A stretch of 34,823 bases of DNA, from IMG/VR virus record IMGVR_UViG_3300003332_000137, positions 1 to 34,823 of that record; one strand, given 5' to 3'. The notes under the pieces were generated by a model that saw nothing but the letters and a program-made list of their open reading frames with translations, did not search any database and had not been told where the DNA came from. Source of the stretch: a virus. Positions 1 to 34,823 of the stretch are shown piece after piece (the first letter of the stretch is position 1; every line of letters begins with the position of its first letter). Position numbers and translations under genes: made by a program.

Positions 1-480
1 TCATATTATGGCCTCACTTACTATCTCGGTAGTGATTTTCGCATCACTAATAATCATTCTGGTCATGGTGGCGCCGCCGCTAATTTCTCGAACAAGGATG
101 GCGTCTGCTTGATATATGGGAACATCACCCAGGGAAGCGCCAACCTGACCCACCGCCACCAAAGTGCTGTCATCGGTGGTCTCAGCAAGAGCGCCTGTAA
201 TGCTGCTGGCCCCGGCTGTTCCGGTGGCGGCAAGTGTGCTGTCGTCGGTGGTGGTGGCGAGCGTGCCAACAACATCCTCGCCAACCTGCCCGGATGCGGC
301 GAGCGTGGCATCTTCGGTTGTTGTGGCCAGTGCGCCGGTAACATCTGCCCCAACCTGCCCTGTGGCATCCAGCGTGGCATCATCAGTTGTTACGGCGAGC
401 GTGCCGGTGATTGAGCCGCTGGCGGGATCGTCCTCTACCCCTAGCGAGCCAACCCCAAGAGAGTCAATGCCAAGGGACAT
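1..480 (-). CDS. Repeat-containing tail fibre/tip protein
   Basis: This is a 159-residue protein whose stop codon sits exactly on the window edge. Residues 24-117 are four imperfect repeats of 23-24 residues, each with a core like GTLATTTDDATLAATGQVG. They are rich in Thr, Ala, Gly and Asp, with no Cys. Such Gly/Thr repeats are common in beta-rich phage tail appendages. The C-terminal 40 residues are non-repetitive. The gene is last in the tail operon and overlaps its upstream neighbour by TAATG, which suggests translational coupling. A role as fibre or receptor-binding accessory is inferred from position and repeats only. Confidence 0.6.
   Translation of the reverse strand: MSLGIDSLGVGSLGVEDDPASGSITGTLAVTTDDATLDATGQVGADVTGALATTTEDATLAASGQVGEDVVGTLATTTDDSTLAATGTAGASSITGALAETTDDSTLVAVGQVGASLGDVPIYQADAILVREISGGATMTRMIISDAKITTEIVSEAII
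130..411 (-). repeat. Four tandem 69-72 bp coding repeats
   Basis: Four consecutive units encode the 23-24-residue repeats of the leftmost gene (residues 24-117). Most differences between units are at single codons, so the DNA is still similar. Such an array can expand or contract by slippage or recombination. Confidence 0.75.
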
Positions 481-986
481 TAGATTGCCTCTATACTAGC
501 TACCGCAGCCAAAGCGATTGCCTCGCACTTAGTCCAGTCAGTTTCTGCTGCGAGATCTATTGAGAATTTATCCTCAAGACCAGCAATCATCGCACCGACC
601 TGCTTCCATGCTATGCCCTTTGCGTTCCACTCCAGTGCAATAACGGCCGCAGACTCACCAGTAGCATTGATCCGCCCCTGCATGAACACGCCAACAGTTT
701 CGTCAATATTGAACTGAGCTGCCTCCTGCGCCTTGAAGGTATATTCCGCATCTTTCCCAGCCGCCTGAGTCACATAAAGCAACCGTTTTTCCGCTGATGC
801 GGCTTTAACGATCTCCCGTGCATATTCCTTTGCTGGTGGCAACGGATCGAAGCCATCAATAATGGACTGAATCGCCGCCTCGTCAGCAGGACTGCACGAC
901 CATTCGCCATCAGAGAATCTAAGTTCATAACCCTGATTGTGGATTTCATACTGTAGGTAGTTACTGTTATCTGTAATCTTGATCAT
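480..986 (-). CDS. Hypothetical tail-module protein (tail fibre assembly-like)
   Basis: This 168-residue protein has no signal peptide or membrane segment. The N-terminal 50 residues look beta-rich; the rest is Ala- and Glu-rich and probably helical. The start has a good ribosome site (AGGTGA five bases upstream). The stop overlaps the next start as TAATG. Its place among fibre genes suggests a fibre-associated or chaperone role, but I do not recognise a family with confidence. Confidence 0.6.
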   Translation of the reverse strand: MIKITDNSNYLQYEIHNQGYELRFSDGEWSCSPADEAAIQSIIDGFDPLPPAKEYAREIVKAASAEKRLLYVTQAAGKDAEYTFKAQEAAQFNIDETVGVFMQGRINATGESAAVIALEWNAKGIAWKQVGAMIAGLEDKFSIDLAAETDWTKCEAIALAAVASIEAI

Positions 987-994
987 CTTCTCAC

Positions 995-1852
995 CTACGA
1001 AGTAGCCAGGTAAATTTTTGGGGCAGCATAAACTTCACGGCCCAACGTTTCGCTTGCGGAGGCAGGCATGGCAGACCAACCTGCTATTGTTTCGTAATAA
1101 GTGGCCGCCCTTGCCCCGTCTGCGGCATAGGGCATAAATGGCTTAATAACATCCACCGTCCTATGCCCATATACTGAACAGGCCCCATCATCTATATAAG
1201 CGATGAAATAAGTTCCAGGCTCAAGATCGAACGAGGCTACTGTGGCAGACACAGAATAGGCTGCTGTCGGCGTGATGTCCCCGGTCTGCGCAATCAGCTG
1301 ATCTGGGCGGCCATCAGAGCCCATGGTGTAAATCCCCAAGCGAAACTTGGCTGCTGTACCTACGGCGGTCATTCTGGGCACGCCAAACCGAATCACGCCC
1401 TCAAGCCTGTGAAGCAGTGTGAATGAGGTGTAGGCCAGCCGGTTGGCCGTTGCGTCGTAGGAGAGGTTAGTTCCTGCTACGAATGCATCAATATGAATAT
1501 CCGCCACTGGCGAAGGTGTAACCGGCATTAGTGGTAGGAATGAATTGGCAGTGGCCGCGCAAGATACAGTGGCCGAGCCGCTTAAATTAATGGCCGCAGG
1601 TGATGTTCTATCGTAAGTCCCGCTAACTAGCGTCTCAATAACAACAGCTCTAGTAAGAGTCGGGCCTGATGACGAATAAACACCCATGCCCTCTTCACGA
1701 TTATTGCCATCCTCAATAACATAACGCACAGTATCGCCATCTGCGAAGGCATCGCCAACTGCAATACGCCCAGCTTCGGCGCTACCTAGCGCAATCGTGC
1801 CAGTGCCAGTTGTAGAGGTGGACTGTTTTACCCAATTCGCTAACATAGACAT
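995..1852 (-). CDS. Phage structural/tail fibre protein
   Basis: The protein has 285 residues. The N-terminal 110 residues match a widespread phage module: TSTTGTGTIALGSA, then a Gly/Asp-rich stretch ending in YVIEDGNNREEGMGVYS, then TLTRAVVIET and a Gly/Ser-rich strand. This module occurs at the start of many tail appendage proteins. The remaining 170 residues look like a beta-sandwich exposed on a fibre, with no catalytic motif. The ribosome site AGGGTGG lies seven bases before the ATG. A host-recognition role is inferred from module and position. Confidence 0.65.
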   Translation of the reverse strand: MSMLANWVKQSTSTTGTGTIALGSAEAGRIAVGDAFADGDTVRYVIEDGNNREEGMGVYSSSGPTLTRAVVIETLVSGTYDRTSPAAINLSGSATVSCAATANSFLPLMPVTPSPVADIHIDAFVAGTNLSYDATANRLAYTSFTLLHRLEGVIRFGVPRMTAVGTAAKFRLGIYTMGSDGRPDQLIAQTGDITPTAAYSVSATVASFDLEPGTYFIAYIDDGACSVYGHRTVDVIKPFMPYAADGARAATYYETIAGWSAMPASASETLGREVYAAPKIYLATS

Positions 1853-1854
1853 AG

Positions 1855-2235
1855 CTATTCCACCCTAAAAAATCCCGGAGCAGCCAGGCCGAGCACTGTC
1901 GGTTGCCCTGCTGCCAACGAAAAAAAAACCTCTGGAGAGGGCGGCGACTCATCACCTTCAATACTGGTAATCGTTAGAGTGCAGTAGTAAGAGCCGTCTG
2001 CCGAGACCAGGTGATCAATAGGCATTGAGGTAGCCGGAGCCAGCACCACCGCCTCGATGCTATAGCTCCCCGATTGATTGCCGCAAAGAACTGTTGAGTA
2101 GAGCAGCTTTGAAATATCGAAGTGCGTCACGTTATCATCGTAGGTGGAAGGAATTGTCCAGTAAAAAACCGATACAGTCTTAGCCGTGATGGTCAGCGGC
2201 GCTATCAACACCAATAGCAGAAGCAGCCTTTTCAT
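1855..2235 (-). CDS. Exported or signal-bearing hypothetical protein
   Basis: This 126-residue protein begins with KRLLLLLVLIAPLTITAK, a convincing signal peptide or N-terminal membrane anchor. The rest is beta-rich and resembles a fibronectin III-like domain (YYCTLTITSIEGDESPPSP). I chose the ATG at 2235 because it overlaps the upstream stop as TGATG; a GTG one codon earlier is possible. A signal peptide on a gene inside the tail-fibre operon is unusual. It could be a lysogen-expressed surface protein or a host-derived insertion. Function unknown. Confidence 0.6.
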   Translation of the reverse strand: MKRLLLLLVLIAPLTITAKTVSVFYWTIPSTYDDNVTHFDISKLLYSTVLCGNQSGSYSIEAVVLAPATSMPIDHLVSADGSYYCTLTITSIEGDESPPSPEVFFSLAAGQPTVLGLAAPGFFRVE

Positions 2236-2636
2236 CACGAGTTACCTTCGGTGATCTCATTGCCAGAAATGTCGACAGGAAGCCCTATGACGACATTCAC
2301 CGTATTCAGGTTCAGGTCAGAACCACTGACGCCAACATCGCCATCCATAACAAAAACATCATCGCTATCCACATCCCTGAACCATGTTGCCGTTCCGGTG
2401 GCGTCTGCTGATGTGTCACCAGTAATCGCGCTAGCGGTTAAAACACCCCCAACTGCATCAGGTGATGACGGATCACTATACGTAAGTTCCGCAAGAAGAT
2501 TGGTCACTGCGCCGGCAGTAGCGGGTCGCACACCATCATAGATCCGAACCTTGCCAGCGCCTGCGCCCGCATCTCTCGCAGCCTGAATCTGGTTTGCTCT
2601 TGCGTTTCGCAGAGTCGTTGCAAATGCCATCGTCAT
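2235..2636 (-). CDS. Conserved phage tail-module hypothetical protein
   Basis: The 133 residues open with FATTLRNARANQI, followed by GAGKVRIYDGVRPAT and LLAELTYSDPS. I recognise this pattern as a conserved protein of siphovirus and prophage tail regions with no assigned function. It is beta-rich and acidic with no catalytic motif. The ribosome site AGGGG lies seven bases before the ATG. It probably forms part of the tail-tip or fibre assembly, by position. Confidence 0.65.
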   Translation of the reverse strand: MTMAFATTLRNARANQIQAARDAGAGAGKVRIYDGVRPATAGAVTNLLAELTYSDPSSPDAVGGVLTASAITGDTSADATGTATWFRDVDSDDVFVMDGDVGVSGSDLNLNTVNVVIGLPVDISGNEITEGNS

Positions 2637-2638
2637 GA

Positions 2639-2851
2639 CTATTCCCCTTTTGCTTTTAGATAATTTGGCGCCTCGGCATCAATAGCCGCCCTGGCCTTTT
2701 TCAATGCCTCTGCTCTTGTTTTACCTGAGCCATTTAACGTAAAGACACAAGTCCCATTTTGCGCATAGAGCCGCACGGTATATTGATGATTCTCATCAAT
2801 ATCTATCTCTGGATAGGCTGTGTGTGTTTTTAAATTCATCGGTTCGGCCAT
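2639..2851 (-). CDS. Small hypothetical tail-module protein
   Basis: A 70-residue soluble protein with a central beta-hairpin pattern (YTVRLYAQNGTCVFTLNG) and a Lys/Ala-rich helix (RAEALKKARAAIDAEA). The ribosome site AGAGGA is seven bases upstream of the ATG. Its stop lies inside the ribosome site region of the next gene, so it is clearly in the same operon. No function recognised. Confidence 0.55.
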   Translation of the reverse strand: MAEPMNLKTHTAYPEIDIDENHQYTVRLYAQNGTCVFTLNGSGKTRAEALKKARAAIDAEAPNYLKAKGE

Positions 2852-2882
2852 CTATCTATCCTCTGTTAATAATCGTTGTTAC

Positions 2883-3239
2883 CTAATAATTCCCACGCCC
2901 AAATTGACGCACGAACCAATACATTGTTTTTCTCTTCCACTTTGGAACGCCGAGCACTTGCAGTGATTCTAAAAACACCCTACCGGCCCACTCTTTTGAG
3001 TTGATGGCGTTGTCATAACAGTAGTCATGCAGCACCGCCGCCTGGTCATAGTTGCCCATAGGCGGAAAGAGAGACCAGAGCCAACGAGGAATGGTGGCTA
3101 GATCAGTAACAAATCCTCTGTGGATGCTGATCGCCTCTATGCTGGGAAATGAGCCCACGTGATACTCAAACGGCACCGCCACCTCGAACAGTCTTCCTGG
3201 AAGGTGTTTGGTGATTAATGGCTGGGTGAATGAGCTCAT
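2883..3239 (-). CDS. DUF1353 family protein
   Basis: This 118-residue protein matches DUF1353, a common phage family of unknown role: an N-terminal beta segment, then GFVTDLATIPRWLWSLFPP, then AAVLHDYCYD and a C-terminal helical part. The conserved D, P and HD residues are present. I chose the ATG at 3239 because it forms an ATGA overlap with the upstream stop; an in-frame ATG at 3254 would add five residues. A link to tail-tip or cell-wall functions has been suggested for the family but is not shown here. Confidence 0.75.
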   Translation of the reverse strand: MSSFTQPLITKHLPGRLFEVAVPFEYHVGSFPSIEAISIHRGFVTDLATIPRWLWSLFPPMGNYDQAAVLHDYCYDNAINSKEWAGRVFLESLQVLGVPKWKRKTMYWFVRQFGRGNY

Positions 3240-3709
3240 CCAAATTGCACCCATAGATCGGCCTGCGCCTGCCCAGCGAGTGCGAGCGCCTCAGTAAGCT
3301 CAGCCACGTCCACAATGGCAAAGGTGTTGTCGGCCAGCTTCCATTGAATCGTGTCGGTACCGAGCACCTGTATTGCTCGACTCATTCTGGACTGCGCCAC
3401 CTCATCACCATCAAAGGTGTTATCAGCCGTAGTAGTTACCTGAATAGCTGCGACGGAATCAGTTCGGGCCTGCTTTGCTATTGCGAGCTCTTCTTCTGGT
3501 GTAGGTATTGGCGCAACGTATTGGGCTATTGATTCGACATTCTCAATCAGCCAGTTTGAGATTTGGATAATATGAGGCGATCGGTCATCATCATCTAACT
3601 GAATAGTGGTAGGTATCCATCCATATTTATCGGTCAGGATTTCCAAATCAATTTGGTTTGCACCTTCAGCAGAATAGGCTGGATTTCTATAATCGGTAAC
3701 TTGCAACAT
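3236..3709 (-). CDS. DUF4376-like tail-associated protein
   Basis: A 157-residue protein whose C-terminal half matches the DUF4376 pattern: IQVTTTADNTFDGDEVAQSR, then MSRAIQVL, then WKLADNTF and a Leu/Ala-rich helix. This domain is usual in phage proteins encoded next to tail fibres. The ribosome site AAGGA is seven bases upstream. Its ATG overlaps the preceding stop as TAATG and its stop overlaps the DUF1353 start. Likely a fibre-associated protein; role inferred. Confidence 0.65.
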   Translation of the reverse strand: MLQVTDYRNPAYSAEGANQIDLEILTDKYGWIPTTIQLDDDDRSPHIIQISNWLIENVESIAQYVAPIPTPEEELAIAKQARTDSVAAIQVTTTADNTFDGDEVAQSRMSRAIQVLGTDTIQWKLADNTFAIVDVAELTEALALAGQAQADLWVQFG

Positions 3710-4182
3710 TATGAGATCCTTTTAAATAAAGTTGTTGGATACCCGCTGGCATAGGCGCTTGTGACACTACCCAAGGCCCGCCATGTTCCGCTCGGAGCGG
3801 AGCCTAATGCTGTGCCTCTATTAGAGCCGGCTGATGATGAATATACGCTGGCCCCGTTGTAACGAAGTCCAGAACCTGCGTAAGTAGAGTTAGCGGTTAT
3901 GGTTGTGTTTAATGTTGATCTCGCTAGCAAAGCATATGATCCAATGGCGCCAATAGATGCAGCCGCTGTTTTGGCTAACACATTTGTTGTCGTCATTTGC
4001 TCACCAGCGGCAAGCTGTGTAGTGCCTACAGCGTTATCTGCAATTGCGGCGGTTTGGATCTTGGGTGCGCCAGTATCCCCAGCCGCAAGCCCTGGAATCA
4101 TGTCTCTCAATCGACGAAAGACGGTATATATCCCCGGCTTATCGGTGAACAACTCTGTATCTGTAGGTGGATCGTACGCCAT
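3709..4182 (-). CDS. Tail fibre-like protein
   Basis: This 157-residue protein has an N-terminal segment (residues 1-30) that could dock to the tail. It is followed by a low-complexity Ala/Thr/Gly/Ser stretch with ANSTYAGSGLRYNGASVYSS, and a C-terminal GTWRALG...LFKRIS end. The composition and ending are typical of short fibre or tip proteins that expose loops to the host. It starts 12 bases after the large tail-tip gene and overlaps the following gene by TAATG. Confidence 0.55.
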   Translation of the reverse strand: MAYDPPTDTELFTDKPGIYTVFRRLRDMIPGLAAGDTGAPKIQTAAIADNAVGTTQLAAGEQMTTTNVLAKTAAASIGAIGSYALLARSTLNTTITANSTYAGSGLRYNGASVYSSSAGSNRGTALGSAPSGTWRALGSVTSAYASGYPTTLFKRIS

Positions 4183-4194
4183 TGTTATCTCTCT

Positions 4195-5958
4195 CTAAAT
4201 TTGGAGGTGACCAGGATCACCGTTTGAATACTCGCCATTTTCATCAGAGAAGTGCCCCCACTTCTCTTGCTCTTCACTAGTGGCATCCGGGTAATCGGAT
4301 GCACCAACATCCGCAAAGTACCAATACTTAAAAAAGTAGTAAGAGGTGAGTGCCGTGACCGTTATTCTGTCGCCGCGTTTGTTGGGCACCATGCTGATGA
4401 CCTGCCACTTTGTGACATTGTTGGCACCGGTCTCATCCTGTATGGCTTCGGTGTCTAATATCACCCGCTCACCGAGATGCTGTTTGTCGGCATCTTTAAC
4501 GTCAATCTCATAAGTGATGATTTGAGGTGTTTCACCAAAACGGGCATAGAGTTTGGTCGCCAATACCGATGCCTGGGTGTCACTGACAAACCAGCGAGAC
4601 AACAATTTTTTATAGCTAGGCACACCAAACTTGTTAGCGCCTGACAGCTCAGGGTTTGACCCCAACACATGCCGGTTAAAGTTTTCCTGATCGTCTGATT
4701 TTGAGTAGTCGATCTTGTCGTAGCTCACCAGCACATCGGTAATCCGGCGCTCCACATCATCTTTTTTGTGGACACTGATTAGCTCCAGCTCATCGCGCAA
4801 GGTATTCACCTGGGCATTCAGCTCTTCGGGAGCCAGCGCCTTGATGTAGATAGAGCTCTCGGCAAGGTCTGCCCATATATCAAACAGAAACAGCTCTGAC
4901 CATTCGTTAATAATCTTGTCTACTTCACTGGGTTTAAAAATTGCACCGGTGATATTGGCCGTAAGCAGCCAGTTATTTTTCTCGTTATCCCAGTTCTCTG
5001 GTGTACCGGTTGCGCCATCGTCATAGGGAACCCATGAGTCGGGAATATCGGTGCCCTCTTTGATCATCTCATCGAGAGAATCGACAACGTTATCCTCGTT
5101 ATAGGTCTTCATCACCTGGACGGTATCGCCCAGCTTGTGATCTTTTATCTCGCTACCCCATCCACCCCAATTCGACAGCGTGAGTGCGTCGCCTGCACGG
5201 GTAAAGTCAATCGCCTCGCCCCCAATAGAGGCGGTGCCGTCTGCGGGATATTCAGAGTCACCGATGCCGGAAGGTGACAGCGTGGCAGTGCCGGCGCTGG
5301 CACTAATATCCGCAGCAAGCACACCGGTACTCGGCTTAGGCCACAGCGTTTTTGCGGCGTAGGTTTTTGAGAGAATATCTTTAGCCGATACCCTGACCTC
5401 GCCTTTGTTGGGGCCATCTTTTTTGTGAAGCACATACTCTTCACTTTTAAAGTTGGCCCAATCAAAAGGGTCGGTAAGAAATCCAACATGCTTAATAACG
5501 GAGCGACCTTCATAATATTTATTGGTCGCTAAAAATCGACCCATAAAGGTGCCCTGATCTATCGCATCATAAAGCCGGGTTTCTACATAGGGATCGATAC
5601 CGTGGTCGTTATGCTTAAAGTCCACCAGGGTGTACGTTAGCGTTGCACGGTTGCCCAGACCCTTGCCGCCCGTGGTCGATGTCGGTGCTGTGCTGATACC
5701 GTCATCTTTAAGGCATGGATACATTACCGGGCTTGATGGCAGGTCTGCCCTGTTCTCGCAGAAGTAATATGACTTGGTGGTTTTAACGTAGTTGGCTTTG
5801 TCCTGGCAATTGCCGTAGGTGTTGCGGCACTCTTCCCCTGCCGCCTTGGAGGCGGTGCATGGGCCAACACCATAGGTGTTTGCGCACTTATCAAGGCGCT
5901 CTTCAATAATCGTGATCGGGCGGCGGCCTGGCTTGATGCTTTCGCTCTCGTAGCTCAT
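4195..5958 (-). CDS. Tail-tip (hub-like) structural protein
   Basis: A 587-residue virion protein. Residues 20-75 carry a Cys-rich segment (CANTYGVGPC, then GEECRNTYGNCQDK, then YYFC) that probably binds a metal or forms a compact knot. The middle (residues 110-170) includes GTFMGRFLATNKYYEGRS, a pattern I associate with siphophage tail-tip proteins. A beta-rich Gly/Ala domain follows at about 215-280, then an alpha/beta region with SRWFVSDTQASVLATKL. It follows the tape measure and the Dit-like gene, the place where tail hub proteins are encoded. Its ATG forms an ATGA overlap with the upstream stop. Confidence 0.6.
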   Translation of the reverse strand: MSYESESIKPGRRPITIIEERLDKCANTYGVGPCTASKAAGEECRNTYGNCQDKANYVKTTKSYYFCENRADLPSSPVMYPCLKDDGISTAPTSTTGGKGLGNRATLTYTLVDFKHNDHGIDPYVETRLYDAIDQGTFMGRFLATNKYYEGRSVIKHVGFLTDPFDWANFKSEEYVLHKKDGPNKGEVRVSAKDILSKTYAAKTLWPKPSTGVLAADISASAGTATLSPSGIGDSEYPADGTASIGGEAIDFTRAGDALTLSNWGGWGSEIKDHKLGDTVQVMKTYNEDNVVDSLDEMIKEGTDIPDSWVPYDDGATGTPENWDNEKNNWLLTANITGAIFKPSEVDKIINEWSELFLFDIWADLAESSIYIKALAPEELNAQVNTLRDELELISVHKKDDVERRITDVLVSYDKIDYSKSDDQENFNRHVLGSNPELSGANKFGVPSYKKLLSRWFVSDTQASVLATKLYARFGETPQIITYEIDVKDADKQHLGERVILDTEAIQDETGANNVTKWQVISMVPNKRGDRITVTALTSYYFFKYWYFADVGASDYPDATSEEQEKWGHFSDENGEYSNGDPGHLQI

Positions 5959-6716
5959 CGGATGAGACAGCCCAGATCAAACGATGCAGACATAAATATT
6001 GGCTTGTCCTGCACTATGGTTATCGGTTTTTTAGGCCATGCCAGTGCCGCCTCATCAGGATAGTTCTCAAGATCCCACACCAGGATAAACTTTCTGGTTT
6101 TTACTAGCTGCCTGAACGGCTCAAAGCTAGAGCGAATCCACGCAGGATCAAAGAGCTCAAGATTAAACTTAGTCTCCCACCCATAGCTGATTATCGAATC
6201 ACCAAGCGGGGTACCCTTTAATGACTTGTTGATCAGGTAGGTATCATTATCACCCAGATGCGGAGGCGTGAATGGAGGCCCGAGATCTACGGGCAGATCG
6301 AGGCGATCACCAATAGCCAGCACCTTGATATAAAAATCGGCATGAGTAGCATTGGTTTTTAAGCGCCAGTGCTGTTTGGTGATGCTGCTGAGGGTGCCGA
6401 ACTCAATGCCACGCTCCCCCGCTGGCACACTCCAATTGGCGGCGCTATTTATATCTGCAGAGAAATCATCACTACTATGCTCGATGTCCATCGCCACCGC
6501 AGAAGCGCCCTGATTGTGGTACATCACGGCGTAGTAATCTGGGCTGACGGCACTGCCAGCATCCACCTTGAGGTGCTGATCACCTGTTCCGGTTGGGCTC
6601 CAACTACTGAATGCCTGCCAATCATAGGCGTTAGCAGCAGGGTAATCGGCATCTTCGCTTGAGGCGGCAACCGTACCGTCATCCAGAAGATTATCCTGGC
6701 ATAGCGTCATAGTCAT
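5955..6716 (-). CDS. Distal tail-like structural protein
   Basis: This 253-residue protein lies immediately after the tape measure, where siphophages encode the distal tail (Dit) or equivalent. The N-terminal half looks like a discoidin-type beta-sandwich: SSEDADYPAANAYDW, then HLKVDAGSAVSPDYYAV. The C-terminal half is beta-rich with FKPF-like strands. There are ATGA overlaps at both ends, so it is tightly coupled to the tape measure and the hub-like gene. Sugar binding is possible from the fold resemblance but not demonstrable. Confidence 0.55.
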   Translation of the reverse strand: MTMTLCQDNLLDDGTVAASSEDADYPAANAYDWQAFSSWSPTGTGDQHLKVDAGSAVSPDYYAVMYHNQGASAVAMDIEHSSDDFSADINSAANWSVPAGERGIEFGTLSSITKQHWRLKTNATHADFYIKVLAIGDRLDLPVDLGPPFTPPHLGDNDTYLINKSLKGTPLGDSIISYGWETKFNLELFDPAWIRSSFEPFRQLVKTRKFILVWDLENYPDEAALAWPKKPITIVQDKPIFMSASFDLGCLIR

Positions 6717-8650
6717 GATGCCACCAGCCTTGAGCCGGGAGGCATATCTTGCAGCACCTCACCGGCTCTGTTTATTAAATTACGCATTGATTCGTCCGAG
6801 AAAATTGAATCCGCTGGCACCTCCAGCTTTAGCACTTGAGGCGCTTCCTGCGCTGTTCCAGCATTCACATCAGTTGTCTGACTTGATGTTGGTGTAGTCA
6901 CTACACTGGGAGGCGTATAACCACCAGATGGAATGGATGGGGATCCGCCTCCGCCACCAAATGACGCCGACTTAATAGCGCCTATCTGTGACAATCCTGT
7001 TGCCAGCGTGATACCTGCAGGAACAACACCCCAAGGGAATCCACCGGCCTTGGAGAATGACGACATCACCGCACCAGGTAGCTCCATTGCTGCATTGGCA
7101 GCAGTGAATAATTGATTGGCTTTAAACAATCCTTTGTTATTGCCTGCAACAGCACTGGTAAGCGCGGCACCATACTGCATGGTGCTCTTGAGATCTTTAT
7201 TACGGAACGCAGTTGCAAAGGCATCGCTGTCGCTCATGCCCTTGTAGCGAATCGCCTTTAGTTTCTCGTGATGCTGGGCCTCAAGCGCCTCTTTGGTCGC
7301 ATTTCGCTCTGCTTCGGTAACCAGCCCCAGCTGATAGTTTTCATCTATCAGCAGCGCCTTTTCCTCAAAGTGGAAAAGCAGTCGATCTTGTTCTGACATG
7401 AGCGAAATATTGAGCCGCTCAAACTGCTTGGCCAGGCGCTCTTGATGCTTCAACGCTTCGGCTTCGGCCTTTGCGTCTGCTGCTGATGGAGCCGTTCCGC
7501 CACTCGAACCGCCGCCCCCCTCAATCTCTGGTGGCGCTTTTTTCTTTTGCTCCTCTTGCAGTTTTTCCAGATCTGCGACCAACAATTTCACCGCCGCAGA
7601 ACTTGAAACATATTTACGCTGATTTTCCTTTAAAACATCCTGCCAGATCTTTGCTTGCGCCGTACCCTCACCATAACCATGTTTATTTAGTAGCTCTAAC
7701 TGTTCGCGTGCCTGGGTCGTATACCCACTCGACACCTTAATAACAGTGTTTTGGGATGTGATCGCCTCTTGCAGTCTCATCACCTCTTTGCGCTGTTTTG
7801 CGACGGCCGCCGCTCTCTTCTCGGCTTCCTTCTCGGCGTACCAAGACTCCGACCCCTCCAGTCCTAACACGTTTGTGACCACGCCATCCAGACCAACAAA
7901 CAATGCCATTAACACGCCAGAATCTTTGGCGGCCTGCACCATCGCCGAGCTGATACTGTTAAGCGCTGGCAGCATTCTTGTGCCCATCTCTAACGCCAGT
8001 CCATTTGTGGTCGCCTTAAGTTTTTCGAGATCCTGCTCAAACTGCTCAGCTGAGATGGCAGACTCGGTAGAGATAATCGCATTTAACTGTTCGGCCTCCA
8101 CCCGCATAGCGTGGAAACCAGCAGCATTGTCATCGAGCAGGGGCAGCAACAAACTCAGGTCGCTACCCAGTGACTCCAACAGGAATATTTTTTCGTTATG
8201 ATTCTGCACCTGATCAAGCGCGCTCGCGATCTTTAAAAGCTGCTTGTCAGGGCTAAGCTTTACCATCTCCCCAATATTCAGATTGAGACGCTTAATCACG
8301 TCCACCGCTTCGCCGCCGCCGGTCACAAACCCGTCGGCCAATTTCTCAGAAATATCCTTTAGTTGATCGGCAAATTTGTCCCCATCAATCTTGGTACCCC
8401 TGATCGCATATCTCCAAGCACTTAATGATTCAACCTCAACATTTAATGCATCCGCCACCTTTTTGGTAGATGCCGCAGTCTCGATGTTGACCTTGATCAG
8501 CGCCACGAACCCGGCGGCACCCACAAGACCAGCGATCTGAGCCTGAACAGAGCTAGCCATACTGCCAACGCTCTTCAATCCTGCTTTCGCAGATCCGAAC
8601 GCCTTGGCGGTACTGTCTTTTGCCTTAATTTTGATTACTGCATCAGTCAT
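6713..8650 (-). CDS. Tail tape measure protein
   Basis: The longest tail protein (645 residues). The N-terminus has a hydrophobic segment (IAGLVGAAGFVALIKV) followed by long Ala/Lys/Glu-rich helices and coiled coils at about 150-230, 270-370 and 395-470. The C-terminal region is Gly/Pro/Ser-rich with GASFGGGGGS. The order chaperone, tape measure, tip genes is standard for siphophages. At roughly 0.15 nm per residue, the family rule of thumb, it would set a tail near 95-100 nm. The ATG overlaps the stop of the frameshifted chaperone product as ATGA, and GAAGG lies six bases upstream. Confidence 0.88.
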   Translation of the reverse strand: MTDAVIKIKAKDSTAKAFGSAKAGLKSVGSMASSVQAQIAGLVGAAGFVALIKVNIETAASTKKVADALNVEVESLSAWRYAIRGTKIDGDKFADQLKDISEKLADGFVTGGGEAVDVIKRLNLNIGEMVKLSPDKQLLKIASALDQVQNHNEKIFLLESLGSDLSLLLPLLDDNAAGFHAMRVEAEQLNAIISTESAISAEQFEQDLEKLKATTNGLALEMGTRMLPALNSISSAMVQAAKDSGVLMALFVGLDGVVTNVLGLEGSESWYAEKEAEKRAAAVAKQRKEVMRLQEAITSQNTVIKVSSGYTTQAREQLELLNKHGYGEGTAQAKIWQDVLKENQRKYVSSSAAVKLLVADLEKLQEEQKKKAPPEIEGGGGSSGGTAPSAADAKAEAEALKHQERLAKQFERLNISLMSEQDRLLFHFEEKALLIDENYQLGLVTEAERNATKEALEAQHHEKLKAIRYKGMSDSDAFATAFRNKDLKSTMQYGAALTSAVAGNNKGLFKANQLFTAANAAMELPGAVMSSFSKAGGFPWGVVPAGITLATGLSQIGAIKSASFGGGGGSPSIPSGGYTPPSVVTTPTSSQTTDVNAGTAQEAPQVLKLEVPADSIFSDESMRNLINRAGEVLQDMPPGSRLVAS

Positions 8651-9293
8651 GATTTGCCTTCAATAATCTCCATAGCCTGCAAATAGGCGTTGGGCTGATT
8701 TAGCAGCCCGCCACCTAGCGGCATGAGTCGGTGTGTGTAATGGGTGTGCAATGAGAGAAAGTAACGCGACAGACCGGTAATCTGTGGCAGTGGGCAGATA
8801 AAGAACTCCTCTCCATCAAGCTCCCATGGGGCATATTCACAGCGGCCTATAGAGCCGGGAACCTTCCCCTCTTCATCGCAATGCTTTGTGGTGCAGGTCT
8901 GGCAATCGAAGTCTTTGGCGTTTCTGCCTACTTCGATCGCCGTCCTTAGTTTCCCGCTTCGTCCTCTGTGAGCTGTGACCGATTCGCGATCTCTCTCGCA
9001 ATTCCCTGCAACCGCAAAGGGGTGAGACGACGCACGTTAAATGGTGAGAAAGGAATCTCCTCGCCATCATCACGAAAGTTCTCCCAACCGACCAGACCAA
9101 AGCGGATCAGCTTGACCATCCCCTCTCCGTCATAGTTGATAAAGCCGTCCTTCACGACGATGTGAGGCATTACCTCCAAGTACTCCATTCCATCGAGAGG
9201 CTTGAGCCGGAAGCGGGTGGGATCTGGATTCCCCTCTTGATCGGGGGGCGTATACATCGCCGGAGCCATCTTTTCTGTTGGTACAATTGCCAT
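8647..9293 (-). CDS. Tail assembly chaperone, long -1 frameshift product (gpGT-like)
   Basis: If ribosomes slip back one base at 8955-8949 they avoid the TAA at 8948-8946 and read 100 more codons to a TGA at 8649-8647, giving about 215 residues. The extension is fully open, has no early ATG of its own, and ends in an ATGA overlap with the tape measure. It contains a Cys cluster (CQTCTTKHC, then a later C) and ends NAYLQAMEIIEGKS. This is the layout of lambda gpG/gpGT: the short form binds the tape measure and the long form also recruits tail tube subunits. Frameshifting is inferred from sequence, not measured. Confidence 0.8.
8946..9293 (-). CDS. Tail assembly chaperone, short product (gpG-like)
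   Basis: The zero-frame product has 115 residues and ends in the slippery codons GGA-AAC followed by TAA. It is acidic and helical, with FRLKPLDGMEYLEV and LTPLRLQGIAREIANRS. I chose the ATG at 9293 because GGAG lies six bases upstream; an in-frame TTG at 9344 lacks a good site. It sits directly before the tape measure, as tail chaperones do. Normally this gene follows the tail tube gene at once; here a 2.1-kb cassette separates them. Confidence 0.8.
   Translation of the reverse strand: MAIVPTEKMAPAMYTPPDQEGNPDPTRFRLKPLDGMEYLEVMPHIVVKDGFINYDGEGMVKLIRFGLVGWENFRDDGEEIPFSPFNVRRLTPLRLQGIAREIANRSQLTEDEAGN
8949..8955 (-). other. Programmed -1 frameshift slippery heptamer GGGAAAC
   Basis: On the minus strand the zero-frame reading is G-GGA-AAC followed at once by TAA. 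This fits the X-XXY-YYZ rule (X is G, Y is A, Z is C), and lambda uses the near-identical GGGAAAG. The -1 frame downstream is open for exactly 100 codons up to the tape measure start. Confidence 0.85.
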
Positions 9294-9420
9294 TATTTGC
9301 TCCAAAAAAAAGAGCGCCGTAGCACTCTTGTTGTTTAAATTCAATCAGTTGCCTGCCATACGCGGGCAGCTTCACTATTGTGTTAATCTATTGCGGCATT
9401 CAATTCACGGACGAACCGCC

Positions 9421-9852
9421 ATGACCCGCATCATTTTTGCCCTACTTCTGCTCATCAGCCTCTCTGTCACAGCGGCAGAAAAAGAGCCAGATCCGTTTCT
9501 TGGTTTCTTTTTCACTGCCGAGTCAATTATCGGCGTAACGCTATCTGACGCCAGCATCAAGAAGGGCGAGTGTGATAAATCATGCATCGAATTCGTGTAC
9601 ACCGATCTCCCCAAGAAGCTCAACGGGATCCGCCCCCGCCTCGGAAGTCATACCGAGAAAGCTAACAAGGCGGTTGCTAAAATAATGACCGCTATCAACC
9701 TCGCCTATTCAGTCACCCAATCTAGAGGGGTAAGGGGAAGTATGCAGATCGTCCGGTTACGCACCGAGGCCGCCGTACTTATTAATGAATTACGCCTAGA
9801 ATTTGGTTTTGTAGATTCGATACTCCTGAAGCCATTGGCAACCAGTTTGTAG
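9421..9852 (+). CDS. Exported hypothetical protein (moron)
   Basis: A 143-residue protein on the strand opposite to all surrounding late genes. It starts with MTRIIFALLLLISLSVTAAE, a clear Sec signal peptide with likely cleavage after TAA. The mature part is about 120 residues with one Cys pair (GECDKSC). The true start is the ATG at 9421; an upstream in-frame TTG at 9328 would spoil the signal peptide. Opposite orientation and isolation in the tail operon mark it as a moron that may be expressed in the lysogen. I see no confident promoter in the 127-base stretch before it. Confidence 0.6.
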   Translation: MTRIIFALLLLISLSVTAAEKEPDPFLGFFFTAESIIGVTLSDASIKKGECDKSCIEFVYTDLPKKLNGIRPRLGSHTEKANKAVAKIMTAINLAYSVTQSRGVRGSMQIVRLRTEAAVLINELRLEFGFVDSILLKPLATSL

Positions 9853-9860
9853 CAACTGCC

Positions 9861-10640
9861 TCACGGCTCACTAAAGGCTCTTTCCGGCGACCAGCCGTAC
9901 TTAACAATCCGCCTGTATCCATTTTGGTATTTAACGCCAAGAATCTCGCACCATTCACCAAGCGGCTTTCGTTCGCCCAAATAGTCAACAAATATTGTGC
10001 ACCGCCTATTTCTTACCTGCTGTTTAGGGTAAGACCATCGGCAGTTATCTGGCTCATAATTGCTGTCGTTGTCTTTTCTGTCTAGGGAGTTAGTGCCTTT
10101 TGGCATTCGTCCCATATCTGAAATAAAATTTTCAAACTTTCCCCAGCGATCACAAACTTTAATTCCCCGCCCTTTGTAATTTGCGCTACCTATATGATTA
10201 TCGTTACCACAACGCTCATGCATCCGTTGCCAGGCTCGATACTCTGGGGTCGGTATTTTTCCAGCATAGCCGTGCGTTCTATGCTTGCAGCCGCATGACG
10301 TGGTATGCCCACTTCTAAGATTACTGATCGCCACAACTGATTTGCCACCGCACATGCACTCACACCGCCAAAGCGAGGCATGTTGGGTGTTGCTATGCCC
10401 AACCCTCTCTTTCACAAGCAACATCCCGAAACGCCGACCAACAAGATCTGGTTTTTTAATGCACCCGCACGATCTGGTGTGCATGCCATTTAATGAGCTC
10501 AGTCTGACTGTTATCTTCCCCCCGCAGTCGCACTTGCATTCCCAAGCAGATATCCTTTGACCAGAGATCACCCCTGTGCGCCTCACAGCAACCAGCTTTC
10601 CGAATCTCTGCCCTGTGATATCTTTACGCTTATGCGGCAT
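9861..10640 (-). CDS. HNH-type homing endonuclease-like protein
   Basis: The 259 residues hold two copies of an N-terminal module, at about 8-60 and 65-118. Each begins GxRFGxLxxxxR, continues with WxCxCxCGGK and ends in SCGC, as in DNA-binding modules of phage free-standing endonucleases. The C-terminal part has RAWQRMHERCGN, GRGIKVCDRWGKFENFISDMG, SLDRKDND, YEPDNCRW and QQVRNRR, the usual pattern of HNH-like proteins in phages. It starts three bases after the RadC stop and is convergent with the exported protein gene. Such genes are mobile and often interrupt structural operons, which fits its position. Confidence 0.75.
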   Translation of the reverse strand: MPHKRKDITGQRFGKLVAVRRTGVISGQRISAWECKCDCGGKITVRLSSLNGMHTRSCGCIKKPDLVGRRFGMLLVKERVGHSNTQHASLWRCECMCGGKSVVAISNLRSGHTTSCGCKHRTHGYAGKIPTPEYRAWQRMHERCGNDNHIGSANYKGRGIKVCDRWGKFENFISDMGRMPKGTNSLDRKDNDSNYEPDNCRWSYPKQQVRNRRCTIFVDYLGERKPLGEWCEILGVKYQNGYRRIVKYGWSPERAFSEP

Positions 10641-10642
10641 AA

Positions 10643-11149
10643 CTAAATCATCCCACGTCGAGCAAAGCTGAATACGCCATTTGCACCAACAATAAAATGA
10701 TCCAACACCCGCACCTCTACCAACTCCAAAACCGCTTTCAATTTTTTGGTTATATCTATATCTGGCCCGCTAGGTAGCAAGCTACCACCAGGGTGGTTAT
10801 GAGCAAACATCACGGCAGAAGCATTAAGCTCCAGACTGCGTTGCGCTACAACCCTTGGGTATACCGCCGACTGATTAACGGTACCTTTAAACATCTCTTC
10901 GGCTTTGATAAGCCTGTTCTTGTTATCTAAAAACAGACAAACAAACACCTCATTTTTGCGATCTGCATAGCGCATCCACAACCACTCTTTTGCATCGCCA
11001 CATTTACTAAACGATGCGCCCTTGTGCATCTGTTGAGCTATTAACTTTTTAGCGGCTGAGATGATTTGGGGCGCAGTTAGATTGCGCCTTGCTTTATATT
11101 TTTGCGTCTCTTCACATACTGTGAAATGTGGAATTGTAGCTGTAGACAT
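10643..11149 (-). CDS. radC: RadC-like JAB/MPN domain protein
   Basis: A 168-residue RadC-family protein: FVCLFLDNKNRLIKAEEMFKGT, then VYPRVVAQRSLELNASAVMFAHNHPGG, then PSGPDIDITKKL and a C-terminal VLDHFIVGANGVFSF. The metal site HxH...SxxD is intact, as HNHP followed by SGPD. It is shorter than full-length chromosomal RadC because the N-terminal helix-hairpin-helix part is absent, as is usual in mobile elements. AGGA lies seven bases before the ATG. RadC homologues cluster with mobile DNA, but their reaction is not established. It is unexpected inside a tail operon. Confidence 0.85.
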   Translation of the reverse strand: MSTATIPHFTVCEETQKYKARRNLTAPQIISAAKKLIAQQMHKGASFSKCGDAKEWLWMRYADRKNEVFVCLFLDNKNRLIKAEEMFKGTVNQSAVYPRVVAQRSLELNASAVMFAHNHPGGSLLPSGPDIDITKKLKAVLELVEVRVLDHFIVGANGVFSFARRGMI

Positions 11150-11177
11150 TGCAGCGTCCTCGGATAAGATCTAAGAA

Positions 11178-11213
11178 CTGCCACCACAGGTATCAATCTG
11201 AATAAGGTGGCAG
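11178..11213. repeat. 8-bp perfect inverted repeat (hairpin)
   Basis: CTGCCACC at 11178-11185 and GGTGGCAG at 11206-11213 are perfect complements separated by 20 bases. It lies just upstream of radC, between the gene and the structured segment at 11221-11266. Confidence 0.55.
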
Positions 11214-11220
11214 GCCATAC

Positions 11221-11266
11221 GTGAGTTGATACTACCGTCCGAGGGCGGCGCTCCGAGGAGCCTCAC
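11221..11266 (+). ncRNA. Candidate structured RNA: three-way junction with two CGAG-loop hairpins
   Basis: An outer stem GTGAG/CTCAC (11221-11225 with 11262-11266) encloses two hairpins. One pairs 11235-11239 with 11244-11248 and the other pairs 11250-11253 with 11258-11261. Both close on the same four-base loop CGAG. On the plus-strand RNA every stem pair is Watson-Crick or G-U. On the minus strand one pair becomes C-A, so the plus strand is favoured. The region has no open frame of note. No known RNA family is recognised; this is a proposal from pairing alone. Confidence 0.4.
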
Positions 11267-11298
11267 ATACAGCCCACCATTGATCAGTTTTTGGGCGT

Positions 11299-11322
11299 AA
11301 AAAAAGCGCTTCGAAAGAGCGC
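11299..11322 (-). terminator. Intrinsic terminator after the tail tube gene
   Basis: On the minus strand GCGCT and AGCGC form a five-pair stem with a seven-base loop, followed by seven T. It lies about 90 bases beyond the tail tube stop and would limit read-through into the RadC/HNH cassette. Confidence 0.55.
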
Positions 11323-11404
11323 CTGTGCGCTCGGAAACGGGGTATCAATCCCGACTGCCGATTTTGCGACAGTGGGATCAAACTACCTGTTTTCGTGCGC
11401 ACAG
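11323..11404. repeat. Long-range 8-bp inverted repeat enclosing smaller hairpins
   Basis: CTGTGCGC at 11323-11330 pairs perfectly with GCGCACAG at 11397-11404. Inside are shorter pairings such as ACTG/CAGT and TCGG/CCGA. The sequence GGTATCAATC at 11341-11350 is an exact copy of 11189-11198. With the elements to its left, this makes the whole 263-base gap unusually rich in dyads. Confidence 0.45.
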
Positions 11405-11412
11405 TCAACCCA

Positions 11413-12336
11413 TCAGGTTAGAATAATTGCCACCTGATCATCTCCCGCACTCTCGTAAGCACCGTAACTTATCTCATATGTGCTGATACCATCACGCTCT
11501 GCAAAAGAGACGTCGGTTGCGCGACATGCAGGCTGAGTGATTTGCAACTTGTTACCGGCAACAGAACCAATCACACCACTATCGAGCGCAACGGTGCTAT
11601 CACTTGATAAGAACCCTTCATAGTCCTTGGTGGCAATAAGCACCTGCTCAGGATCAAACGAACCGGTCACATTGCGATCAGTGATGCGGATCTCACCAAA
11701 ACCATCGGAGGCTGAAACACTCGCAGGAGTCGCAATCGTATTGCCCATATCAAATGCAAGCTTGCTGATAACGGCGGCATGGCTATCGAACGCGAATGCC
11801 GAGTTTTTAAACACTGGAGGAACAGTGGCATCAAAGGTCGGAGAGATCAGCGAAGCATCGCTCTCGCCAGCATCATGACCCGTAATGGTAAAGCTTGCCT
11901 TCATGGGGCCACCGGCCTCACCATTAAACGAAACATTGCCACGGCAGCCGGTGAGCTTGCGCAGCTTGCCGTCTTCGTAATAGTAGAACGTGGCCGAGCT
12001 AATAGATTCTGACACAGGTGCATAAGTGACCGAAGTGCTCGCCACAATGGTTTCATCAAATCCGCAGACCTGTAGAGGTACGCCAGCTTCTGGGGCTGTG
12101 CCCACTGTGCCTGAACCTTTGAGGTTCATATCAAAAGTGATCGAACGCAGGTGGCCGCCATAGTATGATGACTTGGGCCCCATGGTGTTCTTGGGGCCGG
12201 AGCGCTCATGCATGCGCAACCCTTCGTTAGAGATGCTGAGATTTTCAACCAGCAGAGCATCACCAACACCAGGCGTGGAGTCGGTGTTATATGTGACCTC
12301 CAGTTTCGCTAGTAGTACGCTACGCTTCTTTAACAT
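11413..12336 (-). CDS. Major tail tube protein
   Basis: This 307-residue protein starts with LKKRSVLLAKLEVTYNTDSTPG, the usual opening of a siphophage tail tube family. It continues as a beta-rich chain with a Gly-rich middle (FNGEAGGPMKASFTITG) typical of tail tube folds. The C-terminal part (about 200-305) may be an added exposed domain. AAGGAG lies seven bases before the ATG, the strongest ribosome site in the tail module, which suits a protein needed in hundreds of copies. Its start overlaps the end of a 45-codon gene. Confidence 0.8.
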   Translation of the reverse strand: MLKKRSVLLAKLEVTYNTDSTPGVGDALLVENLSISNEGLRMHERSGPKNTMGPKSSYYGGHLRSITFDMNLKGSGTVGTAPEAGVPLQVCGFDETIVASTSVTYAPVSESISSATFYYYEDGKLRKLTGCRGNVSFNGEAGGPMKASFTITGHDAGESDASLISPTFDATVPPVFKNSAFAFDSHAAVISKLAFDMGNTIATPASVSASDGFGEIRITDRNVTGSFDPEQVLIATKDYEGFLSSDSTVALDSGVIGSVAGNKLQITQPACRATDVSFAERDGISTYEISYGAYESAGDDQVAIILT

Positions 12337-12457
12337 TGCTCTGCTCCTTTACTGCCTCAGATTTAGTTGGTTCGATTCGGCTTTTCTCTTTGCCGCTTTT
12401 ATCAACGGTCACAGAGCCGCCCTCCCTCGCTTTGAGGGTTTCGGTTTTCTTACTCAT
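12320..12457 (-). CDS. Small Lys/Glu-rich tail-module protein (45 aa)
   Basis: A 45-codon frame starts at an ATG with AGAGGA seven bases upstream and stops inside the tail tube gene, overlapping it by 17 bases. The product is very hydrophilic (MSKKTETLKAREGG, then VTVDKSGKEKSR) and likely disordered. The strong ribosome site, the overlap with tail tube and the 11-base gap from the previous gene support a real gene. Similar short charged genes occur before tail tube genes in other phages. Function unknown. Confidence 0.65.
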   Translation of the reverse strand: MSKKTETLKAREGGSVTVDKSGKEKSRIEPTKSEAVKEQSNVKEA

Positions 12458-12468
12458 GGATTAATCCT

Positions 12469-12912
12469 CTAAGCTGATGGATCGGTGTATGAATGTTGGA
12501 ACTGCACAGAGAATCTCATCTCCATGCTCATGGTTGGTTTTTCCATAGTGCTGAGCGATGGCTCGCTGTTGCCCAGCCATTCGGTATCAATCACAAACTC
12601 AGGCAGGCCAAGCTGGCGATCTGCCATCATGGCGATATAGACCTCTTTAGCGATCTGGTTAATAGTGCTCTCGACTGTGCCGTCCTGCCCCTTTGCATGA
12701 GCGGTGATGACCACCTCAATAGCAGGATACTGAAACGCCACGTTAGGCTCTTGAGCTGGTGATGATGCACCTTGGGTAACGGTAAGCTCAGCGGTCTTGC
12801 TCCCCTCTACCGACTGGAACCGGCCACGCTCTACATTGGCGCTGGTTGTAGCCAGACCAGTAACGGCAGCTTTCACTGCATCAATAATCTGCTCTACTCT
12901 ATGATCAGCCAT
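12469..12912 (-). CDS. Tail terminator-like protein (gpU-like)
   Basis: A 147-residue protein in the order closure, tail Z, this gene, tail tube. It has an N-terminal helix (VEQIIDAVKAAVTGL), a beta-rich centre (YPAIEVVITAHAKG) and a C-terminal strand (MEMRFSVQFQHSY). This layout and position fit the tail terminator that caps the tube and binds the head. The ATG overlaps the upstream stop as TAATG. Family assignment rests mainly on synteny. Confidence 0.6.
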   Translation of the reverse strand: MADHRVEQIIDAVKAAVTGLATTSANVERGRFQSVEGSKTAELTVTQGASSPAQEPNVAFQYPAIEVVITAHAKGQDGTVESTINQIAKEVYIAMMADRQLGLPEFVIDTEWLGNSEPSLSTMEKPTMSMEMRFSVQFQHSYTDPSA

Positions 12913-13559
12913 TATTTTTTCATCCTCGCGATCACCATCTTGGCAGATCGCTCATACTCAATTGGAAATCTCTCGTTAACAACCTTTTGCATAAACCACC
13001 AGTTTTCTGGCTTCGCAAATTCTTTAGCGGGCGATGGACCAGACACCAATGTAATCGGCTGATCAGCGCCCCACTTGTCGTAGCTGCCAATCCTGCGATA
13101 TACCCTCAGTTGGCCAGCCCCATTTGTACCGATAAAAGTGCCTCTATAAACCTTGTTATTTCCCCAAGCTTTGGCGACAACCCCTTTGCTGCGGTACCGA
13201 CGCTTTCCACCCTTACCCTTTAGTCGTTTATTGAAGTGCCCGACCTTGCGCTTGGCTGGTGAGACGAACTCAATCAGATTAACCGCCTTCGCCTCATTAG
13301 CATCAACAACAGCAAAGAGCCGGCGCATGGATTTGGCGCCACCTCTGTGGGCTTTAACTAATTTAATCTTCGCCCTGATGGCCGACTGGCGACTACCTGT
13401 TTCCTTCGCAATTTTTCGAACAATGCGAGTCTTCACGGTTGCCGCTGTTTTATTCACTGCGGGAATAGCCGCCTTCAATCGCAAGTCACCCTCCAACTTA
13501 TCAATCGATTTCGACACCTCGATAAGATTGGTGTTTATCTCAAACTCAAACTTGCTCAT
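12912..13559 (-). CDS. Minor tail protein Z-like
   Basis: A basic 215-residue protein matching the prophage minor tail Z family. It opens with a hydrophobic/charged strand, followed by AAIPAVNKTAATVKTRIVRKIAKETG, in which two helices carry the conserved Ala/Lys pattern. A long Arg/Lys/Gly segment follows (KRLKGKGGKRRYRSKG), and the chain ends in a helix with RFPIEYERSA. The family acts at the head-tail joint or in tail completion. TAATG overlaps at both ends place it in a coupled block. Confidence 0.75.
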   Translation of the reverse strand: MSKFEFEINTNLIEVSKSIDKLEGDLRLKAAIPAVNKTAATVKTRIVRKIAKETGSRQSAIRAKIKLVKAHRGGAKSMRRLFAVVDANEAKAVNLIEFVSPAKRKVGHFNKRLKGKGGKRRYRSKGVVAKAWGNNKVYRGTFIGTNGAGQLRVYRRIGSYDKWGADQPITLVSGPSPAKEFAKPENWWFMQKVVNERFPIEYERSAKMVIARMKK

Positions 13560-13861
13560 TAGCTCTCAGTCAACAACAGCTTGGTTGTACCGTCCCGCTG
13601 ATCTTGCAAATCAGCCACTTTGAAATCTTTATTGGTAATGTCGCCAATCACACTGGTGACCTTTACCTCATCTCCCCTGCTCACTGCTGAAACGTCTGCA
13701 GTCTTAGCGGTAAACACGGGCTTAAATCCTTGCATCTGTTCGGTCTCAACAAACTCCGACTCGTAAACCCCATCGAACACATCGCCCTTGTAGGTGATGG
13801 TGTCACCCCAATCGCCAAGCATGTTATCGAGATCTGCGTTAATGTCTGATGCGAGACTCAT
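13559..13861 (-). CDS. Head closure / head-tail connector protein
   Basis: A 100-residue protein with an N-terminal helix (LASDINADLDNMLGDWG) followed by beta strands (TITYKG, RGDEVKVTSV, FKVADLQDQRDGTTKLLLTE). This is the plan of small head-tail closure proteins. AAGGA lies six bases before the ATG, just past a strong terminator. It is the first gene of the connector and tail block. The role is inferred from fold pattern and synteny. Confidence 0.6.
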   Translation of the reverse strand: MSLASDINADLDNMLGDWGDTITYKGDVFDGVYESEFVETEQMQGFKPVFTAKTADVSAVSRGDEVKVTSVIGDITNKDFKVADLQDQRDGTTKLLLTES

Positions 13862-13874
13862 ATTTAATCCTTAT

Positions 13875-13903
13875 AAAAAAGGCCGGGAAGATCCCCGGCC
13901 TTT
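13875..13903 (-). terminator. Strong intrinsic terminator between decoration and connector genes
   Basis: AAAGGCCGGG and CCCGGCCTTT form a perfect ten-pair stem with a six-base loop (GATCTT on the minus strand), followed by more T. It would cut the late transcript between the capsid/decoration block and the tail block unless transcription is antiterminated. Confidence 0.85.
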
Positions 13904-13925
13904 CCTGTTACGTTATGGTTATGGT

Positions 13926-14291
13926 TTAGGCTACAGTGCCAACACCCACATTGAGCTTTACATCAATAGTGGTGGTAGCGGCAGCACCAGCTTCCATCGC
14001 CACACAGCATCCAGACACATCGCCTGTTGCTGGTGTTGCCGCGTTATCATCGAAAGCACCGGATGATGCATCCCAGATAACACTCTCGCCCTGGGCGATA
14101 ACTGCAGCAGATACCTTGGGTAGGGTAAACACGCCCTCAAGCGCCACCTCACCGGAATCGCCACTAGCGATATCAACAAGACAGACGCCAATCTGCTCAC
14201 CGATCACAACTGGATCACCAACACCTAAATCAGATCCACTATTGGCATACTGGACGGACTTACCTTCCTTCACAAAATTATTGTCAGGCAT
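13926..14291 (-). CDS. DUF2190 capsid decoration-like protein
   Basis: This 121-residue protein matches DUF2190: FVKEGKSVQYANSGSDLGVGDPVVIG, then VALEGVFTLPK, then GESVIWDASSGAF and a C-terminal strand with TIDVKLNVG. Members are small beta-rich capsid cement or decoration proteins encoded next to the major capsid gene. Here it directly follows the capsid gene. GAGG lies eight bases before the ATG. It is bracketed by two strong hairpins, so its expression is set apart from both neighbours. Confidence 0.75.
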   Translation of the reverse strand: MPDNNFVKEGKSVQYANSGSDLGVGDPVVIGEQIGVCLVDIASGDSGEVALEGVFTLPKVSAAVIAQGESVIWDASSGAFDDNAATPATGDVSGCCVAMEAGAAATTTIDVKLNVGVGTVA

Positions 14292-14321
14292 AATCTTTTC
14301 CTCTTTGAATCAATAAATATA

Positions 14322-14396
14322 AAAGCCGCCACCCCGATCACTTTAGTGCCAGTTATTTCATTTACTGGCACTTATGCAAAGCCAGGCGGCGGCTTT
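14322..14396 (-). terminator. Nested double hairpin after the capsid gene
   Basis: An outer perfect nine-pair stem (14322-14330 with 14388-14396) encloses an inner perfect nine-pair stem (AGTGCCAGT/ACTGGCACT, 14345-14353 with 14364-14372). Past the outer stem the minus strand continues TTTATA. It can act as a terminator or as an mRNA 3'-end protector for the abundant capsid transcript. The outer stem with A and T flanks could work on both strands. Confidence 0.65.
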
Positions 14397-14412
14397 ATTG
14401 GGCTGGTTACGA

Positions 14413-15801
14413 TTAAGCGCCAGCGTCGGTGGTTGCGCCACGATAGTCGATAGCAGCGACACCAAAGTCACCAAGAACACGAAGCTCTGCACCAGCAGAA
14501 CTCCAACCATCTTTGGTCTCGATGAATGGCTCTTGCTGACCATCAAGGAACGCCACCTCAATTACAGGCGCCTCATTCGGATTAGCGAATGCATAACGGC
14601 GAGTTCCAGACATACGAGGAGTATCGATAATGTCATCAAACAGACCGTTAACGATATTAGGCTTCTGCAGCTTGTTGGCAGTATCAGGATCATACTGCGC
14701 CTCATTGATGCTACGAGCAGTACCACCCAAACCAACAGGAACCAGCAGCCTTGCTGGACGAAGATCTAGGAAGTCGTTATCGCTCACATCCTTCTGACTT
14801 GCCATTAGGACACGATCCGCATCAATGGCTGCCATAGAGATTGCAGCGCCTGCACCAATGTTGCCGTGATCAGTGTGGAACAGAGCTTTGCTGTCGCTCA
14901 TGGTTGGACCCATACCGCTGTTCTCTGCCAGCAGGGAATAAACCGCCGCCTCAATGGTGCGCTTGTAGGCACGACCCAGCATCACAGCCAAATCAGTTAG
15001 TGCCTGCAGATCATCATTGATAATCGCCTCGCGGGTGATCGCGATGATGTTCGCCTTGGTGGTAGCAGTAACGCTGCCCTTCTCGCCATCTGGGATAGCT
15101 TTGCGTTTGATCTCGCCATTCTCACCCAGGGTATCGAGATTGCCGATAGAGCCGGTACGATAACGGCTGTGGGCACGGAAATCGCTCACACTGCCGATCT
15201 TACAGAAGCGGCTCCAGGTATCCGATGCTGTTGCATAGGCAGCGAGCAGAGTTTTGTGCATGGTGTTCTCAAGCAGCACAGGGAAAGTGCTAGTTGATTG
15301 GAACGCCATAGCCACAATCTCGCGCTTATCACGACCCGCAGCACTAACGCCGGCAGCACTTAGACATGCCTTCGCCATATCCATAAGGCTGTTGCCCACA
15401 AATGGGTTGCCCTGCAGATCGATGGTTGAAGCGCTAACGCCATTACCACTCATGCGGCTCACACCAGCACGAACCGTAAGCACATCAGAGGCCGCGTCAA
15501 TCATCTTTGCAGACTCATCCTCGCCAACCTCAACGCGATTACCGGCCAATGGCTCAGCGCCATCACCCAGCTTTGCAAGCAGCTTCGCTTGGGCCTGCTC
15601 GACGGTAACATTACCATCAGTTAGGCACTCGATCAGCAGAGCACTTACACCCTGGCGATCTGCATGAACATCGAACGCCGCACGGATACCCGCTTTACGC
15701 TCATTCTCTTTTGCCTGAATCTCAGCCTTGTGCTTGGCCTTGAGATCTTTAGCCTCTTGAGCGGCCTTTGCTTCGGCCGCTGCTTTCTCTTTTGGGGTCA
15801 T
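14413..15801 (-). CDS. Predicted internal-start product: scaffold plus capsid without protease
   Basis: Inside the fusion gene, the in-frame ATG at 15801 (residue 261) is preceded by AGAGGA exactly seven bases upstream. The product would be 462 residues: the Lys/Ala/Glu-rich scaffold (MTPKEKAAAEAKAAQEAKD) and the capsid domain. The start falls exactly at the protease/scaffold boundary. Lambda makes its scaffold Nu3 from an in-frame internal start in the protease gene C, so a parallel is reasonable. It would let capsid subunits far outnumber protease. The internal start is inferred. Confidence 0.6.
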   Translation of the reverse strand: MTPKEKAAAEAKAAQEAKDLKAKHKAEIQAKENERKAGIRAAFDVHADRQGVSALLIECLTDGNVTVEQAQAKLLAKLGDGAEPLAGNRVEVGEDESAKMIDAASDVLTVRAGVSRMSGNGVSASTIDLQGNPFVGNSLMDMAKACLSAAGVSAAGRDKREIVAMAFQSTSTFPVLLENTMHKTLLAAYATASDTWSRFCKIGSVSDFRAHSRYRTGSIGNLDTLGENGEIKRKAIPDGEKGSVTATTKANIIAITREAIINDDLQALTDLAVMLGRAYKRTIEAAVYSLLAENSGMGPTMSDSKALFHTDHGNIGAGAAISMAAIDADRVLMASQKDVSDNDFLDLRPARLLVPVGLGGTARSINEAQYDPDTANKLQKPNIVNGLFDDIIDTPRMSGTRRYAFANPNEAPVIEVAFLDGQQEPFIETKDGWSSAGAELRVLGDFGVAAIDYRGATTDAGA

Positions 15802-16581
15802 AATGACATCCTCTTCTGGGTTGATATTGGCAGCGACCGGAGCCGCCTTCTGTTGTAAATCTTTAAGGTGCGCAACAATCTCGGTGGTATCGATATGGAG
15901 CGTTAGGGTTGTTTTGTCTTTGCCACCAGAGGCGGGGCCACCAGGTGCTTTTGATGCCATAGCAGATGGCGCATACTTAGACTTATCAAAGCCCGCTGCT
16001 GCTGCCATCTCTTCTTCGATAATCTCATCAGCAAAGCCAAACTCTTTAGCCTCATCAGCGGTGTACCAGTGATCGCCACCATCGGTGAGCAGATCCATAA
16101 TCGTTTCATGGTCCTGCCCTGATTTGCGCACATAGCTGCTGGCCATCGCTTTGGCATAAGTGTCGAGCACATCTGCATATTCGCGCAGCTCTTTCGAGTT
16201 TCCGACTGTGCCACCCCAGGGGGCATGCACCATGAACATGGCGTTCTCAGCAATACTTACCGTGTCGCCAGCCATCGCAATGAGAGAGGCGATAGAAACC
16301 GCGACACCCTCAATACGAACATTGATGGTTGCCCCGTGATGGCGAAGTGCGTTGAAGATTGCAAGGCCATCAGATACCGAACCGCCATAGCTATTGATGC
16401 GAACATTAATGGTGTCGACCTCCAGCTCTGCCAGTTGATCAACAACCTCTTTGGCAGTAACACTATCGTCCCACCAGCTCTCGCCAATGTCGCCAAAGAT
16501 CAGCAGGTCCGCTTCGTTGTCACCCTTTGCTTTAATCTCGAATGGGTTACTCTTAAGTGCCTTTACTTTCTTCTTAGCCAT
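14413..16581 (-). CDS. Prohead protease / major capsid protein fusion
   Basis: A single 722-residue chain. Residues 20-190 are a ClpP-like S14 protease: RINSYGGSVSDG, catalytic Ser96 in GVAVSIASL, His119 in FMVHAPWG and Asp170 before HWYTADEA. Residues about 260-360 are a charged helical Ala/Lys/Glu scaffold. The remainder is an HK97-fold major capsid protein with a phage-typical C-terminus (RYAFANPNEAPVIEV, then FLDGQQEPFIE). I chose the ATG at 16581, with AGGAAGG five bases upstream and an eight-base overlap with portal; ATGs at 16602 and 16635 are alternatives. An internal start at 15801 probably makes a second product. Confidence 0.9.
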   Translation of the reverse strand: MAKKKVKALKSNPFEIKAKGDNEADLLIFGDIGESWWDDSVTAKEVVDQLAELEVDTINVRINSYGGSVSDGLAIFNALRHHGATINVRIEGVAVSIASLIAMAGDTVSIAENAMFMVHAPWGGTVGNSKELREYADVLDTYAKAMASSYVRKSGQDHETIMDLLTDGGDHWYTADEAKEFGFADEIIEEEMAAAAGFDKSKYAPSAMASKAPGGPASGGKDKTTLTLHIDTTEIVAHLKDLQQKAAPVAANINPEEDVIMTPKEKAAAEAKAAQEAKDLKAKHKAEIQAKENERKAGIRAAFDVHADRQGVSALLIECLTDGNVTVEQAQAKLLAKLGDGAEPLAGNRVEVGEDESAKMIDAASDVLTVRAGVSRMSGNGVSASTIDLQGNPFVGNSLMDMAKACLSAAGVSAAGRDKREIVAMAFQSTSTFPVLLENTMHKTLLAAYATASDTWSRFCKIGSVSDFRAHSRYRTGSIGNLDTLGENGEIKRKAIPDGEKGSVTATTKANIIAITREAIINDDLQALTDLAVMLGRAYKRTIEAAVYSLLAENSGMGPTMSDSKALFHTDHGNIGAGAAISMAAIDADRVLMASQKDVSDNDFLDLRPARLLVPVGLGGTARSINEAQYDPDTANKLQKPNIVNGLFDDIIDTPRMSGTRRYAFANPNEAPVIEVAFLDGQQEPFIETKDGWSSAGAELRVLGDFGVAAIDYRGATTDAGA
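15809..15814 (-). promoter_or_regulatory. Internal ribosome binding site AGAGGA
   Basis: AGAGGA on the minus strand lies seven bases before the in-frame ATG at 15801. It is a better site than most true starts in this operon and coincides with the domain boundary of the fusion protein. Confidence 0.6.
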
Positions 16582-18142
16582 CTCTGCCTTCCTCTTCGCC
16601 ATGTTCATCAAGTCCCGCCGCAGCGAGATCATCATTGTCAGTTGTATCTATCCCTTCACGTTCACGAAGGTGATCTTGTGCAGTACCAGAGCCAGAGGTT
16701 TTCGCAGGGTCTGAATCGAACCAGAGCCCTCTGTCATCAGCCTCTCTACGCCATGCGTCGATTTGCTCCATCACTTCATCAGGATTTCCGCCACGCTCAC
16801 GGATAGTTGTTTGAGCAGCCTTATAACCAGCCCGCTCCTGCATCTTGTTACCGATTACTTCTTTGACTGGATCAATCCACGGCATCGCTGGGCCACGATA
16901 GTCGCCATCGTAGAGCGTGTTGATATCGAGATCGGACGGGACGCGAATAAGACCAGAGGCCAGCGCCATGTTGATAAAGCGATGACGAACAGGGCGGCTA
17001 AACTGCCCAACAATTAAGTTAGTTAAAACCTGATAATTGCCAGTACTCTCCACCAACTCCTGTCTTTGTGATGAATAGCTGCCATCATAATTCTTGCTGG
17101 CACTGCTATTGCTAACGCCGGTACCAGCAGAGGCGAATCGCAACATTGCAGAGTGGAACGCACCGAGCAACCCTGATGGACGATTGCTGTCAATGGTGCC
17201 TACCTCTTCGCCAACCTGCAGCCCATCAAAAACCATGCCCGGCTTCATGCTGAACATGCGATCATCGCCTTTGGTTTCTGGCGCTTGATACAGATCCGGC
17301 GTCCCCTTTTTGATATAGCCAGTCATTGCAGCGGCCACACGGGCAGCAATGCGCTCACTCTCTTCGTAGTCTTTTAGATCCTCAAGCCGGCGAAGCACCG
17401 TGACAAATATGGACACCCCGCGAGCCTGTTTAATTCGGTTTGCCATTTTGAGATGGAGCATGCGATCTGCAGAGACCGCCTTGGTATTAAAGTCGAGGCG
17501 GTAAGTGGTGCCGCCCGGATGAATCTTGTAGATATGATATTTACTGGGGCGACCCCATGCGTCACGCTCTACCCCTTGAGTGATCCCTTTGTTCTCATCG
17601 TTGTATCCGAAAGGCATCTGATCAGCTTCAATCAGTTCCAGAGAAAGCGGTACTCGAGTCAGGTGATCAAGACCAGGGATAGAGCCTTCAAGAAACTGCA
17701 CCAGTTCTTCGCCATCACGATACAAAGTGCGAGCGACCAATCTCTCCATTGCAGCATAATCAAGCTCGCCCGTTACCTCTGGCTTTAGCTTGAAATCATT
17801 CCAGAGCCCTAATAACTCCTTTACAAATACTTTATGAATCTTGCCATCTTTATCACGAGGCGTCGGCTCCCAGCTGATCCCATTGGCACCAACCGTATTG
17901 TTTACTAGAACTTTTAAAATGCCCTCTGCGATATCGTAGTTCTGCTCAAGCTGTCGAGCATATCCACGGATCGCCTCACCGCCTTTACCAACAACTGTAT
18001 CGCCACTTGAATTATCAGCCCCGGTCTTGCGAAGACGTGACGGCTTGGCCGCCTCGTATGCGGCCAAGGCACCTCTAAAAATTGAACGGTTATAACCCCA
18101 CTTAGGGAAAACAGCAGAGATTGCAGTATCAAGTAAATTCAT
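16574..18142 (-). CDS. Portal protein, lambda family
   Basis: A 522-residue portal of the lambda type: YEAAKPSRLRK near residue 29, then GGEAIRGYARQLEQNYDIAEGI, then VLVNNTVGANGI, then GEELVQFLEGS. The C-terminal tail (about 480-522) is acidic and disordered. The portal forms the DNA-entry ring at one capsid vertex and the dock for terminase and connectors. It lies between the gpW-like joiner and the protease/capsid fusion. The start overlaps the joiner stop as ATGA, and the 3' end overlaps the fusion gene by eight bases. Confidence 0.88.
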   Translation of the reverse strand: MNLLDTAISAVFPKWGYNRSIFRGALAAYEAAKPSRLRKTGADNSSGDTVVGKGGEAIRGYARQLEQNYDIAEGILKVLVNNTVGANGISWEPTPRDKDGKIHKVFVKELLGLWNDFKLKPEVTGELDYAAMERLVARTLYRDGEELVQFLEGSIPGLDHLTRVPLSLELIEADQMPFGYNDENKGITQGVERDAWGRPSKYHIYKIHPGGTTYRLDFNTKAVSADRMLHLKMANRIKQARGVSIFVTVLRRLEDLKDYEESERIAARVAAAMTGYIKKGTPDLYQAPETKGDDRMFSMKPGMVFDGLQVGEEVGTIDSNRPSGLLGAFHSAMLRFASAGTGVSNSSASKNYDGSYSSQRQELVESTGNYQVLTNLIVGQFSRPVRHRFINMALASGLIRVPSDLDINTLYDGDYRGPAMPWIDPVKEVIGNKMQERAGYKAAQTTIRERGGNPDEVMEQIDAWRREADDRGLWFDSDPAKTSGSGTAQDHLREREGIDTTDNDDLAAAGLDEHGEEEGRDG

Positions 18143-18354
18143 TGTGAAAAGTCCGCCACACTGTAATTGCTAGAGCCGCCCTGAGAAGACGCGCTCTCAG
18201 TACGAACACGAGCCTCCCACTCCGCTCGACCTTTGCGAATATCAGGCAGGTTGGCACGGGTAAGACTGCGACCATTGAGGGTGTAGCTTTGACCGTTCAG
18301 CACAGCCTTTTCAGCGGCCACGTACGCCGCCACCATTTCGGTTGCTTCACTCAT
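18139..18354 (-). CDS. gpW/DUF6148-like head-tail joining protein
   Basis: A 71-residue protein with an N-terminal helix (EMVAAYVAAEKAVLNGQSYTL), a short hairpin (LNGRSLTRANL) and a second helix (IRKGRAEWEARVRTE). This matches small gpW-like proteins located between terminase and portal. In lambda, gpW stabilises the filled head and forms the platform for tail joining. It is coupled to both neighbours by TAATG and ATGA overlaps. Confidence 0.75.
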   Translation of the reverse strand: MSEATEMVAAYVAAEKAVLNGQSYTLNGRSLTRANLPDIRKGRAEWEARVRTESASSQGGSSNYSVADFSQ

Positions 18355-20441
18355 TAAATCCAGTCCTCGTCGCTTGTATTAATCCAACCGCCTCCACTCT
18401 GTTGCTGTGGTGATTGTTGTTGCTGTTGTGGCTTCGGCTCTTCTTGAGCCGTGAATAAATCTGCCTGTTTTAATTTGCTTTCCATGTCATCCCATTGATT
18501 GGGCGACATCAAATGAACACGCTTGGCAAGGGATGCATGCAGCGCATACACTTCACCGTCCCACGCCTCTACGGCTCGGCCCGCTTTTTGCTGCCAAGTC
18601 TTCCGGTTGCGAATGGTGCGGTGAGGAATCTTTACCTCGCCGGTGATCTGATCGTAGTAATCAGATCGAATATCTTTATAGAAGTGCCAGCGCCCTTTTG
18701 CCTTTGGGTTGCACTCCATCTGCATCTGTCCTGAAATCCAGTCCTTCGCCTTGTTAGTGCCGACGATGAACACCTTGACCCCGTGCCGATCAGCTTTGGT
18801 TTGCCTCTTCGGATTACGATGGTCAATGCTCTTGGATGTTGGTGTTCTGAACACCTCTGGGTCGGTCTGGCTCGATGACCCTTTAATTGCCATCGTAAGC
18901 ACGGAGCGGTGTTTCTTGCTCATATTCCGCACCCAGTCATAGACTGCATCAGAAGTATTACCATCCGACGAGTCAATCGATATTGCTGAAATATAAGTAG
19001 ACCAACCGGCCACACTTTTTACTGCCGAATAGAGCAGCTTCTCTAACGCCACCCAAACATCATCTTTAATATCAACCACACCACCGGCACCGGCATGTAG
19101 CTCAGTCCAGAGGATGTTCCAGCTTTCCCGATCCCGCCCCCAGGCACGGACGATTACCGCGACACGATCAGGCTGCACATCGACACCAGCAGTGAGCAAC
19201 AACCCGCCAACCGGTATAACCATTTCGCCATATTCGCGGGCAACTTCACGAAGTTGCTCAGCCTCAGCCTGCTCGCCCTTGAACTCGTAAGGCTTGCCGA
19301 GCTTCTGATTAACAAACTTGATCTTACTGGTCTGATCACCGAGTGATGATTGGTGCTCAGCACTCAAGTACTCCATCACCAGGTCGGCAATGGTGGATCC
19401 CTGCAAACAAGAGTAAACCTCTGGCAGCTCTACAAATCCTGCCTTGCCGTGGAATGGCTTGGTGGCCACCCACCCTCGATTCACATCCCCATCATCAATC
19501 GATGTATAAACCGTATCTCGGATATTCTTCTTGCGCTGATAGTCGTCCCACTCTGCATCACAGTGAGGGCATACATATACTGCTGTATCGGGTTGTGAGA
19601 ATCCGTAAACCTCGTGGGCCTGCGTTAGAGTCTCACCGGTCTCTTTGTCGGCCTCAACCTCTCCATCCTTTCCAACCCAGCTCACATTGTCGAAGGTGAG
19701 CACATGCTTATCGCCACAATTATGGCAAGTGATCGGCAGCACTCGAACATCGGTGAGCTCGGCTCGCTTCTCAACCTTTGAGAACCCTTTGAGTGCGGGC
19801 GTGCCCCCCACAATCAGCTTTGATCCTTCGTATCGTTTCAGTCGTTCCTCGGCCAAGCCGATTGAGTCACCCTGATCCTTTACGTTGTCGCTGGTATCAT
19901 CCGGCTCTTCAATGATCACCACACCGACCGATGATGTGGACTTCACATTACCAGGTGAATTGGAGCCCACCATTTTGAGGAAGCCATTAGTAAACCGCTT
20001 AAAGTCCCAGCGGTTGCCGGACTTGCGAGATGTCGAAACATCGAGCACCCCTCTCATAGCCGGATTCACCGGAACCGTTGGCACCAGCTTCTCATCGTGA
20101 AACGCTTTGCCATCTTTCTCTTTAGCAAACAACACCATGATCGGGCACTGCTTACCGCTTCCAGCCTCATGAATTCGTTTGAGGATGTAGCCAATCAGGA
20201 AGTAGGTCCACCCGATTTGTGCCGCTTTCATCAGCACCACTTCATGCACATCAGGATCATCGAGTGCAGCAGCTACACCCAGAAAGTATGGGGCATAGTA
20301 GAAGTTATACTGGCCGTGAATATCTCCCGACTCAGCAGGAAGATAGAAGTGTTCGCTAATCCATTCCTCGGTCGGCACCGTCTTCGGTGGTGAGAACATC
20401 TCCGCTGCTCGGATCAAAATCCCGGCTAATGTCTGCCGCAT
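18354..20441 (-). CDS. Terminase large subunit, GpA family
   Basis: A 695-residue packaging motor of the lambda GpA family. Visible landmarks are PTEEWISEHFYLPAES near residue 20-35, the Walker A-like VLMKAAQIGWTYF, the acidic VGVVIIEEPDD, a zinc site (CHNCGDKH, later CPHCDAEW) and the nuclease start LLTAGVDVQPDR. The C-terminus is Gln/Pro-rich. I prefer the ATG at 20441, whose N-terminus aligns with lambda gpA; a TTG at 20474 and an ATG at 20399 are alternatives. It overlaps the small subunit gene by 86 bases. It cuts concatemers and translocates DNA through the portal. Confidence 0.9.
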   Translation of the reverse strand: MRQTLAGILIRAAEMFSPPKTVPTEEWISEHFYLPAESGDIHGQYNFYYAPYFLGVAAALDDPDVHEVVLMKAAQIGWTYFLIGYILKRIHEAGSGKQCPIMVLFAKEKDGKAFHDEKLVPTVPVNPAMRGVLDVSTSRKSGNRWDFKRFTNGFLKMVGSNSPGNVKSTSSVGVVIIEEPDDTSDNVKDQGDSIGLAEERLKRYEGSKLIVGGTPALKGFSKVEKRAELTDVRVLPITCHNCGDKHVLTFDNVSWVGKDGEVEADKETGETLTQAHEVYGFSQPDTAVYVCPHCDAEWDDYQRKKNIRDTVYTSIDDGDVNRGWVATKPFHGKAGFVELPEVYSCLQGSTIADLVMEYLSAEHQSSLGDQTSKIKFVNQKLGKPYEFKGEQAEAEQLREVAREYGEMVIPVGGLLLTAGVDVQPDRVAVIVRAWGRDRESWNILWTELHAGAGGVVDIKDDVWVALEKLLYSAVKSVAGWSTYISAISIDSSDGNTSDAVYDWVRNMSKKHRSVLTMAIKGSSSQTDPEVFRTPTSKSIDHRNPKRQTKADRHGVKVFIVGTNKAKDWISGQMQMECNPKAKGRWHFYKDIRSDYYDQITGEVKIPHRTIRNRKTWQQKAGRAVEAWDGEVYALHASLAKRVHLMSPNQWDDMESKLKQADLFTAQEEPKPQQQQQSPQQQSGGGWINTSDEDWI

Positions 20442-20895
20442 GATCTTTAATTCGCTTGAATGTAGGGGAAGCAATGTTTTCTACCAGTTTATTATCCACG
20501 TTAATTTTGTATGTACTTTGAATCTCCCCAACCAATTTCAGAAGCCCAGCCTGATACTCTCTGTTGGCAGACGCGCACCAATCTGTAATGATGCTCGCGG
20601 CCTCATCAGCAGGAATCAGAGCCCCCACTTTTTCGTTGTATTCAAGAGACAGCATGGCAGTTTTCACCACCGACTCTTTGGCCCTCTGTTTCGACAAGTT
20701 GACCTGATCATCACCACCACGGCCTGCTGCCTGATCTCTCAGGTTTGCTGAGTAATCAATAATCCACTGACCAATAGTATCGCCAGGGATGAGCACCCCC
20801 TTCTTCACAAACTCAGACACTGCAGGCTGAGAAATACCAACAATCGATGCCAGTAATTTTTGGGTAGCTTTTTGGTTTAAGAAACTCTCTTTCAT
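20356..20895 (-). CDS. Terminase small subunit, Nu1-like
   Basis: A 179-residue protein with an N-terminal helix-turn-helix at about 8-35 (TQKLLASIVGISQPAVSEFVKKG). A middle helical region carries the Nu1-type pattern (LSKQRAKESVVKTAMLSLEYNEKVGALIPADEA), and the C-terminus is acidic. The HTH domain recognises the packaging site and the C-terminus binds the large subunit. It is the first packaging gene, downstream of the lysis genes, with a tandem 16-bp repeat immediately upstream. Confidence 0.8.
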   Translation of the reverse strand: MKESFLNQKATQKLLASIVGISQPAVSEFVKKGVLIPGDTIGQWIIDYSANLRDQAAGRGGDDQVNLSKQRAKESVVKTAMLSLEYNEKVGALIPADEAASIITDWCASANREYQAGLLKLVGEIQSTYKINVDNKLVENIASPTFKRIKDHAADISRDFDPSSGDVLTTEDGADRGMD

Positions 20896-20903
20896 CTACC
20901 CTT

Positions 20904-20935
20904 ACCCACTATAGGTATAACCCCCTATAGGAATT
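20904..20935. repeat. Two tandem 16-bp repeats upstream of terminase
   Basis: Units 20904-20919 and 20920-20935 agree at 13 of 16 positions, sharing ACCC-N-CTATAGG-N-AT. They lie 9 bases before the terminase small subunit start. In lambda the cos site and its terminase-binding repeats lie next to nu1, so this is a candidate packaging site. The TATA content also permits a promoter or operator role. Confidence 0.5.
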
Positions 20936-21012
20936 CATATCTGCAAAATATCCGCGCTGCTGCGCCCCCGTATGGAGATAACTCCAGAAAGGACCCGTAA
21001 AAATCTGAGAGG

Positions 21013-21243
21013 CTAAGCCTTCTCATCCGCTTCCTTACCCAACAACCGCTGAACAGTCTTGGTCTCATAGATCCTGATTACCATCCATAAGACTGACAGC
21101 AGAGATGCCACCGCTGGTAATAGCTCCACAACCGCTCCTACTGTTATTGTTATTGCTCCTACGTCGACTGTGTTCTTGAAGTGATCAAGGTGTGGGGTGG
21201 CCTGCTTTAGTCCTGCAGAAGCCATATGCTTGATGTCGCCCAT
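21013..21243 (-). CDS. Holin-like protein with one membrane segment
   Basis: A 76-residue protein with a hydrophobic stretch at about 28-57 (VGAITITVGAVVELLPAVAS, then LLSVLWMVI) and the C-terminal RIYETKTVQRLLGKEADEKA, an ending I associate with phage holins. It has one or two membrane spans and a charged tail. It starts two bases after the stop of the upstream membrane protein and belongs to the lysis cassette. It likely forms or regulates the lysis pore. Confidence 0.65.
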   Translation of the reverse strand: MGDIKHMASAGLKQATPHLDHFKNTVDVGAITITVGAVVELLPAVASLLSVLWMVIRIYETKTVQRLLGKEADEKA

Positions 21244-21245
21244 GA

Positions 21246-21800
21246 CTAGCCCTTGATGGCTGCAATTACTGCGCCCAACCCTTTCAGAGGGTGAGCCTTA
21301 TCATCTACAGTCGCATGGCGTGATTGAGTCTCGGACTTGAGATCACCGAAGTAAGCTCGAACCACATAAGCGAATGGACCTACGATTGATAAGAACAATG
21401 CAACCATCGCTGGGTTTGCCGCTACTGTTGCACCCTTGGTCACATATACCCAACCAACAAACGCCAAAAAGATAAGCGATAAAGCGATCAGGGTATTCAT
21501 TGCTCTCATCACCATCTTGGCCCTGGTCTCTTGACCATCTGCCGCACACATCGCTTCATATCTTGCAGTGCGCCCCTTAACCTTCTCAGTCTCAAGAGTG
21601 ATGTTGGCAAGCATTAGGTTTTCACGCGCTGCTGGTGGTAGCGCATCAACGGCACTCTGTGCATCGGCACCGGTTGAGCTTTCATCCAGCTTCTTATCAT
21701 CAGGTAGGAACGAATTGATCACTGGTAATGCAGCAGCTCCAAGTGGAGTACTTGCAAGCAGACCAGTGCCCACCATCTTTAACACGCCCATCAGGTTCAT
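21246..21800 (-). CDS. 3TM-holin-like membrane protein
   Basis: A 184-residue protein with a hydrophobic N-terminal helix (MVGTGLLASTPLGAAALPV), a charged middle helix (LMLANITLETEKVKGR) and two membrane spans at about 100-150 (LIALSLIFLAFVGWVYV and MVALFLSIVGPFAYVVRAYFG). This is the pattern of three-span phage holins. I chose the ATG at 21800: it makes an ATGA overlap with the endolysin and has GAGG eight bases upstream; the ATG at 21821 is an alternative. It lies between endolysin and the small holin. Confidence 0.65.
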   Translation of the reverse strand: MNLMGVLKMVGTGLLASTPLGAAALPVINSFLPDDKKLDESSTGADAQSAVDALPPAARENLMLANITLETEKVKGRTARYEAMCAADGQETRAKMVMRAMNTLIALSLIFLAFVGWVYVTKGATVAANPAMVALFLSIVGPFAYVVRAYFGDLKSETQSRHATVDDKAHPLKGLGAVIAAIKG

Positions 21801-22207
21801 CTGTTTGTCCTCATATCCCATCGAGCTGGGCCATTGGTTCTGGTATCAAGGTGAGTGCGGTTATCGTAGCGACCTACACCAAAGTGTCCTGCGTATTTCT
21901 TATCGAGGTAGTCCGCCACACGCTCAGGATCAATCTGCTCGCCGGTATCACGGTTGAACAACTTATAATCAGCTGCTCTAGCGTAGATATGTTGCGACGA
22001 TTGGCTGGCACCAGGCGTTTCATCGTTATGTCGTTGACATCGATTAGGTCCGGTAATATCAATGCGAACATCAATACCATCCCGTACAGAAAAGAAATTG
22101 GCAGACTGTTGGATTGTTTGCACAAGCTCCACATCCACTGTATCGAAGCCGCAGCCACACTCACATACAAACTCATGCCTGCTTAGGTTTGCTGTTAAGT
22201 TGCCCAT
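21797..22207 (-). CDS. Endolysin, peptidase M15 family
   Basis: A 136-residue protein of the M15 D-Ala-D-Ala/L-Ala-D-Glu type. The zinc ligands appear in SSQHIYARAADYKLF (H-x6-D) and in NRTHLDTR (second His). The N-terminal part has SRHEFVCECGCGFDTVD, as in Peptidase_M15_3 phage lysins. It has no signal peptide, so export depends on the holin. It is the first gene of the late operon, about 105 bases from the predicted late promoter and beyond two tandem terminators. It should cut peptidoglycan stems for lysis. Confidence 0.85.
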   Translation of the reverse strand: MGNLTANLSRHEFVCECGCGFDTVDVELVQTIQQSANFFSVRDGIDVRIDITGPNRCQRHNDETPGASQSSQHIYARAADYKLFNRDTGEQIDPERVADYLDKKYAGHFGVGRYDNRTHLDTRTNGPARWDMRTNR

Positions 22208-22220
22208 TCACTCGCCCAAT

Positions 22221-22256
22221 AAAAAACCCCGCACCGGATAGCTCCGATGCAGGGTT
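22221..22256 (-). terminator. Late-leader terminator, proximal to the endolysin
   Basis: A 12-pair stem with two mismatches (22225-22238 with 22243-22256) and a four-base loop, followed on the minus strand by six T (22226-22221). It lies 14 bases before the endolysin start. Confidence 0.8.
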
Positions 22257-22265
22257 GATAGAAAC

Positions 22266-22291
22266 AAAAAAGCCGACTCAGTGGCCGGCTT
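22266..22291 (-). terminator. Late-leader terminator, proximal to the promoter
   Basis: AAGCCG/CGGCTT form a six-pair stem with a ten-base loop, followed on the minus strand by T's (22271-22266). It lies about 20 bases after the predicted late start site. With the second terminator it would block late transcription until an antiterminator acts. Confidence 0.75.
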
Positions 22292-22312
22292 CTGTTCGCA
22301 CTTCTGCGACAA

Positions 22313-22349
22313 TGGCGTATTTATACCAAAAACCGTGCGCACGGTGCAA
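22313..22349 (-). promoter_or_regulatory. Predicted late promoter (pR'-like) with palindrome in the spacer
   Basis: On the minus strand TTGCAC (22349-22344) and TATAAA (22325-22320) are 18 bases apart, with TGG just before the -10 (extended -10). The -35 is weak. A perfect 14-bp palindrome ACCGTGCGCACGGT (22332-22345) overlaps the -35 end and the spacer. In lambda the Q-binding element lies between -35 and -10 of pR'. The Q-like gene ends 10 bases upstream. Start near 22313. Confidence 0.65.
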
Positions 22350-22358
22350 GCGTTATTT

Positions 22359-22727
22359 TCAATTTATTTCAATTACCAGCCAGATTCCTTCCAGCCATGC
22401 GAATGCCTCACGTCGTCTCAGCCTATATTCATGCGGTTTACAACCAAGTGCCCTCGATGCCTTGGTGATGCTCGACCGATAGCAGTACTCCTGTTTCACT
22501 GCACCGAACAACTGAGGCCTATTGATCTTCATCTTTCCCAATATCACCATCAACCGCTCTACTCTTGGGGGTGGATCATCAATTGGGTTCAGCCCACCGC
22601 CACCACCTGGCATGCTGGTGAAGTTTGCACTACCCGGATAACCGAGATGCCCATACCCTGCATCATCACGATTCCAGTCACCCCACTCACGCAGCACACT
22701 ATCAAGATCGGTTCTGCTATCCGTCAC
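22359..22727 (-). CDS. Antitermination protein Q-like
   Basis: A 122-residue protein resembling the 933W/phage 21-type Q family. It has an N-terminal LDSVLREWGDW, a Gly-rich linker, IDDPPPRVERLMVILG, and a C-terminal helical DNA-binding part (SSITKASRALGCKPHEYRLRRREAFAWLEG). It uses a GTG start that overlaps the stop of the P-like gene as GTGA. It is the last early gene, and a promoter and two terminators follow at once, the canonical position for Q. It should load on RNA polymerase at the late promoter and let it pass the terminators. Confidence 0.75.
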   Translation of the reverse strand: MTDSRTDLDSVLREWGDWNRDDAGYGHLGYPGSANFTSMPGGGGGLNPIDDPPPRVERLMVILGKMKINRPQLFGAVKQEYCYRSSITKASRALGCKPHEYRLRRREAFAWLEGIWLVIEIN

Positions 22728-23422
22728 ACTCTGCCCCCATGCTGATCATCACCACCTCTTCCCATAAGCGCATCCAACTCACCCTTCCAACTATCATCCT
22801 TCACAACTTCCTGCGGTTGATGCACAAGGACCGGCCCATCATGCTGCTCAATCTTAAACACCCTGCCATCCCTCGCCTCTTCAACCAGCTTCATGTATGC
22901 CTTCTCGAATCTCTTTCTGGTTACACTGGCCCCATTGTTTGAAACCTCATAAAACCCGATCTCCTTCGCAGCATGCCAAACAATCGGATGGCTCCAGTTA
23001 CCCTTGGCCGCATCATGGTAGGCAATATCAACACCAGGGATCCGAAGCTCATCAGCTGTTGGCCTGCACCAGTTCACAAATTCAGGCAATGAGGGCGGCC
23101 ACTCGTTCCGGCTGGTTGCCAGCTTATCGATCCCCATCGACACCATGCCCAGAGTTAAGTGGCTCAAACCATCAATCCAAACACCCGCCGCATCACTCAA
23201 GCGATCTTTGGCAAACGCCTCGCCATACTGTGAGCTCCAACGATGCCCAAACACAATCGCCATTCGCTTCCACACCCTGACAATAGTTTTCGCTCTCTTA
23301 TCAGGCGTGAGGTTTGATATTCTCGTCGTCGCTGTTGTTGCGGTAGTACTCTTCGCACTGTCGCTCGGACTCAATGGCACGACTGACTGGGGTATTCTTG
23401 CCGCTTCGCTTATGTGTTGCAT
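22724..23422 (-). CDS. Replication protein P-like helicase loader
   Basis: A 232-residue protein of the lambda P type: IVRVWKRMAIVFGHRWSSQYG, VWIDGLSHLTLGMVSMGIDKL, then NEWPPSLPEFVNWC. The WPP...F..WC pattern is the family signature. Lambda P delivers the host DnaB helicase to the origin bound by O. I chose the ATG at 23422, with GAGAGG eight bases upstream. This makes an unusually long 122-base overlap with the O-like gene; an in-frame start at 23485 exists but has no better site. Confidence 0.75.
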   Translation of the reverse strand: MQHISEAARIPQSVVPLSPSDSAKSTTATTATTRISNLTPDKRAKTIVRVWKRMAIVFGHRWSSQYGEAFAKDRLSDAAGVWIDGLSHLTLGMVSMGIDKLATSRNEWPPSLPEFVNWCRPTADELRIPGVDIAYHDAAKGNWSHPIVWHAAKEIGFYEVSNNGASVTRKRFEKAYMKLVEEARDGRVFKIEQHDGPVLVHQPQEVVKDDSWKGELDALMGRGGDDQHGGRV

Positions 23423-24290
23423 TGCGATTACCTCTCTGACTGTTACTGATGTTTGATAATTGACTACTGCCTTCCTGCTGAACAATTGCGGACTCTCTGA
23501 TTATCGACTCCACAAAAGTTTTGTAATACATGGGCGTGTCTGGCACCCGCCCTAACACAACCTCTGCCGCCTCCATTGCATCGATAACCGTTTTCACCTC
23601 AACCCCGAGATCGATCCACGACTTAAACAGCGGTATCGACTTAACCGTTGAAACCTGATGCAACTGAAAGCCCCGATACCGGATAAAAAACTGAGACCAC
23701 TCTTGAGGCATACGTGGTTGCGCGATCTGGTTTGAATCAACCAACACGTATAACTCTGTAGTTGATACTGGTGAAGGTATAAGTACAGTGGTATCAGATT
23801 CCCCGTTCTCTGGGGGTTCATACCCTCCACCGTCTTGGCGTTCTTCTAGGGGCTCAAGCTCCGCAACATCAGCCACAACAACAATGTCGCTGGGGGCTGT
23901 GCTGGGGGCTGTGCTCTGGGGGCTCACTGGGGGTTCATATTTTGGACGGATCTCTCCTATAGTCGCCAAAGGGAGAAAAAATTGAGGCTTATCAAACCGG
24001 CTTCTCTTCGGTAGCGCCTTAATTAATCCCACCCTAACCAGCTCCTGCCACCGCGCCCGGATATAATCATCACTAATGTTGGCCACCCGCCTTGCAGGCA
24101 TCTTGCTTTTCGCATCTGGGATGAACTCAATGACCCGCTTACAGACACCCTTGGTCGTCTCCACGATGCCGGTACGATAATTCATGTGCCGGCGAAGACC
24201 TCGCAGATAGATATCCTTCGCCTCGCTCGTGAGGCCCTGCAAGCGATCATCTTCCTCGCCGTTCCACTGGGTGATGATGCCGTCTGCCAC
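23301..24290 (-). CDS. Replication initiator O-like protein
   Basis: A 329-residue protein. The N-terminus (about 10-105) is a winged-helix region (LTSEAKDIYLRGLRRHM, then ISDDYIRARWQELVRVGLIK). A Pro/Ser/Thr linker follows at about 115-180 (YEPPVSPQSTAPSTAPSD). The C-terminal domain (LPQEWSQ-like start, then FKSWIDLGVEVKTVIDAM and MYYKTFVESII) resembles DnaT/O-type partner-binding domains. It uses a GTG start with a TAGTG overlap. It precedes the P-like loader, as in lambda. The linker DNA contains clustered iterons. Confidence 0.72.
   Translation of the reverse strand: MADGIITQWNGEEDDRLQGLTSEAKDIYLRGLRRHMNYRTGIVETTKGVCKRVIEFIPDAKSKMPARRVANISDDYIRARWQELVRVGLIKALPKRSRFDKPQFFLPLATIGEIRPKYEPPVSPQSTAPSTAPSDIVVVADVAELEPLEERQDGGGYEPPENGESDTTVLIPSPVSTTELYVLVDSNQIAQPRMPQEWSQFFIRYRGFQLHQVSTVKSIPLFKSWIDLGVEVKTVIDAMEAAEVVLGRVPDTPMYYKTFVESIIRESAIVQQEGSSQLSNISNSQRGNRNATHKRSGKNTPVSRAIESERQCEEYYRNNSDDENIKPHA
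23810..23940. other. Candidate replication origin: CTGGGGG iterons in the O-like gene
   Basis: CTGGGGG followed by C/T and T occurs at 23810, 23890, 23902, 23916 and 23927, with a degenerate copy (CTAGGGGCT) at 23846. Four copies are packed with 11-14-base spacing. The outer two copies also share TTCATA. The cluster sits in the linker of the initiator gene, exactly where lambda ori lies within O, and a more A/T-rich stretch follows. Initiator binding is inferred. Confidence 0.55.
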
Positions 24291-25132
24291 TACGCCGCAT
24301 CCTCCATATCAAACCGAGCCAGCAGCTCCGTCACAGGCTTTCTGCTGCTCCCCTTTGCTGAGATGCTACGGCTCGCCTTAAAGTAATTGATATGCGCACC
24401 AGCGGCCTTGTAGAGATTGCGGGTGTGAGTTGTCGAATGATTGGAAATCACCACCGGCACACCGCGATCACGACAACGAGTGGCGCTGACCGTTAAGCGA
24501 TGATGCTGCTTCGAATCAAAACCACCGGCACTGTAGGCCGTAAAGCTCGATGATACTGAGAGCGGCACATAAGGAGGATCACAATAGACCACATCCCCAG
24601 CCCTGGTCAGAATCATCGTGTAGTGGAAATCCTCATGGACCAGTCGCGCACGTTGCAACTTCTCAGCAAACGCCCGCATCTCATCCTCTGGGAAATAGAC
24701 CGATTTATACTTACCGTGTGGCACATTAAAGCCACCAGAAGCGTTATAGCGACACAGGCCGTTATAACAATGCCGGTTAAGCCACACAAAGTACGCCGCT
24801 CGCTTAAAAGAATCTGACGATCCCAGGACACCATTCAGCGTATTAAACTCATCCCTTATCGCGTAGTAATTCTCTGGCGTGTTAGCCTTGAGGCCGAACA
24901 ACCCCTTCACATAATCGACAAACCAATCACCCTCATTTTTCAGAATGATGTAGAGATCGATCAGATCTTTATTATTATCTGCAAGCAGATACTCGCCGTA
25001 GTCCGTGCCCATAAACACAGCGCCAGATCCAACGAACGGCTCCACCAGGCGATCACCCTTTGGCAACTTATTGATAATGCGCGGTAGCAATTTACGTTTG
25101 CCGCCCGGCCATTTTAGGAAGGGTTTAGTCAT
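24290..25132 (-). CDS. DNA adenine methyltransferase (Dam-like, D12 class)
   Basis: A 280-residue N6-adenine methyltransferase. FLKWPGGKRKLLP (residues 5-17) and VEPFVGSGAVF (30-40) bind SAM, and DPPY at 185-188 is the catalytic motif IV. The target-recognition region lies between. Dam-type enzymes often modify GATC, but the target cannot be read here. The ATG at 25132 overlaps the upstream methyltransferase stop as TGATG; a start at 25168 would give 12 extra residues. Likely protects phage DNA from restriction. Confidence 0.88.
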   Translation of the reverse strand: MTKPFLKWPGGKRKLLPRIINKLPKGDRLVEPFVGSGAVFMGTDYGEYLLADNNKDLIDLYIILKNEGDWFVDYVKGLFGLKANTPENYYAIRDEFNTLNGVLGSSDSFKRAAYFVWLNRHCYNGLCRYNASGGFNVPHGKYKSVYFPEDEMRAFAEKLQRARLVHEDFHYTMILTRAGDVVYCDPPYVPLSVSSSFTAYSAGGFDSKQHHRLTVSATRCRDRGVPVVISNHSTTHTRNLYKAAGAHINYFKASRSISAKGSSRKPVTELLARFDMEDAA

Positions 25133-25974
25133 CAGAACATTTCCCTTTGCGGTTTCTCGTCCGCACATCTGGCATTAACCCAAACCACCTCTTCACGAAG
25201 CCCAGTGCCCCTACCAGAAGAGATGCGGGCACTCTTCGAGTACCGATCCCAGTTTTTCAACATGCCCTCATATAATTCGGATGGATACCCACTTAACACC
25301 ACTGCACCCTCTACGGCATTAAGCGTTTCCAGCAGCTCAATATGTTGATCATCAGTCATCTCGTGACGATAGACACCGCTATTACTTCTCATCACTCTGG
25401 TGTCATGTACATAAGGAGGATCGACAAAGTGCAGAGTGTCAGGCCCATCGTTCAATTTAATAACGTCGACTGCAGGGCGGTTTTCTATAATCACCCCTCG
25501 CAGGCGTTCCCCAAATGTTGCGATCTTCTCTGGGTACCGGGACCATATATGTGCTGCCAACCCATAATCTCGCTTGGAATCAGATCTAAATCCGGTGCTC
25601 ATTCCAACAGCACCACCCGATCCAAACCCCGCCTCCGCTCTAAATAAAGTACGCCTAGCCTGTTCCACCGGATCATCACAATTCACATAAGACTCACTAA
25701 ACTCATCACGAGAAAAAGGTGTCAATGAGCAGGACTCAATAAGCTGCGCACTTAGCACAGGATCTCGAAGTACTTTAAAAACATTAACAATTTCACCATC
25801 GAGATCGTTATAGACCTCAGCATAACTCCGCTCTTTCTGCATCAGCACTCCAGCTGCTCCACCGAACGGCTCAACATACGTTTGGTGAGCCGGAAAGAAT
25901 GAGATGATCCAGGGAGCCAATCTAAACTTGGCCCCGTGGTAGCGCATGACTGGTGAGGTGATCGGTACGTTCAC
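25132..25974 (-). CDS. Second DNA adenine methyltransferase (D12 class)
   Basis: A 280-residue protein with SPVMRYHGAKFRLAPWII (residues 7-24), VEPFGGAAGVLM (34-45) and DPPY at 185-188. It is clearly divergent from its neighbour: the residues around motif I and the recognition domain differ, so a second target is likely. It uses GTG, with GGAGAG six bases upstream; an ATG nine codons later would lose part of the SAM motif. It is translationally coupled to the Dam-like gene. Confidence 0.85.
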   Translation of the reverse strand: MNVPITSPVMRYHGAKFRLAPWIISFFPAHQTYVEPFGGAAGVLMQKERSYAEVYNDLDGEIVNVFKVLRDPVLSAQLIESCSLTPFSRDEFSESYVNCDDPVEQARRTLFRAEAGFGSGGAVGMSTGFRSDSKRDYGLAAHIWSRYPEKIATFGERLRGVIIENRPAVDVIKLNDGPDTLHFVDPPYVHDTRVMRSNSGVYRHEMTDDQHIELLETLNAVEGAVVLSGYPSELYEGMLKNWDRYSKSARISSGRGTGLREEVVWVNARCADEKPQREMF

Positions 25975-25987
25975 TCGTTACTCTCCA

Positions 25988-26239
25988 CTATGCCCCGCAC
26001 TCATCAGCACTAATTCTCAAATTATTGATGAGCTCATCGAGATCGATATCAATAAATTTATCTTGGTCATCTTTAAACTTTGCGATCTCCTTCTCGACCT
26101 CATTAATCGCAGAATCCCACCCCCTATGAAAATAATCATCAGCGCCAGCACCGCCGGTCTCATGGAGTACAGAGGCCACAAGCGCCAGCGCGACTTTCCA
26201 GCCCTTTCCAAAATCTTCCTGCACACAAAGTTCGCACAT
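25988..26239 (-). CDS. Hypothetical acidic protein
   Basis: An 83-residue protein with an N-terminal CxxC (MCELCVQEDFGKGW), a hydrophobic middle (VALALVASVLHETGG) and a highly charged C-terminal helix (NEVEKEIAKFKDDQDKF). I chose the ATG at 26239, which overlaps the stop of a 36-codon gene as TGATG and has AGGAGG upstream; an ATG at 26260 is possible. It is part of the early left operon, before the methyltransferases. No family recognised. Confidence 0.55.
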   Translation of the reverse strand: MCELCVQEDFGKGWKVALALVASVLHETGGAGADDYFHRGWDSAINEVEKEIAKFKDDQDKFIDIDLDELINNLRISADECGA

Positions 26240-26349
26240 CACCCCCACCTCCTCTTCCATCCCCGCTGCGTCCGCCGCAACTGGATCACCTGCTCATTGG
26301 TGTAACCAAAGAGGTGTTTTAATCGCCATATCTTCAAGCAGCAATTCAC
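26239..26349 (-). CDS. Small basic protein (36 aa), GTG start
   Basis: A 36-codon frame begins at GTG in a GTGA overlap with the upstream stop and ends in a TGATG overlap with the next gene. The product is strongly basic, with 9 Arg/Lys in its last 27 residues, and Trp-rich: WRLKHLFGYTNEQVIQLRR, then WKRRWG. It fills an otherwise unexplained gap in a chain of overlapping genes. It may bind nucleic acid. No family is recognised. Confidence 0.45.
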   Translation of the reverse strand: MNCCLKIWRLKHLFGYTNEQVIQLRRTQRGWKRRWG

Positions 26350-26597
26350 GCCGTGGCCCCCACATCAAGGTTGAAGCCGCTCTCTTCTCTTTGCTGTTTG
26401 GTCGGGTTCTCTGGAAGCCGGTGCTGCCCTCTTGGAGATGTGCAACTGGGAAACTTGAGCCCGATGCCGCATGCCACCTTTCCTGAAAAGCTCACTCGAT
26501 TGGTGCAGGCCGCGCACCTCATCTGTTGCAGCTCCATCCAGGCGGCCTGATCAAATGTGGGATCGGCGTGATCATGGAGAGACTCGCCGTAACTCAT
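26346..26597 (-). CDS. Hypothetical Cys-rich protein
   Basis: An 83-residue protein with four closely placed Cys (CAACTNR, then GKVACGIGLKFPSC) that likely bind zinc, followed by a Pro/Gln-rich tail. The N-terminal segment is acidic (MSYGESLHDHADP). It is coupled to its neighbours by ATGA and GTGA overlaps. No function recognised. Confidence 0.55.
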   Translation of the reverse strand: MSYGESLHDHADPTFDQAAWMELQQMRCAACTNRVSFSGKVACGIGLKFPSCTSPRGQHRLPENPTKQQREESGFNLDVGATA

Positions 26598-26953
26598 CGG
26601 AAAAACTCCGAGCTGGGCAACAAATCAGGATTAAGCATGCGGATCGGCATCTTCAACGTTTTGGCCCACTTCATCTCTTGGGACACCCCTCTAGAATCAC
26701 CCCAACCAGGTAGACGCAGCACCGCCAGCACATCGCATCGAGCGATAGAGCTATTGCAATAATCCTCCCAAAACTCAAAGTCAGTTGGTAGCGGCCCATA
26801 TGCGGCCAGCGAATGTCCGTGAGCAATAGGGCTAAACACATGCAACCCCGAGAGCATCATCGCCGCTGCGTATTCGCACACAGCCTCAAAGCGGGCATGC
26901 TCTACACCCTTATCGTCATCGGTGTAGGGTGATGCGAGATAGATCATATTCAT
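26594..26953 (-). CDS. DUF1937 family protein
   Basis: A 119-residue protein matching DUF1937: MIYLASPYTDDD, then HARFEAVCEYAAAMMLSGLHVFSPIAHGHS, WEDYCNSSIARCDVLAVL, LPGWGDSRGVSQEMKWA and a final IRMLNPD. The fold resembles nucleoside 2-deoxyribosyltransferases, and the conserved SP, H and E residues are present. The family is common in phage early operons; a role in nucleotide metabolism is an inference. ATGA overlaps bound it on both sides. Confidence 0.78.
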   Translation of the reverse strand: MNMIYLASPYTDDDKGVEHARFEAVCEYAAAMMLSGLHVFSPIAHGHSLAAYGPLPTDFEFWEDYCNSSIARCDVLAVLRLPGWGDSRGVSQEMKWAKTLKMPIRMLNPDLLPSSEFFR

Positions 26954-27228
26954 ACCGGATCAGCCTTGGCCCCAATGAGCCTCTCAATTTTCATAGAAAC
27001 CTTGGCCCCAAACAGCGACCCCGCAACCGTTCCGACGATGTACGGCAAGGCAAATGCCCATGGCATATCCGCCATCACCAGCTCGCGGAAGGTTAAAAAG
27101 AAAATCCCGTTGGAAAGTACCGAAGTTGATGCGTGGTAGATCATGTTGTCTCTGTTCCTGGCACGGGAGACCAGAGTGAACGCGACGTTTTGAGAAAAGG
27201 CCAAGAGCGCTATCCATAGCAGAGTCAT
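26950..27228 (-). CDS. Small inner-membrane protein
   Basis: A 92-residue protein with three hydrophobic segments: LLWIALLAFSQNVAFTLV, TSVLSNGIFFLTFREL and WAFALPYIVGTVAGSLFG. The spacing and the RARNRDNMIYHA loop resemble a conserved phage membrane family of unknown function. The ATG at 27228 overlaps the preceding stop as ATGA; a TTG at 27243 is less likely. Confidence 0.6.
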   Translation of the reverse strand: MTLLWIALLAFSQNVAFTLVSRARNRDNMIYHASTSVLSNGIFFLTFRELVMADMPWAFALPYIVGTVAGSLFGAKVSMKIERLIGAKADPV

Positions 27229-27482
27229 TCGGCACCCTCGCAATCACAAATCGTCATTCCCGCCAAAGCGGTTATTTCTGCTGGGCGCTCCATATCATCT
27301 ATTTGAGCCTGCAAAAACCCTTTTACATATTCATCACCGTGAATACCGCGCAGCGCGCTAATAGAGATCGTTGTCACCATTCCCATATATTCGGCAGCCT
27401 CATCGGGCGGCAGCTTGGCGCTAAATACATGATCGATCGCAGTATTCTGGGTGGCGCTTAATGGCGTGGCGATAGCATTCAT
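27225..27482 (-). CDS. Hypothetical early protein
   Basis: An 85-residue acidic protein: an N-terminal Ala/Thr stretch (MNAIATPLSATQNTAIDHVF), a central helical region (LPPDEAAEYMGMV), and a C-terminus with CDCEGAE. The ATG at 27482 overlaps the stop of the 31-codon gene before it as ATGA. It ends in an ATGA overlap with the membrane gene. No family recognised. Confidence 0.55.
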   Translation of the reverse strand: MNAIATPLSATQNTAIDHVFSAKLPPDEAAEYMGMVTTISISALRGIHGDEYVKGFLQAQIDDMERPAEITALAGMTICDCEGAE

Positions 27483-27574
27483 CCTGTCGCCCCCATCACC
27501 GGAATCACCACCAGAAACACAAACAACACCAACACATCCATCCAGCCCCACTTGGGCTCATTAAACCGGCTCAT
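27479..27574 (-). CDS. Single-span membrane microprotein (31 aa)
   Basis: A 31-codon gene linked at both ends by ATGA overlaps (27574-27571 with the CII-like stop, 27482-27479 with the next ATG). The product has a short charged head (MSRFNEPKWG) and one strongly hydrophobic helix (MDVLVLFVFLVVIPVMGAT). The two perfect stop-start overlaps make it a real gene rather than chance. It may act at the inner membrane; its partner is unknown. Confidence 0.68.
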   Translation of the reverse strand: MSRFNEPKWGWMDVLVLFVFLVVIPVMGATG

Positions 27575-28005
27575 GAGGCCTCCTTATTTACCGTGTTTTT
27601 CAACACCGTAAGCGAGTGAATCTGCTCCGAGATCTCACGATTGATTCGCTCCCTCTCCTTCTCATCAATACCGCCGGGCAACGACTCCTCAACCGCCCTG
27701 CACACATCGCCGCCCTCACTGACAGCATGCAGCACAGCCGCCATCACGCTATCGTGAGACTCGCTCGTCTTGGTCACAAACTTGCCATCGAACATCTCGC
27801 ACAACACCTCAAGTGGTGTGGTATCGCCCGTGCGGTCTACGATAGAGACAAACTCGCCAATGGTGGGTTGATGCAAATCGTCAGTAGGATTGAGCTTGGT
27901 CGCAAACGTGTTCTCTCTCTTGCCCATGCTTCTGGCAAGGCCTGATACCCCGTTAGGCTTAAAATTGAGCGCTGCCGTATGTAGCGCGATAAACAACCTA
28001 TCCAT
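27571..28005 (-). CDS. CII/CP76-like phage regulatory protein
   Basis: A 144-residue protein of the Phage_CP76/CII-like family: GVSGLARSMGKRENTFATKLNP, then LHQPTIGEFVSIVDRTGDT, and a C-terminal helical region with EKERERINREISEQIHSL. The N-terminal part is a helix-turn-helix fold. The ATG at 28005 gives the family's usual start; an in-frame start at 28077 seems too long. It lies behind the cro-like gene and begins an overlapping early cluster. It may activate lysogeny genes, including the opposite-strand promoter at 28047. Confidence 0.72.
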   Translation of the reverse strand: MDRLFIALHTAALNFKPNGVSGLARSMGKRENTFATKLNPTDDLHQPTIGEFVSIVDRTGDTTPLEVLCEMFDGKFVTKTSESHDSVMAAVLHAVSEGGDVCRAVEESLPGGIDEKERERINREISEQIHSLTVLKNTVNKEAS

Positions 28006-28046
28006 TGCTAAACATCCTCCATGCCTTAGCTGCACCGTTGGTATTC

Positions 28047-28074
28047 TTGACCCATACTCTGGGCATGAGACAAT
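28047..28074 (+). promoter_or_regulatory. Predicted plus-strand promoter, pRE-like position
   Basis: TTGACC (28047-28052) and GACAAT (28069-28074) are separated by 16 bases, with TGA before the -10 (extended -10). Transcription would start near 28081 and run across the small plus-strand gene, antisense to cro, toward the repressor gene. This matches the position of lambda pRE relative to cII and cro. CII dependence is not shown. Confidence 0.5.
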
Positions 28075-28116
28075 CACCCCATACGATTAAATATAAAAAC
28101 ATCACAGGAGACCCCT

Positions 28117-28353
28117 ATGGCCGAGGCCGAGTACGAACCGGGAGACGACCAGAAGGTGCTCGACACCGTTGTGGCGTTCGACGCATATATCGATATATTG
28201 AACAGAGCTATTGCGCATCATCATCCCCAAATGGCAGAGGAACTGTCCGAAGACTTAGCGGCAACTGCGAAACGAGTGAAAGATCTACTGCCGGCAGAAC
28301 TGCACCGCGTAGAGGGCAAGCTGAACAGCTGGGTAGAGAGCTTGAAGCCCTAG
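28117..28353 (+). CDS. Small acidic protein between CII-like and Cro-like genes
   Basis: A 78-residue helical acidic protein (MAEAEYEPGDDQKVLD, then HHHPQMAEELSEDLAATAKR, ending EGKLNSWVESLKP). AGGAG lies six bases before the ATG and a promoter is predicted 36 bases upstream, so it has its own expression signals. It lies opposite to the early left operon, in the gap between cro and the CII-like gene. No family is recognised. A role in the lysis-lysogeny decision is possible from its position. Confidence 0.55.
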   Translation: MAEAEYEPGDDQKVLDTVVAFDAYIDILNRAIAHHHPQMAEELSEDLAATAKRVKDLLPAELHRVEGKLNSWVESLKP

Positions 28354-28502
28354 CCCAAGCGCCCCACCCTGCCAATGTTGCAGCGGCGCTCATGCAGCAC
28401 CGCCAGGGAATAAAAAAGTGGCGACTGCAAGCGCCACAAAACCACATAAGGGAAAACTTAGGGAAAACCCTGCGGTGGTTGAGGAGATATTTGGGGGAGA
28501 GA
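28354..28502 (+). other. Unassigned gap with an open plus-strand frame
   Basis: This 149-base stretch lies between the small plus-strand gene and the end of cro. A plus-strand frame one base back from the preceding gene stays open and reads coding-like (LGRELEALAQAPHPANVAAA, then MQHRQGIKKWRL). It has only a late ATG near 28391 and no ribosome site, and it runs on into antisense of cro. No slippery site is visible. It may be decayed sequence or an unrecognised extension. Confidence 0.25.
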
Positions 28503-28739
28503 TCATGCTGCCTTCTCTTCCTGAATTGCGTCAGCACCATAAAAATGCGCCAAAACTTCTGGTATAGAGACATTTCCATCAGATTCTTTAGCCATATTGA
28601 TCAAAAGCTCTTTACGCGGCACCTTTCTGGCAACAGGAATCAGATGGACTTTTATGTAACTAAGCGTGGTGCCACAGCGGGAGGCGTACTGCTCTCTGGC
28701 GGGTGCATCAAGGCTTTTCCAATAGGTTGATAAGTTCAT
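28503..28739 (-). CDS. Cro/YdaS-like repressor
   Basis: A 78-residue helix-turn-helix protein: LDAPAREQYASRCGTTLSYIKVHL, then PRKELLINMAKESDGNVSIPEVLAHFYG. This is the pattern of YdaS/Cro-type phage regulators. It is divergent from the larger repressor gene and starts the early left operon. Its promoter (28775-28747) has an operator in the spacer, and the predicted transcript start is at or one base before the ATG, so its mRNA may lack a leader. It should compete with the repressor for the shared operators. Confidence 0.72.
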   Translation of the reverse strand: MNLSTYWKSLDAPAREQYASRCGTTLSYIKVHLIPVARKVPRKELLINMAKESDGNVSIPEVLAHFYGADAIQEEKAA

Positions 28740-28746
28740 GCTGAAA

Positions 28747-28775
28747 ACTCTAATACCTTTTGGGTATCAGGTCAA
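28747..28775 (-). promoter_or_regulatory. Early left promoter (pR-like) for cro
   Basis: On the minus strand TTGACC (28775-28770) and TAGAGT (28752-28747) are 17 bases apart. The whole spacer is filled by operator O1 (28753-28767), so repressor binding should block polymerase directly. The start is expected near 28740, next to the cro ATG at 28739. Confidence 0.7.
28753..28767. promoter_or_regulatory. Operator O1
   Basis: A 15-bp palindrome ATACC-TTTTG-GGTAT. The same ATACC-N5-GGTAT frame recurs at 31832-31846 beside the other early promoter. Confidence 0.75.
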
Positions 28776-28785
28776 CAGCTATTTA

Positions 28786-28800
28786 CAACCTTTTGGGTTA
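28786..28800. promoter_or_regulatory. Operator O2
   Basis: CAACC-TTTTG-GGTTA, centred 33 bp from O1, about three helical turns. A near copy (CAACC-TTTTT-GGTAA) lies at 31885-31899. Confidence 0.68.
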
Positions 28801-28806
28801 TATAAC
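28801..28806 (+). promoter_or_regulatory. Possible -10 of the repressor promoter (pRM-like)
   Basis: TATAAC lies directly beside O2 on the plus strand and 30 bases before the repressor ATG. No good -35 is present at 16-18 bases, as is usual for a promoter that needs activation by bound repressor. Confidence 0.35.
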
Positions 28807-28813
28807 TTTCAGG

Positions 28814-28826
28814 CCCAAAACGGTTG
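28814..28826. promoter_or_regulatory. Degenerate operator O3
   Basis: On the minus strand CAACCGTTTTGGG resembles O2 with one extra base between the half-sites. It lies just before the repressor start, where it could allow self-repression. Confidence 0.4.
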
Positions 28827-28835
28827 AATACGCTC

Positions 28836-29363
28836 ATGGTTACAAACAAAGAAACACGCCTTTGGAACGCTCGATATTTAGTAGCTCAGGCCGGTACGAT
28901 CGCCGCATTTTCCAATGCGATCGGTAAGGCTCAGGCTCAGGTTGGGCAGTTCGTTGGCGTTAATCCAGTCAAAGGAATTGGCAGCAATATCGCCAGGCAA
29001 ATTGAATCTGCATTTGATAAAACTGAGGGGTGGCTAGATACCCCCCACCCCCTAGGTTGGAGTAAAATTGAAAAGCCAGAGTGGAAAGAACAGCAGCTTG
29101 AGCTGATGGCACGCATAGAAAATGATCGTGGCGAACTCAAGGATGACTATATCAAAGAGGCGTTTGAGGGATATCTCCAGGGAGAGGGTCAGCTAACGGC
29201 CCCTGATCATGCGGGTAACGCTAAAGTGAATTCAAGCCTAAATACCAATGAAGATCCCGAAGGGGCCAAGCTATTAGACGAGATTGCTCTGCTTTATTAC
29301 TCAAAAAAAATAAACAAAAGCGACCTCCAGGCCGCTCTGCATTTGTTCTTATCTAAGAAATAA
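28836..29363 (+). CDS. CI-like repressor without a peptidase domain
   Basis: A 175-residue protein with an N-terminal helix-turn-helix region at about 5-60 (ARYLVAQAGTIAAFSNAIGK, then VGQFVGVNPVKGIGSNIARQI, then GWLDTPH), as in XRE/CI proteins. The C-terminal 110 residues are helical and charged, ending LHLFLSKK. No Ser-Lys S24/LexA peptidase pattern is visible, so RecA-induced self-cleavage is unlikely. I chose the ATG at 28836; a TTG at 28824 lies inside O3. No clear ribosome site precedes it. Its 3' end overlaps a convergent gene by 15 bases. Confidence 0.68.
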   Translation: MVTNKETRLWNARYLVAQAGTIAAFSNAIGKAQAQVGQFVGVNPVKGIGSNIARQIESAFDKTEGWLDTPHPLGWSKIEKPEWKEQQLELMARIENDRGELKDDYIKEAFEGYLQGEGQLTAPDHAGNAKVNSSLNTNEDPEGAKLLDEIALLYYSKKINKSDLQAALHLFLSKK

Positions 29364-29546
29364 ATTGCAGGCGATCACCGCCTCATAAAAATACATACCA
29401 AGTTCCCAGGGCAGTATCACCGCCAGCTCTCCTTTTTGATAAACAACAAAATCACCCTCAACCGGTACCCGTCTCCGATGAGCAAAAACACGATCCCCCG
29501 CCTTACCGAGCCCAGCGATATCTTTACTTAAAGTTAAATCTAACAT
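29349..29546 (-). CDS. Small hypothetical protein
   Basis: A 65-residue protein: MLDLTLSKDIAGLGKAGDRV, then AHRRRVPVEGDFVVYQKGELAVIL and a hydrophobic tail with LGMYFYEAV. The ATG at 29546 has GGAT just upstream; an ATG at 29585 has none. It is convergent with the repressor gene, overlapping it by 15 bases. The 212-base stretch to its right holds a terminator and no other gene. No family recognised. Confidence 0.45.
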   Translation of the reverse strand: MLDLTLSKDIAGLGKAGDRVFAHRRRVPVEGDFVVYQKGELAVILPWELGMYFYEAVIACNLFLR

Positions 29547-29717
29547 TCTTATCCATTCCCATTGTCTTGCCCATTTCCTTATCATGACGACAGTGGCTCA
29601 TTGTGACGCCAAGTAACCGTCGATCCGTATGGATATAAGCAAGAGTTTGACCTATTTTTAGTCTGGAATTATGTAGATAAGATGGAGATAAAATGGAGAT
29701 CTCTGAATTACAGGCAC

Positions 29718-29744
29718 AAAAAAACCCGCCGAAGCGGGCTTTTT
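29718..29744. terminator. Bidirectional terminator after the HEPN gene
   Basis: CCCGC-CGAA-GCGGG (29725-29738) is flanked by seven A on the left and five T on the right. On the minus strand the loop is TTCG and seven T follow, an ideal terminator 15 bases beyond the HEPN gene stop. Confidence 0.85.
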
Positions 29745-29758
29745 ATCAGGTTAATTGG

Positions 29759-30160
29759 TCAGGCTGCATTTTCCTGCATCAACTGCTCTGCTCCATCAAC
29801 AATTTTTTTAGTTTGAGTTAACGCATTTTGGGCGGTCACCTCAGTGAATTCTTTTTCAAGCTGGTAGTCTGCAGAAGTCCTATGTGTCCGAACAATTCTT
29901 AAGAGTACACCAAGCCTTTTTACCTGCTTATTTGTATCCCTATGGTACTGGCCGCATGACTCAAGGCTGCCAATTAATTTCTCATGCATTCCGCCATCAA
30001 TATTGGCGTATATAGGTATGCCCAATCTCTCCCTTAGCATCTGACACGCATGAAACGCCCCATAATAGGCTCGGCTGGCTGCATTCCGATAACCTGTCTC
30101 GGTGTTTGTTTTAAGCATATCTTCTGCCGAGACCACAAAGTCTCTATGACCAATTGTCAT
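29759..30160 (-). CDS. HEPN-domain protein (putative RNase)
   Basis: A 133-residue protein of the HEPN/UPF0332 type. It has an N-terminal helix (HRDFVVSAEDMLKTNTETGY) with the typical RNAASRAYYGAFHACQML, and in the last helices RIVRTH at residues 88-93, followed by RTSADYQLE. RIVRTH fits the HEPN active site R-phi-xxx-H. Such domains cut RNA in toxin-antitoxin and defence systems. The ATG overlaps the partner stop as ATGA, and a strong terminator follows, so the two genes form a closed unit. RNase activity is inferred. Confidence 0.7.
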   Translation of the reverse strand: MTIGHRDFVVSAEDMLKTNTETGYRNAASRAYYGAFHACQMLRERLGIPIYANIDGGMHEKLIGSLESCGQYHRDTNKQVKRLGVLLRIVRTHRTSADYQLEKEFTEVTAQNALTQTKKIVDGAEQLMQENAA

Positions 30161-30921
30161 ACGGCACCCTGATGGGTCGCAGTGGCGAAGCCGATTGTCA
30201 GAACCTGACTAACCGCAGGAACCAAATCTTGATCGATGAGTGAATCGGCCAGCTCAGAATTCATTTCGGCAATTACATCAGACCCCGCATCAACCTGAAA
30301 AATAATCGCTGGATTTTCACCATCGTAAGAATGCACAGAAGTGCTCTCCTCCAAAAGATGGTGAGCGATGTGGGTTTTATGAGCCGCCAAGAATGCTTGA
30401 GAAACCTGCTCCCCAGTCACTCCGAACTTATCCATTCGGCTCATCACTGTGCCGAGCCAATTTGCCCTGTCGTGGCCTTTTTGAGGTGACAGCTTGTTCC
30501 AGTATTCGTTTGCGATCATAGCCTCAGTGATATCGCCAGCCTCTGTGCAACTATCAAGATAAAGATCGGCCAACGCTAGGTTGCCAGGGAACTTCTCAAC
30601 AGCCTCTTTCAGCAAAGAAACCGACTTGTCATACGTTCCCATTTTTCCGCATGAAACCGCATACGCCAAATAGGCCCATGACGAGCCCCACCCGCTTTTT
30701 TCAAGTGCAATTTGGTGCTGTTTGTGAGCCTCTTCAATATCCATAGTTAAAGCAGCGATCATGCCGAGAAGCCCGTGCCCCATTTCTGGATCATCTTTTA
30801 TCACGACTGAAGCGCCCGCCTTTAGTCCCTGCATAACAAACCGATTGCTTGTATCAGCATTAGTGATGTTATTCAGGCGATCGATTAATTTGTCGGCTTT
30901 CTTTGCTGGTTGTGGAAACAC
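30157..30921 (-). CDS. TPR-like partner of the HEPN gene
   Basis: A 254-residue helical protein. Its middle has tetratricopeptide-like pairs of helices (EEAHKQHQIALEKSGWGSSW, AYLAYAVSCGKMGTYDKSVS, then LLKEAVEKFPGNLALADLYL). The C-terminal third (about 195-250) is different and has beta-like segments (NPAIIFQVDAGSDVI). It uses GTG, with GAGGG six bases upstream. An A/T-rich imperfect palindrome lies about 30 bases before the start and could be a self-operator. As the first gene of the pair it may sense a trigger or restrain the RNase. The function is unknown. Confidence 0.6.
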   Translation of the reverse strand: MFPQPAKKADKLIDRLNNITNADTSNRFVMQGLKAGASVVIKDDPEMGHGLLGMIAALTMDIEEAHKQHQIALEKSGWGSSWAYLAYAVSCGKMGTYDKSVSLLKEAVEKFPGNLALADLYLDSCTEAGDITEAMIANEYWNKLSPQKGHDRANWLGTVMSRMDKFGVTGEQVSQAFLAAHKTHIAHHLLEESTSVHSYDGENPAIIFQVDAGSDVIAEMNSELADSLIDQDLVPAVSQVLTIGFATATHQGAV

Positions 30922-31011
30922 TGTAGTCCCTCAGAAAATCGTGATGCGAATATACACTATATATCGTCTTGTTGATATGGGTCTTGAATGGCGACCGTTC
31001 AAGCATAAACC

Positions 31012-31281
31012 CTATATCGTCCGGCCCTCAGCACCACACTGTGGACACACCATCACGGTCTTAGTTCCGCGCCCCACAGATCCGATAATGATCGCCACCA
31101 CCATCACAATAATGCCGACCATCACATTAGCCAGCATCACCAAGGCCCCCACCAGGAACATCAGCACACTAAAGATGCCCGCTATAGACACCGAGCTTTT
31201 CTTCTCTTTAGTAACCAGTTGAACATTGCATTTTTCGCAGGCCACAACCGATGGCGCCGCTTTCTCGTTATTATCATCCAT
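31012..31281 (-). CDS. Zinc-ribbon membrane protein
   Basis: An 89-residue protein with CxxC near the N-terminus (VACEKCNVQL), two adjoining membrane spans (SIAGIFSVLMFLVGALVMLA and MVGIIVMVVAIIIGSVG) and a second CxxC (VCPQCGAE) near the end. The four Cys are brought together on the same side of the membrane, forming a split zinc ribbon. Its place among lysogeny cargo suggests a membrane role such as superinfection exclusion, but nothing specific is recognised. Confidence 0.6.
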   Translation of the reverse strand: MDDNNEKAAPSVVACEKCNVQLVTKEKKSSVSIAGIFSVLMFLVGALVMLANVMVGIIVMVVAIIIGSVGRGTKTVMVCPQCGAEGRTI

Positions 31282-31318
31282 TGCTAATGGCTCTCCTTTT
31301 CGTTTTAAAAATCAATTT

Positions 31319-31738
31319 CTACTCGGCAAGAGCGCACCACCCCGCCCTCTTGCCGCCACTATAAGCCCTGCCCAGCCCCAGCTCAATCATCACCGGTGCG
31401 ATGGGCTCACCATCAACCAAAACATCGGCCACCAGGCGGAAGTACTTGCCTCTCTCTATATTCACCAGCTCAACCGAACCAGCAGAACGCAGAGCATTAT
31501 TCAAGAAGTCCCGCGCCCTGATAGCCAATTGCTTCTCGCCTGGGCACTTCCCTTTTATCTCTGGGGTGTCGATTCCCCTAACCCTTATCGGCATATCTGC
31601 TCCCACAATGGCGGGCCAACCCTCAATATTTACCCTGATTGTATCGCCATCATAAACCTTAACGATCTCAATCCTATTGGGGGTATGGGCGCATGACGTG
31701 AAAAGAATAATTGAGACAAAAAAAGTTAAAGCTCGCAC
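31319..31738 (-). CDS. Secreted thermonuclease-like (SNase) protein
   Basis: A staphylococcal nuclease-like domain: IVKVYDGDTIRVNIEG, then MPIRVRGIDTPEIKGKCPGEKQLAIRARDFL, then RLVADVLVDG and a final GLGRAYSGG. The active-site pattern DGDT, R in VRGIDTPE and the later basic position are present. Starting at GTG 31738 gives a signal sequence (VRALTFFVSIILFTSC) whose Cys may be lipidated, although the -3 residue is Phe. A GTG at 31813 would add 25 residues. Neither start has a good ribosome site. It may degrade incoming DNA at the cell surface; this is inference. Confidence 0.72.
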   Translation of the reverse strand: MRALTFFVSIILFTSCAHTPNRIEIVKVYDGDTIRVNIEGWPAIVGADMPIRVRGIDTPEIKGKCPGEKQLAIRARDFLNNALRSAGSVELVNIERGKYFRLVADVLVDGEPIAPVMIELGLGRAYSGGKRAGWCALAE

Positions 31739-31831
31739 GCCAAACCAACAAATCACCTGATTAATTAACGGGCATTGCCACGCTCCAAATATATAGAAAC
31801 CAAACTTTATCACAATTAATTATTTGAACTA

Positions 31832-31846
31832 ATACCGTAAAGGTAT
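31832..31846. promoter_or_regulatory. Right-arm operator, O1-type
   Basis: ATACC-GTAAA-GGTAT has the same half-sites and spacing as O1. Its last base is the first base of the -35 of the right-arm promoter. Confidence 0.7.
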
Positions 31847-31873
31847 TGACGAGACAAGATAAGCCTGTATTAT
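31846..31873 (+). promoter_or_regulatory. Right-arm early promoter (pL-like)
   Basis: TTGACG (31846-31851), 16 bases, TATTAT (31868-31873). Start expected near 31880. It is bracketed by two operator copies, so repressor should silence it in the lysogen. It drives the plus-strand early genes. Confidence 0.75.
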
Positions 31874-31884
31874 CTAATGCAACA

Positions 31885-31899
31885 CAACCTTTTTGGTAA
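31885..31899. promoter_or_regulatory. Right-arm operator, O2-type
   Basis: CAACC-TTTTT-GGTAA closely matches O2 (CAACC-TTTTG-GGTTA). It lies just downstream of the predicted start site. Confidence 0.65.
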
Positions 31900-31922
31900 C
31901 AGGATAATTTGAGGCAAATGAA

Positions 31923-32489
31923 ATGACAGCTCCCACAGGAACAGCATCAAGAGCACACAACCTCCTTCACCGGAAAGCCGGAGCGCTCTCTGCTGTAGAA
32001 ATTGGCATATCTCTCGACATTACCACTCACCAGGCAGGGCTGGCCATGCAGTGCCTTAAACGCAAAAAGGCAGTCCAAAAAATCAGTCACGGCAAAAACA
32101 CCAAATGGGAAAGCATCAAAGAGCCAGAGGGAAAATTCATTTACAACCCAGACCTATACCCACCAACTCATCATCCAGACGGACGGCCGATGAGCAACTT
32201 GGAACGATGTGCCGCAGTCATCAACCGCGAACAACGCATCATCAACAACCAAGAGATGAGCGAGCTTCTCGGTATCGCCAAAAACACCGCCACCCAAGCG
32301 CTCATCTGGGCATGGAAAGCCGGGCTCATTGCTCGCACCTGCACTACCAAAAAGTGCGACTACCACCCAATAGTCGATGAAGATAAAAAAGACGCCGTCG
32401 ACATCAACAGCCTGATGAAAGCCAACATGAACGCCCCTCACCACCAGGGGCTTATCGAATATCAATACTTCACAGGGAGCGCAGCATGA
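31923..32489 (+). CDS. Winged-helix-like early protein
   Basis: A 188-residue protein, first gene from the right-arm promoter, with GAGG eight bases upstream. It seems to hold two DNA-binding helical domains: residues 8-62 (GALSAVEIGISLDITTHQAG, then LKRKKAVQKI) and 92-142 (IINNQEMSELLGIAKNTATQ, then WKAGLIART). The linker has a Pro-rich stretch. In lambda this place is held by antiterminator N, but no Arg-rich N motif is visible. A regulator role is likely; the family is not recognised. Confidence 0.6.
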   Translation: MTAPTGTASRAHNLLHRKAGALSAVEIGISLDITTHQAGLAMQCLKRKKAVQKISHGKNTKWESIKEPEGKFIYNPDLYPPTHHPDGRPMSNLERCAAVINREQRIINNQEMSELLGIAKNTATQALIWAWKAGLIARTCTTKKCDYHPIVDEDKKDAVDINSLMKANMNAPHHQGLIEYQYFTGSAA

Positions 32490-32689
32490 ACATGATAGAG
32501 GCAAGGCTGAAAGTGATCAGAGGCCAGCGCAAACAGATCGCCAGGAGCTTTGCCGACGATGTGCGCTGGAACAACACTCACCTATTCAATCGCACCATGG
32601 GAGCCCCAGGCATTGCCAATGCAGAGCGGGCGCTTATCGATCGCACCTATCAGGCAGGGTGTCGCAGACTCTCCATGGGGGTGCATTGA
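32486..32689 (+). CDS. Small basic hypothetical protein
   Basis: A 67-residue basic protein (MNMIEARLKVIRGQRKQIAR, then NAERALIDRTYQAGCRRL) with a likely helical N-terminus. The ATG overlaps the preceding stop as ATGA. No family recognised. Confidence 0.6.
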   Translation: MNMIEARLKVIRGQRKQIARSFADDVRWNNTHLFNRTMGAPGIANAERALIDRTYQAGCRRLSMGVH

Positions 32690-32690
32690 T

Positions 32691-32858
32691 ATGGCGCTGA
32701 TAACAGTACAGCTTCGCGTATCTGTCCCAGACCATGCGACCGAGGACGAAGTAGGCGACTACGTTGAACAGTATTTTGGTGAGGCTGGCTCAATGAGCAC
32801 AGAGAACGCCTGCATCAACAATTCCGAAGTACACGATTGCGACTGGGAGTATGAATAA
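32691..32858 (+). CDS. Small acidic hypothetical protein (55 aa)
   Basis: A 55-codon gene begins one base after the preceding stop. The product starts MALITVQLRVSVPDHATEDE and ends CDWEYE. It has a ferredoxin-like beta-alpha-beta feel (strand, helix DEVGDYVEQYF, strand) but no certain family. It ends in a TAATG overlap with the next start. Confidence 0.55.
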   Translation: MALITVQLRVSVPDHATEDEVGDYVEQYFGEAGSMSTENACINNSEVHDCDWEYE

Positions 32859-32995
32859 TGGGACAGCCTGCAGAAAGAATCGATGCAGACGATCTGTACA
32901 TCACCACCAAGATCACCATCAAAGCCATAGGGCCCAAGCACTTGCGCTCGCAGATTGAGCTGATTAGTAAATGGGTTGGAAAACAAAGATGTTAA
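32858..32995 (+). CDS. Small hypothetical protein (45 aa)
   Basis: A 45-codon gene that starts in a TAATG overlap and ends overlapping the next ATG by seven bases. The product is MGQPAERIDADDLYITTKIT, then a basic C-terminus with KHLRSQIELISKWVGKQRC. Coupling on both sides supports it. No function recognised. Confidence 0.55.
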   Translation: MGQPAERIDADDLYITTKITIKAIGPKHLRSQIELISKWVGKQRC

Positions 32996-33276
32996 CCAAC
33001 GCAATATACATTAACACCACCCCCGGTGCGCAATGCCTGTTCGCCCCGCCAGAGGCGACAGAAGACTACGCCGGTTGGTTACAGCTACGGCAAAAAGCCA
33101 CCCAGTTCAAAGACGGTATCCAGACCTGTCACTACGGCCTATCGCAAAAGATAAACCAGATCCTGCAGGCCTCAAAAAGCAACGGTGTCCATGTATTTGC
33201 TATCGGAACCTATGCCGCCCAAGCCTCACAGTTTCTTGAGGCGCTTGGCGTGCCGAGTGTGGAGGTGTTGGGATGA
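32989..33276 (+). CDS. Hypothetical early protein
   Basis: A 95-residue alpha/beta protein: LTNAIYINTTPGAQCLFAPP, a helical middle, and a Rossmann-like end (VHVFAIGTYAAQASQFLEAL, then GVPSVEVLG). I prefer the ATG at 32989, close behind GGAAAA; an ATG at 32971 has no site. The stop overlaps the methyltransferase start as ATGA. No family recognised. Confidence 0.55.
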   Translation: MLTNAIYINTTPGAQCLFAPPEATEDYAGWLQLRQKATQFKDGIQTCHYGLSQKINQILQASKSNGVHVFAIGTYAAQASQFLEALGVPSVEVLG

Positions 33277-34163
33277 GCATTACCGTCAACAGCTACTTCT
33301 CAGGTGCTGGCCTGATGGATATCGGACTCATCGAAGCCGGCATTGAAGTCGCCCAGGCATTCGAGCTCGATGCAGACGCTTGCAAAACCTACCGCCACAA
33401 CCTTGGCGACCACATGACCCAGTGCGACATTGCTGATGAGCTGGTCCTTAACCAAGAAGACTGCGACGGCATGGTGTTCACCTACCCCTGCACCAAATAC
33501 AGCCGCATCGCAGATATTCACGGTACCCGTACAGGTGATGAGCTGTTCCTGCATGCGCTCCGCCACCTGGCAATCGCTCGCCCTGAGTTCTACGTGGTTG
33601 AAAACGTCCCAGGCATGAGGGCTTTCCCCATCGTGATGGAGGCCATGACCAAGATGCCCGACTACTACATTCAAACCTTCTGCCCTATCAAGGCAGATCA
33701 CTGGCTACCCCAGCGCAGAGACCGCCTAATCATCATCGGCACCAAGCGGCCATTTGCGATACGCCCACCAGAGAACACCAAGCCGATCTCCCTGGCAGAG
33801 ATCTTAGAGACTGATCCTGAGATCACCCTACCCAGCGCCATCAAGGCCCGCATGAATGGTGAGTATCGAGACCAGCCAATCATCTCAGACCCAGAGCGCG
33901 GCGATATTGCCCCCACCTGCGTGGCCCACTACGCCAAAGACAAAAGCACCCGACTGGTTAAAGACAAGAGGTTCCCAATGGGTGTGCGCCCCTACTCAGT
34001 GCGCGAGTTCGCGCGGCTGCAGGGCGTTCCCGATAGCTTCACCTTCCCCGTATCCAATACCGCCGCTTATCGTCAGATCGGCAATGGCGTGGCCGTGAAT
34101 GTGGGGCGATGGATTGGGGGCGAGATGAATAGGTATATGACAACAGCGAGGAGTGCGGCATGA
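33273..34163 (+). CDS. DNA cytosine-C5 methyltransferase
   Basis: A 296-residue enzyme with motif I (YFSGAGLMDIG, residues 8-18), motif IV Pro-Cys at 72-73 (TYPCTKYS; Cys is the nucleophile), motif VI ENV at 110-112, motif VIII QRRDR at 147-151 and motif X (IGNGVAVNVG). The target-recognition region, about 155-250, is short. No restriction enzyme is next to it, so it is probably a protective phage methyltransferase. ATGA overlaps both neighbours. Confidence 0.9.
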   Translation: MSITVNSYFSGAGLMDIGLIEAGIEVAQAFELDADACKTYRHNLGDHMTQCDIADELVLNQEDCDGMVFTYPCTKYSRIADIHGTRTGDELFLHALRHLAIARPEFYVVENVPGMRAFPIVMEAMTKMPDYYIQTFCPIKADHWLPQRRDRLIIIGTKRPFAIRPPENTKPISLAEILETDPEITLPSAIKARMNGEYRDQPIISDPERGDIAPTCVAHYAKDKSTRLVKDKRFPMGVRPYSVREFARLQGVPDSFTFPVSNTAAYRQIGNGVAVNVGRWIGGEMNRYMTTARSAA

Positions 34164-34573
34164 GCCTACTTACAAAACATGGCACCAAAACCAGTGAGGC
34201 TTATTTTTTTAGCATTGAAGATCATCGATTAAGGATGCGCAAAAGTAGAAATAACCGCTTCAAAAACTGCGAGTCAATCGTCATAGATTCAAATGGCGAC
34301 GCTCAAATCATAAAAGTGCCAACACCTGCTCACGCATATTTCTACTGGATGCAGGCAACAGAAGCGCAACAACAATATGCAGCCAATATCTACAACAGTC
34401 CATACGATCCGCCAGAGAATTTGACCTGCCCATTCTGTGGGGGCGGCAACCTAACGCCTGGGCTCTGGTCATTAGATAGCGGCGAAGTCGACTCAATAGA
34501 GTGCGACAACTGCTTCGCCGGTGCACCACTAACCGCATGGAATAAAAGAGCCGTAACTGATGCAGCAGCCTAA
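34160..34573 (+). CDS. Protein with C-terminal Lar-like restriction-alleviation domain
   Basis: A 137-residue protein. The C-terminal 45 residues match the Lar family: LTCPFCGGGNLTP, then SIECDNCFAGAPLTAWNKR, with two CxxC pairs and the WN-R ending. The N-terminal 90 residues are a separate basic region unlike Lar. In Rac prophage, Lar reduces type I restriction by stimulating modification. It is directly downstream of the C5 methyltransferase, which fits an anti-restriction role. Confidence 0.7.
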   Translation: MSLLTKHGTKTSEAYFFSIEDHRLRMRKSRNNRFKNCESIVIDSNGDAQIIKVPTPAHAYFYWMQATEAQQQYAANIYNSPYDPPENLTCPFCGGGNLTPGLWSLDSGEVDSIECDNCFAGAPLTAWNKRAVTDAAA

Positions 34574-34823
34574 GCCGCAACTCACTCTCCTGCAGATTGC
34601 AGAACAAGAGCACGAGACCTATGGCGGCATCCTGCTGATTGATAACGGCAAGCCCCGTGTCTGCTTTAACTGCGACAAGCGAGCGCCATGCAAATGCAGA
34701 CCGCCTGGCCATATTGAGTCGCTCGCACCATCGTACAGCGAAGCGGCGCCAGAAAATTACACCAAAGCGCCATCAGAACCGGTGGCACAGCAGAGTTTAT
34801 TCCATGATAGAACCGGGCATTAA
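34560..34823 (+). CDS. Cys-rich hypothetical protein at the window edge
   Basis: An 87-residue protein whose stop is the last codon of the window. It has a zinc-like cluster (CFNCDKRAPCKC) in the middle and a Pro/Ser/Ala-rich tail that looks disordered. The start overlaps the Lar-like gene by 14 bases. No family recognised. Confidence 0.55.
   Translation: MQQPKPQLTLLQIAEQEHETYGGILLIDNGKPRVCFNCDKRAPCKCRPPGHIESLAPSYSEAAPENYTKAPSEPVAQQSLFHDRTGH

Follow-up and report, generated by a model that had tools for sequence, protein, structure and literature searches.

Gene Layout of the Pair

The window (the whole 34,823-nt stretch analyzed here, IMG/VR virus record IMGVR_UViG_3300003332_000137) contains two overlapping leftward genes, the first encoding a protein with tetratricopeptide repeat (TPR)-like helices (hereafter, the partner) and the second a small HEPN-like protein. 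The features of this locus are as follows:

30929..30932, minus strand: GAGG, Shine-Dalgarno-like, 7 nt upstream of the partner GTG (30921), from the sequence
30157..30921, minus strand: partner gene, 254 aa, GTG start, encoding a TPR array (residues ~5-166) and a CT domain (residues ~170-247)
30181..30414, minus strand: DNA of the partner's CT domain (residues 170-247), delimited by the secondary structure of the model
30157..30160, minus strand: ATGA, in which the partner stop and the HEPN start overlap, from the sequence
29759..30160, minus strand: HEPN gene, 133 aa, ATG start, UPF0332/PF05168-like
29864..29881, minus strand: codons R94-T-S-A-D98-Y99 of the HEPN gene, the conserved R-x3-D-Y signature
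29714..29741, minus strand: intrinsic terminator closing the partner-HEPN unit, from the sequence and its folding energy

An earlier note on this DNA had described the two open reading frames with these coordinates, start codons and lengths, together with the ATGA overlap, and all of these were recovered, as were the motifs SRAYYGAFHACQ and RIVRTH that it had pointed out in the 133-aa protein. The overlap likely couples translation of the two genes. Downstream of the HEPN gene, the terminator AAGCCCGCTTCGGCGGGTTTTTTT lies 17 nt past the stop codon and consists of an eight-pair stem (-13.4 kcal/mol) followed by a run of seven T; it is the strong terminator that had been described, and it supports the view of the pair as a self-contained, closed transcription unit.

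Genomic Context and Mobility

On either side of the pair is a cluster of an operator-like site, ACCTTTTNGGTA, which occurs five times in the window compared to 0.34 expected. The clusters, at 28755/28788 (28755-28799) and 31833/31887 (31833-31898), flank a repressor block, while the fifth copy (8457) is inside the tape measure gene. The 31833/31887 cluster surrounds the promoter-like sequence of a rightward gene at 31923. Between the clusters, in addition to the pair, are the likely repressor and three other leftward genes:

28824-29363: likely repressor (phrog_12107)
29349-29585, minus strand: further leftward gene in the repressor block
31012-31281, minus strand: 89-aa LITAF-like zinc-ribbon protein (Pfam PF10601 above cut-off)
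31319-31813, minus strand: 164-aa staphylococcal-nuclease-like protein

The last two of these genes and the pair possibly form one leftward operon. Phage lambda carries its rex genes between its two operators, and by analogy, expression of the pair in the lysogen is plausible. The location beside the immunity region thus stands as first described, and it fits the suggestion of lysogen-expressed cargo.

Elsewhere in the window, we noted three methyltransferase genes, which is many for a 35-kb phage:

24290-25974, minus strand: neighboring DNA methyltransferase genes, two in number, each with a match to phrog_56
33273-34163, plus strand: third methyltransferase, near the right end (phrog_116)

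Homologous pairs are found in phages of Klebsiella, E. coli, Pseudomonas, Acinetobacter, Vibrio and Yersinia, as well as on plasmids, and their surroundings differ widely. The pair adjoins the tape measure gene, either before or after it, in three loci (L002, L007 and L082), and lies between baseplate and spike genes in two E. coli prophages (L072 and L073); in others it sits beside a replication gene (L005), in the early region (L006), or near the genome end beside a gene that appears repressor-like by eye (L004). Three further copies (L009-L011) are on mobilizable or conjugative plasmids. Judged by these positions at unlike sites in phages, on plasmids and in prophages, the pair is mobile, and its place among tail genes in several phages means that it might be expressed late there, a point against the function proposed below.

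In the Yersinia phage YP3 (PV092592.1; L003, L074), the HEPN gene appeared at first to be an orphan, a reading that was discarded given that the partner is present elsewhere in the record, ~28 kb away. Next to the YP3 partner are the usual E. coli prophage neighbors of the pair, and with the HEPN gene so far off, the deposited sequence is likely misassembled or rearranged.

Fold and Family of the HEPN Protein

The AlphaFold2 model of the 133-aa protein, computed with an alignment of homologues, is a four-helix HEPN fold with a pLDDT of 95.5. Its best structural match is 2hsb (Z 16.0, rmsd 2.5, 116/126 residues aligned), followed among other HEPN structures by 2q00 (Z 13.9), 1wol (Z 12.3) and the HepT of the MntA-HepT complex (Z 9.6). 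HEPN structures score above unrelated helical proteins against this model, and a Foldseek search likewise placed HEPN proteins on top. By its modeled fold, then, the protein is a member of the HEPN superfamily, as had been proposed from the sequence alone.

Profile comparisons are weaker for the single protein than for its family. Pfam gave only PF05168 for the window HEPN, with no other HEPN model, and at 20.8 bits this match is just under the cut-off of 22; PF05168 matches 11/40 family members at E <= 0.01 (best 4.5e-7). Against the PDB, the family profile retrieved 9xbd (3e-12), 9xbc (5e-11) and 2hsb (2.1e-6). Among the PHROGs, the window HEPN matches phrog_5176 (3.5e-29), a family of unknown function, and neither window protein matched any PADLOC model.

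Conserved Residues of the HEPN Protein

RIVRTH fits the R-x4-H pattern in the window sequence, and R88 and H93 had been put forward from it as the catalytic pair, but neither is conserved among homologues: position 88 is arginine in 10/53 and 19/90 of them, and H93 is not conserved, which rules this pair out by the earlier note's own test. A conserved canonical R-x4-6-H is absent altogether, with 12 of 90 homologues matching the pattern at non-conserved positions. Without it, catalysis by the HEPN protein is not assured, and a non-catalytic HEPN is possible; this is the chief weak point of the mechanism proposed below.

What is conserved across the 90 homologues, whose overall identity to the window HEPN is ~23-44%, is a different set of residues, namely E21 together with the invariant or nearly invariant R25, S29, R30, Y32, Y33, H59, R94, D98 and Y99. 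The signature R-x3-[DE]-[YF] is present in 88/90 homologues and Y99 in all 90, and R94-x3-D98-Y99 occupies the place of R-x4-H-x-Y in HEPN-MNT toxins. The signature is also seen in 2hsb and in PDB 9xbd, and most of it is common to MNT-paired relatives. Three homologues (L093, L096 and L108) carry a long C-terminal tail, and in these R-x3-E-Y replaces R-x3-D-Y.

The tyrosine of R-x4-H-x-Y is where HEPN-MNT toxins receive AMP from the MNT protein, and for a Legionella HEPN toxin the R/H residues were reported to be non-catalytic, with another site proposed (PMC11586414); this latter finding makes any argument from motif to activity a weak one. The entry 9xbc has the sequence of 9xbd with F at the conserved tyrosine, so its depositors evidently studied that residue. 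Given that Y99 is strictly kept even where there is no MNT, the pattern suggests that the tyrosine has a role of its own in the HEPN protein, apart from AMPylation.

TPR Array and CT Domain of the Partner

The partner was modeled in the same manner (pLDDT 93.2). Residues 5-166 form paired helices with Z scores of ~12-14 against TPR structures, and the partner family profile matches consensus TPR structures; Pfam gave TPR_14 for the single sequence, below threshold. The TPR fold suggested for the 254-residue protein is thereby confirmed by model and structure matches, although the description of it simply as a TPR protein had overlooked a C-terminal domain. In the model, residues 170-247 follow the order helix-strand-strand-helix-strand, an alpha-beta-beta-alpha-beta domain that we refer to as CT.

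Two good structural matches to the full-length partner were found among predicted phage proteins, both of unknown function. None of its listed structural matches is an MNT protein, a search that says little on the CT domain. The GSX10DXD motif of MNT proteins is not in the window partner, and a loose regular-expression match to it was seen only in the partners of L064 and L065.

Conservation of the Pair

Homologues were collected from annotated phages and plasmids, GTDB genomes, IMG/VR contigs and E. coli prophages. Viral contigs scanned with the single window proteins gave no match; the GTDB and IMG/VR searches used a close alignment of four sequences, a first, broader alignment having been too diverse. 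After thinning at 75% identity, 53 HEPN sequences remained. With the HEPN profile at E <= 1e-12, the family was found in 6/369 sampled genomes in the class of Yersinia pekkanenii, itself included, and at E <= 1e-8 in 23/398 sampled genomes in its phylum, some of these with other partner types.

Nearly all HEPN homologues are preceded by a gene of ~245-275 aa. The two genes overlap in 32/46 homologous pairs and are at most 40 nt apart in the remainder. As the homologous partners share only 9-24% identity with the window partner, their homology was tested with leave-cluster-out profiles, from each of which the tested gene's own cluster was withheld. Across 48 loci in phages, plasmids and chromosomes, the partner was the top-ranked open frame of its locus in every one (48/48), 47 of these matches having E < 1e-3. 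The CT domain by itself came first at 45 of the 48 loci. The window partner itself was first of 227 open frames at E = 2.9e-32. Five loci had been left out of this count beforehand, namely L003 (the apparent YP3 orphan), the two Gloeothece loci (L012 and L013), L034, where the partner frame is broken or partial, and L037. That the two genes should be conserved together was a condition the earlier note had set on its own proposal, and across the 48 loci their order and close coupling are maintained.

Among close relatives, finite, non-zero dN/dS values range over 0.04-0.19 for the HEPN gene and 0.05-0.20 for the partner, indicating that both genes are under purifying selection. The phrog_5176 match, the leave-cluster-out value of 2.9e-32 and these low ratios together argue that the pair is more than a chance neighborhood. 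Evolutionary distances of HEPN and partner show a weak but significant correlation (Spearman 0.25, Mantel p 0.001). Compared to mononucleotide shuffles, similar terminators downstream of the HEPN gene are in excess, in 21 of 46 homologous loci where 2.2 are expected, and promoter enrichment 5' of the pair is weak (12/47 at P <= 0.1 vs 4.7 expected).

Partner Types Upstream of HEPN

To tally the partner types, genomes were sampled by the HEPN profile alone; two of the samplings shared most of their genomes, so that the later of these contributed little. The upstream gene was a TPR-CT partner in 23 sampled loci, two of which (L075 and L115) are in already known genomes, and an MNT gene in one (L080). 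In five (L078, L079, L111, L112 and L113) it encoded CT alone, as a protein of ~100 aa with a CT profile E of 1e-4 to 3e-9 and no TPR signal; four of the five are from the order sampled around the L079 genome. The upstream gene of L099 is TPR-like below threshold; contig ends truncate L102 and L114, and L110 has no separate score. When the CT-only proteins were compared, profile against profile, with the CT domain of TPR-CT partners, hhalign returned E = 8.3e-9 with a probability of 96%. Since a ~100-aa CT gene lacking TPRs takes the upstream place at these five loci, the CT domain appears to be the essential part of the partner in pairing.

The remaining partners are less readily placed. Three sampled loci (L105-L107) have a small upstream protein of no assigned type; their HEPN proteins are more distant, and the ~100-aa partners carry a D-x-x-GD-like signature and an apparently CT-like secondary-structure order. 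Their comparison with CT (hhalign E = 5e-4, probability 30%) is suggestive only of a relationship. On the Gloeothece plasmids (L012 and L013), a 119-aa partner gene overlaps the HEPN gene upstream; its secondary-structure order is alike by eye, to which hhalign lent no support (E 0.1-0.4), and the protein is possibly a further partner type.

Relatives of 9xbd on cyanobacterial plasmids have an MNT gene upstream with a 4-nt overlap, in the same order as the window pair, and the MNT-paired HEPN proteins form a branch separate from all other HEPN proteins in the tree (99/99). One such MNT-HEPN pair, on a Synechocystis plasmid (L084, 1111-1491), has its HEPN gene overlapping the BREX gene pglZ. 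The slot upstream of this HEPN class can thus hold MNT, CT or TPR-CT, and the simplest reading of the series is that CT is a restrainer in MNT's place, with the TPR array as an added sensor.

Comparison with Known Systems

The nearest known architecture is HEPN-MNT (HepT-MntA, type VII toxin-antitoxin), with which the window pair shares two overlapping genes with the partner first and HEPN second, the HEPN fold, the conserved tyrosine (Y99 in the window) and a mobile distribution. The two differ in that the window partner is TPR plus CT and lacks GSX10DXD, and in that the window HEPN has R-x3-D-Y where HEPN-MNT toxins have R-x4-H-x-Y. With no MNT in the pair, membership of HEPN-MNT was rejected; there would be no AMPylation step, and the HEPN-MNT mechanism is not transferable. 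The UPF0332/PF05168 proteins AF0298 (2hsb) and 9xbd/9xbc share the fold along with S-x-AYY, H and R-x3-DY; however, MNT is the partner in the 9xbd relatives examined, whereas the window family pairs with TPR-CT or CT.

Two other HEPN systems invite comparison. Tha, a HEPN defense system of an S. aureus prophage, is a single 301-aa protein with R265NSIMH270 and is triggered by a protein of the incoming phage (PMC11087260). It resembles the window pair in being a prophage-borne HEPN, and its trigger follows the logic that we propose for the pair, but the window has two genes, a TPR-CT partner and no conserved R-x4-H. Identity with Tha was dismissed, as the pair consists of two genes without a conserved R-N-x3-H motif. 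The HEPN LA2681 family is fused to TPR or in an operon with TPR and is listed with a conserved catalytic motif (Anantharaman et al. 2013, PMC3710099). The association with TPR is shared; the listed catalytic motif is a difference, and of the Pfam HEPN models the window HEPN matched PF05168 alone, weakly. No LA2681 Pfam match was reported for the window HEPN or family members, though the model may be absent from the library.

Within PADLOC, HEPN_IX matches 10/40 HEPN family members (best 5.5e-9) and PDC-M05B, also a HEPN model, matches 2/40 at ~2e-4. The window proteins differ from these systems in matching neither; PDC-M05A matches MNT proteins and not the TPR-CT partner, which has no PADLOC model. 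A literature search found no description of the pair, most subscription papers and preprints lying outside its coverage. Within the literature covered, the pair would represent a HEPN two-gene kind with a partner not previously described, and its recurrence is suggestive of a toxin-and-restrainer or anti-phage module not yet described.

Proposed Function and Alternative Readings

Building on the two modeled folds and on the gene order, overlap, terminator, pair conservation and partner series obtained by computation, we infer a mechanism in which the partner binds and restrains HEPN, an RNase released by some trigger, with expression in the lysogen and a role in defense. The pair would work in toxin-antitoxin-like or abortive-infection fashion, built like HEPN-MNT but with CT or TPR-CT in the antitoxin's place, a reading to which we give an even chance. 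In the lysogen, the pair would be made steadily, with the CT domain of the upstream gene's TPR protein keeping HEPN inactive. The HEPN effector, translationally coupled to the partner, is probably an RNase acting as a dimer, with an active-site cleft that would be formed by R94-x3-D98-Y99 together with R25, R30 and H59. The TPR array probably senses a protein of the invader, or is the target of its attack; interference with the TPR protein by a second phage would free HEPN, and with RNA cleaved, growth would stop.

The HEPN protein may instead be a binding scaffold that cleaves no RNA, its stable complex with the partner altering host or phage biology, for example through superinfection exclusion by protein binding or through host take-over. 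The lack of a conserved R-x4-6-H in the family speaks for such a role, as does the non-catalytic R/H pair of the Legionella toxin (PMC11586414). Against it, R25, R30, H59, R94, D98 and Y99 remain nearly invariant at ~23-44% identity, which looks like an active site, and most of the signature recurs in MNT-paired relatives and 2hsb, so that we consider a scaffold unlikely. A plain addiction module, stabilizing a prophage or plasmid with no action on other phages, would agree with the toxin-antitoxin-like gene order and overlap and with the copies on small and conjugative plasmids. Yet the TPR array is large and very divergent (partners 9-24% identical), as a fast-evolving sensor would be, and exceeds what an antitoxin needs, given that CT-only forms exist; moreover, lysogenic conversion genes typically occupy such a site, between the operators of a phage immunity block. 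Addiction as the sole function is thus rather improbable.

The neighboring tape measure, baseplate or spike genes in L002, L007, L072, L073 and L082 could also point to virion or tail assembly, with a TPR chaperone and its helper. This is very improbable, and a tail-assembly role was ruled out because the pair occupies such varied genomic sites and occurs on plasmids: other phages carry the pair in early, immunity or replication regions, the window pair is far from the tail genes, and the pair often has its own terminator, a pattern of morons inserted into late operons.

The preferred reading, a restrained HEPN toxin or abortive-infection effector, can be extended to a widespread defense or toxin-antitoxin system in which a new CT antitoxin domain, alone or TPR-fused, replaces MNT, AMPylation is exchanged for restraint by binding and protein sensing, and the invariant tyrosine (90/90) has a role of its own; we hold this extension tentatively, at somewhat under an even chance. 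The HEPN-MNT architecture is among the commonest two-gene modules of prokaryotes, and if the extension is true, it would gain a second class of restrainer, one that forms a modular series from the bare restrainer domain (CT) to the sensor-bearing TPR-CT. It would also offer a concrete test of the role of the conserved HEPN tyrosine where there is no AMPylating enzyme, and would account for recurrent 'hypothetical protein' cargo pairs in phages and on plasmids.
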